Under the pieces are notes generated by a model. That model had not been told where the DNA came from and did not search any database. It worked only from the letters and a program-made list of their open reading frames with translations. From assembly GCF_018881715.1 (NCBI RefSeq), contig NZ_JACVPW010000001.1, positions 893,337 to 957,336 of the forward strand: a stretch of DNA of 64,000 bases. The letters are read 5' to 3'. The DNA comes from Polynucleobacter parvulilacunae (GTDB lineage: Bacteria > Pseudomonadota > Gammaproteobacteria > Burkholderiales > Burkholderiaceae). The position numbers and the translations under genes were made by a program. Each line of letters opens with the position of its first letter. Within the stretch, counting starts at the first letter, position 1. Below are positions 1 through 64,000 of this stretch, one piece after another.

Positions 1-2240
1 TGTTTCTCTGCAGCAGGTTTTGCATTACCAAAACTATTAGCAAGGTTCTGAATTGGCATGGATGCAGATGCGCCAGCCATTCCTACTGGAGGACCTGCAA
101 ATGGGCTTGCTGATGGAGTAGCAGAAACCGCAGTTACTGCATCACCATTCTCAGTGCGCTCACCACGTTGACCACGACCACGACCACGACGGTTGCGACC
201 ACGACCACGACGTTCCTCACCATCTGCACTTGGAGCAGCTTCAGTACCAGGAGCCGCTTCAGTAGCAGGTGTTACTGCTGCTGGATTAGCTTGGCGTTCT
301 GGCTTAGGACCATTTTGATTGCCCTGGTTACGGTTGCCGTTGCGGTTATTGCGATTGCGATTGTTGTTAGAACCCTCTGCCGGTGTGCCTTCAGCTGCAT
401 TCGCTGCTGGACGCTCAGTACGTTCGCCGCGACGATTACGGCCACGATTGCGGTCGTTACCATTGCGGCCTTGATTACGGCCACGTGGGTTGCTTGGTGC
501 CGGCTTCTCTTCAACTGCTGGTGATGAACCAAAGAGGCTCTTAATGAATCCAAAGAAACCACCAGTACTTTCTACTTTCGCTACTTTTTCAGTGCGTGCA
601 GGGCGTGGTTGGCTAATTGGTGCAGGCTGTGTTGGCGTAATACCTTTAACAGCAGCTTCTGGACGTACTTTTACATCCGCATCTTTTTTGCTTACTGTAG
701 TGTCGGTCTCGAGTTCGCGAGCAGCTTCTTCCGCCATCACATAGCTAGCCTTTTGATCGTCAAGACGTGGATCGTCATGACGCAAGCGCTCTAACTTGTA
801 GTGTGGAGTTTCTAAATGCTTGTTTGGAACCATCAAGACGTTTACTTTGAAGCGAGTCTCAATCTTGATCACTTCAGCACGTTTTTCATTCAAGAGGAAT
901 GCAGCCACTTCGACCGGTACCTGTGTATGAATCGCTGCTGTGTTTTCTTTCATTGCTTCTTCTTGGATGATGCGCAGAACTTGCAATGCAGAAGATTCAG
1001 TGTCACGAATATGGCCAGTACCATTACAACGTGGGCAGGTTACATGGCTGCCTTCAGACAAAGCAGGACGCAAGCGCTGACGTGACATTTCCATCAAACC
1101 AAACTTGGAGATCTTGCCCATCTGAACGCGCGCACGGTCATGACGCAGGGCATCACGTAAGCGATTCTCAACATCTTTCTGTGCTTTGCTCGATTCCATA
1201 TCAATGAAGTCGATCACGATCAAGCCACCCAAGTCACGTAAACGTGCTTGACGAGCGATTTCATCGGCAGCTTCTAAGTTGGTACGAGTAGCAGTCTCTT
1301 CAATATCAGAGCCACGGGTTGCGCGTGCCGAGTTAACGTCTACTGAAACTAAGGCTTCAGTGTGGTCAATCACGATTGCGCCGCCAGATGGCAATGGCAC
1401 AGTACGTGAGTACGCAGTTTCAATTTGATGCTCAATTTGGAAACGAGAGAACAAAGGCACATCGTCTTGATAGCGCTTTACTCGTGGCAAATTGTCGGGC
1501 ATCACTACAGACATAAATGCTGCAGCTTGTTCGTAGATGTCATCGGTATCGATGAGGATCTCACCAATATCAGGCTGGAAGTAATCGCGAATAGCGCGGA
1601 TCACCAAGCTGGATTCTAGGTAGATTAATAGCGGAGCAGAGTTGCCTTTGGCAGCTTCATCAATCGCTGTCCACAACTGCATGAGATAGCTTAAATCCCA
1701 TTGCAATTCAGTAGCGTCGCGACCAATACCGGCTGTGCGAGCAATAATGCTCATGCCATCTGGTACTTGTAATTGGGACATTGCTTCACGGAGTTCTTGA
1801 CGGTCTTCACCTTCAATACGACGAGAAACGCCACCTCCACGTGGGTTATTTGGCATTAATACCAAATAACGGCCTGCTAAGGAGACAAAAGAGGTGAGGG
1901 CAGCGCCTTTTTGGCCGCGCTCTTCTTTTTCTACTTGAACAATGATTTCTTGACCTTCGCGCAAAGCATCCTTGATGGAAGCATTGCGAACGTCAATACC
2001 TTCTTTGAAGTAAGTGCGGGCTACTTCCTTGAATGGCAAGAAGCCATGACGTTCTTCGCCGTAATTGACAAAGCAAGCCTCAAGGGAAGGTTCAATGCGG
2101 GTAATGACACCTTTGTAGATATTGCCTTTGCGTTGTTCACGACCGGCAGCTTCGATATCGATATCAATGAGTTTTTGACCATCAACGATGGCAACTCGCA
2201 ACTCTTCTTGTTGAGTTGCATTAAACAACATGCGTTTCAT
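1..2240 (-). CDS. rne: Ribonuclease E (3' end outside window)
   Basis: Endoribonuclease that starts decay of most mRNAs, processes rRNA and tRNA precursors, and nucleates the degradosome at the inner membrane. Translation from ATG at 2240 begins MKRMLFNATQQEELRVAI, the usual RNase E start, and an S1 domain follows. The catalytic DNase I-like region is visible with DVNSARATRG and VIDFIDM, which hold the two Mg-binding aspartates (about residues 300 and 345). The Zn-link CPRC lies near residue 400 (about 1030-1045). After about residue 500 the protein becomes a disordered Arg/Asn/Gly-rich tail (about 180-480), as expected for the degradosome scaffold. The reading frame is open to base 1, so about 746 codons are seen and the C-terminus is missing. 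SD AGGAG sits about 5 nt before the start. A long leader suggests autoregulation as in enteric rne. Confidence 0.96.
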   Translation of the reverse strand, partial: MKRMLFNATQQEELRVAIVDGQKLIDIDIEAAGREQRKGNIYKGVITRIEPSLEACFVNYGEERHGFLPFKEVARTYFKEGIDVRNASIKDALREGQEIIVQVEKEERGQKGAALTSFVSLAGRYLVLMPNNPRGGGVSRRIEGEDRQELREAMSQLQVPDGMSIIARTAGIGRDATELQWDLSYLMQLWTAIDEAAKGNSAPLLIYLESSLVIRAIRDYFQPDIGEILIDTDDIYEQAAAFMSVVMPDNLPRVKRYQDDVPLFSRFQIEHQIETAYSRTVPLPSGGAIVIDHTEALVSVDVNSARATRGSDIEETATRTNLEAADEIARQARLRDLGGLIVIDFIDMESSKAQKDVENRLRDALRHDRARVQMGKISKFGLMEMSRQRLRPALSEGSHVTCPRCNGTGHIRDTESSALQVLRIIQEEAMKENTAAIHTQVPVEVAAFLLNEKRAEVIKIETRFKVNVLMVPNKHLETPHYKLERLRHDDPRLDDQKASYVMAEEAARELETDTTVSKKDADVKVRPEAAVKGITPTQPAPISQPRPARTEKVAKVESTGGFFGFIKSLFGSSPAVEEKPAPSNPRGRNQGRNGNDRNRGRNRRGERTERPAANAAEGTPAEGSNNNRNRNNRNGNRNQGNQNGPKPERQANPAAVTPATEAAPGTEAAPSADGEERRGRGRNRRGRGRGQRGERTENGDAVTAVSATPSASPFAGPPVGMAGASASMPIQNLANSFGNAKPAAEK

Positions 2241-2616
2241 AACACTCTCCTATGGGGGAGGGCGTCGTTGCGCGCTGCGTTAGGGGACAAGTTAGATGCC
2301 GCTTAGGACTAAGCCTAAGGCGGTATATGAGTGTGGATCATGCAAATCTAAGCATTTTTTGCCTAGTTCACCCAGTTAACGGTTGGTTAAATCGGTGCCA
2401 CACTTGACGATCGCCGCAGAGACCTCCTTTAGGTCATCAATGCAGGCGCGCGCCTGAAAACTGTCTTCTAATCGCGGGTCGCGGCATACGGCACACCAAC
2501 CCTGCGCCTCATTACAACGGGGGAGGGGCAACCCCGGGAGTCTTTTAAAGGGCGACTCCAAGCTCCACGATTCAAACCTGACTTCAGGTTAGTCTCGGGC
2601 CAATAAATTGGCTAGA
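2241..2616 (-). promoter_or_regulatory. Long structured rne 5' leader
   Basis: About 375 nt separate the probable rne transcription start from its ATG. Reading the minus strand, several self-complementary segments occur: AACCTGAAGTCAGGTT (2575-2590), GGGGTTGCCCC (near 2526-2536), CAGGCGCGCGCCTG (2443-2456), GACCTAAAGGAGGTC (2420-2434), and a strong hairpin with GCCTTAGG pairing to CCTAAGCGGC (about 2296-2322). In enteric bacteria a similarly long rne leader is cleaved by RNase E itself to autoregulate; the same role here is inference. I see no convincing coding sequence in this stretch. Confidence 0.55.
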
Positions 2617-2622
2617 GCGTTG

Positions 2623-2628
2623 ATTATA
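2623..2628 (-). promoter_or_regulatory. Probable -10 box of the rne promoter
   Basis: A perfect TATAAT is present on the minus strand at 2628-2623. A -35 element is weak: CATTGT lies 16 nt upstream and TTGTCA lies 14 nt upstream. The predicted start near 2616 gives the long rne leader. The same intergenic region must also hold the divergent rluC promoter, for which I see only weak candidates. Confidence 0.5.
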
Positions 2629-2704
2629 CGGCACAAGTTGCGTGACAATGGGGTATTGTTGAGTCCCTTGTCGTCCCCCGTCGGGGTCACAAGAGAGATA
2701 AATC

Positions 2705-3718
2705 ATGAAATCCGAACCCATTTCCAAGCCTTTACAGGTAAAAACGCCCAATACTTCAGCGCCTGCTGCAGTCCATCTTCAGACCATTGGTCCGGAAGAG
2801 GCCGGCCAACGCTTGGATAACTATCTATTACGCTGGGCTAAAGGGGTTCCCAAAAGCCACGTTTACCGAATTATTCGATCAGGGGAGGTCCGGGTTAATA
2901 AAAAGCGGGCTGAACCAACAACTCGGCTGATTGATGGTGATGTAGTGCGTGTTCCCCCGGTTCGGATTGCAGAGCCAGCCCAAATGGCCGCGGTCAATTC
3001 TGCCCAAACCAAATCCCGTGCGCATGGATATTCAGACAAAATGCCTATCCTTTTTGAGGATGAAGCCTTATTAATAGTGAATAAGCCATCTGGTTTAGCT
3101 GTACATGGTGGATCTGGCATTGCGCTCGGCGTCATTGAGACCTTGCGCATTACCCGTCCAGAACTCAAGTTCTTGGAATTAGTTCATCGTCTAGATAGGG
3201 ATACATCAGGCGTTTTGCTGCTAGCTAAAAAGCGTAGCGCTTTAGTAGAGCTCCATCGCCAAATTCGCGAAGGTCAAACTGACAAGCGTTACTTCTTGCT
3301 TGCCCATGGTGAAATCGTTCAGGGCGCGCAAACCATGCAACTTAAATATCCGCTGCATAAGTATCTTCTTCCAAATGGCGAGCGCCGTGTGAAGGTTGAT
3401 CCAGATGGACTTCCAAGTCATACCGCATTAAGAGTGACTAAGACACTGAAGCGTGAAGATGCCACTATTACTTTGGCGGAGGCGCAATTGAAGACGGGGC
3501 GCACCCATCAGATTCGAGTGCATTTACTAAAATTGGGTCACGCGATTTTGGGCGACGATAAGTATGGCTTTGAAGATTTAGATAAGCAGATTAAATCCAA
3601 GCGCTTATACCTACACGCTCATCTGGCTGGCTTTACCCATCCGCGCACTGGTGAAAAGATGCGCATTGAATCACCGTTGCCTCCAGAATTTACCGCCATG
3701 ATGAAAACTTTTGAGTAG
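2705..3718 (+). CDS. rluC: 23S rRNA pseudouridine synthase RluC
   Basis: Isomerises uridines 955, 2504 and 2580 (E. coli numbering) of 23S rRNA to pseudouridine. The 337-residue protein has an N-terminal S4 RNA-binding domain (about residues 35-90, with RLDNYLLRW) and an RluA-type catalytic domain with HRLDRDTSG, whose second Asp is the nucleophile. TGRTHQIRVHL, typical of the family, follows near residue 255. The divergent rne-rluC arrangement is common in proteobacteria. An SD-like AGAGA lies just upstream of the ATG. The specific assignment to RluC rather than RluD rests on the rne neighbourhood and the sequence as recognised by eye. Confidence 0.9.
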   Translation: MKSEPISKPLQVKTPNTSAPAAVHLQTIGPEEAGQRLDNYLLRWAKGVPKSHVYRIIRSGEVRVNKKRAEPTTRLIDGDVVRVPPVRIAEPAQMAAVNSAQTKSRAHGYSDKMPILFEDEALLIVNKPSGLAVHGGSGIALGVIETLRITRPELKFLELVHRLDRDTSGVLLLAKKRSALVELHRQIREGQTDKRYFLLAHGEIVQGAQTMQLKYPLHKYLLPNGERRVKVDPDGLPSHTALRVTKTLKREDATITLAEAQLKTGRTHQIRVHLLKLGHAILGDDKYGFEDLDKQIKSKRLYLHAHLAGFTHPRTGEKMRIESPLPPEFTAMMKTFE

Positions 3719-3724
3719 TAAAAA

Positions 3725-4408
3725 ATGCCTCAATCGAACAAATCGAATAAAGCGAATCGACCGTATGACCTGATTGTGTGGGATTGGGATGGAACCATTA
3801 TGGATTCCACTCCAACCATTGTGTATTGCATTCAGCAAGCCTGTCGCGATTTAGGTTTTAAGGCGCCTGATGATACTTTGGCAAGCTCTGTGATCGGACT
3901 AGGAATTCAGGATTCATTGCGCAGAGCAGTTCCTTGGATCGAGCCAATCCATTTTCAAAAACTCACTGAGCGTTTTCGATACCACTATTTGGCCAAAGAT
4001 CATGAGCTCGATTTATTTGTTGGGATCAGAGAGCTCTTGCAAGAATTGCATGATCAACAATATCTGCTGGGTGTTGCCACAGGAAAGTCTCGAGTTGGTT
4101 TAGACCGCTCACTCAAGCATCATCAAATTGGCCATCTCTTTCATGAGACTCGCACTGCCGATGAGTCCTTCTCTAAGCCTCATCCAGGAATGCTGCTAGA
4201 GTTATCGGACGTGACCCAAGTGCCAACCCGCCGCATGCTGATGATTGGTGATACGACGCATGACTTAGATATGGCAGCCAATGCTGGCGTAGATGCGGTA
4301 GCCGTTACCTATGGCGCCCATCCCCCAAGCACTCTAAAGGAATCGCCATCATTGGTGCATGTGGATGATGTTGCACAACTCTCGCAATGGCTTAAAAACA
4401 ATCTGTAA
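3725..4408 (+). CDS. HAD-superfamily hydrolase, phosphoglycolate phosphatase-like
   Basis: A 227-residue HAD hydrolase. Motif I is DWDGTIMDST near residue 20 (first Asp nucleophile, second acid-base). Motif II is ATGKSR near residue 118. The C-terminal metal-binding motif is IGDTTHDLDMAANAG. The cap domain between motifs I and II fits subfamily IA (Gph/PGMB type). It starts 6 nt after the rluC stop codon, so the two are probably cotranscribed. In many beta- and gammaproteobacteria a Gph-like gene sits between rluC and sppA, as here. The substrate cannot be read from the sequence; phosphoglycolate or a nucleotide phosphate are candidates. Confidence 0.85.
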   Translation: MPQSNKSNKANRPYDLIVWDWDGTIMDSTPTIVYCIQQACRDLGFKAPDDTLASSVIGLGIQDSLRRAVPWIEPIHFQKLTERFRYHYLAKDHELDLFVGIRELLQELHDQQYLLGVATGKSRVGLDRSLKHHQIGHLFHETRTADESFSKPHPGMLLELSDVTQVPTRRMLMIGDTTHDLDMAANAGVDAVAVTYGAHPPSTLKESPSLVHVDDVAQLSQWLKNNL

Positions 4409-4455
4409 TTGCATAATTCAGCTAGTAAATTAGTAAGACTAAGGAATTTAAAAAG

Positions 4456-5403
4456 ATGGAAAATAATCCAAACCCAATTTGGGAGCGTCAAGCGCTTGAG
4501 CATCTCCTATTGGAGCACTTGAAAGAGACTCGTAAAGCGCGTCGTTGGAAAGCGGTCTTGCGCATCCTAACCTTGTTAGTAATCGTGGGTGCCTTGTTTT
4601 CTATATTTGATTTCCATCTTCCAGGCAAAGGAATGGGGGTTGAAAAACATACCGCTTTGGTAACTCTTGAAGGTGAAATCTCTTCAAGCTCAATGGCCAA
4701 TGCGATGGATATCAATTCTTCTTTGTTATCTGCGTTTGAGAGTGAGCAAAGTGCCGGTGTTGTCTTGCGTATTAATAGTCCTGGTGGATCTCCAGTTCAG
4801 GCTGGCATGATTAATGATGAGATTCATCGTTTGCGCAAGCTTTATCCAAAGAAGCCGTTTTATGTTGTGGTGGAAGATATTTGCGCTTCGGGTGGTTACT
4901 ACGTTGCAGTAGCTGCTGATCAAATCTTGGTTGATAAAGCCAGCTTGGTTGGATCGATTGGCGTGATCATGGAGGGCTTTGGCTTTACTGGTTTGATGGA
5001 TAAGTTAGGCGTTACTCGCCGCATGATTACTTCAGGCTCCAATAAAGGCATGATGGATCCGTTTAGCAAAGAGAATCCAAAGCAAGTCGAGATGGTCAAG
5101 ACCATGATTGATGAGATTCATCAGCAATTTATTGCGGTAGTAAAAGAGGGTCGCGGCGATCGCTTAAAAGATGTGCCTGATTTATTTTCTGGACGCATCT
5201 GGAATGGCGAGCAAGCTGTCAAGATTGGCTTGGCCGATGGCTATGGCACGGTCGATACTGTTGCGCGCGATATCTTTAAAGCGCCTGATATTCTTGACTA
5301 CACTATGAAAGAAAACTTTGCAGAGCGTGTTGCTAAGCGCTTTGGAGCTGAGGCTGGTGCCGCTGCTGGTAAGGCTTTAGTAAAGACGCCTGATCTAAAG
5401 TAA
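4456..5403 (+). CDS. sppA: Signal peptide peptidase SppA-like protease (S49 family)
   Basis: Membrane-anchored serine protease that degrades signal peptides after cleavage. The 315-residue protein has a short cytoplasmic N-terminus, one hydrophobic segment (about residues 35-55, ILTLLVIVGALFSIF), and a single S49 domain. The probable nucleophile Ser lies in DICASGGYYVA and the general-base Lys in TSGSNKGMMDPF. The size matches the short 36-kDa SppA class, not the 67-kDa enteric form with a duplicated domain. It follows the HAD gene by 47 nt and converges on the methylase gene at 5434 with only 30 nt between the stops and no clear terminator there. Confidence 0.88.
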   Translation: MENNPNPIWERQALEHLLLEHLKETRKARRWKAVLRILTLLVIVGALFSIFDFHLPGKGMGVEKHTALVTLEGEISSSSMANAMDINSSLLSAFESEQSAGVVLRINSPGGSPVQAGMINDEIHRLRKLYPKKPFYVVVEDICASGGYYVAVAADQILVDKASLVGSIGVIMEGFGFTGLMDKLGVTRRMITSGSNKGMMDPFSKENPKQVEMVKTMIDEIHQQFIAVVKEGRGDRLKDVPDLFSGRIWNGEQAVKIGLADGYGTVDTVARDIFKAPDILDYTMKENFAERVAKRFGAEAGAAAGKALVKTPDLK

Positions 5404-5433
5404 ATAAAAGACAAAACTAGAACAGTAACAAAT

Positions 5434-6204
5434 TTAGGCTAATAGTAGAAATACTGTTGGCCTATTTTGTAATGAGGCGCACGCAGCTTCATTCGGGTAG
5501 CATTTGCGCCAATCAGCAATAGATAGTGTTGTGATCATTTCTGATGACAGACTCAGATCCACTCCTAGGCAAAGCAAGCTTTGGGGCGCCAATGAGTTGA
5601 TGCATGCCATCAGCATGGCGGTATTGCGATAAGGAGTCTCAATCCAAATTTGAGTTTGTTGTAACTTACGAGATTCAACTTCGAGCTGTTTGAGTTTGGC
5701 TGTGCGTTCATGAGTGTCATGAGGCAAGTAACCCTGAAATGCAAAGCGTTGACCGTTGAGCCCACTTGCCATCAGCCCTAACAAAATAGAGCTAGGGCCA
5801 ACCAGTGGTTTGACCCTGGCACCTAGCTTGTGGGCCGCTAGTACTAACTCTGCACCAGGATCCGCAACTCCAGGCACTCCCGCTTCAGACATCAAACCCA
5901 TATCGTTTCCAGCAAGTAGAGGCTTGAGCAAATCAGCAGGTTTCACCGCATCACCATACTTAGCGTTACGTGCAGCACCACGCCATTCACTCATTCGCAT
6001 TTCTTGAATCGTGCAGGCTAATGGAGAAACGGAATCGATTGCTTTTAAGAGGGCGCGTGCTGTTTTAGCATCTTCCACAATCCAATGTTTTAACTTAGCC
6101 GATTGTGTAATCGTTTCAGATGGCAGCACCCATGGCAATTGCTCTACACGACCGTCATCACCCAACGTGTTGGGTACCAAATACAGGGTGCCGAGCTTAG
6201 TCAT
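5434..6204 (-). CDS. SAM-dependent methyltransferase, RsmI/tetrapyrrole methylase family
   Basis: The 256-residue protein starts MTKLGTLYLVPNTLGD and carries a GLMSEAGVPGVADPGAELVLAAH stretch, whose EAGVPGVADPG is characteristic of the RsmI-like branch of the tetrapyrrole methylase superfamily, followed by PLVGPSSILLGLMASG. RsmI 2'-O-methylates C1402 of 16S rRNA. This gene looks like the shorter paralogue often annotated only as SAM-dependent methyltransferase in Burkholderiales, because its N-terminus differs from classic RsmI. The substrate is therefore unknown. It is followed on the same strand, upstream, by yceF with a 40-nt gap, suggesting one transcript. Confidence 0.8.
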   Translation of the reverse strand: MTKLGTLYLVPNTLGDDGRVEQLPWVLPSETITQSAKLKHWIVEDAKTARALLKAIDSVSPLACTIQEMRMSEWRGAARNAKYGDAVKPADLLKPLLAGNDMGLMSEAGVPGVADPGAELVLAAHKLGARVKPLVGPSSILLGLMASGLNGQRFAFQGYLPHDTHERTAKLKQLEVESRKLQQTQIWIETPYRNTAMLMACINSLAPQSLLCLGVDLSLSSEMITTLSIADWRKCYPNEAACASLQNRPTVFLLLA

Positions 6205-6244
6205 AAATTATTTTCTAGTGATTCTATTTTGTTTATTTATTGCT

Positions 6245-6841
6245 TTAGGCTTTGGATGGAATTGCAAAACCAGCATCGCGCAATAAGCCTGTTAAGGCAA
6301 TGAGCGGTAAGCCAATTAAAGCGGTTGGATCATCACTTTTGATTGACTCTAGCAGGCTGATGCCTAGGCCTTCAGATTTGGCGCTACCGGCACAATCATA
6401 AGGCTCTTCAGCAAGTAAGTAGGCTTCCAAAACGCTGTCTGGTAGTTTGCGAAAAGTGACTTCAGTCGGTATACACAAAGTGGTTTGAATGTCACCCTTC
6501 ATCAAACACAGGGCCGTTTGAAAGGTGGCTGTTTGACCGCGCATGAGTTGTAGCTGCGCTAGCGCTCTTTCAAAATCACCCGGCTTGCCAATCGCTGCGC
6601 CACAAAGATCGGCAACCTGATCAGAGCCAATCACCCAAGCATCCGGATGTTGTTTGGCAACTGCTGCTGCTTTAGCGTGTGCAAGGCGAAGTGCCAAATC
6701 ACGCGTACTCTCGCCGGTGAGTGGTGTCTCATCCACTTTCGGGGAGACGACTTCAAAAGGAATGCGTAGACGTTCCAAAAGTTCACGGCGATATTTGGAT
6801 GTAGACCCCAGAATCAGGGGCGGGTTTTGGAAACTACTCAT
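6245..6841 (-). CDS. yceF: Maf-like nucleotide pyrophosphatase YceF
   Basis: A 198-residue Maf protein, a house-cleaning nucleoside triphosphate pyrophosphatase. LILGSTSKYRRELLERL near the N-terminus is the Maf signature, DETPL follows near residue 38, and GSDQVAD near residue 72 contains the catalytic acid. The YceF branch prefers 7-methyl-GTP. The assignment to YceF rather than dTTP-specific YhdE rests on its position: yceF is also divergent from yceD-rpmF-plsX in E. coli. Only 55 nt separate it from yceD, so both promoters must fit there. Confidence 0.88.
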   Translation of the reverse strand: MSSFQNPPLILGSTSKYRRELLERLRIPFEVVSPKVDETPLTGESTRDLALRLAHAKAAAVAKQHPDAWVIGSDQVADLCGAAIGKPGDFERALAQLQLMRGQTATFQTALCLMKGDIQTTLCIPTEVTFRKLPDSVLEAYLLAEEPYDCAGSAKSEGLGISLLESIKSDDPTALIGLPLIALTGLLRDAGFAIPSKA

Positions 6842-6896
6842 CGTGTTCTGTGCTTTCTTCTATGCTTACTGCCGCGGCTTCATTTAGACTGATGCT

Positions 6897-7472
6897 ATGA
6901 ATCGTAATCAAGTTTTACCTCAAGTCGAACTATCTTCCGAGCCCAGCGCTTTAAAGAGGGTAGATTTTTGTGCCCCCCAATCTTATAAGGGTGCTGGTTT
7001 TTTAGGTATCCCGGATATGCCCAGAGTGGCTGAGGAAGCTTCAACCATCAATCCGGGTGATGGTTTTGATTGGTCAGTTCAGACCCATTTTGAAGATTCT
7101 CCCGGCAGTGATCCCCATCAAGTTCTGGATTTAGGCCTAAATGGACGTCTAAACCTGGTCTGCCAACGCTGTTTACAAGATTGCGCTATTGATTTGGATG
7201 AAAAACGTCGATTTATCCTGGTTTTGACCGATGAAGAGGCGGATTCCTTCCCTCTTGAGGATGAGGAGCTAGAGCCTTTGGTGGTAAATCAGCATTTCAA
7301 CCTCCTGGAAACCATTGAGGACGAGATTTTGCTGTCCCTACCCTTGATTCCGAAGCATCCCGATGGATTTTGTGAGCCCCATGCATCTACCTTTGGCGAT
7401 GAGGGCGCGGAAGATGTCTCAAATGAGCGTGAAAATCCCTTTAACATATTGAAAAATATGAAGAAAAACTGA
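6897..7472 (+). CDS. yceD: DUF177/YceD family protein
   Basis: A 191-residue protein of the YceD (DUF177) family, which almost always sits directly before rpmF. A conserved Cys pair, CQRCLQDC, occurs near residue 85, followed by a very acidic region (DEEADSFPLEDEELE). The family is linked to 23S rRNA accumulation in plants and bacteria, but its biochemical activity is not settled. The gap to rpmF is 105 nt and contains a probable separate rpmF promoter. ATG 6897 is the only start that keeps the conserved N-terminus. Confidence 0.85.
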   Translation: MNRNQVLPQVELSSEPSALKRVDFCAPQSYKGAGFLGIPDMPRVAEEASTINPGDGFDWSVQTHFEDSPGSDPHQVLDLGLNGRLNLVCQRCLQDCAIDLDEKRRFILVLTDEEADSFPLEDEELEPLVVNQHFNLLETIEDEILLSLPLIPKHPDGFCEPHASTFGDEGAEDVSNERENPFNILKNMKKN

Positions 7473-7525
7473 AATTGACAGTTTTATTTCAGTTGTTGTT
7501 TTAGGTATGTTTTGTCAACAAATCA

Positions 7526-7561
7526 AGCATTTAGGTGCTTTTCCATGCTAGAATATCGCCT
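7526..7561 (+). promoter_or_regulatory. Probable rpmF promoter with extended -10
   Basis: TGCTAGAATA (7546-7555) is an extended -10 element (TG-N-TAGAAT). The start would fall near 7561, giving a leader of about 17 nt before the rpmF ATG. No good -35 is visible 17 nt upstream, which fits extended -10 promoters. The same TGCTAGAATA occurs ahead of rpsF at 29346-29355. Confidence 0.5.
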
Positions 7562-7577
7562 TGCTTAGGAGTTCAAT

Positions 7578-7757
7578 ATGGCCGTTCAACAAAACAAAAA
7601 ATCACCTTCCAAACGTGGCATGCACCGTGCGCACGACTTCTTGACCGCACCTGCTACGGCTGTTGAAGCCACAACTGGTGAGGCTCATTTGCGCCACCAC
7701 ATTTCACCTAACGGCTACTATCGTGGTCGTAAAGTTGTTAAAACTAAAAACGACTAA
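7578..7757 (+). CDS. rpmF: 50S ribosomal protein L32
   Basis: Small 59-residue ribosomal protein of the large subunit. It starts [20 protein letters not shown], the standard L32 N-terminus, and continues to [16 protein letters not shown], the conserved C-terminal part. It has no zinc-binding cysteines, so it is the C-minus form. SD AGGAG at 7567-7571 lies 6 nt before the ATG. A short hairpin (gactaa/ttagtc, 7752-7767) overlaps the stop codon and a stronger terminator follows. Confidence 0.97.
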
Positions 7758-7778
7758 TTTTTTAGTCTAAACAGATAG

Positions 7779-7806
7779 AAGCGGCTCCACTAAAAGCCGC
7801 TTTTTT
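7779..7806 (+). terminator. Intrinsic terminator after rpmF
   Basis: AAGCGGCT (7779-7786) pairs with AGCCGCTT (7795-7802), followed by a run of T. It lies between rpmF and plsX. The T-run extends to 7806, which argues that plsX does not start at the TTG at 7808. Confidence 0.85.
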
Positions 7807-7840
7807 CTTGGATAAATCACTTGCAGCAATCAATGAGCTT

Positions 7841-8854
7841 ATGAGCGTTACTCTCGCTATTGATGCCATGGGCGGAGATCATGGAGTCGTCGTGACGGTT
7901 CCAGCTGCCTGCGATTTTTTAGAAAAACACGCTGATGTGAAGATCGCCCTAGTTGGCGATCCTGATTTAATCAAACAAGTTTTGAGTAAATCTCCTAAAG
8001 CTCCGATGGAGCGCATTCAAATTATTCCCGCAACTGAAGTTGTCTTGATGGATGATCCCATTGAGGTTGCTTTGCGTCGCAAAAAAGATTCTTCCATGCG
8101 CGTTGCAATCGAGCGAGTTAAAGAAGGTGCTGCTGATGCAGTCATCTCTTCTGGCAATACTGGCGCACTCATGGCGATCTCTCGCTACATTCTCAAAACG
8201 CTTGAAGGTGTTGATCGTCCTGCGATTGCTACTGCCATCCCTAATGAACTAGGGCGCGGCACTACTATGCTGGATCTCGGTGCGAATGCTGACTGTGAGC
8301 CAATGCACTTGGTGCAGTTTGCGCAGATGGCAAACGTGATGGTGCAAGTAGTGGACGGCAAACCAAATCCTTCAATTGGCCTTCTCAATATTGGTGAGGA
8401 AGTGATTAAAGGCAATGAAGTGGTTAAACAAACCGGTGAGTTACTGCGTCAAACCTCTTTAAACTTTTACGGCAACGTAGAAGGCAATGATATTTTCAAA
8501 GGCACGACGGATATCGTGGTGTGCGATGGTTTTGTGGGCAATGTCGTTTTGAAGGCTAGCGAAGGTTTAGCCAAAATGATGAGTGGCTTGATTCGTGAAG
8601 AATTTAATCGCTCATGGCTTACTAAGTTGATGGCAGTTTGCGCCATGGTGCCATTACTCAGGGTTCGTAAGCGCGTTGATCATCGCCGTTATAACGGTGC
8701 GGTATTGTTAGGTTTACGTGGCTGCGTCATTAAGAGTCATGGTTCTGCAGATCGCTTTGCATTTGGCTTTGCCTTGGATCGAGCCTATGAAGCGGCGAAG
8801 AACCGCATGGTTGAACGCATTGCTGCAGCCTTTGTGGTGGAGACAAAAGTATGA
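7841..8854 (+). CDS. plsX: Phosphate acyltransferase PlsX
   Basis: Converts acyl-ACP and phosphate to acyl-phosphate, the first step of the PlsX/PlsY route to phosphatidic acid, at the membrane surface. The conserved start [13 protein letters not shown] defines the beginning. I place the start at ATG 7841 (337 residues) because an in-frame TTG at 7808 lies directly on the T-run of the upstream terminator. SSGNTGALM and [14 protein letters not shown] are typical PlsX segments. The stop overlaps fabH by four bases (ATGA), so the two genes are translationally coupled. Confidence 0.95.
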
Positions 8855-9837
8855 GTATTTTTGCAAGAGTAGCGGGCACTGGAAGCTATCTTCCGGAGTT
8901 ACGCCTAACCAATCAGGATCTAGTGGAGCGTCTCGCCAAAACCGGCTTAGAGACCAGTGATGAGTGGATTAAAACGCGTAGCGGTATTTCTGCGCGTCAC
9001 TTTGCAGCTGAGAATGAGCTCACCAGCGATTTGGCTGTAAAGGCCGCACAAGCTGCTCTTGATAGCGCAGGTATTAGCTCTTCTGATTTAGATCTCATCA
9101 TCTTAGCCACCTCTACACCAGATCATTTGGGTGGTTTTCCAAGTACAGCGTGTGTCGTGCAGGATAAATTGGGTGCGCATACTTCTTGCGCAGCTTTTGA
9201 TGTGCAGGCGGTTTGCGCAGGCTTTACATATGCACTGGCTATTGCAGATGCCTTTATTCGCTCGGGAACTTACAAGAAGGTACTGGTGATCGGCGCTGAA
9301 ACTTTTTCCCGCATTCTGAATTTCCAAGACCGCGGGACTTGCGTCTTGTTTGGTGATGGCGCTGGAGCAGTTGTACTCGAAGCCTCTAAAGAGGCCGGCA
9401 TTCTGTCGACTGCATTACATGCAGACGGAAGTCAGCGCGATATTTTGTGCGTACCCGGTCGTGCTGGTAATGGCGAAGTTCATGGTTCTCCATTTATGAC
9501 AATGGACGGTCAAGCGGTATTTAAATTGGCGGTAAAAGTTTTAGAGCAAGTAGCTCACGAAGCCCTTGCCAAGGCGAATCTCAAGCCAGAGCAGATTGAT
9601 TGGTTGGTTCCACATCAAGCAAACATTCGCATCATGGAAGGTACAGCCAAGAAAATGGGTATGTCCATGGATAAGGTGATCGTTACCGTTCATGAACATG
9701 GCAATACTTCTGCAGCATCAATCCCATTGGCATTAGATTCAGGGGTGCGCTCTGGACAGATCAAGCGCGGACAGCATCTTTTATTGGAAGGTGTTGGTGG
9801 CGGATTTGCTTGGGGTGCAGTAGCTATTAAGTATTAA
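8851..9837 (+). CDS. fabH: 3-oxoacyl-ACP synthase III FabH
   Basis: Condenses acetyl-CoA with malonyl-ACP to start each fatty-acid chain. The 328-residue thiolase-fold protein shows the Cys-His-Asn triad: Cys in [10 protein letters not shown] (about residue 114), His in VPHQANIRI (about 255) and Asn in [10 protein letters not shown] (about 285). GGGFAWGA near the C-terminus is also typical. Its ATG overlaps the plsX stop. fabD follows after 76 nt. Confidence 0.97.
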
Positions 9838-9913
9838 TAGCCCATAGGCCACGAGTCATACAAGTAATTCACTATTTTTATTTTTTAATTTCTTTATCTA
9901 GCGAACTCATCAC

Positions 9914-10849
9914 ATGACATTTGCATTTGTATTCCCAGGTCAAGGTTCTCAATCAGTTGGCATGCTCAACTCCATTTCGGAGCGTCCAGAAGTCCGTGCA
10001 ACATTGCAAGAGGCTTCTGAAGCCTTAGGTGAAGACGTTGCAAAGCTCATTGCTGAAGGCCCTGCTGAGGCTTTGTCATTAACTACGAATACGCAGCCGG
10101 TGATGTTGACTGCTGCTGTTGCTTTTTATCGTGCGTGGCTTGCTGCTGGTGGCCCGATCCCGAAGGTGATGGCTGGTCATAGCCTGGGTGAGTACTCTGC
10201 TTTGGTTGCATCAGGTGTAATTTCTTTTCAAGATGCAGTGCCATTGGTGCGTTTTCGTGCTGAGGCAATGCAAAGCGCCGTACCAGTTGGTACGGGCGGT
10301 ATGGCTGCCATTCTGGGTTTAGATGACGCAACCGTAATTACAGTGTGTGCTGAAGCAAGCGCAGCATCTGGTGGCGTTGTTGAAGCTGTGAATTTCAATG
10401 CACCTGGTCAGGTAGTGATTGCTGGCTCAAGTGATGCCGTTACTAAAGCTTGTGAATTGTTAAAGGCTGCTGGCGCAAAACGGGCATTGCCACTACCGGT
10501 ATCCGCACCATTCCATTCTTCTTTATTGCAACCGGCCTCTGAAAAACTCAAAGGCTATTTAGCGAATATTGAATTCAAAGCGCCGACTATCTCTGTGATC
10601 AATAACGTAGATGTCGAAATCTTGAATGATCCAGCAGCAATTAAAGATGCTTTAGTGCGTCAAGCTGCTAAGCCTGTGCGTTGGCAAGAAACAATCCAGG
10701 CTATGGCCTTTCAAGGTATTACTCAAGTGGTGGAGTGTGGGCCTGGCAAAGTATTGGCCGGCTTGACCAAGCGTATCAACGATCAATTGACTGGTGTGCC
10801 AGTATTTGATGAGGCTAGTTTGAACGAAGTTCTAGCAAGCTTTAAATAA
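9914..10849 (+). CDS. fabD: Malonyl-CoA:ACP transacylase FabD
   Basis: Transfers malonyl from CoA to AcpP. The 311-residue protein starts MTFAFVFPGQGSQSVGM (GQGSQ loop) and has GHSLGEYSALVA with the catalytic Ser near residue 92. The conserved Gln/His residues of the family appear as VSAPFHSSL near residue 200. No clear SD precedes the ATG; the 76-nt gap after fabH is A+T-rich. It belongs to the fabH-fabD-fabG run. Confidence 0.96.
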   Translation: MTFAFVFPGQGSQSVGMLNSISERPEVRATLQEASEALGEDVAKLIAEGPAEALSLTTNTQPVMLTAAVAFYRAWLAAGGPIPKVMAGHSLGEYSALVASGVISFQDAVPLVRFRAEAMQSAVPVGTGGMAAILGLDDATVITVCAEASAASGGVVEAVNFNAPGQVVIAGSSDAVTKACELLKAAGAKRALPLPVSAPFHSSLLQPASEKLKGYLANIEFKAPTISVINNVDVEILNDPAAIKDALVRQAAKPVRWQETIQAMAFQGITQVVECGPGKVLAGLTKRINDQLTGVPVFDEASLNEVLASFK

Positions 10850-10893
10850 AATCCAGATAAAAAATTTAAAGAAATAAAAGACGGAAGACAAAT

Positions 10894-11637
10894 ATGAATC
10901 TCGACTTAAGCGGGCAAATTGCCTTGGTAACCGGTGCCTCAAGGGGTATTGGTCAGGCAATCGCAGATGAATTAGTGAAGTGTGGTGCAAAAGTTATTGG
11001 TACGGCTACTTCAGAAAGTGGCGCAAAAGCGATTGATGATCGTCTGAAAGCTTCTGGTGGTGCAGGCAAAGTATTGAATGTGACTGCGCCTAACGCTTGC
11101 GAAGAAATTATTGATTTGATCGTTAAAGAATATGGCGGCATCAATATTCTGGTGAATAACGCCGGCATCACTCGTGATAGCTTAGCAATGCGGATGAAAT
11201 CCGAAGAGTGGACTGATGTGATTGATACGAACCTCAGTTCTGTTTTCCGTCTTTCACAAGCAGTGATGCGTCCGATGATGAAGGCACGTGGTGGCCGCAT
11301 TATTAACATCACCTCCATCGTTGGCCATATGGGCAATCCTGGTCAGGCAAACTATGCTGCTGCAAAAGCGGGTGTTTCTGGCATGACTCGTGCGCTGGCA
11401 CGCGAAATCGGCAGCCGTAATATCACCGTTAACTGCGTAGCTCCTGGATTTATCGATACCGATATGACTCGCGCCTTAAGCGAAGAGCAGCAAAATGCCC
11501 TAAAAGTGAACATTCCTTTGGCGCGCTTAGGTAGTCCTGAAGATGTGGCCCAGGCGGTAGCATTTTTGGCTTCTCCAGCGGCTGGATACATTACGGGTAA
11601 TACCCTACACGTCAATGGCGGACTCTATTTAGCCTAA
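10894..11637 (+). CDS. fabG: 3-oxoacyl-ACP reductase FabG
   Basis: NADPH-dependent reduction of 3-oxoacyl-ACP in chain elongation. A 247-residue short-chain dehydrogenase: cofactor loop GASRGIGQA (residues 14-22), NNAGITRD, catalytic Ser in [10 protein letters not shown] (about 139) and the YAAAKAG Tyr-Lys pair (about 152). It ends GGLYLA, close to the usual FabG C-terminus. It is followed by acpP after 100 nt that carry a promoter. Confidence 0.97.
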
Positions 11638-11672
11638 CGGCAAAGCAAGGATTTGGTCATTTTTAGGCGAAT

Positions 11673-11703
11673 TTGCTAATTCGGTCCGCCAAACTGATAA
11701 AAT
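11673..11703 (+). promoter_or_regulatory. Probable acpP promoter
   Basis: TTGCTA (11673-11678), a 17-nt spacer, then GATAAA (11696-11701), overlapping the alternative TAAAAT. This fits a sigma-70 promoter that would give acpP extra transcription beyond the fab operon, in line with the high amount of ACP cells need. SD-like GGGGAA precedes the acpP ATG. Confidence 0.5.
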
Positions 11704-11737
11704 CCTTTCATCGTTTTTACAACCCCTGGGGAAATTA

Positions 11738-11977
11738 ATGGACAACATCGAACAACGCGTTAAGAAAATCGTCGCTGAGCAATTAGGCGTCGCAGAAGGA
11801 GAGATCAAGAATGAATCTTCTTTCGTGAACGACTTGGGCGCTGACTCTCTTGACACTGTTGAACTGGTTATGGCTTTGGAAGATGAATTCGGCATCGAAA
11901 TTCCTGATGAGGAAGCTGAAAAGATCACCACAGTTCAACTCGCGATCGACTTCGCTAAATCAAAAGCTCAGGGTTAA
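11738..11977 (+). CDS. acpP: Acyl carrier protein AcpP
   Basis: Carries growing acyl chains on a 4'-phosphopantetheine arm. The 79-residue acidic protein has [11 protein letters not shown] with the prosthetic-group Ser at position 37. The arm would be attached by AcpS, encoded at 20764 in this window. fabF follows after 21 nt, the usual pair. Confidence 0.98.
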
Positions 11978-11998
11978 TTCCCTAGCCTAGGTAACACT

Positions 11999-13246
11999 GT
12001 GTCAGTATCAAATGGCCGACGCCGGGTAGTAGTTACCGGCCTTGGTCTCATCTCACCTGTTGGTAATTCAGTTGATGTAGCTTGGTCTAATTTGCTCGCG
12101 GGCAAATCAGGCATTGCTACCATCACGAAGTTTGACCACACTCCGCTTAGCGTTCATTTCGCTGGAGAGGTGAAAGATTTCAATGTCGAAGAATATGTTT
12201 CTGCCAAAGAAGCGCGCCATATGGATACCTTTATCCATTACGGTATTGCTGCTGGTACGCAAGCGATTCGCGACAGCGGTTTAGAAATCACCGAACAAAA
12301 CGCCGAGCGCGTTGGTGTCATGGTTGGTTCCGGTATCGGCGGCCTGCCAATGATTGAGGAAACAGGCGCTGAGCTATTGGCTCGCGGCCCACGTCGTATC
12401 TCACCATTCTTTGTTCCGGGTTCCATCATCAATATGATCTCCGGTCACCTCAGTATTTTGTTTGGTCTTAAAGGTCCAAACGTTGCTGCAGTAACTGCGT
12501 GTACAACTGGATTGCACAGCATCGGTTTAGCTGCGCGCTTAATTCAGTATGGCGATGCAGATGTGATGGTTGCTGGTGGTGCTGAATCAACTATCTCTGC
12601 ATTAGGTGTTGGCGGTTTTGCTTCAGCAAGAGCGCTCTCAACTCGCAATGATGATCCTGCAACCGCATCACGTCCTTGGGATAAAGACCGCGATGGTTTT
12701 GTTCTGGGTGAGGGTGCTGGTGTTGTAGTGCTCGAAGAATACGAACATGCTAAAGCACGCGGCGCAAAAATTTATTGTGAGTTGCTTGGGTTTGGCATGA
12801 GTGGTGATGCATATCATATGACTGCACCAAATATGGATGGTCCGCGTCGTTGTATGGTTAACGCCATGCGTGATGCAGGCTTAAACGCAGATCAGATTCA
12901 ATACATTAATGCGCACGGCACCTCAACACCTTTGGGTGACAAGAATGAAACTGGCGCTATTAAGGCGGCTCTTGGTGACCACGCTAAGAAGACTTTAATT
13001 AACTCTACCAAGTCTATGACTGGGCACCTTTTGGGTGGCGCTGGCGGCTTGGAGTCTGTATTCACGATTTTGGCCCTCCATAACCAAAAATCGCCACCTA
13101 CCATCAATATCTTCAATCAAGACCCTGAGTGTGACTTGGACTACTGCGCCAACACCGCTAGGGATGTGAAGATTGACCATGCAGTCAAAAACAACTTTGG
13201 CTTTGGGGGTACTAACGGTACCTTGATTTTCGGTAAATTGACCTAA
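11999..13246 (+). CDS. fabF: 3-oxoacyl-ACP synthase II FabF
   Basis: Elongating condensing enzyme for acyl-ACP with malonyl-ACP. The 415-residue protein starts at GTG 11999; the conserved [17 protein letters not shown] follows at once. Catalytic Cys lies in ACTTGLHS (about residue 167) and the two His in [11 protein letters not shown] (about 305) and KSMTGHLLG (about 342). FGFGGTNG closes the active-site loop. The gene ends the fab cluster; the degP-type gene follows after 50 nt. Confidence 0.97.
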
Positions 13247-13296
13247 TATTCTTCATATCTTCATTGTTGGTTTTCACCAAGTAGGTCTATAGCATT

Positions 13297-14742
13297 ATGA
13301 AAAAGTACTCAATTGCGCTCTTGGCTTTCTTTAGTCTTGGGCAACTCGCATTTATTCCATCCGCTTCTGCCCAAAATCCTCGCGTCACGATTCCGGACTT
13401 TGCGGATTTGGTTGAGCGCGCTAGTCCAGCTGTTGTGAATATTCGCACGACTGAAAAAGTTGTAGTGCAGCAGGCTCAGGGTGGTATTCCCGGGATGCCT
13501 GAAGACCAAGCAGAATTCTTCCGCCGTTTCTTTGGCGTACCTATTCCTGGCATGCCAAACGGACCTAAGCAAGCGCAACCAAATCCTGGTAAACCACAAG
13601 AAGCAGATCGTGGTGTTGGCTCCGGTTTCATTATTGAATCTAATGGATTGATTCTGACAAACGCACACGTAGTTGAAGGCGCCACTACTATCTATGTCAC
13701 TCTGACGGATAAGCGTGAGTTCAAAGCAAAGTTGCTTGGTATGGATAAGCGTACTGATGTAGCGGTTGTCAAAATTGAAGCGCGTGATTTACCAAAGTTG
13801 CCTTTAGGCGATTCGTCTAAGGTACGAGTGGGCGAGTGGGTTCTAGCGATTGGTTCCCCGTTTGGCCTTGAGAACACTGTCACTGCAGGTATCGTGTCAG
13901 CTAAGAGTCGTGATACTGGTGACTACCTACCGTTTATTCAAACAGACGTTGCTGTTAATCCGGGTAATTCTGGCGGACCACTTTTAAATACGGCTGGTCA
14001 AGTCATTGGTATTAACTCCCAAATATTTAGTCGCTCTGGTGGCTATATGGGGATCTCCTTTGCAATCCCTATTGATGAAGCAATGCGCGTTGCGGATCAG
14101 CTGCGCACGAATGGAAAAATGACGCGCGGTCGTATTGGTGTTGCTTTGGGTGAGATGACTAAGGAAGTGGCTGAGAGTTTAGGTTTAGGTAAGCCTCGCG
14201 GTGCCTATGTTCGCAACGTTGAACCGGGTGGTCCTGCGGCTGCTGGTGGAATTGAAGCGGGTGATGTCATTTTGAGCTTTAATGGTCGTGATATTTCTAA
14301 ATCAACTGACTTGCCAAGAGTGGTTGGTGAAACCAAGCCAGGCACTTCAGTACCAGTGCAGGTTTGGCGTAAGGGTGGCACTCGTGATTTAACGGTTACC
14401 GTTACCGATACTGAATCCACTCAGGCGGCTAAAAAGCCAGATGCACCAGCCGCAAAAGGAGACAGTGCAAATGCTCTTGGGGTTTCTGTCAGCGAGCTAT
14501 CGGACCCCAAAAAGAAGGATCTGAATATCAAGGGCGGGGTTGAGGTTACCGGTCTAGGTGAAGGTCCTTTGGCCAGAGCCGGAATTCGGCCGGGAGACGT
14601 CATTATTCGGGTTGCTGATGCCGATATTACGGGTGTTAAACAGTTTGAGGCCCTAGTTAAGGGTCTAGATGCCAATAAGGCTGTTCCGGTCTTTATACGC
14701 CGTGCTGACAGCACTTTGGTAGTCCCTGTAAGACCAAAATAA
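13297..14742 (+). CDS. DegP/MucD-type periplasmic serine protease
   Basis: Periplasmic quality-control protease and chaperone of the HtrA family, 481 residues. A Sec signal peptide (residues 1-25, cleavage after SASA) leads to a trypsin-like domain with His in LTNAHVV (about 128), Asp in RTDVAVV (about 158) and Ser in GNSGGPLL (about 230). Two PDZ domains follow (about 285-370 and 395-475). In many Burkholderiales the rpoE-rseA-mucB genes lie between fabF and this gene; here they are absent. The gene is followed by lepA, the usual order. Confidence 0.93.
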   Translation: MKKYSIALLAFFSLGQLAFIPSASAQNPRVTIPDFADLVERASPAVVNIRTTEKVVVQQAQGGIPGMPEDQAEFFRRFFGVPIPGMPNGPKQAQPNPGKPQEADRGVGSGFIIESNGLILTNAHVVEGATTIYVTLTDKREFKAKLLGMDKRTDVAVVKIEARDLPKLPLGDSSKVRVGEWVLAIGSPFGLENTVTAGIVSAKSRDTGDYLPFIQTDVAVNPGNSGGPLLNTAGQVIGINSQIFSRSGGYMGISFAIPIDEAMRVADQLRTNGKMTRGRIGVALGEMTKEVAESLGLGKPRGAYVRNVEPGGPAAAGGIEAGDVILSFNGRDISKSTDLPRVVGETKPGTSVPVQVWRKGGTRDLTVTVTDTESTQAAKKPDAPAAKGDSANALGVSVSELSDPKKKDLNIKGGVEVTGLGEGPLARAGIRPGDVIIRVADADITGVKQFEALVKGLDANKAVPVFIRRADSTLVVPVRPK

Positions 14743-14787
14743 CCCCATTTTGGGCCAAATAATGGGGTTTGGCGCCTTTTGGGCGCC
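14741..14787 (+). terminator. Two hairpins after the DegP-type gene, terminator-like
   Basis: AACCCCATT (14741-14749) pairs with AATGGGGTT (14761-14769), starting at the stop codon. GGCGCC (14771-14776) then pairs with GGCGCC (14782-14787). No good T-run follows either stem, so this is a weak or partial terminator or an mRNA end-stabilising structure. A third hairpin (CGCATCA/TGGTGCG, 14822-14838) lies in the leader ahead of lepA. Confidence 0.5.
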
Positions 14788-14878
14788 ACCCATTACAATC
14801 ACTTTAAGACGACTTTTTGCAGCGCATCATCGTGGTGCGTTCTGACAAGGCGTTTTTTGAATGACCAATTAAGACGCT

Positions 14879-16684
14879 ATGGATTTAATCCGCAATTTTT
14901 CTATCATCGCCCATATCGATCACGGCAAATCGACGCTTGCTGATCGCATTATTCAACTCTGCGGCGGTCTCTCCGATCGCGAAATGGAAGCTCAAGTTCT
15001 CGATTCAATGGATATTGAGCGTGAACGTGGCATCACCATTAAAGCGCAAACAGCAGCTTTAAATTACAAAGCCAAAGACGGCAAGATTTACAACCTCAAT
15101 CTCATCGATACCCCGGGGCACGTTGACTTCTCATATGAGGTGAGTCGCTCATTGTCCGCTTGTGAAGGTGCACTGTTAGTAGTGGATGCCAGCCAGGGCG
15201 TTGAAGCGCAAACAGTTGCGAACTGTTACATGGCACTTGAGTTGGGTGTTGAGGTTGTGCCAGTACTTAATAAGATTGACTTGCCGCAAGCTGATCCCGA
15301 TCGCGCTAAAAAAGAAATTGAAGATGTGATTGGTATTGATGCGTCTGAAGCAGTAACCTGCTCGGCCAAGACTGGCTTAGGCGTTGCCGATGTAATCGAA
15401 GAAATGATCGCCAGAGTGCCTCCGCCAACGGGTAATGCTACTGATCCATTGCAAGCGTTGATTATTGACTCCTGGTTTGATAATTACGTTGGTGTTGTCA
15501 TGCTGGTGCGCGTTGTGAACGGTACATTAAAGCCAAAAGATAAAATTACCTTGATGGCTAATGGTTCGAGCCATTTAGTTGAGCACGTAGGTGTATTTAG
15601 TCCAAAGTCAGTAGATCGCCCAGAATTATCTGCAGGTCAAGTGGGCTTTGTGATTGCGGGTATTAAAGAATTAAAAGCGGCCAAGGTTGGCGACACTGTT
15701 ACGCATTCTCCTGGGCAGCAAGGGCGAGTTCCTGCTGCCGAGCCATTGCCTGGTTTTAAAGAGGTTAAGCCACAAGTGTTTGCTGGTTTATACCCTGTTG
15801 AGTCTAGCGAATACGATCAGTTGCGTGAATCTTTAGAGAAGCTGCAGCTCAATGACGCATCACTCTTATATGAGCCAGAGGTATCACAAGCGCTTGGATT
15901 TGGATTCCGTTGCGGCTTCTTGGGTTTGCTGCACATGGAGATTGTGCAAGAGCGCTTAGAGCGTCAATATGGCATGAATCTCATCACTACCGCTCCAACG
16001 GTGGTGTATCAGGTAGAGCAGTCAGACGGCACCATTATTTCTGTAGACAATCCGTCGAAGATGCCTGAGGCTAGCAAGATCAATACGATTCTTGAGCCTA
16101 TCGTGACGGTGAACCTTTATATGCCCCAAGAGTATGTGGGCGCGATCATTACCTTGTGTGTTGGTAAGCGCGGTATTCAGATGGATATGAATTACCTTGG
16201 TCGTCAGGTCAAACTCACTTATGAGTTGCCGATGGCAGAGATTGTTTTGGACTTCTTTGACAAAATGAAATCCATCTCACGAGGCTATGCCTCAATGGAT
16301 TACGAGTTCAAAGAATATCGCCCAGCAGACGTTGTGAAGGTCGATATTTTGATTAATAGCGAGCGAGTAGATGCGCTCTCCGTGATTGTTCACCGTAGCA
16401 ATAGTCAACATCGTGGGCGCGAAGTGGTTGCGAAGATGCGTGGAATTATTCCACGTCAAATGTTTGATGTGGCCATTCAGGCGGCAATTGGTAGCAATAT
16501 CGTTGCTCGTGAGAACGTGAAGGCATTGCGTAAGAACGTATTGGCTAAGTGCTACGGCGGTGACATCTCTCGTAAACGTAAGTTATTAGAGAAGCAAAAA
16601 GAAGGTAAGAAGCGTATGAAGCAAGTGGGTAACGTAGAGATTCCACAAGAAGCCTTCTTGGCTATTCTGCAGGTGGAAGATTAA
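14879..16684 (+). CDS. lepA: Elongation factor 4 (LepA)
   Basis: Ribosome-bound GTPase that affects translation initiation and back-translocation. 601 residues, normal length. G1 loop [10 protein letters not shown] (about residues 11-20), switch [10 protein letters not shown]3 DTPGHVDF and G4 NKIDLPQAD are all intact. The LepA-specific C-terminal domain ends in [18 protein letters not shown]. The stop codon overlaps the lepB ATG by one base, the classic lepA-lepB coupling. Confidence 0.98.
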
Positions 16685-17490
16685 TGAACTTTGCCCTAGT
16701 CCTTTTCATCTTAGTGATTGTTTCTGGAATCGCTTGGGTTGCTGACAAATTGCACTTTGCTCCACAAAGACGTTTGGCTGGTAACGACCGTATGCCTTTG
16801 TGGCTTGAGTACACCGCTGGTTTCTTCCCAGTCATTTGCGCTGTATTTGTGTTGCGCTCCTTTATTGCTGAGCCATTTAAGATTCCTTCTGGCTCTATGA
16901 TTCCGACTTTGCAGATCGGTGACTTCATTTTGGTAAATAAATTTACCTATGGAATCCGTTTGCCGGTGATTAATCAAAAGGTGATCGATTTAGGTTCTCC
17001 TAAGCGTGGCGATGTCGTCGTGTTCCGTTACCCACGTGATGAGTCGGTGGACTACATCAAGCGTATCGTAGCTTTGCCTGGTGATGAAATTACTTATGAA
17101 AATAAGCGTCTGACAATTAATGGTCAGCCTTTGCAATACAGCGGCGGCGAGCCCTATCTTGATCCTGAGAATATGCGTTACGCCAAGCGTTTCACCGAAA
17201 CCTTCCCAGCAGACTTGGGTGGTAATCGTCATGAGATCCTCAATGATCCCGATCGTCCGCCTACGGTATTTCCGACAGAGCGTTTTCCGGGTTCTGAATT
17301 TTGTCAGTACCAGCAGTCTGGTGTGACTTGCAAGGTGCCTGCAGGACATTACTTTGCCATGGGTGATAACCGCGATAACAGTGCAGACTCTCGTTATTGG
17401 GGTTTTGTGCCAGATAAAAACATTGTTGGTAAAGCCTTCTTCGTTTGGCTCAACCTCGGCAATCTTGGCCGTATAGGCGGATTCGAGTAA
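16684..17490 (+). CDS. lepB: Signal peptidase I
   Basis: Inner-membrane serine protease that removes signal peptides from exported proteins. 268 residues with two N-terminal membrane segments (about 1-20 and 38-58). The catalytic Ser lies in [13 protein letters not shown] (about residue 66) and the Lys general base in [12 protein letters not shown] (about 120). [14 protein letters not shown] near the C-terminus is box E. An insertion at about 150-200 is typical of proteobacterial LepB. rnc follows after 5 nt. Confidence 0.97.
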
Positions 17491-17495
17491 AGATC

Positions 17496-18287
17496 ATGAA
17501 CGCGCGCGCCGTTATCGAAACTGGACCGCTGCAAGAGCGACTTGGTTATACCTTCAAGAAGTCAGAGCTACTCAATCAAGCCCTGACTCACCGTAGTCAC
17601 AGCAAAAAAAATAATGAACGACTTGAGTTTTTGGGCGATTCCATTCTCAACTGCGTTGTTGCTGAGATGCTCTATGAGCGCTATTCAGATTTGGATGAAG
17701 GTGACCTCTCACGGGTACGAGCAAATTTAGTAAAGCAACAAGCTTTATATGAAATTGCCCAAGCTTTATCGCTATCGGATTATCTGCGCTTAGGTGAAGG
17801 CGAACTCAAGAGCGGGGGATTTCGTCGCCCCTCCATCCTCGCTGATACCTTAGAGGCTGTCACTGGTGCCATCTTCATGGATGGTGGTTTTGAGGCGGCC
17901 AAAGCAAGCTTACGTAAGCTGTATTCCATTATCTTGGCTAATGTTGATCCTAAAACTTTGGGTAAAGACGACAAGACGCTCTTGCAAGAGTGTTTACAGG
18001 GTTATCAATTACCTTTGCCAACCTACAACGTTACTGGTACTACTGGGGCTGCTCATAATCAGCAGTTTGAAGTGGAGTGCTTAATTCCGAGCCATAAGGT
18101 GGCGGTAAAGGGTGAGGGTGCATCGCGTCGTGCTGCTGAGCAAGCGGCTGCTAAGCAAGCCTTAATTGCGATGCTTAAGGCGCTCCCACAGGAATCTCGT
18201 AAACCCAAGAAGACTCGGTCAGCCAAAAAGAAGGCAGCAAAAAAAGAGGCGACCGAAGAGCAGTTCAATCTTAAGCTGAAGGGCTAA
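17496..18287 (+). CDS. rnc: Ribonuclease III
   Basis: Double-strand-specific endoribonuclease for rRNA processing and regulation. I chose ATG 17496, 5 nt after the lepB stop, giving 263 residues; an in-frame ATG at 17445 lies inside lepB and would add residues foreign to the family. The signature [13 protein letters not shown] holds the catalytic acids (about residues 42-54). A dsRNA-binding domain occupies about 158-228. After it comes a Lys/Ala-rich tail ([15 protein letters not shown]) that is longer than in E. coli RNase III. Era follows after 2 nt. Confidence 0.96.
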
Positions 18288-18289
18288 TC

Positions 18290-19225
18290 GTGTTTAGATG
18301 CGGCACCATCGCCATTGTTGGGCGTCCTAATATGGGTAAATCAACTCTTCTGAATGCATTAGTCGGCCAGAAGATCAGTATTACTTCTCGTAAAGCGCAA
18401 ACGACACGTCACCGTATATTGGGTATTCAGAACCGCGAAGAAGCGCAATTTATTTTTATCGATACGCCTGGCTTTCAGACGCGTCTGATGAATACCTTAA
18501 ATAAGGCATTGAACCGTACTGTCACTACAGCTTTGCAAGACGTCAATGTGGCGTGCTTTGTAGTTGAGGCCGGTTACTTTGGTGAAGACGACAAAAAGGT
18601 ATTGAAGTTATTGCCAGATGATTTGCCTGTAGTGCTCGTTTTAAACAAGTTGGATTTGTTTAATAGTCGCTTTCAGACTCCATCGGAGCGCGACCAGGCA
18701 TTACTCAGCTTTATTAAAGACATGGCTCGCCCTTGGTGTGAATTAGGTGGGCATGAAGATCAGAAATGTGAGTTTTCTGAAATCGTGCCGATGAGCGCTA
18801 AGAGTCCTGGCGATATCGAAAGATTGTTAGATGTGCTTGAAGGGTATCTGCCTGAGGCGCCAGCAGTCTATGATGGTGACACCATCACCGATCGTAGTGA
18901 GCGCTTCTTGGCTGCTGAGATTCTGCGAGAAAAAGTATTCCGCTTTACTGGTGAGGAGTTGCCTTACACCAGCACAGTAGTAATTGACCAATTTAAGATG
19001 GATGGCAAGATGCGCCGTATTGCGGCAACTATCTTGGTGGATCGCGATAGTCATAAGGCGATGATCATCGGGCAAAAAGGTGAGCGTCTTAAAAAGATTT
19101 CCACTGATGCCCGCATCGACATGGAAAAGCTTTTTGATGGCAAAGTCTTTTTAGAGACTTGGGTCAAAGTGAAGCGCGGCTGGGCAGATGATCGTGCTGA
19201 ACTACGGGCGCAAGGGCTGGAATAA
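18290..19225 (+). CDS. era: GTPase Era
   Basis: GTPase needed for 16S rRNA 3'-end maturation and 30S assembly. 311 residues, GTG start at 18290 directly before [20 protein letters not shown] (G1). DTPGF (G3) and NKLDLF (G4) follow. The C-terminal KH domain contains [13 protein letters not shown], which binds the 3' end of 16S rRNA. The rnc-era-recO order is conserved in proteobacteria; recO starts 5 nt after the stop. Confidence 0.97.
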
Positions 19226-19230
19226 ATTTA

Positions 19231-19965
19231 ATGGCCTCGATTCGTGTTGCTGACGAACCTGCTTTTGTATTGCACAGCATCCCCTATAAAGAAACCAGCT
19301 TAATTCTGGATGTATTTACTCGGCAGTATGGCCGCATGGCCCTAATTGCAAAGGGTGCTAAACGTCCACACTCTACGTTACGCCCTGTATTGCAACGCTT
19401 TCAGCCGCTCCTAGTATCTTGGAGTGGTAAATCTGAATTGCGCACCTTAACAAAGTCAGAGTGGGTCGGCGGTATGCCTTCTTTAGTGGGTGATGCATTG
19501 CTCTGCGGTTTCTATCTCAATGAATTGCTTGTGAAGTTCTTGGCTCGTGAGGATGATTACGAAAAACTCTATGATCGCTACGCTGAAACAATTAATGCCT
19601 TATCCAATCTGGAGTTTGAATCCAAGGGCTTAGAAGAAATCCTACGCCCCTTTGAGCTATCCCTCTTGCAGGAAACGGGTTACGCGGCGGCCTTGGATTG
19701 TTGTGTTGAAACCAATGAAGTACCCCTAGCTCATGAGCAATATGTGTATCAGCCTGAGCGCGGTGTGCGCCCTGTGCAAGTCGATGACCCAGGGCATTGG
19801 CCCGTCCTTACTGGAAAATCACTGTTGGCAATTGCGGTTGGGGATTTTTCAGATCCCGAGACGCTTTCTGAAAGTAAGCAGTTAATGCGCTTTTTGCTTG
19901 GCTTGCACTTGCAGGACCAGGTTTTGACTACCCGCCAAATTTTGATTGATTTGAAGAAAATCTAG
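19231..19965 (+). CDS. recO: DNA repair protein RecO
   Basis: Loads RecA with RecR at single-strand gaps and anneals SSB-coated strands. 244 residues. The N-terminal OB fold is recognisable from VLHSIPYKETSLILDVFTR and AKGAKRP. A mainly helical C-terminal domain follows. The usual zinc-finger cysteines of other RecO proteins are not evident; only CC near residue 155 remains. The position after era supports the call. Confidence 0.93.
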   Translation: MASIRVADEPAFVLHSIPYKETSLILDVFTRQYGRMALIAKGAKRPHSTLRPVLQRFQPLLVSWSGKSELRTLTKSEWVGGMPSLVGDALLCGFYLNELLVKFLAREDDYEKLYDRYAETINALSNLEFESKGLEEILRPFELSLLQETGYAAALDCCVETNEVPLAHEQYVYQPERGVRPVQVDDPGHWPVLTGKSLLAIAVGDFSDPETLSESKQLMRFLLGLHLQDQVLTTRQILIDLKKI

Positions 19966-19977
19966 TAATCTACAGAG

Positions 19978-20721
19978 ATGAGCAGCCATCCAAGCCTTGA
20001 ACTGGGCATCAATATTGACCACGTCGCCACTTTGCGTAATGCGCGAGGCACGGCCTATCCTGATCCGCTAAGGGCAGCTGCTTTAGCTGAGGAAGCTGGT
20101 GCTGATCTTATTACCTTGCATTTGCGTGAGGACCGTCGTCATATTAAAGATGCGGACTTGCTGGCGCTTCGCCCGCTCATCAAAACCCGCATGAACTTAG
20201 AGTGCGCAGTAACGCCAGAGATGATTGATATTGCCTGCAAGGTTAAGCCACACGATGTGTGTTTAGTGCCTGAAAAGCGTGAAGAAGTTACAACAGAAGG
20301 TGGCCTAGATGTTCTTGGTCACTTCGAGGCGGTGAAGGCTGCTACCAAGAAACTAATCGATGCTGGTATCCGAGTATCTTTATTTATTGATCCAGAAGAG
20401 AAGCAAATTCAGGCAGCTAAAGATGTTGGTGCCACAGTGGTGGAGTTGCATACCGGACGTTACGCTGATGTATCGGGTGCCGAGCAGGCCAAAGAACTAG
20501 AGCGCATTCGTAAATCTGCGATTTTTGGAAAGAGTATCGGCTTGAGAGTCAATGCTGGTCATGGTTTGCATGAGGGCAATGTGAAACCCATCGCTGCTAT
20601 CAAGGAATTATCTGAACTCAATATTGGTCACGCTATTGTTGCGGAGGCCTTGTTCAAAGGTTGGCAAAAGGCAATTAATGATATGAAAGCGCTGATGGTT
20701 CAGGGTAGAGCCAGCGCTTAA
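19978..20721 (+). CDS. pdxJ: Pyridoxine 5'-phosphate synthase PdxJ
   Basis: Last ring-closing step of DXP-dependent vitamin B6 synthesis: 1-deoxyxylulose 5-phosphate plus 3-amino-2-oxopropyl phosphate. 247 residues, TIM barrel. [16 protein letters not shown] at the N-terminus and [11 protein letters not shown] hold active-site residues; [13 protein letters not shown] near 190 binds phosphate. It lies 12 nt after recO and before acpS, as in E. coli. Confidence 0.97.
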
Positions 20722-20763
20722 GTATTAATAACAGCGAATAACAAAAAAGCCATTACAGTAAAT

Positions 20764-21156
20764 ATGATCATCGGTATCGGCACTGACATTTTGCAGATTG
20801 AGCGCTTACAGGCTGCTTACGATCGCACTAATGGCCGCCTGGCAGAAAAAATTCTGGGGCCAGATGAGATGTTGGTATTTCAACATCGCCTCGCCAGAAA
20901 TCATAAGCGTGGAATTTCTTTCTTGGCTACGCGTTTTGCGGCTAAAGAGGCCTTTTCAAAAGCAATTGGTTTGGGGATGCGAATGCCGATGACCTGGCGC
21001 TCACTCCAAACCTTAAATGAACCTAGCGGCAAACCAGTGACTAGTTATTTGGGTGCTCTAGCGCAGTTTATGCAAGAGAAAAATTGGGAAGCGCATGTTA
21101 CGGTGAGTGATGAGCAGGATATGGCGATTGCGCATGTCATCGTTACTCAAAAGTAA
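20764..21156 (+). CDS. acpS: Holo-ACP synthase AcpS
   Basis: Transfers 4'-phosphopantetheine from CoA to Ser37 of AcpP. 130 residues. The start [15 protein letters not shown] carries the Mg-binding Asp; [17 protein letters not shown] (about residues 54-71) holds the second acid and Lys of the family. It is separated from its substrate gene acpP by about 9 kb but follows pdxJ as in enterics. Confidence 0.96.
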
Positions 21157-21186
21157 ATAAAAAATAAAGTTGAAATAGAGGAAGAA

Positions 21187-22266
21187 ATGAGCAAGACAAC
21201 GATGGCCCCTGGCCCAGTTACCTTAGATGTAGTTGGTCTTGAGTTAAATGCTGAGGATCGTCGACGCATTTTGCGCCCCCTGACTGGCGGGGTCATTTTA
21301 TTTGGTCGCAACTATGCAAACCGTCAGCAACTCACGAAATTAACTACTGCCATTAAGAAGCTTCGTCCCGATGTCCTTATTTCAATTGATCATGAGGGTG
21401 GTCGAGTGCAGCGCGCTAGGACCGATGGATTCACTCATTTGCCAGCGATGCGTAAGCTCGGTGAACTTTGGGGTGCAAAGAGCAAATCGAATCATCCCGC
21501 TGAATCTGCTGCTATTGCGATGGCTGCTGCAACAGCCTGTGGATATGTGCTCGCTGCTGAGTTACGTGCTTGCGGTATTGATTTCAGTTTTACACCGGTG
21601 CTAGATTTGGATTTTGGGCGCAGTGGTGTAATCGGCGATAGATCATTTAGTCGAGATCCACAAATAGTCTTTGCTTTGTCCAAAAGCTTGAATGAAGGTT
21701 TGCGTCTTGCAGGAATGGCTAACTGTGGCAAGCACTTTCCAGGACATGGTTGGGCTGAGGCTGATTCACATGTGGCAATTCCAGTTGATGAGCGTAGCTT
21801 AAAAGAAATCTTGGGCGACGATGCTAAGCCGTATGAGTGGCTCGATTTGAGTTTGGCGTCAGTCATGCCAGCGCATGTGATTTATCCAAAGGTAGATAAG
21901 AACCCAGCGGGTTTTTCAAAGATTTGGCTCCATTCTATTCTGCGTCAAGAATTAGGCTTTGAGGGCGTGATCTTTAGTGATGATCTTTCCATGGAAGGTG
22001 CTAGTGTTGCTGGTTCAGTAGTGAAGGGCGCTGAAATGGCCTTGGAGGCTGGTTGCGATGCTGTATTAATCTGCAATCGTCCAGATCTTGCCGATCAATT
22101 GCTCTCCAAACTCAAGGTCTCAAAAGCTAAACAATCTGAATCTGCAATACGTTTAAACCGTTTGATGCCATCAGCTTCGGCGCAGACTTGGAATGAATTG
22201 CAAAAAGAAGCTCAGTACCAGCACGCTAAAGGTTTGCTGGCGCAGTTGGGTTTGATTGCTGAGTAA
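21187..22266 (+). CDS. nagZ: Beta-N-acetylhexosaminidase NagZ
   Basis: Cytoplasmic glycoside hydrolase family 3 enzyme that removes GlcNAc from anhydro-muropeptides in cell-wall recycling. 359 residues. SIDHEGGRVQR (about 61-71), KHFPGHG with the acid-base His of the mobile loop (about 182) and FSDDLSMEGA holding the nucleophile Asp (about 263) are visible. It ends the plus-strand run and converges on efp across a shared terminator. Confidence 0.95.
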   Translation: MSKTTMAPGPVTLDVVGLELNAEDRRRILRPLTGGVILFGRNYANRQQLTKLTTAIKKLRPDVLISIDHEGGRVQRARTDGFTHLPAMRKLGELWGAKSKSNHPAESAAIAMAAATACGYVLAAELRACGIDFSFTPVLDLDFGRSGVIGDRSFSRDPQIVFALSKSLNEGLRLAGMANCGKHFPGHGWAEADSHVAIPVDERSLKEILGDDAKPYEWLDLSLASVMPAHVIYPKVDKNPAGFSKIWLHSILRQELGFEGVIFSDDLSMEGASVAGSVVKGAEMALEAGCDAVLICNRPDLADQLLSKLKVSKAKQSESAIRLNRLMPSASAQTWNELQKEAQYQHAKGLLAQLGLIAE

Positions 22267-22287
22267 CTCAAATTAATTTATAGCAAT

Positions 22288-22315
22288 AAAAAAGCCCGGC
22301 ATGCCGGGCTTTTTA
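22288..22315. terminator. Bidirectional terminator between nagZ and efp
   Basis: AAAAGCCCGGCATGCCGGGC is a near-perfect palindrome flanked by an A-run on the left and a T-run on the right, so it can terminate both nagZ (plus) and efp (minus). Confidence 0.9.
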
Positions 22316-22333
22316 ACATCTGTAGTTTGCTAA

Positions 22334-22894
22334 TTAGTTAGCGCGGCTACGGTATTCACCTGTGCGAGTATCGATCTCGATTTTGTCGCCAGTATTGCAG
22401 AACAAAGGAACTTGCAATTCGTAGCCAGTTGCCAATTTTGCGTTCTTCAATACTTTTCCAGAGCTGGTATCGCCTTTAACAGCTGGCTCTGTGTAAATGA
22501 TTTCACGAACCAATGAGTTAGGCATCGCTACTGAAAGCGCCTTACCTTCGTAGAACACTACTTCGCATGGCATGCTTTCTTCGAGGTAATTTAATGCATC
22601 ACCCATGAACTCAGCTTCAACTTCGTATTGGTTGTAATCACCATCCATAAATACATACATTGGATCTGCGAAATAAGAGTAAGTGCATTCTTTCTTGTCG
22701 AGGATCACAACATCAAACTTGTCATCTGCTTTATAAACGCCTTCGTTTGGCGCACCAGTTAACAAATTTTTGAATTTCATTTTCACAACAGAGGAGTTGC
22801 GGCCAGAGCGGCTGTATTCGGCCTTTAAAACGACCTGGGCATCAGTACCGATCATTACTACGTTACCAACGCGGAGTTCTTGTGCTGTTTTCAT
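22334..22894 (-). CDS. efp: Elongation factor P
   Basis: Relieves ribosome stalling at polyproline stretches. 186 residues, three beta-barrel domains. The loop that reaches the peptidyl-transferase centre reads SRSGRNSS and places Arg at residue 32. That Arg is the residue mono-rhamnosylated by EarP in beta- and some gammaproteobacteria; E. coli-type EF-P has Lys there. The earP gene lies directly upstream on the same strand, which supports that modification route. The 87-nt gap between them may hold a separate efp promoter. Confidence 0.97.
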
Positions 22895-22981
22895 CTTGCT
22901 ATTCCTGGGGGCAGAGCTATTTTTCTGCGGTTTTTATCAAAATCAAGATTGTAACCGCCCGCCAGCCTTTATTGCTTGGGA

Positions 22982-24052
22982 TTAAGCGACAAAGCGGATT
23001 AAACGCGCTGGCAAGCCACCATCCGCTTGTTTTTCAAGTAAACAGGTACGCCAGTGCTTGGCATGCGCATTCCAGGCCCCTAAGCTATCAAACCATTCGC
23101 TAGGCATTGCCCAGGTCATCGCTGAGATCGTGGCAAGTCTTAATTCTTGACTAGCCTCATCCAGATATAGGTCCAAAAAAGCGGCTAATTTAACTTCGTG
23201 GGCACGATCTTCTTGCGGGTAGATATGCCAAATAAATGGTTTTCCTGCAAGCTGGGCTCTTACAAAAGAATCTTCACCACGCACAATGTTGATGTCGCAT
23301 TGCGATAGCACCCAGTCATATTCATCTTGAGACACAAACGGCATAGAAAGCAATTTCAGGTTTGCTGGAAGTTCGATGGGTTGCTCGCCGTAGAGATTTA
23401 ATTGTTCGGCATGACCGTGCGCCAAAAGGACATCAATATCTTCACCAAGACGCCCCAAGTCAGTTAGCCATTTTTTAAGTGGCGCTCCTGGGTAGCAGAA
23501 AACGCTGATCCGCTTTGCTCTGGGTCGTAACTGAGACCAGGTGTTTTTGAGGTCTGCGGGAATTTGTTTTTCAACGAGATGACCTTCTGCTGGTATGGGG
23601 TCAAGCAAGAGTCCGCCAACCTCATCTTGAAATCCAGGAAAGAAGAAGTACTTCGGAATGCCATGAGACTGAGGCGAAGCCTTCCCATGAAAATCGATGA
23701 CCCATGGTTCTGCGCTCAGGTACTCCAAATTAATGATGATCGGTTTGGTCGGGGCAATAAAGAGGCCGGCTAAATAACGTTCTGGCAGCTCGCACCCAAA
23801 AGCCTCAACCACCACATCGGGCGTTTGAACTGGGTGCCGGGCATTCACATGACTTGCTTCCCATAGCTGCATATCAATTTTTTGCTTAACTTTAGGATCT
23901 GCGCCAGAAGCGAGTAAATTAAGGATTGGCAGATCATCGCAAAAAATACGGACCTCTTGACCATGAATGCTTGATAAGCTTCGGGCTAGGCGCCAGCAAA
24001 CACCGGCATCACCATAGTTATCGACGATTTGGCAGAAAATATCCCAACGCAT
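22982..24052 (-). CDS. earP: EF-P arginine rhamnosyltransferase EarP
   Basis: Inverting glycosyltransferase that moves rhamnose from dTDP-L-rhamnose to Arg32 of EF-P. 356 residues. [14 protein letters not shown] at the N-terminus holds the two catalytic-region aspartates (here D11 and D15). [19 protein letters not shown] near residue 260 contains the conserved nucleotide-sugar-binding Glu/Asp-Ser. It stands directly before efp. Its start codon (24052-24050) overlaps the uvrC start codon on the other strand. The rhamnose synthesis genes are not in this window. Confidence 0.94.
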
Positions 24053-25961
24053 GAGTAATTCGCTTTTCGAAACCCTTCAGCAGGATGTTAAACGGCTACC
24101 CGGATTGCCGGGGGTATATCGCTTTTTTGATGAAGCGGGACATATTCTGTATGTAGGCAAAGCTCGTAACCTTAAAAAGCGTGTCTCAAGTTATTTTCAG
24201 CGTACGCAGTTGTCACCGCGTATTGAGCTGATGGTGGGCAAAATTGCCCGCTATGAGACAACGGTAACACGGACCGAAACAGAAGCCCTCATTCTAGAGA
24301 ACAATCTCATTAAAGAGTTGGCTCCGCCATTTAATATTCTGTTCCGTGATGATAAGTCTTACCCCTACGTGATGTTAACGGGGCATCAATTCCCCAGGTT
24401 AGCCTCATACCGTGGAAAAGTAGATAAGCGCAATCATTACTTTGGGCCATTCCCGAATAGTTGGGCAGTACGCAATAGCGTGCAGATACTCCAAAAAGTA
24501 TTCCGTCTAAGAACTTGTGAAGACTCTGTTTTTAAGAATCGTAGTCGACCTTGTCTATTGCATCAAATTCATCGCTGTAGCGCTCCTTGTGTTGGCCGCT
24601 TGAGTATTGAGCAATATGGGCAAGATGTCGCTCAAGCAACACGGTTTTTAGAGGGTGATCACAGTCAGGTTTTATCTGAGCTTGAAAAAGAAATGCACAA
24701 GCATAGCGAGGCAATGGAGTTTGAGATGGCGGCAGTATTGCGCGATCGTATAGCTGACCTATCAAGTGTTTTGCAGCAGCAGTCAATGGACACAGTGGCG
24801 GAGGGCGAAGGTGACGTAGACATCATTGCGGTTGCGCAAATGGAGGGTATGGTTTGTGTGAATTTGGCAATGGTTCGTGGTGGACGTCACTTAGGCGATA
24901 GAGCTTATTTCCCTAAAGGATTACGCACTACCTCTGGAGAGTTGCCAGCCCCTGCAGAGATATTGGAAGCCTTTATTACTCAGCATTATTTGGAAGAGCA
25001 TGCGGATGAAGCAACTAGCAATTTAATTCCGCCGGTATTGGTTCTAAACCATGCATTGCAATCGGCGAATGATGAGCTTACTCAATTGAATGAATCTCCG
25101 CCTGAGGATTTGCATGAGTTGCTAAATGCACAGGCCGGCAGGAAAATTACTTTCTTACATCAACCACAAGGCCAAAGACGTCATTGGCTTGCGATGGCAG
25201 AGGGTAATGCGAAGATTGCGTTGACTAAACGTTTAGTAGAGACGGGTGGGCAGTTGGCTAGAGCGCGTGCACTAGCTGATATCTTAAGTCTTGAATTAGA
25301 AAGCCTGGAGCAGTTGCGCATTGAATGCTTTGATATTAGCCATACTTCTGGTGAAGCAACTCAAGCATCTTGTGTGGTGTATACCAAGAATGCAATGCAG
25401 TCGAGCGAGTATCGACGCTTCAATATTAACGACATCACGCCGGGTGACGATTACGCAGCCATGCGTCAAGTTTTGCAAAGACGTTACGCCAATTTTCAAG
25501 AGTTGCCAGTAGAAAAAATTCCACAAGTGATTTTGATTGATGGTGGTAAAGGTCAGGTTGAAATGGCAAGACAAGTTCTCTCTGAGTTTGGTATGGACAT
25601 TGGATTGATTGTTGGTGTTGCCAAAGGTGAGGGGCGCAAGGTTGGCCTAGAAACCCTCATTTTTGCGGATGGACGTGAATCATTGGAGTTGGGTATTGAT
25701 AGCGCGGCCTTGCTCTTGGTTGCTCAGATACGGGATGAGGCTCATCGCTTTGCCATTACCGGCATGCGAGCTAAGCGTGCTAAAGCGAGGACGATTTCTC
25801 GTTTGGAAGAGATCGAGGGTATTGGTGCGAAGCGACGTCAAAAGCTACTGGCTCGCTTTGGTGGTCTTAAAGGCGTTGCGAATGCCAGTATTGAGGAGAT
25901 CGCTAGCGTCGAGGGAGTCTCTTTAACGCTCGCAGAGCAGATCTATCGCCAGCTTCACTAG
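24051..25961 (+). CDS. uvrC: Excinuclease ABC subunit C
   Basis: Makes both incisions in nucleotide excision repair. 636 residues. GIY-YIG domain for the 3' cut at residues 15-95 ([18 protein letters not shown]), UVR/UvrB-binding motif near 205-240 ([17 protein letters not shown]), RNase H-like domain for the 5' cut ([11 protein letters not shown] near 425; [10 protein letters not shown]), and a C-terminal helix-hairpin-helix pair. The start is fixed by the conserved LPGVYR and the absence of other Met codons. There is no free upstream region because earP begins at the same bases. Confidence 0.97.
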
Positions 25962-25994
25962 GCGATTTCACCTTTCTTGGTTTATGCTTGTCCA

Positions 25995-26570
25995 ATGCCA
26001 TTTAATCTACCCATCGCCTTAACTTGGTTGCGTGTTGCAGCCATCCCGCTATTGGTGGTGGTGTTTTATCTTCCCAATTCTTGGCTTACTCCGTTTGAGA
26101 GGAATCTGATTGCGGCAATCATTTTTATTTCTGCAGCGATTACTGATTGGTTGGACGGTTTCTTAGCGCGTCGCTTAAAACAAGAGTCTGCATTTGGGCA
26201 GTTCTTAGACCCAGTTGCGGATAAGTTAATTGTTGCGGCCGCATTGTTGGTTCTTTTGAATATGGATCGCGTGCAAGTTTGGGTGGCGCTCATCATCATT
26301 GGTCGTGAAATAACCATCTCCGCTTTAAGAGAGTGGATGGCTTTGCTCGGCGCTGGAAAAAGTGTGGCAGTTCATATGGTGGGCAAGCTCAAAACGACCG
26401 CTCAACTAGTGGCTATTCCATTTTTACTGCTCAATGACACCTTATTTGGTTGGCTTAATTGCGCACAAGCGGGTACTTGGTTGATTTGGATTGCCTCTTT
26501 TTTAACGCTTTGGTCGATGTTCTATTACATGAAAAAGGCTTTACCCCAGCTCGCTGGAAAAATCGACTGA
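25995..26570 (+). CDS. pgsA: Phosphatidylglycerophosphate synthase PgsA
   Basis: Makes phosphatidylglycerol phosphate from CDP-diacylglycerol and glycerol 3-phosphate in the inner membrane. 191 residues from ATG 25995. MPFNLPIALTWLRVAAIP is the usual start. The CDP-alcohol phosphotransferase motif DG-x2-AR-x8-G-x3-D-x3-D is complete in WLDGFLARRLKQESAFG followed by QFLDPVADK. About four or five membrane segments. It follows uvrC, a common pair in proteobacteria. Confidence 0.95.
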   Translation: MPFNLPIALTWLRVAAIPLLVVVFYLPNSWLTPFERNLIAAIIFISAAITDWLDGFLARRLKQESAFGQFLDPVADKLIVAAALLVLLNMDRVQVWVALIIIGREITISALREWMALLGAGKSVAVHMVGKLKTTAQLVAIPFLLLNDTLFGWLNCAQAGTWLIWIASFLTLWSMFYYMKKALPQLAGKID

Positions 26571-26686
26571 GCGTTATAAAGCCCAGCCAGTTAAGCTTTC
26601 CAAGGCACTCGCATTCCCTTAAATATTAGGATTTACAAGGAATAATGCTTTCTTGGAGATTGTTTGTTAAACTACTGCCCTGTTAT

Positions 26687-26762
26687 GCGGGAATAGCTCA
26701 GCTGGTAGAGCGATACCTTGCCAAGGTATAGGTCGGGAGTTCGAACCTCCTTTCCCGCTCCA
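26687..26762 (+). tRNA. tRNA-Gly (anticodon GCC)
   Basis: 76 nt including encoded CCA. Acceptor GCGGGAA pairs with TTCCCGC. D-arm AGCTCAGCTGGTAGAGC, anticodon stem ATACC/GGTAT with loop TTGCCAA (anticodon GCC), and T-arm with GTTCGAA. All arms pair. Confidence 0.98.
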
Positions 26763-26768
26763 AGTTCG

Positions 26769-26798
26769 ATGGGAAGCCCTAAAAAGCTTCCCATTTTT
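26769..26798 (+). terminator. Hairpin with T-run between the two tRNA genes
   Basis: TGGGAAGC (26770-26777) pairs with GCTTCCCA (26786-26793), followed by TTTTT. It is a good intrinsic terminator for tRNA-Gly and suggests that tRNA-Cys has its own promoter or depends on read-through. Confidence 0.75.
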
Positions 26799-26812
26799 GA
26801 TTCAAGAGTTAT

Positions 26813-26886
26813 GGCGCGTTGGCCGAGTGGTTAGGCAGGAGCCTGCAAAGCTTCGTACGGGGGTTCGATTCCCTCACGCGCCTCCA
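26813..26886 (+). tRNA. tRNA-Cys (anticodon GCA)
   Basis: 74 nt including encoded CCA. Acceptor GGCGCGT pairs with ACGCGCC. Anticodon stem GGAGC/GCTTC with loop CTGCAAA gives anticodon GCA. T-arm GGGGGTTCGATTCCCTC is normal. Confidence 0.97.
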
Positions 26887-26979
26887 GTAATTTGTCTTGA
26901 CGAATTAGGTGCATCACCTAAAATACTTTTAACTACTGTAAGTAAAAAGCGTCAACTACCTCAATCGAATACAAAACAA

Positions 26980-27441
26980 ATGATCACACTTCAAACCCTC
27001 AAAGTCAGCACCGTCGCGTTATTTTTGGCCACACTATTGGGTGCATGCGCAAGTTCAGGGGATTCTCCTACTGGTACTGCAGAGGAAATTGCGGAAGTGC
27101 AGACTCAGCTTTTGGGTGACATGCCGCTGCCACAAGGTGCACGTCTCTCAGGCGCCGACTCCATCATTATTGGTCGTGGCAATGAGTGGGTTGGTAGAGC
27201 GGTTGTGAATGCTCTGCAAGGTGCTACTGATGTTTACGCGTTCTTTCAATCGGAATATCCAAAAGGTGGCTGGACAACAGTAACTGCAGTGAAAGCAAAA
27301 ACCAGTATTTTGGTTTTCACAAAAGGCGATAGAACTGCTACGGTAGAAATCGTTGATGGCTCTATTGGCGGTCCGAAGTCACTCATCATCGTGACCTCTT
27401 CACCAAAGAATGCCAACGTAGTTGCTCCTACTCGCAAGTAG
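26980..27441 (+). CDS. Hypothetical lipoprotein
   Basis: A 153-residue protein of unknown function. I use ATG 26980; the frame stays open upstream to 26797 but that part lies over tRNA-Cys. Residues 1-22 form a signal peptide ending in the lipobox LLGAC, so the mature protein is lipid-anchored. The body contains LPQGARLSGADSIIIGRGNEWVGR and a segment FFQSEYPKGGWTTVTAVKAK, which looks like a small alpha-beta fold seen in other short Burkholderiales lipoproteins. No catalytic motif is visible. A bidirectional terminator separates it from lexA. Confidence 0.75.
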   Translation: MITLQTLKVSTVALFLATLLGACASSGDSPTGTAEEIAEVQTQLLGDMPLPQGARLSGADSIIIGRGNEWVGRAVVNALQGATDVYAFFQSEYPKGGWTTVTAVKAKTSILVFTKGDRTATVEIVDGSIGGPKSLIIVTSSPKNANVVAPTRK

Positions 27442-27465
27442 ATTTATTAAGCAACTGTAGTAAAT

Positions 27466-27494
27466 AAAAAAGGCCTCTAACAAGAGGCCTTTTG
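27466..27494. terminator. Bidirectional terminator between the lipoprotein gene and lexA
   Basis: AAAAGGCCTCT pairs with AGAGGCCTTTT across the short loop AACA, with A-run on one side and T-run on the other. It serves both converging genes. Confidence 0.9.
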
Positions 27495-27523
27495 CTTAAG
27501 GGGCAGTATTACAGGGCTCTAGC

Positions 27524-28243
27524 TTATAGTCCTTCAGCCCTAATCAAACCAACAGCCTGTCCTTCAATCGCAAAATTGGGCTGACGATCGTCCACCAAAA
27601 TGTTTTTGAAGTCTGGGTTCTCTGCTTGCAGTTCGATAACCATGCCATTGGCAGTTTTCTTTTGCTGCCAACGCTTCACAGTAACTTCATCATCAAGACG
27701 CGCGACCACAATGTCACCATTGCGCACTTCAGTTGTTTTTCTAACGGCCAAATAATCGCCGTCCAAAATACCTGCATCGCGCATGCTCATACCTTTTACT
27801 TTTAATAAGTAATCAGCGCCTTTACTAAATAAGCTTGGATCAATCGGAACATGTTTCTCTATGTGCTCTACAGCCATGATGGGTGAACCAGCAGCAACTC
27901 TTCCGATTAATGGCAATGTGAGTTGTTGTAAAGCACCTGACGGTAAAGACAGTTGACGGTATTTATTGCTGTTGTGCGATTGATTAAATCGTTGTGGAAT
28001 GCGAATGCCGCGTGACGTACCTGGCGTTAATTCGATATAACCTTTTTTCGCTAGTGCGCGCAGATGTTCTTCAGCTGCATTGGCAGAGGCAAATCCCAGT
28101 TGTGTAGCAATCTCGGCTCGAGTAGGTGGAAGGCCGCTCTCATCGATGGCTTTAGTAATCAACTCCAAAATCTCATTCTGACGTGGAGTGAGTTTGGGGA
28201 GGGCAGTCAGCTCCTCCGGAAAATCGACTGTGTTTATGTCCAT
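27524..28243 (-). CDS. lexA: SOS repressor LexA
   Basis: Represses DNA-damage genes and is inactivated by RecA-stimulated self-cleavage. 239 residues, longer than E. coli LexA (202) because of about 12 extra N-terminal residues and a longer linker. [12 protein letters not shown] begins the winged helix. Cleavage site Ala118-Gly119 in GRVAAGSP; catalytic Ser153 in GMSMRDAG and Lys190 in EVTVKRW. The start ATG lies one base after a LexA box, with a sigma-70 promoter whose predicted start falls on the ATG, so the mRNA may be leaderless. It is divergent from the asparaginase gene. Confidence 0.96.
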
Positions 28244-28244
28244 A

Positions 28245-28278
28245 CTGGGATTGTATACAGCAGTATTTGATAGATCAA
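28245..28278 (-). promoter_or_regulatory. lexA promoter with overlapping LexA box
   Basis: On the minus strand: -35 TTGATC (28278-28273), exactly 17 nt, -10 TACAAT (28255-28250). A LexA box CTGT-N8-CCAG (28260-28245; consensus CTGT-N8-ACAG, one mismatch) covers the -10 element. This is classic autorepression geometry. The expected start is at about 28243, the A of the lexA ATG. Confidence 0.75.
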
Positions 28279-28302
28279 GCTATTTAAGGGGGATAATGGG
28301 GT

Positions 28303-29379
28303 ATGAGCTCACAACAAAACACCCCTGAAACTGCACCTCATATCCTGGTTTTGGGTATGGGTGGCACGATTGCCGGACTGGCGGCGAGCCCAGCTGACAA
28401 TCCCATGCAATATGAAGCCGGCCAGGTTGAAGTTGCCTCTTTGCTTGCTCATATTCAATCTGCCGTCCCTGAAGGTATTAGCTTGGTTTCAAGGCAGGTT
28501 GCCAACATCAATAGCCGTAACCTGACTGAGTCCTTATTGACTCTATTAGGTGAGACAGTGAAGGAAGCCCTTGATAACACCTTGGTTAGGGGGGTAGTGG
28601 TCACTCACGGAACCGATACGATTGAAGAGACAGGCGTCTTCTTGCAGCTCACCTGCGGAAAACATGCTCAAAATTTAGGCAAGAGAGTTATTCTGACTGG
28701 TGCCATGTTGCCTGCCAATGCGCCCAAGGCGGATGGCCCCTCTAACTTGCTGGATGCACTTCGCTGGGCTTCCACCCCAATTGATAACTGCCCTGGCGGT
28801 ATTTATGCCGTAATGGACGGTAGGGGCTGTTTGGCTATGGATCTGGCAAAACGCCACGGCAGCGCCCTGAATGCGCCCATCCAGGCATCACCCACCAGTT
28901 CAGTTGGGTTGATTAATCCTTCCTGGCTATCAGGTGTAAAGGCAGTGCAGGCCCTTTGGATGGAGGATTTGCCGATTCCCAAGGAGAGTGAGTGGCCTTG
29001 GGTGGAGATTTTGACGAGTCATGCGGGTGCTAGACCAGAAACTATTACCCATTGGCTGAGCTCCAAGGTAAAAGGCTTAGTCCTTGCAGGCTCTGGCATG
29101 GGAGGCTTTCATGATGCCTGGAAGGAGCCCCTGGCTGCGGCGGTAAAGCATGGAATTGCGCTAGTTAGAACCACCAGAACCGGTGCGGGGGAAACCTTGC
29201 CCAATCTGCCTGAAAAAGACTTGGCTGGATGTTTGGCTTCAGGCAGTCTGTCTGCTCCTAGGGCCAGGATTGCCCTGCAGTTATCGCTGAATGCGGAAAA
29301 ACAAGCTCAGACCACAGGTAAATCCCTGACTTGGCAGGATTTTTTTGCTAGAATAGCGGTCTTGCCTGTAATTCGGTAA
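28303..29379 (+). CDS. L-asparaginase/glutaminase family protein
   Basis: Hydrolyses L-asparagine to aspartate and ammonia. 358 residues. First catalytic Thr in LGMGGTIAG (Thr22) and the second motif THGTDTIEETG (about residues 105-115). No signal peptide is visible, which suggests a cytoplasmic enzyme. Starts 59 bp from lexA on the other strand; GATAAT at 28292-28297 is a possible -10 with TTGATA 19 nt upstream. That spacing would put the RNA start almost on the ATG. The C-terminal coding region appears to contain the rpsF promoter. Confidence 0.88.
   Translation: MSSQQNTPETAPHILVLGMGGTIAGLAASPADNPMQYEAGQVEVASLLAHIQSAVPEGISLVSRQVANINSRNLTESLLTLLGETVKEALDNTLVRGVVVTHGTDTIEETGVFLQLTCGKHAQNLGKRVILTGAMLPANAPKADGPSNLLDALRWASTPIDNCPGGIYAVMDGRGCLAMDLAKRHGSALNAPIQASPTSSVGLINPSWLSGVKAVQALWMEDLPIPKESEWPWVEILTSHAGARPETITHWLSSKVKGLVLAGSGMGGFHDAWKEPLAAAVKHGIALVRTTRTGAGETLPNLPEKDLAGCLASGSLSAPRARIALQLSLNAEKQAQTTGKSLTWQDFFARIAVLPVIR
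29326..29354 (+). promoter_or_regulatory. Probable rpsF operon promoter
   Basis: Extended -10 TGC-TAGAAT (29346-29354) with a weak -35 CTGACT 17 nt upstream. It lies inside the 3' end of the asparaginase gene. The predicted start near 29361 gives a leader of about 150 nt. The motif TGCTAGAATA is shared with the rpmF promoter at 7546. Confidence 0.5.
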
Positions 29380-29513
29380 GCGCTGAAAAGCGGCTGTAAA
29401 AGTGTTGTAAGCAGTACCTACAATTTGTTACTACCTTGTCACACTGGCGCTGAGTTCACAACCATCAGAACTTAGCAAGACGCCCAGGTGACTCAATCCT
29501 TAAGGAGTGTTTG
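29380..29513 (+). promoter_or_regulatory. rpsF leader, possible r-protein control region
   Basis: About 130 nt without a gene between the asparaginase stop codon and rpsF. It contains short self-complementary stretches but no clear terminator. In many bacteria the rpsF leader binds the S6:S18 pair for feedback control; whether this leader has that fold needs a covariance-model search. SD AGGAG (29503-29507) precedes the ATG. Confidence 0.35.
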
Positions 29514-29888
29514 ATGCGTCATTATGAAATCGTCTTTATCGTCCATCCGGACCAAAGCGAGCAAGTGCCAGCGATGATCGATCGTTACAAAGCTACATTA
29601 GCAGCTGCGGGCGGCAAAATTCATCGTATGGAAGACTGGGGTCGTCGTCAGATGGCTTACATGATCGACAAGCTTGCTAAAGCCCACTACGTTTGCATGA
29701 ACATTGAGTGCGACCAGAAAACTCTGGAAGAGCTCGAGCATGCGTTCAAATTTAATGATGCAGTTTTGCGTCACCTCATCATCAAGACTAAGAAAGCTGA
29801 AACAGAGCCTTCAATCATGATGAAAGAAGTGCAACGTGAAGAAGCGCGCAAATCTGCTCAATCTGACGCTCCTGTAGCGGCAGCCTAA
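29514..29888 (+). CDS. rpsF: 30S ribosomal protein S6
   Basis: 124 residues from ATG 29514, which is 6 nt after SD AGGAG; an in-frame TTG directly before it is not needed. [19 protein letters not shown] is the usual start. The protein binds S18 on the 30S platform. The C-terminal tail ([21 protein letters not shown]) is the usual variable extension. Confidence 0.97.
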
Positions 29889-29947
29889 GTTAGAAATTTG
29901 AAGAGGAATACACAGACTAGAAAACGTATCAGAGAAGCGGAGCGGCG

Positions 29948-30241
29948 TTGAATCATTTCACCCTAACTGCAATCTTGGTATCTAAAGACGCGATTCGATT
30001 TACACCAGCAGGAATACCGGTGATGCATTGCCAGCTAGAACATAGCGGCCAAGCAAACGAGGTAGGAGTGGCAAGGAAAATTCAGATGAACGTTGAAGCC
30101 ATCACAATCGGTCCAATACAAAAGGACTTAGAGCGAATGGATTTAGGAGCTGAGGCAGTGTTTGAGGGATTCTTAGCACCCAAGACTCTACGTAATCAAA
30201 GACTTGTTTTCCATATTACCCATATTCAATTGAAAAATTAA
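29948..30241 (+). CDS. priB: Primosomal replication protein PriB
   Basis: Single-strand-binding OB-fold protein that helps PriA restart stalled forks. 97 residues from a TTG start at 29948, preceded by [27 protein letters not shown] followed by CQLEHSG matches the PriB pattern (no more than the usual length). It lies between rpsF and rpsR, the normal place in proteobacteria. Confidence 0.92.
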
Positions 30242-30254
30242 AGAGGAAATCATC

Positions 30255-30527
30255 ATGGCGTTTGGAAAGAAACCCGATTTCAAAAAGAAACCAGCTCAGA
30301 ACCCATTGTTCAAGCGTAAGCGTTATTGTCGTTTCACTGTTGCTGGCGTAGAACAGATTGACTACAAAGATGTAGATACATTGAAGGACTTTATTGGCGA
30401 AAACGCCAAGATCACTCCTGCTCGTTTGACAGGCACAAAAGCTAAATATCAGCGTCAGTTAGACACTGCTATCAAGCGTGCTCGTTACTTGGCTTTGTTG
30501 CCATTCTCCGATCAACATAAGAAATAA
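30255..30527 (+). CDS. rpsR: 30S ribosomal protein S18
   Basis: 90 residues. [18 protein letters not shown] and the basic C-terminal [14 protein letters not shown] are typical of S18, which dimerises with S6. SD AGAGGAAA precedes the ATG. It is followed by rplI after 13 nt. Confidence 0.97.
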
Positions 30528-30540
30528 TTAGGAGCCCTCA

Positions 30541-30993
30541 ATGCAAATCATTCTTTTAGAAAAAGTAACAAACCTGGGTAACCTCGGCGACATCGTTCGC
30601 GTTAAAGACGGTTTCGCTCGTAACTTCTTAATCCCACAACGCAAAGCTCGTCGTGCGACTGAAGCAGCTATCGCTGACTTTGCAGTACGTCGTGCTGAGT
30701 TAGAGAAATTGGCTGCTGAGAAATTGACTGCTGCTGAAGCAGTTGGCATCAAGCTCAAAGACATGGTTCTCGAAATCGGTCAAAAAGCGGGTGTTGACGG
30801 TCGTTTGTTTGGTTCTGTAACCAATCATGACATCGCTGATGCATTGAAAGCTAAAGGCTTCACAATTGAGAAGTCTTCAGTTCGCATGCCTACTGGCCCA
30901 TTGAAAATGGTTGGTGATCACCCTGTAGCGGTTGCTGTTCATACCGACGTAGTTGCAGACATCACTATTCGTGTAGTTGGCGAGCAAGCTTAA
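30541..30993 (+). CDS. rplI: 50S ribosomal protein L9
   Basis: 150 residues. [19 protein letters not shown] and [12 protein letters not shown] form the N-terminal domain; a long central helix (about 40-75) joins it to the C-terminal domain with [25 protein letters not shown] precedes it. dnaB follows after 24 nt. Confidence 0.97.
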
Positions 30994-31017
30994 GTTTTAG
31001 AACTGTAAATAAGCCAC

Positions 31018-33513
31018 ATGGCTGAATCCCGTTCACGTTCCGTTACGCTGAATCCCGGCATGATGGGTTCTGGGGATGCAGTCGTGCAGGCTTTAAAAGT
31101 TCCGCCGCATTCTGTAGAAGCCGAGCAATCTTTGCTCGGCGGTCTACTGATCGATAACTCTTCTTGGGATAACCTGGGTGGAGTATTAAACGATAAAGAC
31201 TTCTATCGCCCCGAACATGCTTTGATCTACAAAGCAATTGCTCGTTTGGTTGGCGACAATCATCCCGCTGACGTTATTACTGTTCATGATGCAATTAAAT
31301 CTGAACAGGGTGGCGACTTAGTTGGTATTGATTACCTAAATTCATTGGCACAAAACACACCAAGTGCAGCGAACATTAAAGGCTACGCCGATATTGTTCG
31401 TGACCGTAGTATTTTGCGTCGCTTGATTGAAGTTTCAGATAGCATTGTTAATTCTGCATTCGTTCCAGAGGGACGAACAGTCAGAACTTTGTTGGACGAA
31501 GCTGAGTCACGCATTCTTCAGATTGGTGAAGAGGGTAGTCGCAAGGCTGATTACCTCGAAATCGAGCCGCTCCTAAAGGCGGTTGTTGCCCGTATTGATG
31601 AGCTCTATAACCGTCAAGGTGGTAGCGACATCACTGGTATTGCAACTGGCTTCTTAGATCTAGACAAACAAACTAGCGGACTACAAAAAGGTGACTTAGT
31701 CATCGTTGCTGGTCGCCCTTCGATGGGTAAGGCACAACCTCTAGATACAAAAGTGAAAACAGTTGATGGTTGGAAGTTGATGGGTGATCTGAAGTTTGGT
31801 GATCGTCTCGCCTCTGTCGATGGTCAGCATTCAATGGTCACCGGTATTTATCCACAAGGTATTAAGCAGATTTATAAAGTCACTTTCTCCGATGGGCGAG
31901 TGGCTGAGTGCTGTGATGAGCATCTATGGCGTGTTATGTATCGAGAATGGTCCGAGCCACGTGTCATCAACACTGTCCGCTTAATGGAAATGCTACAGTG
32001 CGCACGCTATAAAAACAGATTATGGATTGATCCAGTCTCGGGTGATTTTGGTCACTCGAATGCGTTGCCAGTTCATCCGTGGGTTTTGGGTGCATTGCTT
32101 GGAGATGGAACTTTGGCTTTATCTCACAGTTCGGTGATGTTTTCAACTAAGTCCCCTGAGCTTGTAGAGCGCATGAATTTACTTGCAAACTACGAGATGG
32201 AGTTAGTTCATGCTAATGCTTATGACTGGAGATTAGTCTCAAAAGAAAGAATTGCTGCTAATGGTCAAAGAGCGGCCGTTAAGACAAATTTTTTCAGGTC
32301 TGCATTGCAGGATATCGGTGTTCTTGGCTGCAGAAGTTTTGATAAACACATTCCAGCAACTTATCTTGAGGCGAACAAGAATTCTCGTCTTGCATTGTTC
32401 CAAGGTCTGATGGATACCGATGGATGGATTGAGAAGTGGGGCTCCATTCGCTTTTGTACAGCAAGCAAACAATTATCTGAAGATGTTGCAACTTTAGCCA
32501 GATCTTTGGGTGGTTTTTGCTCAATAGCGCATAAGCAGACAAGCTACACCTACAAGGGTGAAAAGAAGCAAGGTCGCCTAAGTTATGTTTTAAATATGAG
32601 TTTTGGTCCCGGTTTTCAAGCGTTTACTCTGCCTGAAAAGACTGAAAGGTTAAGAGCAAGTTGGGATCGCCAACGTAGACTTTCATTCAAGAGTATTGAA
32701 CCGTCTAGGATGTCTGAAGCGCAATGTATTTCAGTAAGCCACCCTCAAAGAACTTACGTAACGAATGATTATGTCGTTACTCATAACACTGCATTCGCTT
32801 TAAATATTGCAGAGAACGTTGCCTTAGCTGAAGGTTTGCCTGTTGTTGTGTTCTCCATGGAAATGTCAGGCGAACAACTGGCGGCACGTTTATTAGGCTC
32901 AGTAGGGCGCGTTGACCAAGGTCGCATGCGTACCGGTAAGTTGCAAGATGATGAGTGGCCACGTGTTACCGATGCCATTGCACGTTTAAGTAATACCCAA
33001 ATTTTGATTGATGAGACCGGCTCTTTATCTAGCTTAGAGTTGCGCGCACGTGCACGTCGTATCGCCAGAAACTTTGGCGGCACACTTGGCTTGGTAGTGA
33101 TTGACTACTTACAGTTGATGAGTGGTTCTGGTTCTGAGAATCGTGCCACTGAGATTTCTGAAATCTCACGCTCACTCAAATCTCTCGCAAAAGAACTGCA
33201 GTGCCCAGTAGTTGCACTCTCCCAGTTAAACCGTGGCCTCGAGCAACGCCCTAACAAACGTCCGATCATGTCTGACTTGCGTGAGTCAGGCGCTATTGAG
33301 CAAGATGCCGACTTAATTATGTTCATCTATCGTGATGAGGTGTATCACCCTGATACCACTACCGATAAAGGTGTGGCAGAAATCATCATCGGTAAGCAGC
33401 GTAACGGTCCAATCGGTACAGTGCGCTTAAGCTGGCAAGGTCCATATACCAAGTTTGATAACTTGGCGATGGGATCCGTTGGTTATTCCTCTGGTGGATA
33501 CGAGCCGTTCTAA
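31018..33513 (+). CDS. dnaB: Replicative DNA helicase DnaB, interrupted by an intein
   Basis: Hexameric 5'-3' fork helicase. The reading frame has 831 codons, but residues 239-590 are an intein, so the spliced protein has 479 residues, normal for DnaB. The N-terminal DnaG-interacting domain begins VPPHSVEAEQSLLGGLLIDN. The Walker A loop GRPSMGK is cut by the intein directly after its Lys and continues with TAFALNIAENVAL. Walker B VIDYLQLM, and the arginine-finger region near the C-terminus, are intact. The precursor cannot bind ATP normally until it is spliced. The gene ends the rpsF operon with a terminator after it. Confidence 0.97.
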   Translation: MAESRSRSVTLNPGMMGSGDAVVQALKVPPHSVEAEQSLLGGLLIDNSSWDNLGGVLNDKDFYRPEHALIYKAIARLVGDNHPADVITVHDAIKSEQGGDLVGIDYLNSLAQNTPSAANIKGYADIVRDRSILRRLIEVSDSIVNSAFVPEGRTVRTLLDEAESRILQIGEEGSRKADYLEIEPLLKAVVARIDELYNRQGGSDITGIATGFLDLDKQTSGLQKGDLVIVAGRPSMGKAQPLDTKVKTVDGWKLMGDLKFGDRLASVDGQHSMVTGIYPQGIKQIYKVTFSDGRVAECCDEHLWRVMYREWSEPRVINTVRLMEMLQCARYKNRLWIDPVSGDFGHSNALPVHPWVLGALLGDGTLALSHSSVMFSTKSPELVERMNLLANYEMELVHANAYDWRLVSKERIAANGQRAAVKTNFFRSALQDIGVLGCRSFDKHIPATYLEANKNSRLALFQGLMDTDGWIEKWGSIRFCTASKQLSEDVATLARSLGGFCSIAHKQTSYTYKGEKKQGRLSYVLNMSFGPGFQAFTLPEKTERLRASWDRQRRLSFKSIEPSRMSEAQCISVSHPQRTYVTNDYVVTHNTAFALNIAENVALAEGLPVVVFSMEMSGEQLAARLLGSVGRVDQGRMRTGKLQDDEWPRVTDAIARLSNTQILIDETGSLSSLELRARARRIARNFGGTLGLVVIDYLQLMSGSGSENRATEISEISRSLKSLAKELQCPVVALSQLNRGLEQRPNKRPIMSDLRESGAIEQDADLIMFIYRDEVYHPDTTTDKGVAEIIIGKQRNGPIGTVRLSWQGPYTKFDNLAMGSVGYSSGGYEPF
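31732..32787 (+). mobile_element. Class 3-like intein with LAGLIDADG endonuclease in DnaB
   Basis: 352 codons in frame between the P-loop Lys and Thr of DnaB. Position 1 is Ala, which cannot make the usual N-S acyl shift. Numbering the intein from that Ala: His64 and Trp66 (EHLW, block B), Cys332 (QCISV, block F), Thr350-His351-Asn352 at the end, and Thr as +1 extein residue. Trp, block-F Cys and block-G Thr are the WCT signature of class 3 inteins, which start splicing from the internal Cys. The middle holds two LAGLIDADG motifs, LGALLGDG (Asp125) and FQGLMDTDG (Asp230), both with the metal-binding acid, so the homing endonuclease looks intact. It is a selfish element that would home into intein-free dnaB alleles. 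Confidence 0.93.
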
Positions 33514-33554
33514 GTAAAGAAATAATAAAAAAACTGAAACATAAGCAGATAAAG

Positions 33555-33583
33555 AAAAAGCCTCACAGTGTGAGGCTTTTTTA
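33555..33583. terminator. Bidirectional terminator between dnaB and the PsiF-like gene
   Basis: AAAAGCCTCAC pairs with GTGAGGCTTTT around a very short loop, with an A-run before and a T-run after. It can stop transcription from both sides. Confidence 0.9.
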
Positions 33584-33627
33584 ATGCAGAAATAAATTAG
33601 ATCAATTATTGATTCACATAATGAACC

Positions 33628-33894
33628 TTATTTTCCGCCTTCACATTTCTTGATTGAAGCTGCTTTAGCTGCGCCATAGAGTGGCTTGCCATCTTTGCTC
33701 ACTGCTTTAGCTTCGCAATCATTCGGCTTGGCATCACCCATACATTTCTTAATAGAGGCATCTTTAGCTGCGCCATAGAGGGGCTTACCTTCTTTGCTTA
33801 CTGCTTTAGCTTCGCAAGCTGCTTGATCGGCAAAGGCATAAGTAGGAAGTGCGAAACTCAGTGCAATGCTTAAAGCGATGATGATTTTTTTCAT
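33628..33894 (-). CDS. PsiF-repeat protein, exported
   Basis: 88 residues. I prefer the second Met codon at 33894 because GGAG lies 7 nt before it, against only 1-2 nt before the ATG at 33900. A signal peptide (about residues 1-23, cleavage after YAFA) is followed by two PsiF repeats, each Cys-x-Ala-Lys-Ala-Val-Ser-Lys, GKPLYGAAK and SIKKC. The repeats are nearly identical, also at DNA level, which indicates a recent internal duplication. PsiF is phosphate-starvation induced in E. coli, but I see no clear PHO box here. Function unknown. Confidence 0.85.
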   Translation of the reverse strand: MKKIIIALSIALSFALPTYAFADQAACEAKAVSKEGKPLYGAAKDASIKKCMGDAKPNDCEAKAVSKDGKPLYGAAKAASIKKCEGGK

Positions 33895-33900
33895 GCTCAT

Positions 33901-34085
33901 TCTCCAGGTGGGTGATTTGATTCAAGCTTACTTTAATTCTCAAAATGATTATTGATGATTATGTAAGTTGGAAGTATTAGCCCTAGGGTTAATAGATATT
34001 AACTTCATGGATAACTATCATTATCCCTATTGATATCAGTGGCTTAGCCACTTCTTCTATATCTAAACCCGCTAGAGCAAGCCCA
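33901..34085. promoter_or_regulatory. Divergent regulatory region of the PsiF-like and autotransporter genes
   Basis: 185 bp with three palindromic elements: GTTAATA-ga-TATTAAC (33988-34003), a stretch 34007-34025 that matches the Fur consensus at 12 of 19 positions by my count and ends ATCATTATC, and GTGGCT-t-AGCCAC (34039-34051). Both genes must be transcribed from here. Fur control is only a suggestion. Confidence 0.4.
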
Positions 34086-37000
34086 ATGAAAATCAAGATT
34101 CTGTTTCGCAGCCTACTAAGTTATGGAGTTACTTATATATTCCTCGGTTTCCCATCATCCTCGATGGCAGCAGGTAGCTGTGATAACTACACCCCCGGTA
34201 ACAATGCTACGGTCACTTGTACTGGTTCTGCAAGTACGTCTGTAGGCGTCATTTCAACTCAATCTGATACAACCGTGGGCAACAGCGTTACTGTAAATAT
34301 TAATTCCGGCACTTCATTAATTATTAATGGTTCTACAGTGGGTATTGGCAGTGCAGCTACCGTAGTGAATGATGGAAATTTAAATACCAGCGCTTTCTAT
34401 TACGGTTACGGAATTTCATCGGGTGCAAATGGAAGATCGCAGGCTGGCGGCAGCAACATTACCAATAATGGCACCATTTACACTGGCGGTACAAATGCAT
34501 CTGGTATTTACATCAGCGCCACTAATGCTGGATCTACCGCGAACACAATTACGAATACTGGCTCCATAACAACAGCGGGTGCCGGTGCAAATGGTATTCA
34601 AGTGGTTAATGGTGGCGCGATTACCGCCATTAATAACTCAGGAGTGATTTCTGCTCAAGGGGCTAATTCAAATGGAATTCAAGTAACGGGCGCAGCAAAT
34701 ATCACTAACTCAGGAACCATATGCCCATCAACGGTTGTTGGCAGCAATTGCGCTGCAAGTGGCGCGGGTAGTGGCAACGGCATACAAATTGATAACAATG
34801 CCAATGCCAATCGCACTACCGTTACCAATGCATCATCCGGCTTAATAGGTGCTCCTACAACAGCAAACTATGCAATCTACAGCGCTCAACAACCTGGTGT
34901 GGATGTATATAACTACGGAAAAATTATCGCTGCAAGTGCTGCCGCTACTGCGATTAATTTTGCTGGCTCGACAACGGGCGGATCTAATAACACTGTTACT
35001 TTATATGGCGGCTCAACGTTGTTGGGCGGCATTAGTTTTAATAAGGGCAGTACACAAGAAGCCCTGAACTTTAACGGGCTTTCAAATGCAAATTTCAGTA
35101 ATGCCGTAACTGGTCTGAATATTATCAATGCCACTAACGGCTCTAATGTGGTGATGAATAGCGCTACAGGATATGAATTAGTAGCTGGAAAGATTGCGGT
35201 TGATGGTACTTCTAGTTTGGCTATCTCTGGAGTGATTCAGGATCAAACTAGCCCAAGCGCTGCTACTTCGAGTATTGAGAAAAGTGGAGCTGGAACTTTA
35301 GTGTTATCTGGTGCCAATACTTACACGGGTGGCACAGCGTTGAATGCAGGAGCTATTGCAGTTGCCAATAATGCCGCCTTAGGAACTGGCGCTTTAACGA
35401 TGGCAGGCGGCACAAGCTTGCAAGCAAACTCTTCAGTAAGTCTTGCTAATAACGTTGCTTTATCTGGCGCGAGCACTATCAACACCAATGGAAACAATTT
35501 GGGTCTGTCTGGGAATATGACTGGATCCGGTGGATTTACTAAAACAGGTGCTGGCACATTAACCCTCTCCGGTACAAATGCCTATAGCGGTGGAACCACC
35601 GTCTCAGCAGGTACATTGGCCGGTAATACCTCAAGCATTCAGGGCAATGTAATTAATAACGCAATAGTGAATTTCAATCAGACAACGAACGGGACCTATG
35701 CCGGCGTAATGAGCGGATCAGGTAGCCTGGTTAAAGATGGTTCTGGCACCGTAACAATTTCTAAGACCAATACTTATACTGGGGATACAAACATTAACGC
35801 AGGTGGCCTGATATTAACTGGATCGACCACATCAAATACCTCGATAGCTGCTGGTGCTAACTTGCAAGGTAGCGGTGTCATAAATGGCAACGTAAATAAC
35901 TCGGGAACGATTGCGCCATCTTTTAATGGGTCTGCAACTAATTTGACCGTGAACGGTAACTATATTGGTAATGGCGGAAACTTTGTTGGCAGCGTGTATG
36001 CTCCTGCCTCTGCTCCTGTATCCGATACTTTGACCGTAACTGGTAATACCACTGGCTCTACTGGCATTACCGTAACGGATAAGGGTGGTCTTGGCAATCG
36101 TACGGTTGGCAATGGTATACCTGTGATTATTGTGAATGGCGCGTCTACATCCAATGCATTTGCATTAACTCAGCGTGTTGCATCTGGTGCTTATGAATAC
36201 AAGCTTTATAAAGGTGGCCCATCAGGCGTTGGCAATTCTTGGTACCTGTCCACTCAAGCTCCCACTCCAGCATCTACCCCGGGATCCTCTAGCGGTTCCT
36301 CAGCTGCAACTTCTGTAGCACCTCCTGCACCAGTTCCCACTCCTGCTGCTGGAGAGCGTATTGAGGTTGCGGTCTATCCAGCTGTACCTTCATTGGTGCA
36401 GTTGTATGCACAGACAGCAGTTGACACATTAGATCAACGTCGTGGCGATCTCAATTTGGTTGATCCGACAAATGGCGCTAAGAAAAGTTCAAATGATTGG
36501 GCGCGCATTATTGGTAAGACTGGAACTTCTACTCCATCCTCTGTAGATAACGGCCCGAAGATGAATTTCAATGCCTATGCTTTGCAGTTGGGTGTAGACG
36601 TGTATCAGAATGAAGAGCAGGGTGGCTCTAGATCTTATGTCGGCCCTTACGTCACTATCGGTAGCGCTAATGCCAATACTTCCAGTCAGACAGGCAGTAT
36701 CTCTACCGGTAGTATTAATGGTATGCAGGCTTACTCTTTAGGTTTGTATGGCACCCATTTTGCTGCTAACGGCCTATATGTAGATGCTCTTGCTCAAGGT
36801 ACGCGCTATCTCAATGCGGGAGCCGGCTCTGTTCAGGGCGCACAGCTACGCACCCAAGGCACTGGCTTTACAGGCTCGATTGAAGGCGGCGGACGCTGGA
36901 ATATAGATAAGTTCTTAATCTCCCCACAAGCACAAATTGTCTATGACGCCATTGGCATGAATAATGCAACAGATGCATATGGTCAAGTGAACTTTAACAA

Positions 37001-37322
37001 GAGTGAAATGACTCGTGGCCGTTTAGGTTTGTTGGCCGGACATAAAGATGTGATTGGTAGCACTCCAATCTTTGCGTATTTGCGTGCTAGCTATTGGAGC
37101 ATCTTTAATGCAGGCACAAGTACGACTATGGCTTCACTCTATGGTGTTAACCCAATCACTTTCCAGTCACAAGCAAACTCACGCTGGATGACTGTGGATG
37201 CTGAATTAAATGCCCGCATCACAAAAGATACCAACCTATTCATGAACTTAGCTGTTGATAACTCTTTGGTAGGAACATACCAAGCTTACTCTGGACGAAT
37301 TGGCTTACAAACTCGTTTCTAA
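34086..37322 (+). CDS. Autotransporter with PATR beta-helix passenger
   Basis: A 1078-residue type V secretion protein. Signal peptide about residues 1-29. The passenger is rich in Asn, Gly, Ser and Thr and is expected to fold as a beta-helix; it contains three passenger-associated transport repeats of the form GAGTLxLSGxNxYxGGT (about residues 397, 487 and 548). A Pro/Ser/Ala-rich linker occupies about 723-757. The C-terminal 280 residues are the outer-membrane barrel and end in Phe (GLQTRF), as barrel proteins do. No protease triad or self-cleavage motif is evident, so a surface adhesin or aggregation factor is more likely than an enzyme. Low sequence complexity of the passenger limits the inference. 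Confidence 0.9.
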   Translation: MKIKILFRSLLSYGVTYIFLGFPSSSMAAGSCDNYTPGNNATVTCTGSASTSVGVISTQSDTTVGNSVTVNINSGTSLIINGSTVGIGSAATVVNDGNLNTSAFYYGYGISSGANGRSQAGGSNITNNGTIYTGGTNASGIYISATNAGSTANTITNTGSITTAGAGANGIQVVNGGAITAINNSGVISAQGANSNGIQVTGAANITNSGTICPSTVVGSNCAASGAGSGNGIQIDNNANANRTTVTNASSGLIGAPTTANYAIYSAQQPGVDVYNYGKIIAASAAATAINFAGSTTGGSNNTVTLYGGSTLLGGISFNKGSTQEALNFNGLSNANFSNAVTGLNIINATNGSNVVMNSATGYELVAGKIAVDGTSSLAISGVIQDQTSPSAATSSIEKSGAGTLVLSGANTYTGGTALNAGAIAVANNAALGTGALTMAGGTSLQANSSVSLANNVALSGASTINTNGNNLGLSGNMTGSGGFTKTGAGTLTLSGTNAYSGGTTVSAGTLAGNTSSIQGNVINNAIVNFNQTTNGTYAGVMSGSGSLVKDGSGTVTISKTNTYTGDTNINAGGLILTGSTTSNTSIAAGANLQGSGVINGNVNNSGTIAPSFNGSATNLTVNGNYIGNGGNFVGSVYAPASAPVSDTLTVTGNTTGSTGITVTDKGGLGNRTVGNGIPVIIVNGASTSNAFALTQRVASGAYEYKLYKGGPSGVGNSWYLSTQAPTPASTPGSSSGSSAATSVAPPAPVPTPAAGERIEVAVYPAVPSLVQLYAQTAVDTLDQRRGDLNLVDPTNGAKKSSNDWARIIGKTGTSTPSSVDNGPKMNFNAYALQLGVDVYQNEEQGGSRSYVGPYVTIGSANANTSSQTGSISTGSINGMQAYSLGLYGTHFAANGLYVDALAQGTRYLNAGAGSVQGAQLRTQGTGFTGSIEGGGRWNIDKFLISPQAQIVYDAIGMNNATDAYGQVNFNKSEMTRGRLGLLAGHKDVIGSTPIFAYLRASYWSIFNAGTSTTMASLYGVNPITFQSQANSRWMTVDAELNARITKDTNLFMNLAVDNSLVGTYQAYSGRIGLQTRF

Positions 37323-37349
37323 AGCAAGTTTGATTTAAATCTTGCACTA

Positions 37350-37886
37350 TTACTGAGGTACTACGCGACGTGCTTCAGTAAACTTGGCTGCCCAGTAGGG
37401 CGTTGTGATGTAGTCAAGGCGCACGGTTCCGCCTGCGCTTGGTGCATGAACAAATCTACCTTGTCCAACATAGATTCCCGCATGGGAATATTTTTCACCG
37501 GTAGTGTTAAAGAAAACTAGATCACCTGGAGCGGGTGGTTGACCTTCAATGCTCCTACCTTTGGTACTCATCAATTGAATAGTCCGTGGAAGTTTGACCC
37601 CAGCTGCCTTGTTATAGACGTAGACAATCAGTCCGCTGCAATCAAAGCCACCCTTTGGGGTATTGCCACCAAACCGATAGGGGACATCTACTAAACCAAC
37701 GGCTGCAATAGAAATATCTTCAGTACCAACGCTAGTGTCTTGCTTGAATTGAGAGACTCTAGAGGAGGATCCTGATTTGCCGCTGAACGTGCTGCACCCG
37801 CTTAGGATCAGTAAGCTACAAATAAAAATGCCGCACCCCAGAAGAGTGCGGCATGAGAGAGATTGCTTAGAGTGCGTCAGCAGCAT
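37350..37886 (-). CDS. NlpC/P60 family lipoprotein
   Basis: Probable cell-wall endopeptidase on the membrane. I use the ATG at 37886, which overlaps the end of the PhoH gene by 20 nt; another in-frame ATG at 37910 lies deeper in that gene. Residues 1-30 form a lipoprotein signal with LILSGC. The NlpC/P60 triad is present: Cys in GFDCSGLIVY, His in YSHAGIYVG and a third polar residue in FVHAPSAGG. 178 residues, standard for the Spr/MepS type. A terminator-like hairpin is embedded in its signal-peptide codons. Confidence 0.88.
   Translation of the reverse strand: MLLTHSKQSLSCRTLLGCGIFICSLLILSGCSTFSGKSGSSSRVSQFKQDTSVGTEDISIAAVGLVDVPYRFGGNTPKGGFDCSGLIVYVYNKAAGVKLPRTIQLMSTKGRSIEGQPPAPGDLVFFNTTGEKYSHAGIYVGQGRFVHAPSAGGTVRLDYITTPYWAAKFTEARRVVPQ
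37823..37854 (-). terminator. Terminator-like hairpin inside the NlpC/P60 gene
   Basis: On the minus strand ATGCCGCAC (37854-37846) pairs perfectly with GTGCGGCAT (37836-37828), then TTTTTA follows. It lies 13 nt after the PhoH stop codon but inside the signal-peptide coding part of the next gene. It could terminate most PhoH transcripts and make expression of the lipoprotein depend on translation through the stem. Confidence 0.7.
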
Positions 37887-39531
37887 GATCCGCAAGACGT
37901 GAGCGTTCACCGCGAGCTAAAGTCACGTGACCACCATGACGCCAACCCTTGAAGCGATCAACTACATAAGTTAAACCTGAAGACCCCTCGGTTAAATATG
38001 GGGTATCGATCTGAGCGATGTTTCCTAGGCAAATAATTTTGGTTCCAGGGCCCGCGCGGGTAACGAGGGTTTTCATTTGTTTTGGAGTGAGGTTTTGCGC
38101 TTCATCAATGATCACAAACTTGCTGACAAAGGTTCTGCCGCGCATGAAGTTCATGCTCTTTACTTTAATGCGTGAGCGAATCAACTCTTGAGTAGCAGCG
38201 CGACCCCATTCACCACCATCTTCATTACGCTGTAATACCTCTAGGTTATCGTCAAACGCACCCATCCAAGGTTGCATCTTTTCTTCTTCGGTACCTGGGA
38301 GGAAGCCAATATCTTCACCGACTGGCACTGTGGCGCGGGTAATGATGATTTCGTTATAACGCTTGCTGTCCAGAACCTGTTCAAGACCGGCGGCCAATGC
38401 CAGCAAAGTTTTGCCGGTACCAGCTTGTCCCAATAGGGTCACAAAATCAACATCTGGGTTCATGAGCAGATTCATAGCAAAGTTCTGCTCGCGGTTGCGT
38501 GCAGTAACGCTCCAGACATTATTCTTTTGATGGGAGAAGTCTCTAAGTGTTTGCAGGAGGGCAGTTTTGCCATTAATTTCTCTAACCTGTGCATAGAAAG
38601 GTGTGGAGCCATCTGGATTTTCTTGATAGACAAACTGGTTGACCAACATGCTTTGTACGGATGGTCCAGTCACGCGATAAAACATCGTGCCAGATTTGGA
38701 GTCAGCCCAGCTTTCCATATCCTTGCCGTGCTTGGGCCAAAAATCTGCTGGCAATGTCATCACGCCGGCATACATCAAGTCACGATCTTCTAATACTTGG
38801 TCGTTGAAATAATCTTCTGCAGGCAAACCAAGGGCGCGTGCCTTAATACGCATATTGATATCTTTGGATACCAATACCACTTCTTGGCCCTTACGAGTTT
38901 TTTGTAATTCGCTTACTACTGCCAGAATAAGGTTGTCACCTTTGCCTTCAGGTAGACCCTCTGGCAAAGCTTGAGTAGTTAATTTTGTCTGAAAGAATAG
39001 GCGACCCGTCACATCTTGGTTGCCTAGCTTATTGAGTGGAATGCCATCATCTAAAGTACCACTAGTGCCGGCAATCAGCTGATCCAAAGACCTGCTGACT
39101 GTACGGGCGTTACGGGCTACCTCGGTCATACCTTTTTTGTGATTGTCCAACTCTTCTAAAGTGGTCATCGGCAAGTAGAGATCATGCTCAGAGAAGCGGA
39201 ACAGGGAGCTTGGGTCATGCATCAATACGTTTGTATCAAGAACAAACAAGCTTGGAGGACCAGTACGAATAATCCGTTTTGGTTTTGCGGGTGTAGCTGC
39301 TTTATTCTCATTGCGTTCATTACGCTGATGATGAACAGGGCGATGATCTGCTTTAATCTTTTCGAGAGCGACTTCCGCTGCAGATAAATCTTCTTCTGCG
39401 TCGTTCGTCCAATCAACAGCTTCCACTACCACTGGTTTTGCTTGAGCAGGACGTTTCTTTAAGTCGGGAGTATCTTTGCGACTGAGTTTCACTTGATCAG
39501 CAATTTGAGTGGGGATTGGGGGCAGCGGCAT
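37867..39531 (-). CDS. PIN-PhoH fusion protein (PhoH2/YlaK type)
   Basis: 554 residues from ATG 39531, chosen because AGGAG lies 5 nt upstream; an ATG at 39570 lies within the leader terminator region. The PIN domain (about residues 100-260) starts FVLDTNVLMHDP with the first metal-binding Asp. The PhoH ATPase domain has Walker A GQAGTGKTLLALAAG near residue 370 and IIDEAQNLTPKQMK (Walker B). PhoH2 proteins couple a PIN ribonuclease with an ATP-driven RNA helicase. Some are partnered by an antitoxin-like small gene; I see none here. An Arg/Lys/Pro-rich N-terminal extension precedes the PIN domain. Confidence 0.9.
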   Translation of the reverse strand: MPLPPIPTQIADQVKLSRKDTPDLKKRPAQAKPVVVEAVDWTNDAEEDLSAAEVALEKIKADHRPVHHQRNERNENKAATPAKPKRIIRTGPPSLFVLDTNVLMHDPSSLFRFSEHDLYLPMTTLEELDNHKKGMTEVARNARTVSRSLDQLIAGTSGTLDDGIPLNKLGNQDVTGRLFFQTKLTTQALPEGLPEGKGDNLILAVVSELQKTRKGQEVVLVSKDINMRIKARALGLPAEDYFNDQVLEDRDLMYAGVMTLPADFWPKHGKDMESWADSKSGTMFYRVTGPSVQSMLVNQFVYQENPDGSTPFYAQVREINGKTALLQTLRDFSHQKNNVWSVTARNREQNFAMNLLMNPDVDFVTLLGQAGTGKTLLALAAGLEQVLDSKRYNEIIITRATVPVGEDIGFLPGTEEEKMQPWMGAFDDNLEVLQRNEDGGEWGRAATQELIRSRIKVKSMNFMRGRTFVSKFVIIDEAQNLTPKQMKTLVTRAGPGTKIICLGNIAQIDTPYLTEGSSGLTYVVDRFKGWRHGGHVTLARGERSRLADHAADAL

Positions 39532-39702
39532 GGACTCTCCTAAAAGAAAAAACCGCCAAGCGGAGTGCATTGACGGTTTATTACGAAACTAGTTGCAGTG
39601 GTGATGGAAAAACGGAGGGGGTTGCTCCCCGTGCCTGATCTGAGATATTCAGGTTTCTGATTCAAACGGATTGTCAGACTTTCCCGTCGTTTACGGTGCA
39701 TA
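39532..39702 (-). promoter_or_regulatory. phoH leader ending in a terminator next to the ribosome binding site
   Basis: A possible promoter TTGCAA (39736-39731), 16 nt, TAAAGT (39714-39709) on the minus strand gives a leader of about 171 nt. It contains hairpins CCTGA/TCAGG (39634-39653) and GGGG/CCCC (39617-39630). It ends in AAACCGTC/GGCGGTTT (39579-39550, one G-U pair) followed by a long T-run (to 39542) that runs directly into the AGGAG of phoH. It may be an attenuator; it could also simply end the arn-bcp transcript. No known riboswitch class is recognised. Confidence 0.5.
39541..39579 (-). terminator. Intrinsic terminator directly before phoH
   Basis: Minus-strand stem AAACCGTC with GGCGGTTT (8 bp, one G-U), loop of 14 nt, then TTTTCTTTTA. 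Its T-run touches the phoH SD. Good terminator geometry. Confidence 0.7.
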
Positions 39703-39763
39703 TGAATCACTTTACCCCAAAATTCGGGGTTTGCAAGCACCTCAGATCAAATTGTTGTAAAAA

Positions 39764-40231
39764 TTATTTAATGGCTTGGGCTGCTTGTAATACTTCTGTC
39801 ACATGACCTGGAACCTTGAGACCGCGCCACTCTTTTACAAGTTTACCGGAGGAGTCAAATAAGAAGGTGCTGCGCTCTACCCCACGGACTTGCTTGCCGT
39901 ACATATTCTTCATCTTCATAACGCCAAAGATCTGGCAAAGCGTTTCTTCGGTATCGGCAACTAGCTCAAATGGGAGTTCAAGCTTGCTGCGGAAGTTGTC
40001 GTGTGACTTGAGGCTATCGCGGGAAACCCCTACCACCAAAGTATTGGCCTTAGTAAAGGCTTCAATGTTGTCTCTAAATTCGCCGGACTCCGCTGTGCAG
40101 CCAGGCGTCATGTCTTTTGGATAAAAGTACAGAACCAATTTTTTACCTTTGGCGGACGCTGGTGAAAACGTTAATCCAGAAGTTGCTGGAATCGCGCACT
40201 GTGGCATAGGTTGACCAATAGATACTGTCAT
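39764..40231 (-). CDS. bcp: Bacterioferritin comigratory protein-type peroxiredoxin
   Basis: Thiol peroxidase that reduces H2O2 and organic peroxides in the cytoplasm. 155 residues. Peroxidatic Cys45 in MTPGCTAESG. E. coli BCP has a resolving Cys five residues later (Cys50); here that position is Gly. Cys99 in EETLCQIFG could serve as resolving Cys in the other BCP mode, or the enzyme works as 1-Cys. It lies 32 nt after the arnD-like gene on the same strand. Confidence 0.92.
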   Translation of the reverse strand: MTVSIGQPMPQCAIPATSGLTFSPASAKGKKLVLYFYPKDMTPGCTAESGEFRDNIEAFTKANTLVVGVSRDSLKSHDNFRSKLELPFELVADTEETLCQIFGVMKMKNMYGKQVRGVERSTFLFDSSGKLVKEWRGLKVPGHVTEVLQAAQAIK

Positions 40232-40263
40232 GATGATCCTTCGTTGGTTGTTGTCTCTTACTT

Positions 40264-41181
40264 CTAGCTACTTTGAATAATTAAATCACCGCTGCGATTG
40301 GGTATTTCACCCCAAGTCAGTGGCAGTACCGCTATTTTATCGAGTTGCTTGGTAGCTTCCCAAGATTTGTGCAGGTCGCCCATAGTGACTAGGTCGTGAC
40401 CTTGATCTAGCCATCCGGCTATTAGCTTCTCAAATGCAGGCAAGAGTTTTTGTCCCTCTAGCTCAGCGTGCAAGGTGAAGACTTGGTCATTCGGGTTGCT
40501 TTGGGTAATTTTCAGTAATTTTTTAACAGCGCCAAATTCGTCTGCACCATCGATACCAATGAGTTCATCAAACGTCGGGAGTGTGGTTGGGTACTGAACA
40601 TGTTTTGCTTTGCCTGAAGGGAGTGCAAGGCGATAGGGCATTAGGTTCGGTTCAGCTCTGCCATCCGATGAGTAAGCGATGCCCCATTGATCGAGTTGTT
40701 CAAAAGCAGCTTCATTCATTTGCCATCCAGCCGCACCATAAGTAACTGGCGCATGACCAAAGATCTCTACAAAGCGATCCCAACTTCTTTGCATCATTGC
40801 TTTAGTCCACTGTGCGTCTTGTGTTCGCACTGCGTCCTGCCAGGCAACGTGATCCCAGGTGTGAATACCTGTCTCGTGACCCGCTTTATCGATGGCATGC
40901 ATTTCTGCGGCAGCTTTTTTTCCAATGTCTGGCCCAGGAAGAAGGACTCCGTAAAGCAAAGTCTTAATGCCGTAATGCTCGACAACGGAAGTGCGGCTTA
41001 CTTTCTTTAGAAAGCCTGGGCGAAAGACACGCTTTAAAGCCCAACCGGTGTGGTCAGGCCCAAGGCTAAACAGAAAGGTGGCTTTGAGGCCAAAACGCTC
41101 CAAGGTACGAGCAAGATTGGGTACGCCTTCTTTAGTGCCGCGTAAGGTATCTACATCAACCTTGAGAGCTATCTTAGCCAT
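40264..41181 (-). CDS. arnD: Polysaccharide deacetylase, ArnD-like
   Basis: Removes the formyl group from undecaprenyl-phosphate-Ara4FN before transfer to lipid A. 305 residues. IALKVDVDTLRGT at the N-terminus holds the metal-binding Asp of the NodB-type fold; GHETGIHTWDHVAWQD holds the His pair. YGAAGWQMNEAAF and LHAELEG (near 240) follow as in ArnD. The position directly after the ArnA decarboxylase gene supports ArnD over other deacetylases. Confidence 0.92.
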   Translation of the reverse strand: MAKIALKVDVDTLRGTKEGVPNLARTLERFGLKATFLFSLGPDHTGWALKRVFRPGFLKKVSRTSVVEHYGIKTLLYGVLLPGPDIGKKAAAEMHAIDKAGHETGIHTWDHVAWQDAVRTQDAQWTKAMMQRSWDRFVEIFGHAPVTYGAAGWQMNEAAFEQLDQWGIAYSSDGRAEPNLMPYRLALPSGKAKHVQYPTTLPTFDELIGIDGADEFGAVKKLLKITQSNPNDQVFTLHAELEGQKLLPAFEKLIAGWLDQGHDLVTMGDLHKSWEATKQLDKIAVLPLTWGEIPNRSGDLIIQSS

Positions 41182-41200
41182 GTACCTTTGACTTGCTTAC

Positions 41201-42247
41201 TTATTCTTTGTCGACTAGGTGACGTGCTTTTTCTACGTCTCCACGATAGGCTTCAAAAATATTCTTGAGCGCATCGGACATCGTAGTGGTTGGCTTCCAA
41301 CCCAATTCACTCATCGTGTTGTCAATTGCAGGAACACGATTTTGTACGTCTTGGTAGCCTTCACCGTAGTAAGCGCCGGAAGTAGTCTCAACAATTTTCA
41401 CTTCATTCGCATTCTTTGCATACTCGGGAATACTGCGAGCAATTTCCAACATCTGATTGGCTAGTTCACGAATAGAGTGATTGTTCTTTGGGTTGCCAAT
41501 GTTGTAGATCTTGCCATTAGCAACACCATCTTTGTTATCAATAATGTGCATCAAAGCATCGATACCATCGTCAATATAAGTAAAGGCACGTTTCTGGGCG
41601 CCACCATCAACAACGTTGATAGATTCGCCGCGAACGATATGACCCAAGAACTGAGTTACAACGCGGGAAGAGCCTTCTTTTGGTGTGTAAATGCTATCTA
41701 GACCAGGGCCAATCCAGTTAAATGGACGGAAGAGGGTAAAGCGTAAGCCTTCCATGCCATAACCCCAAATCACACGATCCATCAACTGCTTGGAGCAGGC
41801 GTAGATCCAACGAGGCTTGTTGATTGGGCCGTAAACCATATTGGATTTAGACGGATCGAATTCGGCGTCTTCACACATTCCATATACTTCAGAAGTTGAT
41901 GGGAATACCAAATGCTTTTTGTATTTCACTGCAGAGCGCACGATTGGTAGATTGGCTTCGAAATCGAGTTCAAATACTTTAAGTGGCTGCTGTACATAAG
42001 TAGCTGGAGTTGCAATCGCAACTAAAGGCAAGATGACATCGCATTTACGGATGTGATATTCAACCCATTCTTTATTGATGGTGATGTCACCTTCAAAGAA
42101 ATGCATGCGCGGATGATTGATTAAGTCACCAAGACGATCGTTTTGCATATCCATGCCATAGACATCCCAATCGGTTGTCTCGAGAATACGCTTAGAAAGG
42201 TGGTGACCAATAAAACCGTTAACACCAAGAATGAGTACTTTTTTCAT
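41201..42247 (-). CDS. UDP-glucuronic acid decarboxylase (ArnA C-terminal part)
   Basis: 348-residue short-chain dehydrogenase/epimerase that oxidises and decarboxylates UDP-glucuronate to UDP-4-keto-pentose. NAD loop GVNGFIGHHLSKR; catalytic STSEVYG and the YACSKQLMDRVIW Tyr-Lys pair (about residues 115-155). In E. coli this activity is the C-terminal half of ArnA; here it is a free-standing gene, with the formyltransferase half as the neighbouring gene upstream. Confidence 0.92.
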   Translation of the reverse strand: MKKVLILGVNGFIGHHLSKRILETTDWDVYGMDMQNDRLGDLINHPRMHFFEGDITINKEWVEYHIRKCDVILPLVAIATPATYVQQPLKVFELDFEANLPIVRSAVKYKKHLVFPSTSEVYGMCEDAEFDPSKSNMVYGPINKPRWIYACSKQLMDRVIWGYGMEGLRFTLFRPFNWIGPGLDSIYTPKEGSSRVVTQFLGHIVRGESINVVDGGAQKRAFTYIDDGIDALMHIIDNKDGVANGKIYNIGNPKNNHSIRELANQMLEIARSIPEYAKNANEVKIVETTSGAYYGEGYQDVQNRVPAIDNTMSELGWKPTTTMSDALKNIFEAYRGDVEKARHLVDKE

Positions 42248-42294
42248 CTTTACTGCCTCGTTTTAATCTAATTAGATACTGCTCAATTCGTTAC

Positions 42295-43164
42295 TTAGTT
42301 GCTTGCTGGAAACCATTCCAAGATTTCTACTGCTTGGTGGTCGCCGCAAATGCCGAATACCCGATTATCAACCACTTGGACGCCACAAACCTCAAGATTG
42401 AGCTGGGCTGGAAATGACCCTTTTAGGCTGGTGCGGGCCACAATCATGGCTTTGCCCTGATGATCCGTAAAGGCGCCTGGATAAGGGGGTGCAACCGCCC
42501 TAACTAGGTCATGGACCTGTTTAGCAGTCTGATTCCAATGAATTTGCCCGTCCGCAGGCTTGCGACCCCCAAAATAGCTCCCTTTTTGAAGTTCATTCGG
42601 TTGGCGGGGCACGATTCCCTGTAATAGGCTGGGTAAGACTTGGTCAATGACGCTTACAGCCGCATGACTTACTTTCCCAAAAACATCGGTAGCAGTTTCA
42701 TCGGGGTCGATGCTCACGGCTACCTGCCCAACGATATCTCCCGCATCTGGTTTTGCTTCCATTACATGCAAAGTTGCGCCAGTTTCAGTTTCGCCATGCA
42801 GGATGGCCCAATTGACTGGCGCACGACCACGATACTTTGGCAGTAGTGAGCCGTGCATATTCAAAGCCGCAATTTTGGCGCAAGCCAAAACCTGCGCTGG
42901 AATCATGAATCGATAGTAGAAGGAGAAAATGTAATCGGGGGCCAGTGCTTGAATCTTGGGAATTAAACTCACCAACTCATTAGCTTTTGGCGTAATGAAC
43001 GGAATATTTTTCTCTGCGCATAATTTAGCGACACTCCCAAACCAAACATTTTCGTTTGGATCATCTTCATGGGTAACAACTAAATCAATTTGGATGCCTG
43101 CGCTGATAAGTGCCTTGAGGCAATTAACGCCTACATCGTGATAAGCAAAGACGACTGCGTGCAA
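42295..43164 (-). CDS. UDP-Ara4N formyltransferase (ArnA N-terminal part)
   Basis: 289 residues. Formylates UDP-Ara4N using N10-formyl-THF. Starts at TTG 43164, directly after the arnC stop codon (TAATTG), because VVFAYHDVGVNCL matches the ArnA N-terminus. NMHGSLLPKYRGRAPVNWA contains the catalytic His and RGRAP formyltransferase signature; ETETGATLH follows with the catalytic Asp in DAGDIV. The C-terminal domain is the FMT-C type. 47 nt separate it from the decarboxylase gene. Confidence 0.92.
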   Translation of the reverse strand: MHAVVFAYHDVGVNCLKALISAGIQIDLVVTHEDDPNENVWFGSVAKLCAEKNIPFITPKANELVSLIPKIQALAPDYIFSFYYRFMIPAQVLACAKIAALNMHGSLLPKYRGRAPVNWAILHGETETGATLHVMEAKPDAGDIVGQVAVSIDPDETATDVFGKVSHAAVSVIDQVLPSLLQGIVPRQPNELQKGSYFGGRKPADGQIHWNQTAKQVHDLVRAVAPPYPGAFTDHQGKAMIVARTSLKGSFPAQLNLEVCGVQVVDNRVFGICGDHQAVEILEWFPASN

Positions 43165-44127
43165 TTATTTTTTCTCTAAAACAGTTTGCACAACATAGCG
43201 AGGACGTTTGCGGATCTGTTGATAGATGCGGCCAATGTATTCACCCAAGAGACCAAGCCCAAAGAGCATCACGCCAATCAGGAAGAAGGTCAAGGCGAAG
43301 AGGGTAAATACACCCTCAACCTCAGCACCTAGAACAAAGCGGCGCACCAGCAGGTAGGCAAACAAGCTGCCTGCAGCAAGGGAGAGAAGCATGCCTAGGA
43401 TTGAGAAGATCTGTAGCGGCATGATCGAGAAGCCAGTTACCAAGTCAAAGTTCAAACGAATAAGTTGATACAGACTGTACTTGGACTCACCAGCAAAACG
43501 CTCTTCGTGTTTGACAGAAATTTCTACTGGGTTTGCAGAGAAGGTATATGCCAAAGCTGGAATAAAAGTATTGCTTTCATCACATTGACGAACGAGATCA
43601 ACAATGCGACGACTATATCCGCGCAACATGCAGCCTTGATCGGTCATCGTGATGCGGGTAATATTTTCACGCAAGCTATTCATAACGCGTGAAGCAAATT
43701 TTCTAAAGAAGCTGTCCTGACGATTTGCGCGGATAGTGCCAACGTAATCGTGACCTTTTAATAATTGCTCGGTCAATGCATCTATTTCTTCGGGCGGGTT
43801 TTGTAAGTCAGCATCCAAAGTAATAATGTGTTCGCCTTTAGCATATTCAAAGCCGGCCATGATCGCCATATGCTGGCCAAAGTTGCTATGAAATAAAACA
43901 GCGCGAGTGACATCGGGACGTAACTCAACTTGTTTAGAGAGGATGCCGGCGGAGCGATCTTTGCTGCCATCATTCACAAACACAATTTCATAGGCAATCT
44001 TGCGTTTGGCGGCCAGTGCATCCAAAGCTGGATAGAGGCGATCGAATAAAGCTTTTAGCCCGTCCTCCTCGTTGTAAACGGGAATAACAATACTGAGTGT
44101 TGGGTTGGCAACTAAATTTGCAGTCAT
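43165..44127 (-). CDS. arnC: Undecaprenyl-phosphate Ara4FN transferase ArnC
   Basis: Family 2 glycosyltransferase that loads Ara4FN on undecaprenyl phosphate. 320 residues. VIPVYNEEDGL at the N-terminus, ITLDADLQNPPEEI with the DxD-type metal motif, and two C-terminal membrane segments (about 238-300) fit ArnC rather than other GT2 enzymes. Directly adjacent to the formyltransferase gene. Confidence 0.93.
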   Translation of the reverse strand: MTANLVANPTLSIVIPVYNEEDGLKALFDRLYPALDALAAKRKIAYEIVFVNDGSKDRSAGILSKQVELRPDVTRAVLFHSNFGQHMAIMAGFEYAKGEHIITLDADLQNPPEEIDALTEQLLKGHDYVGTIRANRQDSFFRKFASRVMNSLRENITRITMTDQGCMLRGYSRRIVDLVRQCDESNTFIPALAYTFSANPVEISVKHEERFAGESKYSLYQLIRLNFDLVTGFSIMPLQIFSILGMLLSLAAGSLFAYLLVRRFVLGAEVEGVFTLFALTFFLIGVMLFGLGLLGEYIGRIYQQIRKRPRYVVQTVLEKK

Positions 44128-44168
44128 GCTGCAATTTTGCCTGATTCTGAGCTTTTAACCTAAGAACG

Positions 44169-45335
44169 CTAGTTTTTGCGGTATTTAAGCAAGATTCCGA
44201 CTAAACCACTAGCTATACGGCCAATATCTTCATCGGCCATTGCTGGAAATAAAGGGAGGGTCAGAATGGATTTACCAATGCGTTCAGCAATTGGCGTATC
44301 TGATGTTTTGTAGCCCTGGTTTTTGTAGAGAGTAAAGCCGGTAATAGCGGGGTAATGAACGCCAGTACCAATGCCTAAATCTTTTAACTCAGTCATCACT
44401 TGGGCGCGATCGGTCTTTAACTGATCCAAGGGCAATGCAACTTGGAACATGTGCCAGTTGCTGTCGGTAAAGTTTTCTACAGGAAGCTCTAACTCCAAGC
44501 TTTCCAATCCAGCAGATTTCAATTCAGCGCGAAGGACATTAAAGTATTGACGCGCGAGCGCGGTACGGCGAGTTTGATAAAAAGGAAGCTGCTTGAGTTG
44601 TTCAAGACCGATTGCCGCGTTCACATCAGTAAGATTATCTTTACCGCCCAATACATCAACATCCATTCCATCCATGCCTTGACGGGTTAATCCTTGAAGG
44701 CGGAACTTCTCAGCAAGTTTTGCTTCATCGGCGTTATTTAATACAAGGCAACCACCCTCAATAGTTGTGAGATTCTTATTAGCTTGAAAGCTAAAACTCA
44801 CTAAATCACCGAAGCTACCAATCTTCTTGCCTTGCCACTGTGAGCCAAAGGCTTGTGCAGCATCTTCGATTACGCGAAGCTTGTATTTTTTAGCTAAAGA
44901 GTAGAGCTGATCCATGTCAACCGGTAATCCAGCTAAATAGACTGGCATGATCGCGCGCGTCTTTGGTGTGATTGCAGCAGCAACTTTATTTAAATCAATG
45001 TTGCGTGTTACGGGATCAACATCCACAAATACTGGTTTTGCACCAACACTCAAAATCACGTTTGAGGTTGCCACCCAAGAGATAGGAGTTGTAATAACTT
45101 CATCACCTGGGCCAATGCCTGCAACTTGCAAAGCAATCTTCATCGTTGCTGTGCCATTGGCAAAGCAACGCACTGGTCGATCGTCGAAGTACTTACTTAA
45201 AGTGGATTCAAACTCTGCCAACTTAGGGCCTGATGTCACCCAACCTGAGCGCAATACTTCCGAGACGGCATCAATTGTTTCTTGATTAAAGCTGGGGCGC
45301 GTGAATGGGATAAATGGGGAGTTAGAGTCTGACAT
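44169..45335 (-). CDS. arnB: UDP-4-keto-pentose aminotransferase ArnB
   Basis: PLP enzyme of the DegT/DnrJ/EryC1/StrS family that aminates UDP-4-keto-pentose to UDP-Ara4N. 388 residues, close to E. coli ArnB. IPFTRPSFNQETIDAV at the N-terminus, IEDAAQAFGSQW with the PLP-binding Asp, and VSFSFQANKNLTTIEGG with the Schiff-base Lys (about residue 188). 41 nt from arnC; the arnT stop precedes it by 11 nt. Confidence 0.94.
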   Translation of the reverse strand: MSDSNSPFIPFTRPSFNQETIDAVSEVLRSGWVTSGPKLAEFESTLSKYFDDRPVRCFANGTATMKIALQVAGIGPGDEVITTPISWVATSNVILSVGAKPVFVDVDPVTRNIDLNKVAAAITPKTRAIMPVYLAGLPVDMDQLYSLAKKYKLRVIEDAAQAFGSQWQGKKIGSFGDLVSFSFQANKNLTTIEGGCLVLNNADEAKLAEKFRLQGLTRQGMDGMDVDVLGGKDNLTDVNAAIGLEQLKQLPFYQTRRTALARQYFNVLRAELKSAGLESLELELPVENFTDSNWHMFQVALPLDQLKTDRAQVMTELKDLGIGTGVHYPAITGFTLYKNQGYKTSDTPIAERIGKSILTLPLFPAMADEDIGRIASGLVGILLKYRKN

Positions 45336-45346
45336 AGGTTTCTATA

Positions 45347-47038
45347 TTACTGCGTCACGTTTGATGAGTCGGGATGTTTCACAATGACTCTGCGAGAGTC
45401 GCGATCGACCTCCTGCATTGGGAAGTTCTGTGCCTTTAGCGCATCAAATTGCTCTGGAACCATCAGGGCATAGGCTGTTTGATCTTCTTGCCAGCGGGCA
45501 ATAAACGCATCTAAGCTCGGCATCCAAAGTTGGGGCTCTTGATTCACGCCAAACTCGAGTTCGTCAGGAGATTCCACCATGATCATGGTTCTGCCTAAAT
45601 AAAAAGGTACGGTGTGATCCAAAAGACGCACTGAATAGAAATTCACCTTTTCAGGAATGGAGGCTTTTACCCGTTCAACTAAATCAATGCCAGAGACAGC
45701 GCGACCTAAAGTTTCATGGCCTGTTCCGGCGATGATGGCGCAAAGAAAAAATCCACAGGCAAAACTCACAATACTTTGAATGCCATTGCGTTTGCTTTGC
45801 CATGTAGCAAAAGCACTAAAACTGACTAGTGCCACTAATGCAGTAATCACCCAATAGGTGTATTGGGCATATGTTTCAATTTCATCAGGCCTTGCTTGTT
45901 TGCCAATCGCATCTAAAAAGAAAAATCCAACGCAACCAAGCAATGCAAATCCAAGTGTCTGTAATTTCCATGACAGAGCCATGGTGTTGGTGTGACCAAG
46001 TAAGTGATCCAAGCGATTGCCAATAATCAAAGCAAGCGCAGGGAAAATAGGAATGATGTAGCCAGGTAATTTAGAGCGCGAGACACTAAAGAACGCAAAG
46101 ATCACCACAAACCAGCAGACCAATAACCAGCCGGCAGAAAACTCGCGACGACGCTCACTCCATGCTTGTGCAATTGCCCCTGGGATCTGAAGAAACCAGG
46201 GAAGTATGCCTATCAGGAGTAAGGGCACAAAGTAATAAATAGGACCTGTTCTGCTGTGCGCGTCTTGTGTAAAGCGTTGTAGATGCTCGTGGATAAAAAA
46301 GAATTCTAGAAATTCAGGGTTGCGTTGCGCTACCAATACAAACCAGGGCGCTGTGATTGCTAGGAACAAAATGCTTCCGCTGACTAAACGTAAGCGAGTC
46401 CAAATTTTCCAATCCCATGTGCTAATAGAGTAAGTAACAAATACCATTGCAGGAATCGCAGCACCAATCACACCCTTCGATAGAGTGGCTAATGCCATGA
46501 AGGCCCAGCAAGCCCACATCCAATTGCGACAACTATTTTTATTGTGAGATGTTTGTGCAACTAATAGGCTGCACAAAGCCGCAACTAAAAATGATGACAA
46601 GCCCATGTCTAGCGAGTTGAAGTGTCCGCTGATGATCCACATAGGGCTTGATGCAAGAACAACAGCAGCCAACCATCCCGCTCTCGCATTAAAAATTCGC
46701 GCGCCAGTAAAGCCAACTAAAAGAATGGTTAAGAATCCGGTGAGCGCTGTCCAAAGACGCGCTTGCCAATCACCAATACCGAATACTTGAAAAGCGGCGG
46801 CAGTTGCCCAGGCCTGAAGGGGCGGTTTTTCAAAATACTTATAGCCGTTGTAACGCGGTGTAATCCAATCGCCGGTAACCAGCATTTCGCGGGCGATTTC
46901 TGCATAGCGCCCCTCGTCCGATGGAATGAGGTGGCGGTAATTGAGAGTGCCAAACCACAGCAAGCCATAAATAATGACCAGCAGCAAAATCTTGCCTGGA
47001 TGCAGGGCGGATGACTGCCGAATTTGGCCAAATTGCAT
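45347..47038 (-). CDS. arnT: Lipid A aminoarabinose transferase ArnT
   Basis: Inner-membrane GT83 glycosyltransferase that moves Ara4N from undecaprenyl phosphate to lipid A phosphates on the periplasmic face. 563 residues, about 12 membrane segments. The conserved periplasmic loop HLIPSDEGRYAEIAREM with the DEGRYA motif and KPPLQAW near residue 70 fits ArnT. Its ATG overlaps the stop codon of the upstream Mth938-like gene by one base. This operon predicts resistance to polymyxin and other cationic peptides. Confidence 0.93.
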   Translation of the reverse strand: MQFGQIRQSSALHPGKILLLVIIYGLLWFGTLNYRHLIPSDEGRYAEIAREMLVTGDWITPRYNGYKYFEKPPLQAWATAAAFQVFGIGDWQARLWTALTGFLTILLVGFTGARIFNARAGWLAAVVLASSPMWIISGHFNSLDMGLSSFLVAALCSLLVAQTSHNKNSCRNWMWACWAFMALATLSKGVIGAAIPAMVFVTYSISTWDWKIWTRLRLVSGSILFLAITAPWFVLVAQRNPEFLEFFFIHEHLQRFTQDAHSRTGPIYYFVPLLLIGILPWFLQIPGAIAQAWSERRREFSAGWLLVCWFVVIFAFFSVSRSKLPGYIIPIFPALALIIGNRLDHLLGHTNTMALSWKLQTLGFALLGCVGFFFLDAIGKQARPDEIETYAQYTYWVITALVALVSFSAFATWQSKRNGIQSIVSFACGFFLCAIIAGTGHETLGRAVSGIDLVERVKASIPEKVNFYSVRLLDHTVPFYLGRTMIMVESPDELEFGVNQEPQLWMPSLDAFIARWQEDQTAYALMVPEQFDALKAQNFPMQEVDRDSRRVIVKHPDSSNVTQ

Positions 47039-47415
47039 TAAGTGGGTTCCACTATTAAGGCTAAGAGGACTTGGCGCCCTTCACCTACAAGGATGTTGTA
47101 TGTCCGGCAGGCAGCTTGAGAATCCATGATTTCAAAGCCAATTTTGGCTGAAATCAGAGCTTTCAGGAGCTCAGGTTTGGGAAAACGCTGACGGCTACCG
47201 GTCCCGATCAGGATTAATTCTGGTTTTAAATCAACGAGTTGCGAGAAATTATTGGCTTCTAGGCCTTCAAATGCCTTGACTGGCCACTCGGAGATGGCGC
47301 CGTCTGAGCTCAGGACAACAGCGTGGGCGTAAGAAGTCTTATTGATCTCTACGTAGCCATCGCCGTAGCCAGTGATCGTATTTGCTCCGGAATGGGGGTC
47401 AGATTGAAGCTTCAA
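47038..47415 (-). CDS. Mth938-domain (DUF498/DUF598) protein
   Basis: A 125-residue small protein of the Mth938-like family: ITGYGDGYVEINKTSYAHAVV, then PELILIGTGSRQRFP and VGEGRQVLLALIVEP. The family is widespread and is linked in other organisms to respiratory complex assembly (NDUFAF3), but a role in bacteria is not established. It is the first gene of the arn transcript and overlaps arnT by one base, so it would be coupled to Ara4N synthesis. This pairing may be fortuitous. Confidence 0.85.
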   Translation of the reverse strand: MKLQSDPHSGANTITGYGDGYVEINKTSYAHAVVLSSDGAISEWPVKAFEGLEANNFSQLVDLKPELILIGTGSRQRFPKPELLKALISAKIGFEIMDSQAACRTYNILVGEGRQVLLALIVEPT

Positions 47416-47441
47416 GTGGACTCTCTGTCATAATTATGTGG

Positions 47442-47447
47442 ATTATA
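47442..47447 (-). promoter_or_regulatory. Possible -10 box for the Mth938-arn transcript
   Basis: Perfect TATAAT on the minus strand at 47447-47442 between the divergent arn and alaA genes. A -35 is not clear: TTGAAA lies 20 nt upstream. Predicted start about 47435 gives a leader of about 20 nt. Confidence 0.4.
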
Positions 47448-47494
47448 GCTAGCTGTTTTTTCTCATATTTCAAGAACTTACCCTTAAATTTATT

Positions 47495-48751
47495 GTGAAA
47501 CCGATCCGAAAGTCCCAAAAGCTCGATAACGTCTGTTATGACATACGTGGGCCGGTGCTCGAGCTTGCTCAGCGCATGGAGGAAGAGGGTCACAAAATCA
47601 TCAAATTAAACATCGGAAACGTAGGGGTTTTCGGTTTTGATCCACCTGAAGAGATTCAGTTGGACATGATTCGCAATTTGAGTAACGCATCTGCCTATTC
47701 TGATTCCAAAGGAATTTTTGCTGCTCGCAAAGCCATCATGCAGTATTGCCAGGAAAAAGGCATCCAGGGTGTGACTTTGGATGATGTTTATACCGGTAAT
47801 GGGGTTTCTGAGCTCATCGTACTTTCGATGAATGCCCTTCTAAATGATGGCGATGAAGTTTTAGTTCCAACACCAGACTACCCACTGTGGACTGCTGCTG
47901 TGAGTTTGTCCAGCGGCACACCTGTGCACTATCTTTGTGATGAATCCAAAGGTTGGGAGCCAGACTTAAATGATTTGCGTAAAAAAATTACGCCTCGCAC
48001 TAAAGCAATTGTCATCATTAATCCCAACAATCCAACTGGCGCTATTTACTCTAAAGAGGTTTTGTTGGAGATGATTCAGATTGCGCGCGAACATGGTTTG
48101 ATATTGTTTGCTGATGAGATTTACGACAAGATGTTGTATGACGCAGAGAAGCATATCTCTCTCGCATCTTTATCAACTGATGTGGTTACCATCACCTTTA
48201 ATGGTTTATCCAAGAATTACCGTTCATGTGGCTATCGTGCCGGTTGGATGGTGGTTTCAGGTGATAAAGAAATGGTTCGAGACTACATCGAAGGCTTGAA
48301 CATGTTGGCCTCGATGCGCTTGTGTGCAAACGTGCCAGGCCAGTATGCAATTCAAACTGCATTGGGCGGCTATCAAAGTATTAATGATTTAGTTGGTGAG
48401 GGTGGTCGTCTTGCAAAGCAGCGCGATCTTGCATGGAAACTCATTACGGATATTCCGGGGGTCACCTGCGTTAAACCAAAATCTGCTTTGTATTTATTCC
48501 CAAGGTTAGATCCTGAGATTTATCCAATTGAAGATGATCAACAATTTGTTGCTGATCTCTTGAAGGAAGAAAAAGTATTGTTAGTTCAGGGTTCCGGTTT
48601 TAACTGGGGCAAGCCTGATCACTTCCGCGTAGTGTTCTTGCCTCACGAAGATGTGCTCAAGGAGGCTATCAGCCGTCTTGCACGTTTTTTGGAGCGTTAT
48701 CGTAATAAGCACAGCCGTAAGGCTTCTTCAACTGCAGCAAAGGCATCATGA
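47495..48751 (+). CDS. alaA: Alanine aminotransferase AlaA-like
   Basis: PLP-dependent aminotransferase that makes alanine from pyruvate and glutamate. 418 residues from GTG 47495. VCYDIRGPVLELAQRMEEEG followed by IIKLNIGNVG matches the AlaA N-terminus closely. PLP Lys in FNGLSKNYRSCGYRAGW (about residue 240). NPNNPTGAIYS and CVKPKSALYLFPRLD are typical. It overlaps hom by four bases (ATGA). Divergent from the arn operon. Confidence 0.92.
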   Translation: MKPIRKSQKLDNVCYDIRGPVLELAQRMEEEGHKIIKLNIGNVGVFGFDPPEEIQLDMIRNLSNASAYSDSKGIFAARKAIMQYCQEKGIQGVTLDDVYTGNGVSELIVLSMNALLNDGDEVLVPTPDYPLWTAAVSLSSGTPVHYLCDESKGWEPDLNDLRKKITPRTKAIVIINPNNPTGAIYSKEVLLEMIQIAREHGLILFADEIYDKMLYDAEKHISLASLSTDVVTITFNGLSKNYRSCGYRAGWMVVSGDKEMVRDYIEGLNMLASMRLCANVPGQYAIQTALGGYQSINDLVGEGGRLAKQRDLAWKLITDIPGVTCVKPKSALYLFPRLDPEIYPIEDDQQFVADLLKEEKVLLVQGSGFNWGKPDHFRVVFLPHEDVLKEAISRLARFLERYRNKHSRKASSTAAKAS

Positions 48752-50058
48752 AACCGATTCAAGTAGGTCTGTTAGGTATTGGCACCGTTGGTGGTGGCGT
48801 ATTCACTGTTCTCGAGCGTAACCAAGATGAGATTACTCGTCGTGCTGGGCGCGGTATTCGTATTAATACAGTCGCTGATCTAAATGTAGATCGCGCTAAA
48901 GAACTCGTGAAGGATCGTGCACAAGTGGTGAGCGATGCTCGTGCCGTCATCAATAACCCAGAGATTGATATCGTTGTTGAGTTAATCGGTGGTTACGGTA
49001 TTGCTAAAGACTTGGTTCTTGAAGCGATCGCTGCTGGTAAACACGTAGTTACAGCAAATAAGGCATTGATCGCTGTACACGGTAATGAGATTTTTAAGGC
49101 TGCGCACGCTAAAGGCGTGATGGTGGCATTTGAAGCGGCAGTTGCTGGTGGTATCCCGATTATTAAAGCATTGCGTGAAGGCTTAACCGCTAATCGCATC
49201 GAATGGATCGCTGGCATTATTAATGGTACGACCAATTTCATCTTGTCAGAAATGCGTGACAAAGGTTTGGACTTCGGCACCGTTCTCAAAGAAGCGCAAC
49301 GTTTGGGTTACGCTGAGGCGGATCCTACCTTTGATATTGAAGGGGTTGATGCTGCGCATAAAGCGACCATCATGAGCGCGATTGCATTTGGCATTCCAAT
49401 GCAGTTTGAAAAAGCGCACATTGAAGGCATCACTAAATTAGACGCCATTGATATTAAATACGCAGAGCAATTAGGCTATCGCATTAAGTTGCTTGGTATT
49501 GCTAAGAAAACTTCTACAGGTGTTGAGTTGCGTGTGCACCCAACCTTAATTCCTTCTAAGCGTTTAATTGCTAACGTTGAAGGCGCTATGAATGCTGTTC
49601 AAGTATTTGGCGATGCCGTGGGAACTACTTTGTATTACGGCAAAGGTGCCGGCTCTGAGCCAACTGCATCCGCAGTGATTGCTGACTTGGTTGACATCAC
49701 CCGTTTGTTAAGTGCTGACGCTGAGCATCGCGTACCTTACTTGGCCTTCCAGTCAGACGCTATTCATGACACGCCTGTCTTGCCGATTGGCGAGATCACT
49801 ACTAGTTACTACTTGCGCTTGCGTGTAGCTGACCAGGCAGGTGTATTGGCAGACATCACCAAAATTTTGGCTTCACATGGCGTTTCAATTGACGCGCTCT
49901 TACAAAAGGAAGCTGACGAGGGCGAGAGTCAAACTGATTTAGTGGCTTTGACTCATGAAACCAAAGAGAAGAACATGCTTGCGGCAATCAAAGAGATTCA
50001 AGCTCTTAAAACCGTTGCAGGCGAAGTAGTGAAGATCCGTTTAGAAAATCTGTCTTAA
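48748..50058 (+). CDS. hom: Homoserine dehydrogenase
   Basis: Reduces aspartate semialdehyde to homoserine in threonine and methionine synthesis. 436 residues: NAD(P) loop GLLGIGTVGGGVF, catalytic part EAAVAGGIPIIKALREGL and GIINGTTNFILSEM, and a C-terminal ACT domain (about 350-430, RVADQAGVLADITKILA) for threonine feedback. The start overlaps alaA, and thrC follows after 19 nt. Confidence 0.96.
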   Translation: MKPIQVGLLGIGTVGGGVFTVLERNQDEITRRAGRGIRINTVADLNVDRAKELVKDRAQVVSDARAVINNPEIDIVVELIGGYGIAKDLVLEAIAAGKHVVTANKALIAVHGNEIFKAAHAKGVMVAFEAAVAGGIPIIKALREGLTANRIEWIAGIINGTTNFILSEMRDKGLDFGTVLKEAQRLGYAEADPTFDIEGVDAAHKATIMSAIAFGIPMQFEKAHIEGITKLDAIDIKYAEQLGYRIKLLGIAKKTSTGVELRVHPTLIPSKRLIANVEGAMNAVQVFGDAVGTTLYYGKGAGSEPTASAVIADLVDITRLLSADAEHRVPYLAFQSDAIHDTPVLPIGEITTSYYLRLRVADQAGVLADITKILASHGVSIDALLQKEADEGESQTDLVALTHETKEKNMLAAIKEIQALKTVAGEVVKIRLENLS

Positions 50059-50077
50059 GTAAAACTCAGCAAAACAC

Positions 50078-51520
50078 ATGCGTTACCAATCTACTCGTGG
50101 CAATAGCCCACAACAATCCTTCTTAGAAATTTTGTTAGGTGGATTGGCGCCTGATGGTGGCCTGTATTTACCTACTCAGTATCCTAAAGTCACTGTAGCG
50201 CAATTGGATTCTTGGCGTGGCTTGTCTTATGCTGATTTGGCTTATGAAGTTCTGAGCCTGTATTGCGACGATATTCCTGAGGCTGATTTGCGTGCGCTCT
50301 TACGCAAAACTTATACCGAACAGGTCTACTGCAATGGTCGCCCTCAAGATAATGCAAAAGACATTACACCCATCCATTGGCTGGGTGAAGAGCATGGCAC
50401 ACGCATAGGCCTATTGAGTCTTTCAAATGGCCCAACATTGGCCTTCAAAGATATGGCCATGCAGTTGCTGGGCAATCTTTTTGAATACACCTTAAAGAAA
50501 AAAGGTCAGCAGCTCAATATTTTGGGTGCAACTTCCGGTGATACTGGTAGCGCGGCTGAGTACGCGATGCGGGGTAAAGAGGGCGTCAAGGTATTTATGC
50601 TCTCACCGCGCGGCAAGATGAGCGCCTTTCAGTCTGCGCAAATGTATTCCTTGCAAGACCCTAATATTTTTAACTTAGCAGTAGCTGGCGTCTTTGATGA
50701 TTGCCAAGATATTGTGAAGGCGGTAAGTAACGATCACGCCTTCAAGGCGAATAATAAAATTGGCACAGTGAACTCCATCAACTGGGGTCGTGTGGTTGCT
50801 CAGGTCGTGTATTACTTCCAAGGTTATCTCTTAGCAACGAAATCTAGTTCAGAGAAAGTCTCATTCACTGTTCCTTCAGGTAACTTTGGTAACATCTGCG
50901 CAGGCCATATTGCTCGCATGATGGGTTTACCAATTGAGCATTTGATTGCTGCTACAAATGAGAATGACGTACTTGATGAGTTTTTCCGCACCGGTGTCTA
51001 TCGTGCGCGCAAGTCCGCAGAAACTCTGCACACATCTAGCCCATCCATGGATATCTCTAAGGCGAGTAACTTTGAGCGATTTGTATTTGATTTCATGGGG
51101 CAAGACGGCACAGCGACTGCAGCCATGTTCAAGCAGGTTGATGAAGCAGGTGGTTTTGATATCTCGAAAGATACGGTCTTTAAAGAGTTGGGTAAGTATG
51201 GTTTCCAGTCTGGACGCAGCACTCATGAGAATCGCCTAGAAACTATTCGTGATATCGATAAACGCTATGGCGTCATGATTGATACACATACTGCTGATGG
51301 TGTGAAAGTGGCTCGTGAGCACTTGCAAGCAGGTATTCCAATGATTGTTCTCGAGACAGCACTGCCAATTAAGTTTGAAGAAACGATTGAAGTAGCTTTA
51401 GGCCGTCCTGCTGAATGCCCGCCAGCTTTTAAGGACATTAAGTCTAAGCCGCAGCGCGTAGAAAATATCGATGCAGATGTGAATCAAGTTAAAGATTTCA
51501 TTACAGCGAATCTGGGTTAA
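50078..51520 (+). CDS. thrC: Threonine synthase
   Basis: PLP enzyme that turns O-phosphohomoserine into threonine. 480 residues, the long fungal/proteobacterial type. PLP Lys in SNGPTLAFKDMAMQ (about residue 117). GATSGDTGSAAEYAMRG binds the phosphate. Starts MRYQSTRGNSPQQSF. With hom it forms the threonine pair; asd, lysC and thrB are not in the window. Confidence 0.96.
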   Translation: MRYQSTRGNSPQQSFLEILLGGLAPDGGLYLPTQYPKVTVAQLDSWRGLSYADLAYEVLSLYCDDIPEADLRALLRKTYTEQVYCNGRPQDNAKDITPIHWLGEEHGTRIGLLSLSNGPTLAFKDMAMQLLGNLFEYTLKKKGQQLNILGATSGDTGSAAEYAMRGKEGVKVFMLSPRGKMSAFQSAQMYSLQDPNIFNLAVAGVFDDCQDIVKAVSNDHAFKANNKIGTVNSINWGRVVAQVVYYFQGYLLATKSSSEKVSFTVPSGNFGNICAGHIARMMGLPIEHLIAATNENDVLDEFFRTGVYRARKSAETLHTSSPSMDISKASNFERFVFDFMGQDGTATAAMFKQVDEAGGFDISKDTVFKELGKYGFQSGRSTHENRLETIRDIDKRYGVMIDTHTADGVKVAREHLQAGIPMIVLETALPIKFEETIEVALGRPAECPPAFKDIKSKPQRVENIDADVNQVKDFITANLG

Positions 51521-51559
51521 TTTTTTAACCCACCAAAACTCAAGCAATAAATTCATCCT

Positions 51560-52798
51560 ATGACTAAGCCACCAATGTTGACTGCACAGCAGGCTTTAGA
51601 CCATTTGCTTTCTCATGCCCAGCCCGTTGGCGAGATTGAGAAGGTGGCAATGCAAGCGGCCTTAGGTCGCGTTCTTGCTGAAAACGTCAATAGCCTAGTG
51701 GATGTACCACCATTGGATAACACTTCCATGGATGGTTATGCGGTTAGAACGGCGGATACCCAAAATCCTGGAAGTACTCTCAGAATTGCACAACGTATCC
51801 CAGCTGGATCGATGGGTACTACTTTGGAGCCAGGCACTGTCGCCAGAATTTTTACTGGCGCACCAGTTCCACCAGGTGCAGATGCCGTTGTGATGCAAGA
51901 GGATTGCACGACAGACAGTGAGACTAATCAGGTAACCATTAACATTGCCCCAACATCAGGCCAATGGATTCGTCGCAAGGGCGAGGATTTAACTGCTGGT
52001 AAGACTGCATTAACTGCTGGTACCTTTCTGCGTCCACAGGAGTTGGGTGTCGCTGCTTCAGCTGGTCTAACTCATCTGAATGTAAAGCGTCGTGTGAAGG
52101 TTGCGGCATTCTTCACAGGTGACGAGTTAGCTTTACCGGGTGAGCCTTTAAAGCCGGGCGGCATTTACAACTCGAATCGCGATACCTTATTGGCCTGTCT
52201 CAAATCCTTGGGATGTGACGCAACGGATTTAGGCATTGTTCCTGATCGTCTGGATGCAACACGCGCAGCATTACGTAAAGCTAGCAAAGACCACGATTTA
52301 ATTATTACTTCTGGCGGCGTTTCAGTTGGCGAAGAAGATCACATTAAGCCTGCAGTGACTGCCGAAGGAAGATTAGATCTTTGGCAGATTGCTATTAAGC
52401 CTGGTAAGCCATTGGCTTTTGGTGCAGTTCGCAAATCAGAAGAGTCTAAAGACGGTGAGGCCTGGTTTATTGGCTTGCCCGGCAACCCTGTATCCAGTTT
52501 TGTAACCTTCTTGTTATTCGTCCGCCCTTTTATTCTGAAATTACAGGGCCGCGAAGCTAAACAGCCTCAGTCTTATCTTATGCGCGCAGATTTTGATTGG
52601 TTAAAAGCCGATCGCCGCAATGAGTTCTTGCGCGTCAAGTTGAATAGCAATGGCGGCTTAGATTTATTCCCCAACCAAAGCTCTGGCGTGCTCACTAGTG
52701 CTTCTTGGGGCGATGGTTTAGTTGATTGCCCGCCAAACCAACCAATCAAGGCTGGAGATTTGGTGAAATACATCCCCTTTGATGCGCTACTCAAATAA
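51560..52798 (+). CDS. moeA: Molybdopterin molybdenumtransferase MoeA
   Basis: Inserts molybdate into adenylylated molybdopterin. 412 residues. LDNTSMDGYAVR (about 49-60) and IFTGAPVPPGADAVVMQED follow the family pattern. Domain III has SNRDTLLACLKSLGC and TSGGVSVGEEDH; LPGNPVSSFV is conserved. It heads moeA-moaD-moaE, which together make and use molybdopterin; moaA, moaC and mog are not here. Confidence 0.96.
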   Translation: MTKPPMLTAQQALDHLLSHAQPVGEIEKVAMQAALGRVLAENVNSLVDVPPLDNTSMDGYAVRTADTQNPGSTLRIAQRIPAGSMGTTLEPGTVARIFTGAPVPPGADAVVMQEDCTTDSETNQVTINIAPTSGQWIRRKGEDLTAGKTALTAGTFLRPQELGVAASAGLTHLNVKRRVKVAAFFTGDELALPGEPLKPGGIYNSNRDTLLACLKSLGCDATDLGIVPDRLDATRAALRKASKDHDLIITSGGVSVGEEDHIKPAVTAEGRLDLWQIAIKPGKPLAFGAVRKSEESKDGEAWFIGLPGNPVSSFVTFLLFVRPFILKLQGREAKQPQSYLMRADFDWLKADRRNEFLRVKLNSNGGLDLFPNQSSGVLTSASWGDGLVDCPPNQPIKAGDLVKYIPFDALLK

Positions 52799-52816
52799 TC
52801 GGTTTACGATTAACCC

Positions 52817-53074
52817 ATGAAACTCGAATTACGATTCTTTGCCTCGCTACGTGAAGCGCTTGGTATCTCGCAAGAGAGCATCACCATTCCTGTAACAGTC
52901 AAAAGCATTGCTGATCTTAGGGCTCATCTTATCGAGCGTGGCAACCCATGGGCTGAAGTCTTGGCGGATGGCAAAGTATTGCGCTGCGCCTTAAATCAAC
53001 ATATGGTTGATGCGAATACGCCATTACAAGATGGTGCTGAAGTGGCTTTCTTCCCGCCGGTTACTGGGGGCTGA
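52817..53074 (+). CDS. moaD: Molybdopterin synthase sulfur carrier subunit MoaD
   Basis: 85-residue ubiquitin-like protein that carries sulfur as a C-terminal thiocarboxylate. The C-terminus is PPVTGG with the required Gly-Gly. Its stop codon is separated by one base from the moaE GTG, so the two subunits are coupled. Confidence 0.95.
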   Translation: MKLELRFFASLREALGISQESITIPVTVKSIADLRAHLIERGNPWAEVLADGKVLRCALNQHMVDANTPLQDGAEVAFFPPVTGG

Positions 53075-53075
53075 T

Positions 53076-53531
53076 GTGCCAATCAAAATTCAAGAAAATG
53101 ATTTTGATGTCAGCGCCGAGATAGCAGCGCTGCGCAAAGGCGATCCAAGAGTAGGTGCAGTAGTTACTTTCTTGGGTACTGTGCGGGATATGAACGATGG
53201 TAGCCAAGTAAAAGGCATGACGCTTGAGCACTACCCCGGCATGACTGAGAAGGCGCTTCAAGAAATCCTCGATCAAGCTAAAGCTCGCTGGGATCTTTAT
53301 CAAACTCTAGTAATTCATCGTGTTGGGCCTTTGTTGCCTGAAGATCAAATCGTACTGGTAGTAGTCACTAGTGCACACAGGGGTGAAGCTTTTTCTGCCT
53401 GTGAGTTCATCATGGACTACCTCAAGACGGCAGCACCATTCTGGAAAAAAGAAGATACCCCAGAGGGTGCTCGCTGGGTGGATGCCCGTGTAACCGATGA
53501 GGCTGCAATGGCCCGGTGGCAAAAGAAGTAA
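53076..53531 (+). CDS. moaE: Molybdopterin synthase catalytic subunit MoaE
   Basis: Adds two sulfurs to cyclic pyranopterin monophosphate with MoaD. 151 residues from GTG 53076, one base after the moaD stop; a longer frame from 53007 lies inside moaD and is not expected. VGAVVTFLGTVRDMN and LEHYPGMTEKAL are typical, as is FWKKEDTPEGARWVD with catalytic Lys residues. Confidence 0.95.
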   Translation: MPIKIQENDFDVSAEIAALRKGDPRVGAVVTFLGTVRDMNDGSQVKGMTLEHYPGMTEKALQEILDQAKARWDLYQTLVIHRVGPLLPEDQIVLVVVTSAHRGEAFSACEFIMDYLKTAAPFWKKEDTPEGARWVDARVTDEAAMARWQKK

Positions 53532-53582
53532 ACAGCAAACTTCGGTTGCTAAAAATATTATTTTTTGATAGAGGGAATTCAG

Positions 53583-55244
53583 ATGAAAAAACTGCTTGGG
53601 ATACTTCTTGCTGCCATTGCTTTATCTGCTTACAGTGTTACTGAGCGACCAGTTATTCAGATTGAAGCTGGTAAATTGCAAGGCACTGTTGAATACAACA
53701 TGCATGCATTTAAAAATATTCCTTATGCTGCACCGCCAGTTGGTGACTTAAGATGGAGACCTCCACAGCCACCGGCATCATGGTCCGGCACTCGTGATGC
53801 TGGACAATTTGGTGATTCTTGCCCACAACCCTTTGTAAAAAATTTGAGTACTGGCTTGGGCTTACCCGGAAGTGAGGATTGTCTTAAGTTAAACGTGTTC
53901 ACGCCACAAAAAGCAGGCAAGGATTTGCCTGTGATGGTTTGGATTCATGGAGGTGGTTTACTGGTAGATGGTGCGAGAGATGCGCAGTTCACCCCAATTA
54001 ATTTAGTGAAGAATGGCGTGATTGTTGTAACTTTTGATTACCGTTTAGGCACATTTGGATTCTTTGCGAGCCAAGAGTTAATTGAAGAAGCCAAGGCTAA
54101 AGGCGAGCCAGTTGGAAATTACGGCACCATGGATCAAATCGCAGTGCTGAAGTGGGTTAAAGATAATATTGCTGCATTTGGTGGGGATCCAAATAATGTC
54201 ACTATTTTTGGTGAGTCAGCGGGTGGGCGAAGTGTTACATGGTTAATGGTTTCTGATGCTGCAAGAGGCTTATTCCATCGAGCAATCGCTGAAAGTGCAC
54301 AACAAAGCCCATTGCGAGGCATGACTGAAAAGCGCCTAGGCATGGTTCCAGAAACCGAGATTGATGCTAAGTACATGAACACGGTAGGAGCAAAGAATCT
54401 TAAGGAGTTAAGAAATCTCCCAACGCAGAAGTTGGTTCTAACGGCCGCTAACTTTGAGCAGGGAGAATTTGGCGGGCCCTTTATCGATGGTCAGATCTTG
54501 AAGGGTGATCCGGTGCCTTTGTTTGCTGCAGGTAAGCAGGCTAAAGTTCCTTTTATGATTGGTACCAACTCTTGGGACTCTAGTTTTTTGGTGCCCGGAC
54601 AGCCATCGATGGTAGCCCTCTCAAAAATGCTTCGCGAGGATCCAAAGATTGTCCAAATGCTGTATTCAAATATTAAAGACAAATGCATTATTGCTTCAGA
54701 TGCTTTGGGTGATATGTTGTATCGGGGTAGTACTAAATTACTTGCCGACAGCATGAATGGTGTTGCGCCAGGATATGCATACTATTTCGATTATTTAACC
54801 GAGAAAATTCGCCCAGCGTATCCAGGTGTCCCACATACATTTGAGATTAGTTATGTATTCGGTAGTTATGGACTGATGCCGCAGGCCCCTAAAAAAGTGG
54901 AGTCCGGCGCCAATCATTGCGCTCGCATCGAACAAGCTACTGCTGACTTAAAGAAAAAAGGTATTTGGTCTAAGTATTGGTACCCCATTACCAATAAAGA
55001 TGATCCGCAAGATCAGGCGATGTCTGAAAAGATGTCTGCAAGTTGGGCCGCATTTGCAAAAACGGGCAATCCAAATGTTAGCGGTCAGGCTAATTGGCCC
55101 GTATATAACCTTAATGCCGATGTCATGAGGAGTTTTTCATATGATCAAGAGACTACGACGGGTCTTTTAAAGGATCGTGTTGCGTATCAAATACTCCATC
55201 TGCGAGAGATATTTGCACTTGAGCGTTTAAAAGACGCATTCTAA
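53583..55244 (+). CDS. Type B carboxylesterase, exported
   Basis: 553 residues of the carboxylesterase/lipase family. Start ATG 53583 with AGGGA upstream; a TTG at 53565 is in frame but less likely. A Sec signal peptide covers about residues 1-18. SEDCLKLNVFTP and WIHGGGL (oxyanion hole) precede the nucleophile elbow FGESAGG (Ser near residue 215). VPHTFEISYVFG contains the catalytic His near 425. The protein is probably periplasmic. The substrate is unknown. It is not part of an obvious operon; a terminator follows. Confidence 0.9.
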   Translation: MKKLLGILLAAIALSAYSVTERPVIQIEAGKLQGTVEYNMHAFKNIPYAAPPVGDLRWRPPQPPASWSGTRDAGQFGDSCPQPFVKNLSTGLGLPGSEDCLKLNVFTPQKAGKDLPVMVWIHGGGLLVDGARDAQFTPINLVKNGVIVVTFDYRLGTFGFFASQELIEEAKAKGEPVGNYGTMDQIAVLKWVKDNIAAFGGDPNNVTIFGESAGGRSVTWLMVSDAARGLFHRAIAESAQQSPLRGMTEKRLGMVPETEIDAKYMNTVGAKNLKELRNLPTQKLVLTAANFEQGEFGGPFIDGQILKGDPVPLFAAGKQAKVPFMIGTNSWDSSFLVPGQPSMVALSKMLREDPKIVQMLYSNIKDKCIIASDALGDMLYRGSTKLLADSMNGVAPGYAYYFDYLTEKIRPAYPGVPHTFEISYVFGSYGLMPQAPKKVESGANHCARIEQATADLKKKGIWSKYWYPITNKDDPQDQAMSEKMSASWAAFAKTGNPNVSGQANWPVYNLNADVMRSFSYDQETTTGLLKDRVAYQILHLREIFALERLKDAF

Positions 55245-55265
55245 AAACTTTTTCCGCTATTCACT

Positions 55266-55290
55266 AAACCACCCCAAGGGGTGGTTTTTG
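55266..55290 (+). terminator. Terminator after the carboxylesterase gene
   Basis: AACCACCCC (55267-55275) pairs with GGGGTGGTT (55278-55286), followed by a T-rich run. Strong stem. Confidence 0.9.
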
Positions 55291-55435
55291 TTTTTATTGG
55301 TGCATCAAGCCGCATCAAATATGTACTACTGCACCATCCAAGGGAATTACTTAGTAATTACCCGAAAATTTAGATCAAAATACATCAACAAAAGCAATTC
55401 AGAAATTTTGATTAAACAATAAACAGGAGATTCGT

Positions 55436-56704
55436 ATGACTTCAGTTGTTATGGGTGCGGAAAGCACCAGTAAGAACCCTCTAAAGTCGAAGTGGGTTCA
55501 GTTGGCTTTGGGTGTGATTTGTATGATGTCCATCTCCAGCCCACAATATGTATGGGCCTTATTCACTAAGCCGATTATGGGTCAGCTCGGTGTTACTTTG
55601 ACAGAGCTGCAAATAACATTTTCGATCTTGATTGTGTTGCAGACTTTTTTCTCACCATTCCAAGGTTATTTAGTCGATAAGTTTGGCCCTCGTCTTTTGT
55701 TATCTATTGGCACTATTCTGACGGGCGCAAGCTGGGTGCTTTCGGCTAATCTCACTACCGTGTCCAATCTTTACCTCACCTACGGCGTGTTAGGTGGCTT
55801 GGGCACCGGTATTGTGTATATCGGTGTTGTTGGCTTGATGGTTCGTTGGTTTCCAAATAACCGTGGATTTGCTGTAGGTATGGTTGCGGCCGGATATGGC
55901 ATTGGTGCATTGCTTACTACTTTCCCAATTTCTACAAGCCTTACTGAATCTGGCATTCAGGGTACATTGACAGTTTTTGGTTACATCATCGGCGCTGTTG
56001 GTTTATTGGCTGCACAAGGTATTCGTGTGCCCCATGCCGATCGCGTACAAACAGCCGATCAAATAGAGGCCGCTGCAACGGGAGTTGCACCAAAGACAAT
56101 GCTAAAGACACCAGTTTTTTGGCTCATGTTTTTGATGATGTCTATGATGTCTACATCAGGGTTGATGGTCATCTCTCAGATGGGCGCATTTGCAAAAGAC
56201 TTTGGTATTACATCGGCTATGGTTTTTGGTATGGCCGCCTTACCATTAGCTTTAACAATTGATCGTGTTACCAATGGTTTAACTCGTCCAATATTTGGTT
56301 GGGTATCCGACCGCATTGGACGTGAATACACCATGACGATTGCTTTTGGTTTAGAAGCGGTTGCTATGTTTGCTTGGGTGATGACACGCTCTGATCCTGT
56401 GATGTTCGTATTGCTCTCAGGTATCGTGTTCTTTGGTTGGGGTGAGATTTTCTCCTTATTCCCATCGACTTTGACTGATACATTTGGTCAAAAGCATGCA
56501 ACTACAAACTATGGTTTCTTATATATGGCTCAAGGTGTTGGCTCGATTGTTGGCGCCCCAGTTGCAGCTTATATCCATGGTGTGACTGATAGCTGGCTAC
56601 CAGTATTTGCCATCATGATCGTATTAGATGCGACTGCAGCTATTCTGGCTTTCTTTGTTCTACGCCCAATGCGCGCTAAGTACATGAAGACACTTGCTGC
56701 ATAA
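55436..56704 (+). CDS. MFS transporter, oxalate/formate antiporter family
   Basis: 422 residues with about 12 membrane segments. SSPQYVWALFTKPIMGQLG and SPFQGYLVDKFGPR (loop 2-3 motif) are typical of the OxlT-like branch of the MFS; GWVSDRIGREY is the second repeat of the loop motif. OxlT itself swaps oxalate for formate, but no oxalate-catabolism genes (oxc, frc) are nearby, so the substrate may be another small carboxylate. SD AGGAGA precedes the ATG. The 145-nt stretch before it (after the terminator at 55290) holds a short palindrome, AATTAC-tta-GTAATT (about 55349-55363). Confidence 0.88.
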   Translation: MTSVVMGAESTSKNPLKSKWVQLALGVICMMSISSPQYVWALFTKPIMGQLGVTLTELQITFSILIVLQTFFSPFQGYLVDKFGPRLLLSIGTILTGASWVLSANLTTVSNLYLTYGVLGGLGTGIVYIGVVGLMVRWFPNNRGFAVGMVAAGYGIGALLTTFPISTSLTESGIQGTLTVFGYIIGAVGLLAAQGIRVPHADRVQTADQIEAAATGVAPKTMLKTPVFWLMFLMMSMMSTSGLMVISQMGAFAKDFGITSAMVFGMAALPLALTIDRVTNGLTRPIFGWVSDRIGREYTMTIAFGLEAVAMFAWVMTRSDPVMFVLLSGIVFFGWGEIFSLFPSTLTDTFGQKHATTNYGFLYMAQGVGSIVGAPVAAYIHGVTDSWLPVFAIMIVLDATAAILAFFVLRPMRAKYMKTLAA

Positions 56705-56733
56705 GTTGTCACTAGCCTCTCACTTGAGGATGG

Positions 56734-56765
56734 AAAAAAGGCTACCAACTCGGTAGCCTTTTTTA
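56734..56765. terminator. Bidirectional terminator between the MFS gene and the ggt-like gene
   Basis: AAAAAGGCTACC pairs with GGTAGCCTTTTT around the loop AACTC. It serves both converging genes. Confidence 0.9.
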
Positions 56766-56787
56766 ATGTCACAAGATGTGTTTAACA

Positions 56788-58386
56788 CTAGAACGAGCTC
56801 ACTGCTCCATCGCTTCTAGGGTCCCATCCACCTTGCAATATTCCAGACGGATCACGAATAATGCAACCTGCATGGCCAACAGTTTCATCAAAGGCGTCTA
56901 GCATTTCAATTTCATGGCCTAAAGCATGAAGGTCTTTTGCGACTTCAGGACCAAAACGTGATTCGAGTTTTAAGCTATCACTCGTTTGTCCCCAGGTGCG
57001 ACCAAGTAACCAGCGTGGACGACTAATAGCATCTTGCGGATCAAGGCCATAAGTTGCTGTACGAGTAAATACTGCACACTGGGTTTGTGGTTGACCATCT
57101 CCGCCCATCGTGCCGTAAACCATTGAGCGACCATCCTTAAATAAAGCCATCGCTGGGTTAAGGGTATGAAAAGGTTTGCGATACGGCTCAAGGTGATTCA
57201 GTGTGTTTGGATCGAGAGAAAAACTGCAACCGCGGTTTTGCCAGTTGACACCTGAGGTAGGGAGCACAATGCCTGCGCCAAACTCATGATAGATGCTTTG
57301 GATGAAGGAAACGCAATTACCGTCACCATCAATGACGCCCATCCAAATGGTATCGGCTGGACCTTTGCCTTGACCCCATGGAAGTGCTTTATTAGGGTCA
57401 ATATTTTTGGCTAATTTTTTCAGGAATGCAGGTGATAAGAAGGATTGCGCATTCTTTGTCATGTACGCAGGATCAGTTACAAACTGATCGCGAATCTTAA
57501 AGGCCTGCTTGGTAGCCTCAACGCAATGGTGCACGTATTCTGGGCTATCCACTTTGAAGCGTTTTAAGTTCAGCTGATCTAGGATGCCGATAATCATTAA
57601 TGAGACCACGCCTTGGGTTGGCGGAGTCATGTTGTAAACATTGCCCATGCTATGTTTCAGCTCCAGAGGATCTATAAGCTTTGCATTGTGGCGATGAAGG
57701 TCATCCAATCTTAGTGGGCTGCCTAGCTCAGCGAGTTCTTTAGCTAACGATTCAGCCAATTCACCACGATAGTAATCATCAGTGCCTTTTTGGGCGATTT
57801 GGCGCAAAGTTTTTGCTAGGCGCTCTTGCTTAAAAATACTGCCGACGGCGGGTGCTTTACCCTTAACTAAAAAAGTTTCCGCAAAGCCGGGAATAGGACT
57901 CAGTTCTTGGCGCTTCTTTTCGGTGAGGCTTGATTGACTAAAGGTGACGGGTGTACCGGCTTCTGCATAGTGAATCGCATCCGCAAGCAAACGAGAAAGG
58001 GGCAATTTACCGCCTAAACCTTGTTTAGAAAGTTTGTGTGCGGCACCCCAACCGGAGATGGTGCCAGCTACGGTATTTGCTGCTACCGCACCACGAAAGG
58101 GGATGGCTTTCGTGATGCCACGCTCTGCGTACCATTTCTTTGTGGCTAGGCCGGCAGCCGCTCCACAGGCATCAATACCACCCATGGCTTTGCCAGGAGA
58201 GTGAATCACCCAGAAGGAGTCTCCACCAATGGAGTTCATGTGTGGGTAGACCACAGCAATCGTGGCTGCTGCTGCAACCATCGCCTCAAGTGCATTACCA
58301 CCTTCTCGTAAAACCGCTAAAGCAGATTCTGATGCTAGAGAATGTGGCGCAACCGCCATTCCTCTAGTTCCCCATTTTGGTTGCAT
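56788..58386 (-). CDS. Gamma-glutamyltransferase-like N-terminal-nucleophile hydrolase
   Basis: 532 residues. The fold is processed by self-cleavage before a Thr; the segment GPADTIWMGVIDGDGNCVSF carries the likely Thr at about residue 345-350. VYPHMNSIGGDSFWVIH and YNMTPPTQGVVSLMI match the YwrD-like, cytoplasmic branch, and no signal peptide is seen. Such proteins hydrolyse gamma-glutamyl or acyl amide bonds; glutathione is one possible substrate. It is followed by 120 nt without a gene (58387-58506) in which I see nothing distinct. Confidence 0.88.
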   Translation of the reverse strand: MQPKWGTRGMAVAPHSLASESALAVLREGGNALEAMVAAAATIAVVYPHMNSIGGDSFWVIHSPGKAMGGIDACGAAAGLATKKWYAERGITKAIPFRGAVAANTVAGTISGWGAAHKLSKQGLGGKLPLSRLLADAIHYAEAGTPVTFSQSSLTEKKRQELSPIPGFAETFLVKGKAPAVGSIFKQERLAKTLRQIAQKGTDDYYRGELAESLAKELAELGSPLRLDDLHRHNAKLIDPLELKHSMGNVYNMTPPTQGVVSLMIIGILDQLNLKRFKVDSPEYVHHCVEATKQAFKIRDQFVTDPAYMTKNAQSFLSPAFLKKLAKNIDPNKALPWGQGKGPADTIWMGVIDGDGNCVSFIQSIYHEFGAGIVLPTSGVNWQNRGCSFSLDPNTLNHLEPYRKPFHTLNPAMALFKDGRSMVYGTMGGDGQPQTQCAVFTRTATYGLDPQDAISRPRWLLGRTWGQTSDSLKLESRFGPEVAKDLHALGHEIEMLDAFDETVGHAGCIIRDPSGILQGGWDPRSDGAVSSF

Positions 58387-58506
58387 GACTAATCTCCGAT
58401 GAAATAATGAATATTGTTATGGTTCTATTGTAGATCTGGCGCAAGTGCTGCAATCATTGACTGTGCACAAATTTGGTTAACTTGATGCGCTTGACCGTTG
58501 GATGAA

Positions 58507-58800
58507 TTAAATCTTAAAAAAAGCCAGCTTCTGGGAGCGGGGTAGGCCCTTCAATTTGATCTCAGCCTTCGATGCCTCAGATCGATCCGGGTGCTCCTGT
58601 GTGGCTAAAAGGATCACTGGTCGACGAGATCTTGTATAGCGAGCGCCTTGCCCTGAATTGTGGGCTTCCAAGCGATGTTCTAGACGGTTAGTAATGCCGG
58701 CATAGTATGTGCCGTCAGCGCATTCTAGGAGGTAAACAAGCCAGGTCAAAATAAGGGAAATTAAGGTTAAAAAGGGCTTTAAAACCCTTGAAATTATCAA
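58507..58800 (-). CDS. GIY-YIG nuclease-like protein (YhbQ/UPF0213 type)
   Basis: Small protein with a single GIY-YIG domain: LVYLLECADGTYYAGITNRLEHRL, then HNSGQGARYTRSRRP. The start is uncertain. TTG 58800 has AAGG upstream and gives 97 residues; a TTG at 58749 would give 80 residues, closer to the core family. Family members may bind or cut DNA; a precise function is not known. The clpB heat-shock promoter overlaps the 58800 start. Confidence 0.75.
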   Translation of the reverse strand: MIISRVLKPFLTLISLILTWLVYLLECADGTYYAGITNRLEHRLEAHNSGQGARYTRSRRPVILLATQEHPDRSEASKAEIKLKGLPRSQKLAFFKI

Positions 58801-58814
58801 TATTGACCTTATAT
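58787..58814 (+). promoter_or_regulatory. Heat-shock (sigma-32) promoter of clpB
   Basis: CTTGAAA (58787-58793), 13 nt, CCTTATAT (58807-58814), close to the sigma-32 consensus CTTGAAA / CCCCATNT. It lies 29 nt before the clpB ATG and overlaps the beginning of the GIY-YIG gene on the other strand. Confidence 0.8.
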
Positions 58815-58842
58815 TCTATAGATAGATATGTGGAGTGCAAAA

Positions 58843-61446
58843 ATGAGAATAGATAAGTTAACAACTAAATTTCAAGAGGCCTTAAGTGAGGCCCAAAGTA
58901 TTGCTTTAGCTAAAGATAATCAATACATCGAGCCAGCCCATGTTCTGTTGGCAATGTTGCGTGATTCTGATGGCGGCGCCAAGAGTTTATTAACTCGCGC
59001 CGGCGTTAATGTTTCCGGCCTTGAAAAAGGCGTAGAGAAGATTATTAGCAATCTCCCTGAGGTGCAAGGCACTAGCGGGGAAGTGCAGGTCGGCCGTGAT
59101 TTAAGTAACTGGTTAAACCTATGTGAAAAAGAGGCTAATAAGCGTAATGATCAATTTATTGCTGGTGAGCTATTTTTACTAGTGGTAGCCGACGACAAAG
59201 GTGAGCTTGGCAAGGTTGCTCGTGAAAATGGATTAAATCGTAAATCGTTAGAGGCGGCTATTGATTTAGTACGCGGAGGAGATTCAGTGAATAGTGCAGA
59301 TGCCGAAGGCCAACGTGAAGCCTTAAAGAAATACACGGTCGATTTAACAGAGCGTGCTCGTATGGGTAAACTCGATCCAGTGATTGGTCGTGACGATGAG
59401 ATTCGTCGCACCATTCAAATCTTGCAACGACGCGGCAAGAACAATCCCGTGCTCATTGGAGAGCCGGGTGTTGGTAAGACGGCGATTGTTGAAGGCTTAG
59501 CACAACGTATTGTCAATGGTGAAGTGCCGGAGACTCTGAAAAACAAGCGCGTATTGGTTCTCGATATGGCCTTACTATTGGCTGGTGCTAAATACCGTGG
59601 TGAATTCGAGGAACGTTTAAAAGCAGTTTTGAGCGATGTCGCTAAAGACGAAGGTCAAACTATTATCTTTATCGACGAAATCCACACGATGGTTGGCGCC
59701 GGTAAAGGTGATGGCGCAATGGATGCTGGCAACATGCTTAAGCCAGCATTGGCTCGCGGTGAATTGCATTGCATCGGCGCAACTACCCTAGATGAATATC
59801 GTAAATACATCGAAAAAGATCCTGCGCTAGAGCGCCGCTTCCAAAAAGTGATGGTGGAAGAGCCTAGTGTTGAAGCAACTATCGCTATCTTGCGTGGTTT
59901 ACAAGAGCGCTATGAGCTGCACCATGGTATTGAAATTACCGATCCTGCCATTGTGGCTGCTGCTGAGTTGTCACATCGTTACATTACCGATCGTTTCTTG
60001 CCGGATAAGGCTATCGACTTGATTGACGAGGCCGGATCACGTATCCGCATGGAGATTGATTCCAAGCCTGAGGTGATGGATAAGCTTGAGCGTCGCCTGA
60101 TTCAATTAAAGATTGAGCGCGAAGCGGTGAAGAAAGAAAAAGACGAAGCCTCTCAAAAACGTTTAGGCCTCATTGAAGAAGAGATTAAGCGTCTTGGTGC
60201 TGAGTATGCAGACTTAGAAGAAATCTGGAAAGCAGAGAAGGGTGCTGTACTTGGCGCCGCTAATCTGAAAGAAGAAATTGAAAAAGTAAAAGCAGATATC
60301 GCCAAGCTACAGCGTGATGGCAAGCTTGAGCAGGTTGCAGAGTTGCAATATGGCAAGTTGCCTGAGCTCGAGGCCAAACTGAAGTCTGCTGCTGCGGCTG
60401 AAGCAAAGGGCGACAAAGATGGCGTGGTGAAGAACAAATTGCTTCGCACTCAAGTTGGCGCAGAAGAAATTGCAGAAGTGGTTTCTCGTGCAACCGGTAT
60501 TCCAGTGTCGAAGATGATGCAGGGTGAGCGCGATAAATTGCTCAAGATGGAAGAGTTGCTGCATAAGCGTGTGGTTGGCCAAGAAGAGGCTATTCGTGCC
60601 GTATCCGATGCTATCCGTCGTTCCCGTGCTGGTTTGGCCGAAGAGAATCGTCCTTACGGCTCATTCTTATTCCTGGGGCCTACTGGCGTTGGTAAGACTG
60701 AGTTGTGTAAAGCATTGGCTGGTTTCTTGTTTGACAGCGAAGATCACCTCATTCGTATCGATATGAGTGAGTTCATGGAAAAACATAGCGTTGCACGTTT
60801 AATCGGCGCGCCTCCAGGCTATGTTGGTTACGAAGAGGGTGGTTATTTAACTGAACAAGTTCGTCGTCACCCATACAGTGTGATCTTGTTTGATGAGATA
60901 GAAAAAGCGCACCCAGATGTATTCAATGTGCTCTTACAAGTGCTAGATGATGGTCGTTTGACCGATGGTCAAGGTCGTACCGTCGACTTTAAGAATACTG
61001 TGATCGTAATGACCAGCAATATTGGTTCGCATTTAATTCAGTCAATGACCGATAAGAAGCAATCTGAAATTAAAGAGGCTGTATTTGAAGAGCTTAAGAA
61101 TCATTTCCGCCCTGAGTTCTTGAATCGTATTGATGAGATCGTCGTGTTCCATGGTTTGGATAAAGGTAATATCGCCAATATTGCGAAGATCTTGCTCAAG
61201 AACCTGTCCGATCGCTTGGCAAAGGTCGACATGCAGCTGGAGGTCAGTGATGCAGCCCTGAATAAGATTGCTGAAGTGGGCTTTGATCCAGTCTTTGGAG
61301 CAAGGCCACTAAAACGGGCGATTCAGCAGCACATCGAGAACCCTGTTTCTAAGATGATCTTGGAAGGCAAGTTCGGACCTAAGGATGTGGTGCCTGTGGA
61401 TGTCGATAAAGCCGGAGACTTTAGCTTTTCTCGTCAGATTCACTAG
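58843..61446 (+). CDS. clpB: ATP-dependent disaggregase ClpB
   Basis: Hsp100 chaperone that rescues aggregated proteins together with DnaK. 867 residues from ATG 58843, with SD GGAG 7 nt upstream; an ATG at 58828 is in frame but adds foreign residues before the conserved [14 protein letters not shown]. The Clp N domain is followed by NBD1 with [13 protein letters not shown] (about 205-217), the coiled-coil middle domain (about 405-525) and NBD2 with [10 protein letters not shown] (about 605). A 6-bp hairpin without a T-run follows (61463-61478). Confidence 0.98.
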
Positions 61447-61495
61447 CAATAAAAGCGGTTCAGCAGGATTCCTCCTGCGCCAGTAAACTCGATAC

Positions 61496-62731
61496 ATGAC
61501 TGTTGCGCTTAGTAGGCGTGCCAGTGATGTCCGGGTTATTGGTCTTATTAGCCTAGCTCACGGCAGCTCTCATTTCTTTCATTTGGTACTTCCTCCCATG
61601 TTTCCATGGTTGAAGGATGCTTTTGCATTAAGTTATGCCGAACTCGGCTTACTCATGTCAGTCTTCTTTGTCGTGTCTTGTGTTGCTCAGGCGACATCTG
61701 GTTTTTTAGTGGACCGTATTGGAGCTAGACCAGTTTTATTTAGCGGCGTTGGCTTACTTGTACTTGCAGCCCTGGTGTATTCGCAAAGCAATGGTTATGC
61801 CATGCTTTTATTGGGTGCGGTTATCGCTGGGTGCGGTAACGGTATTTTCCATCCTGTTGATTACACGCTCATTAATCACAAGGTATCACCCCCTAATCTT
61901 CCGTATGCCTATTCAATGCATGGTGTAACCGGCTATTTAGGTTGGGCTGCTGCGCCTGCCTCTATGGTTGCCATTGCGCAATTTTCAGATTGGCGCATTG
62001 CATTCTTATCTGCAGCCCTGCTAGAGGCTTGTGTCCTGGCGATTCTTTGGATCAATAAAAATTACCTCTTAGATAATGTCAAAGAGCGGCATGAGAATAC
62101 GTATGTAAGTACTCAGGCTGCCAATCCTGGTATTGCTCAGGAGAGTCCATTTGCGTTTCTAAAGTTAACTGCTGTTTGGTTATGTTGGATTTTCTTTTTC
62201 TTCAGCATGGCATCTACTTCCAGCCTGCAATCGTTCGCTCCAAGTGCGCTATTTAATATTTATCAAGTTCCCTTAGATGTGGGAAGCTATTACATCACCT
62301 TGTTAGCGCTAGGTAGTGCGGCTGGTGTTTTGTTTGGTGGTTACCTCGCTGCAAAGTTGCAAGCTCCAGAGCGGATTGTGTCTTCATGTTTGTCCGTAAC
62401 GATTGTGATGTGTCTGTTGCTGGGCACCGGATTTATGCCTGTTTCACTTATTCCCTTCCTTTTTATTGGATTGGGTTTTGGTTACGGAGTGGTTGCTCCT
62501 TCTCGCGATCTTCTAGTGAAGACAGTTACCCCAAAGGGTGTGGCAGGGCGCGTATATGGAATCGTTTATTCAGGCATTGATTTAGGCGCTGCAGTAGGCC
62601 CATTTATATTCGGATTCTTTATGGACGCAGGTCTTCCTAAGGCGTTGTTCTTAGGTATTGTTCTATTCCAATTAATGATCATTCCAACCGTATTTAAGGT
62701 ATCTGCTGGGGCTACGCCTAAAACTGCTTAG
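61496..62731 (+). CDS. MFS transporter, Fsr-like
   Basis: 411 residues with about 12 membrane segments. The N-terminal LAHGSSHFFHLVLPPMFPWL and the GFLVDRIGARPVL loop are typical of the fosmidomycin-resistance/YfnC-like branch of the MFS. HPVDYTLINHKVSP (about residue 122) is also characteristic of that group. The substrate is unknown; a drug or small organic acid efflux role is only inferred. It stands 49 nt after clpB, but clpB is heat-regulated and this gene probably has its own promoter. Confidence 0.82.
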   Translation: MTVALSRRASDVRVIGLISLAHGSSHFFHLVLPPMFPWLKDAFALSYAELGLLMSVFFVVSCVAQATSGFLVDRIGARPVLFSGVGLLVLAALVYSQSNGYAMLLLGAVIAGCGNGIFHPVDYTLINHKVSPPNLPYAYSMHGVTGYLGWAAAPASMVAIAQFSDWRIAFLSAALLEACVLAILWINKNYLLDNVKERHENTYVSTQAANPGIAQESPFAFLKLTAVWLCWIFFFFSMASTSSLQSFAPSALFNIYQVPLDVGSYYITLLALGSAAGVLFGGYLAAKLQAPERIVSSCLSVTIVMCLLLGTGFMPVSLIPFLFIGLGFGYGVVAPSRDLLVKTVTPKGVAGRVYGIVYSGIDLGAAVGPFIFGFFMDAGLPKALFLGIVLFQLMIIPTVFKVSAGATPKTA

Positions 62732-63013
62732 TAGGCGTCAATTATTTTCATAATGTGAAATGGCATTACGCTGCGTAAAATGAAGTGCAACAATGGTGTC
62801 TTCGTTTTATCTCAATCTGTGGATTTACATTTCACATAGTAAAAATATATCTATAAGTTATTGAATTTAAATAACTAAATATTTTTAAAAATATCTCAAA
62901 TTTTGCTTGCTTGCATTTTTGATCTAGCTAAACTCTTATATAAGACATAAGACTTAAATGAGTCTTAAAGGTCCTCAAATTTTGAAGTACTTGTTTAACT
63001 TAGGGAGAAAAAC
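62732..63013 (+). promoter_or_regulatory. aceA upstream region with palindromes
   Basis: 282 bp without a gene, strongly A+T-rich. It holds an inverted repeat ATGTGAAATG (62753-62762) / CATTTCACAT (62828-62837), AGTTATT/AATAACT (62856-62876), the 16-bp palindrome ATATTTTTAAAAATAT (62879-62894), the 12-bp palindrome TCTTATATAAGA (62934-62945) and TAAGACT-taaatg-AGTCTTA (62948-62967). The last two share TAAGA half-sites and resemble operators. SD GGGAG (63003-63007) precedes aceA. Confidence 0.55.
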
Positions 63014-64000
63014 ATGGCAGATCGCAAAGCAGAAATCGCAGCACTACAAAAAGACTGGGATACCAATCCACGCTGGAAAGGTATTACTCGTGGCTATACG
63101 GCTGAGGACGTAGTACGTCTTCGTGGCTCATTGAAGATTGAGCACACATTAGCCAAGCATGGCGCTGAGCGTCTTTGGGACTTAGTAAATAACGAAGCTT
63201 ACGTTAACTGTTTAGGTGCTTTGACTGGTGGTCAAGCAATGCAACAAGTTAAAGCTGGCGTACAAGCAATTTACTTGTCAGGTTGGCAAGTTGCTGCTGA
63301 TGGCAACTCATACGCAGCGATGTATCCAGACCAATCTTTATATCCAGTAGATTCAGTTCCTAAGATGGTTGAGCGTATCAATAATTCATTCCAACGTGCT
63401 GATGAAATTCAAACAGCTAAAGGTATCAACAAGGGCGATGCAGGTTACATCGAGTATTTCGCTCCAATCGTTGCTGATGCTGAAGCTGGTTTCGGTGGTG
63501 TATTGAATGCATTTGAATTAAGCAAGGCATTGATCAAGCAAGGCGCTGCTGGCGTTCACTTCGAAGACCAATTGTCTTCTGTTAAGAAGTGCGGTCACTT
63601 GGGTGGCAAGGTATTGCTGCCTACTGCTGAGTCAGTACAGAAATTAATTTCTGCACGTTTGGCTGCTGACGTTATGGGTGTTTCCACCATCATCTTGGCC
63701 CGTACTGATGCTGAAGCTGCTGACTTATTGACATCTGACTACGATGCCAACGATAAGCCATTCTTGACAGGCGAGCGCACACCAGAAGGCTTCTACAAGA
63801 CACGTAAGGGCTTGGATCAAGCGATCTCACGTGGTTTGGCTTACGCTGCTTACGCTGATATGGTTTGGTGTGAGACTGGTACTCCTGACCTCGAGTTTGC
63901 ACGTCAGTTCGCTGAAGCAATTCGTGCGAAGTTCCCTGGCAAGATGTTGGCTTACAACTGCTCACCATCTTTCAACTGGAAGAAAAACTTGGACGACGCA
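63014..64000 (+). CDS. aceA: Isocitrate lyase (3' end outside window)
   Basis: Cleaves isocitrate to succinate and glyoxylate, the first step of the glyoxylate shunt for growth on acetate or fatty acids. The visible 329 residues start [16 protein letters not shown]. The signature KKCGHLGG with the catalytic Cys is near residue 195; [10 protein letters not shown] and [11 protein letters not shown] line the active site. About 100 residues are probably missing. Malate synthase is not visible in the window. Palindromes upstream suggest control by a dimeric repressor. Confidence 0.97.

Follow-up and report, generated by a model that had tools for sequence, protein, structure and literature searches.

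A hairpin at the phoH-nlpC junction

The window analysed here is a 64,000-nt stretch of the genome of Polynucleobacter parvulilacunae (assembly GCF_018881715.1, contig NZ_JACVPW010000001.1, forward-strand positions 893,337-957,336), which its nearest relatives likewise assign to a Polynucleobacter-type genome; the genome also encodes a tmRNA (223.7 bits, above the family cut-off). A minus-strand phoH-like gene is followed in the window by a second gene, here called nlpC, which it overlaps by 20 nt (Table 1) and whose product, judged by the combination of a domain match and a lipobox, is an NlpC/P60 lipoprotein. The open frame of nlpC extends back to a GTG at 37910 (ORF 37910-37350, minus strand), and the NLPC_P60 domain occupies residues 76-182. 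Preceding the domain, within the signal-peptide codons, lies a minus-strand hairpin (37854-37828) with a perfect, G+C-rich stem of 9 bp and a U-tract next to it; the tail after the stem reads TTTTATTTGT, and the U that opens the tract also closes the stem. Counting G-U pairs and the loop edge as well raises the number of pairs from 9 to 12. The original prediction, that a stem and U-tract lie inside the next coding sequence and that the hairpin encodes part of the lipoprotein signal peptide, is borne out in both respects, the nlpC frame being open through the hairpin. Its distance of 13 nt needs rewording: the stem begins at the 13th nucleotide past the phoH stop codon, with 12 nt between.

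Table 1 Features of the phoH-nlpC junction in window coordinates
Feature	Position	Strand	Details
phoH-like gene, PIN and PhoH domains	37867..39570	-	PhoH E 3e-47, PIN_4 E 4.6e-35
nlpC start region within phoH (phoH residues LADHA)	37882..37896	-	synonymous observed/expected 0.228
NlpC/P60 lipoprotein gene (nlpC), from best-supported ATG	37350..37886	-	NLPC_P60 E 3.1e-30
phoH stop codon	37869-37867	-	
12-nt spacer, phoH stop to stem	37855..37866	-	letters vary, length constant
5′ arm of stem	37846..37854	-	ATGCCGCAC; part of S-C-R-T codons
Loop region	37837..37845	-	TCTTCTGGG; edges able to pair, middle codons free to vary
3′ arm of stem	37828..37836	-	GTGCGGCAT; codons G-C-G-I
U-tract	37820..37828	-	UUUUUAUUU; codons I-F-I of hydrophobic region
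Lipobox LSGC, Cys codon 37796-37794	37794..37805	-	by reading translation

With a G+C-rich stem, a short loop and an adjacent U-tract, the element has the layout of an intrinsic terminator, for which release of the transcript is predicted. The fold exceeds chance expectation: none of 200 dinucleotide shuffles of the 111-nt region folded as well (z -2.8). A scan of the whole window returned nine terminator-like sites, among which the embedded hairpin has the most G-C pairs (7; next best 6), and six Markov shuffles of the window yielded 0-2 sites each, none of which reached 9 bp and 7 G-C pairs. The exact stem sequence occurs once in the 2.07-Mb genome, and no Rfam family matched window positions 37200-39700 up to E = 1.

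Beyond nlpC lies a plus-strand autotransporter gene (window 34086-37350); 27 nt separate its end from that of nlpC, and the terminator scans of the window list no terminator between the two; transcripts that read through nlpC may run antisense into the autotransporter gene. An autotransporter beta-domain match near nlpC is confined to five relatives (L003, L006, L008, L014, and L027), together with copies of the window and of L003.

The start of nlpC was examined in the 90 distinct loci selected for TGC at +16 and for a minimum of 8 of the 12 pairs, in a numbering that places the ATG at 37886-37884 at -17. This ATG is present in all 90 and is the best-supported start, in place of the GTG at 37910; the original prediction was right that the coding sequence begins within phoH. 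Six of the loci have an in-frame stop at -26, three codons before the ATG, which excludes starts further upstream there, and 58 have no in-frame ATG, GTG, or TTG between +4 and +60, so that in these the frame has to be entered upstream of the stem. Furthermore, synonymous variation in phoH is minimal at the nlpC ATG: within the last 600 nt, the eight lowest 5-codon windows all fall in the final 36 nt, and the next-lowest window beyond them stands at 0.52 of expectation, the dip being partly due to the double coding of the overlap itself. No conserved promoter-like dip other than that at the nlpC start was seen in these 600 nt, a search that an unconserved promoter would escape, and an internal promoter in phoH was rejected as a candidate on this ground. 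Of another 43 distinct junctions from Polynucleobacter, including the hairpin-bearing L054 and L055, 40 have the ATG and L070-L072 do not.

Conservation and double coding within Polynucleobacter

A pattern search allowing up to three mismatches found the hairpin once per genome in 122 of 186 Polynucleobacter genomes, including 100 of the 144 good ones; 64 genomes overall and 44 good ones are without it, and the reversed pattern, used as a control, gave 0 matches in every genome. A relative of the protein was located at 77 loci, 76 of which have phoH adjoining, and in the 77 rows made up of those 76 loci and the window the hairpin is present in 62.

Substitutions were mapped on a tree of the flanking phoH and nlpC sequence of 84 distinct loci. 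These derive from 125 loci, 92 of which were kept by the presence of GCCG at +17 to +20, less two that were too short and six duplicates; the 33 dropped loci lack the motif or, in the case of L088, have a misplaced phoH stop. Two copies of the window (L079 and L080) had been excluded beforehand, and L153 and L171, added later, stand outside the count. In L088, the hairpin is intact and the phoH frame, followed from the start of the match, meets an early stop, possibly through a frameshift or an assembly error.

At the nine third codon positions in the stem and U-tract, the counts of change were 0, 1, 3, 0, 1, 1, 0, 1, and 0, a total of 7 where the same amino acids would lead one to expect 166.9. 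No draw out of 200,000 reached so low a value; in this synonymous model the expectation for Cys rests on two codons only. One of the nine positions lies in the selection motif GCCG, which is conserved by construction, and omitting it leaves the picture the same because it contributes no change. By comparison, the mean for third positions is 19.5 changes in phoH and 22.6 in the mature part of nlpC, with 35 and 36 for the two loop codons. The third positions of the U-tract taken separately changed 0, 1, and 0 times, with 14.1, 12.4, and 14.1 expected. Thus, the stem has been retained in relatives despite codon drift, a check that the original prediction had itself proposed.

Pairing is preserved as well. 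In the 90-locus set, 807 of 810 core pair cells are kept, as are 1048 of 1080 when all 12 pairs are considered, the 12th pair being broken in 28 loci. Eight single deviations affect the core; in five of them pairing persists (C>T facing G in four cases, A>G facing T in one), and in three it is lost, two in L153 and one in L054. A register-free search from -40 to +200 placed the stem at the same 12-nt spacing in all 90 stem-bearing distinct loci, with three weak chance matches elsewhere, and the lipobox Cys further on lies at +73 in 72 loci and at +70 in 18. L171 has kept the stem and lost the U-tract (TCACCATCAG) and is, as far as its sequence tells, a natural separation of the hairpin from termination. 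The part of the spacer just before the stem (37855-37861) consists mostly of pyrimidines in the relatives despite its varying letters. On the tree, 89 of the 90 hairpin loci fall into one clade with support of 0.47, and L153 lies outside it on a backbone with support of 0.074, values too low to decide between a single and a multiple origin of the main stem.

The same stretch is held open as coding sequence. Between +3 and +60, the nlpC frame has no stop in any of the 90 loci, whereas the other two frames are stopped in 17 and 54 of them. Pairing geometry, worked out by hand, sets first codon positions against first positions and each third position against a second position of the opposite arm; compensatory changes would therefore alter amino acids, which would account for a sequence that is frozen and does not covary. 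At +28, where the codon varies, most of the residues encoded are hydrophobic, as a signal peptide requires. Because the third positions are frozen, the frame is open in 90 of 90 loci and phoH shows the dip at the nlpC start, the stretch is doubly constrained, as a putative intrinsic terminator and as a signal peptide; comparison of the loci demonstrates the structure, this double constraint, the coding through the stem, and the start of nlpC inside phoH. A possible antiterminator was also considered, as the end of phoH (CGCACTCT) and the start of nlpC (ATGCTGC) resemble the 5′ arm by eye and could pair with the 3′ arm; the variability of phoH positions -4, -10, and -13 (16, 14, and 8 changes) leaves this pairing unsupported, and it was discarded.

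Other arrangements of the junction

Polynucleobacter loci without the main stem display several distinct arrangements. In group B (10 distinct loci), an unrelated terminator lies 13-16 nt past the phoH stop, with the stem GGCGAG, once GGCGGG, and the nlpC frame is open; a TTG follows the stem at +46 or +49 in eight of the ten. L117 carries a further terminator, 10 nt past the phoH stop, and has in-frame starts upstream only. In groups C1 and D, the signal-peptide codons of nlpC form strong hairpins that lack a U-tract. Nine group D loci picked by eye retain 99 of 108 pair cells, against 20-54 of 108 in slid controls, and compensatory changes are present. Representatives of groups A (6), B (4), C1 (5), and D (5) were compared with 28 control segments and 100 synonymous recodings, of which no more than 3 and 13, respectively, matched the strength of the native fold; the same test gave mixed results for C2 and nothing unusual for the IMCC 30228 group and L168.

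Folds were also noted locus by locus. A different strong hairpin without a U-tract, spanning about +31 to +56 past the phoH stop within the nlpC signal-peptide codons and showing compensatory changes, is found in L113, L114, L155, L160, L166, L167, L169, L172, and L178. Five loci (L149, L150, L176, L177, and L179) have a hairpin around CCTGATAG/CTATCAGG in the signal-peptide codons, again without a U-tract, which in L176 begins at about +15. In the IMCC 30228 group (L062, L065, and L067), the nlpC start region CATGCTGC is predicted to pair with the lipobox codons TGCGGCATG, a fold that could hide the nlpC start codon; it did not rise above controls in a local-window test and is absent from the fold of L068.

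From other genera, 10 stretches were fetched among the 290 family genomes with a match. Two loci of the comparison, L078 and L127, are without a phoH match. In nine other-genus loci, the nlpC match begins 369-849 nt past the phoH stop, and in six of these nine an ordinary terminator lies within 200 nt after phoH. Within Polynucleobacter, groups lacking the U-tract or the hairpin altogether indicate that the terminator is not needed everywhere and speak against a universal terminator role, and the hairpins without a U-tract suggest that termination may not be the sole role of such structures.

Termination, read-through and competing explanations

We favour the reading that the hairpin is a conserved, selected terminator of phoH which attenuates nlpC and is perhaps relieved by a phoH ribosome close by, and assign it a probability of roughly 0.6. 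The hairpin would be a genuine intrinsic terminator, with most transcripts finishing at the 3′ end of phoH; full nlpC mRNA would arise by read-through only, production of NlpC would probably depend on RNA polymerase passing the stop signal, and NlpC expression would thus be set lower than that of PhoH. A leading phoH ribosome close behind the RNA polymerase could hinder the stem and raise read-through, as it could reach a stem that begins just 12 nt past the phoH stop, and transcription of nlpC would thereby be coupled to translation of phoH. Termination, read-through, the ribosome effect, regulation, and purpose are what we infer from the comparative data, and the dependence of read-through on phoH translation is plausible by analogy.

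For the main clade, the conserved U-tract argues for termination. A scan that recovered the embedded site in 87 of 90 loci, and flagged 1 of 626 phoH background windows, showed 1 of 85 loci with a terminator-like site in the gap that immediately follows nlpC, so that in most loci the embedded site is the only clear terminator near the gene pair; sites within 500 nt after nlpC (32 of 84 loci) may belong to other genes. The unrelated terminator of group B, at the same place, also supports the attenuator reading, as do the ordinary terminators after phoH in six of the nine other-genus loci. Several observations count against it, among them L171 without the U-tract, L054 and L153 with broken core pairs, the 64 genomes without the hairpin, the groups with no U-tract or nothing unusual, and the sites farther past nlpC in 32 of 84 loci.

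The distances involved can be compared with reporters studied in E. coli. In that study (PMC4824070), a terminator very near a stop codon is almost fully repressed by the ribosome of the upstream gene and is fully active beyond about 30 nt, the curve being sequence-specific, with termination efficiency of about 0.12 at 17 nt in one series and about 0.8 at 18 nt in another. For a terminator 30 bp past a start codon, translation of its own ORF costs only about 10% of the efficiency (PMC4824070). If this E. coli distance rule applies, it is the ribosome on phoH that would promote read-through; ribosomes on nlpC itself would matter little, which counts against part of the original prediction, where a ribosome on the overlap melts the stem. 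The overlap weighs against the coupling part of the attenuator reading by analogy with gene pairs in which, as reported in PMC12548453, a longer overlap gives weaker translational coupling, the overlap here being 20 nt.

A simpler account, possible but in our judgement doubtful, is a plain leaky terminator that ends phoH transcripts and whose constant leak keeps nlpC mRNA at a low, constant level free of ribosome-dependent regulation, the overlap being a by-product of genome compaction. The other genera, with their separate nlpC and ordinary terminators after phoH in six of nine loci, fit this account, and a need for termination alone would account for the conservation. It is opposed, though not decisively, by a spacer that is 12 nt in 90 of 90 loci even though the later part of the signal peptide differs by one codon among loci, and by the position of 12 nt within the range of upstream-ribosome repression in E. 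coli (PMC4824070), which is likewise not decisive. An unlikely alternative makes termination secondary: the hairpin would act after transcription, blocking 3′ exonucleases or serving as a processing site that protects phoH mRNA, or slowing ribosomes at the start of nlpC. The strong hairpins without a U-tract in the same codons of groups C1 and D, with 99 of 108 pair cells kept in the latter, and the bare stem of L171 speak for such a function, whereas the third positions of the main-clade U-tract (a count outside which L171 stands) are as conserved as those of the stem, and a bare hairpin would not need a U-tract.

It is quite improbable that nlpC has its own promoter and a start in or after the hairpin, in which case the terminator would not be truly embedded. 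The loop does contain an in-frame ATG, TTG, or GTG at +28 in 22 of the 90 loci (17 of them with ATG, where a start within the hairpin is possible), 10 more have a start codon only at +55 or +58, and group B has its TTG codons after the stem. This is outweighed by the 58 loci without a start codon from +4 to +60, by the ATG at -17 with its sharp synonymous dip, and by the stop-free nlpC frame in all 90 loci; moreover, a start at +28 leaves no charged residue ahead of the hydrophobic stretch. A DNA-level palindrome, such as a protein-binding site or an uptake signal, is suggested by arms conserved near letter for letter and is very improbable, since the stem has a single genomic copy and the 7-mer GTGCGGC is at chance level in the window (7 against 8.1 expected), two findings that also led us to reject an uptake sequence or repeat, the T-tract is conserved on one side, and five of the eight core deviations, few as they are, keep the RNA pair through G-U.

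Going beyond the attenuator reading, we raise only tentatively a broader proposal: that the phoH-nlpC junction is a sensor of transcription-translation coupling, which the polymerase passes only with a phoH ribosome close behind, and that hairpins of unrelated sequence have been built several times in the genus, with a U-tract (main clade, group B) or without one (C1, D), selection favouring structure in one small set of codons.

Terminators within ORFs are already known, as in BrfA, ArfA, and the pyrBI leader. The pyrBI attenuator of E. coli resembles the proposed arrangement in that an intrinsic terminator is overlapped by a translated frame and relieved by a ribosome close behind the polymerase. 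In pyrBI, the frame belongs to a dedicated leader peptide and UTP governs the pausing, whereas the overlapping frames here are those of two structural genes. A frame running through the terminator or ending just before it is present in all 90 loci, nlpC being open and the phoH stop lying 12 nt before the stem, with translation of both predicted. The frdD/ampC attenuator of E. coli is similar in that the terminator of an upstream operon lowers transcription of the next gene; that terminator is not known to lie within the ampC coding sequence. BrfA of Bacillus subtilis and ArfA of E. coli share with the junction a hairpin or terminator inside the coding sequence, a full-length mRNA that needs read-through, and terminated transcripts with an open frame lacking a stop (PMC6881298 and PMC8012679). 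In those systems, the hairpin lies towards the 3′ end of the ORF, the truncated protein is active and tmRNA exerts control (PMC6881298, PMC8012679), whereas here the terminator, although inside an ORF, lies near its 5′ end, the truncated product would be a partial signal peptide, and the terminator also follows phoH. The tR2 reporters of Li et al. have the same geometry, with terminators a few nucleotides after a stop or about 30 nt after a start (PMC4824070), but are synthetic and in E. coli, whereas the phoH-nlpC junction is natural and conserved. Overlapping, translationally coupled pairs also have the second start codon inside the first gene; the enriched spacings given in PMC12548453 are -4, -1, and -8 nt, in contrast to an overlap of 20 nt with a terminator just after it. 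Among the matches listed from titles and abstracts of the open-access literature, we found no description of the phoH-nlpC junction, nor, among the matches listed from the same literature, of a terminator at the 5′ end of a structural gene directly following the preceding gene.

Collectively, judged by conservation, the junction offers a natural case of one DNA stretch serving as terminator and as coding sequence, retained nearly letter for letter across most of the genus while neighbouring synonymous sites vary. Surveys of intergenic regions, of which PMC8632094 is an example, can miss conserved RNA elements of this kind, which lie in coding sequence. As Polynucleobacter are free-living freshwater bacteria, the junction would also offer a test, outside E. 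coli, of whether ribosomes relieve terminators close to stop codons.
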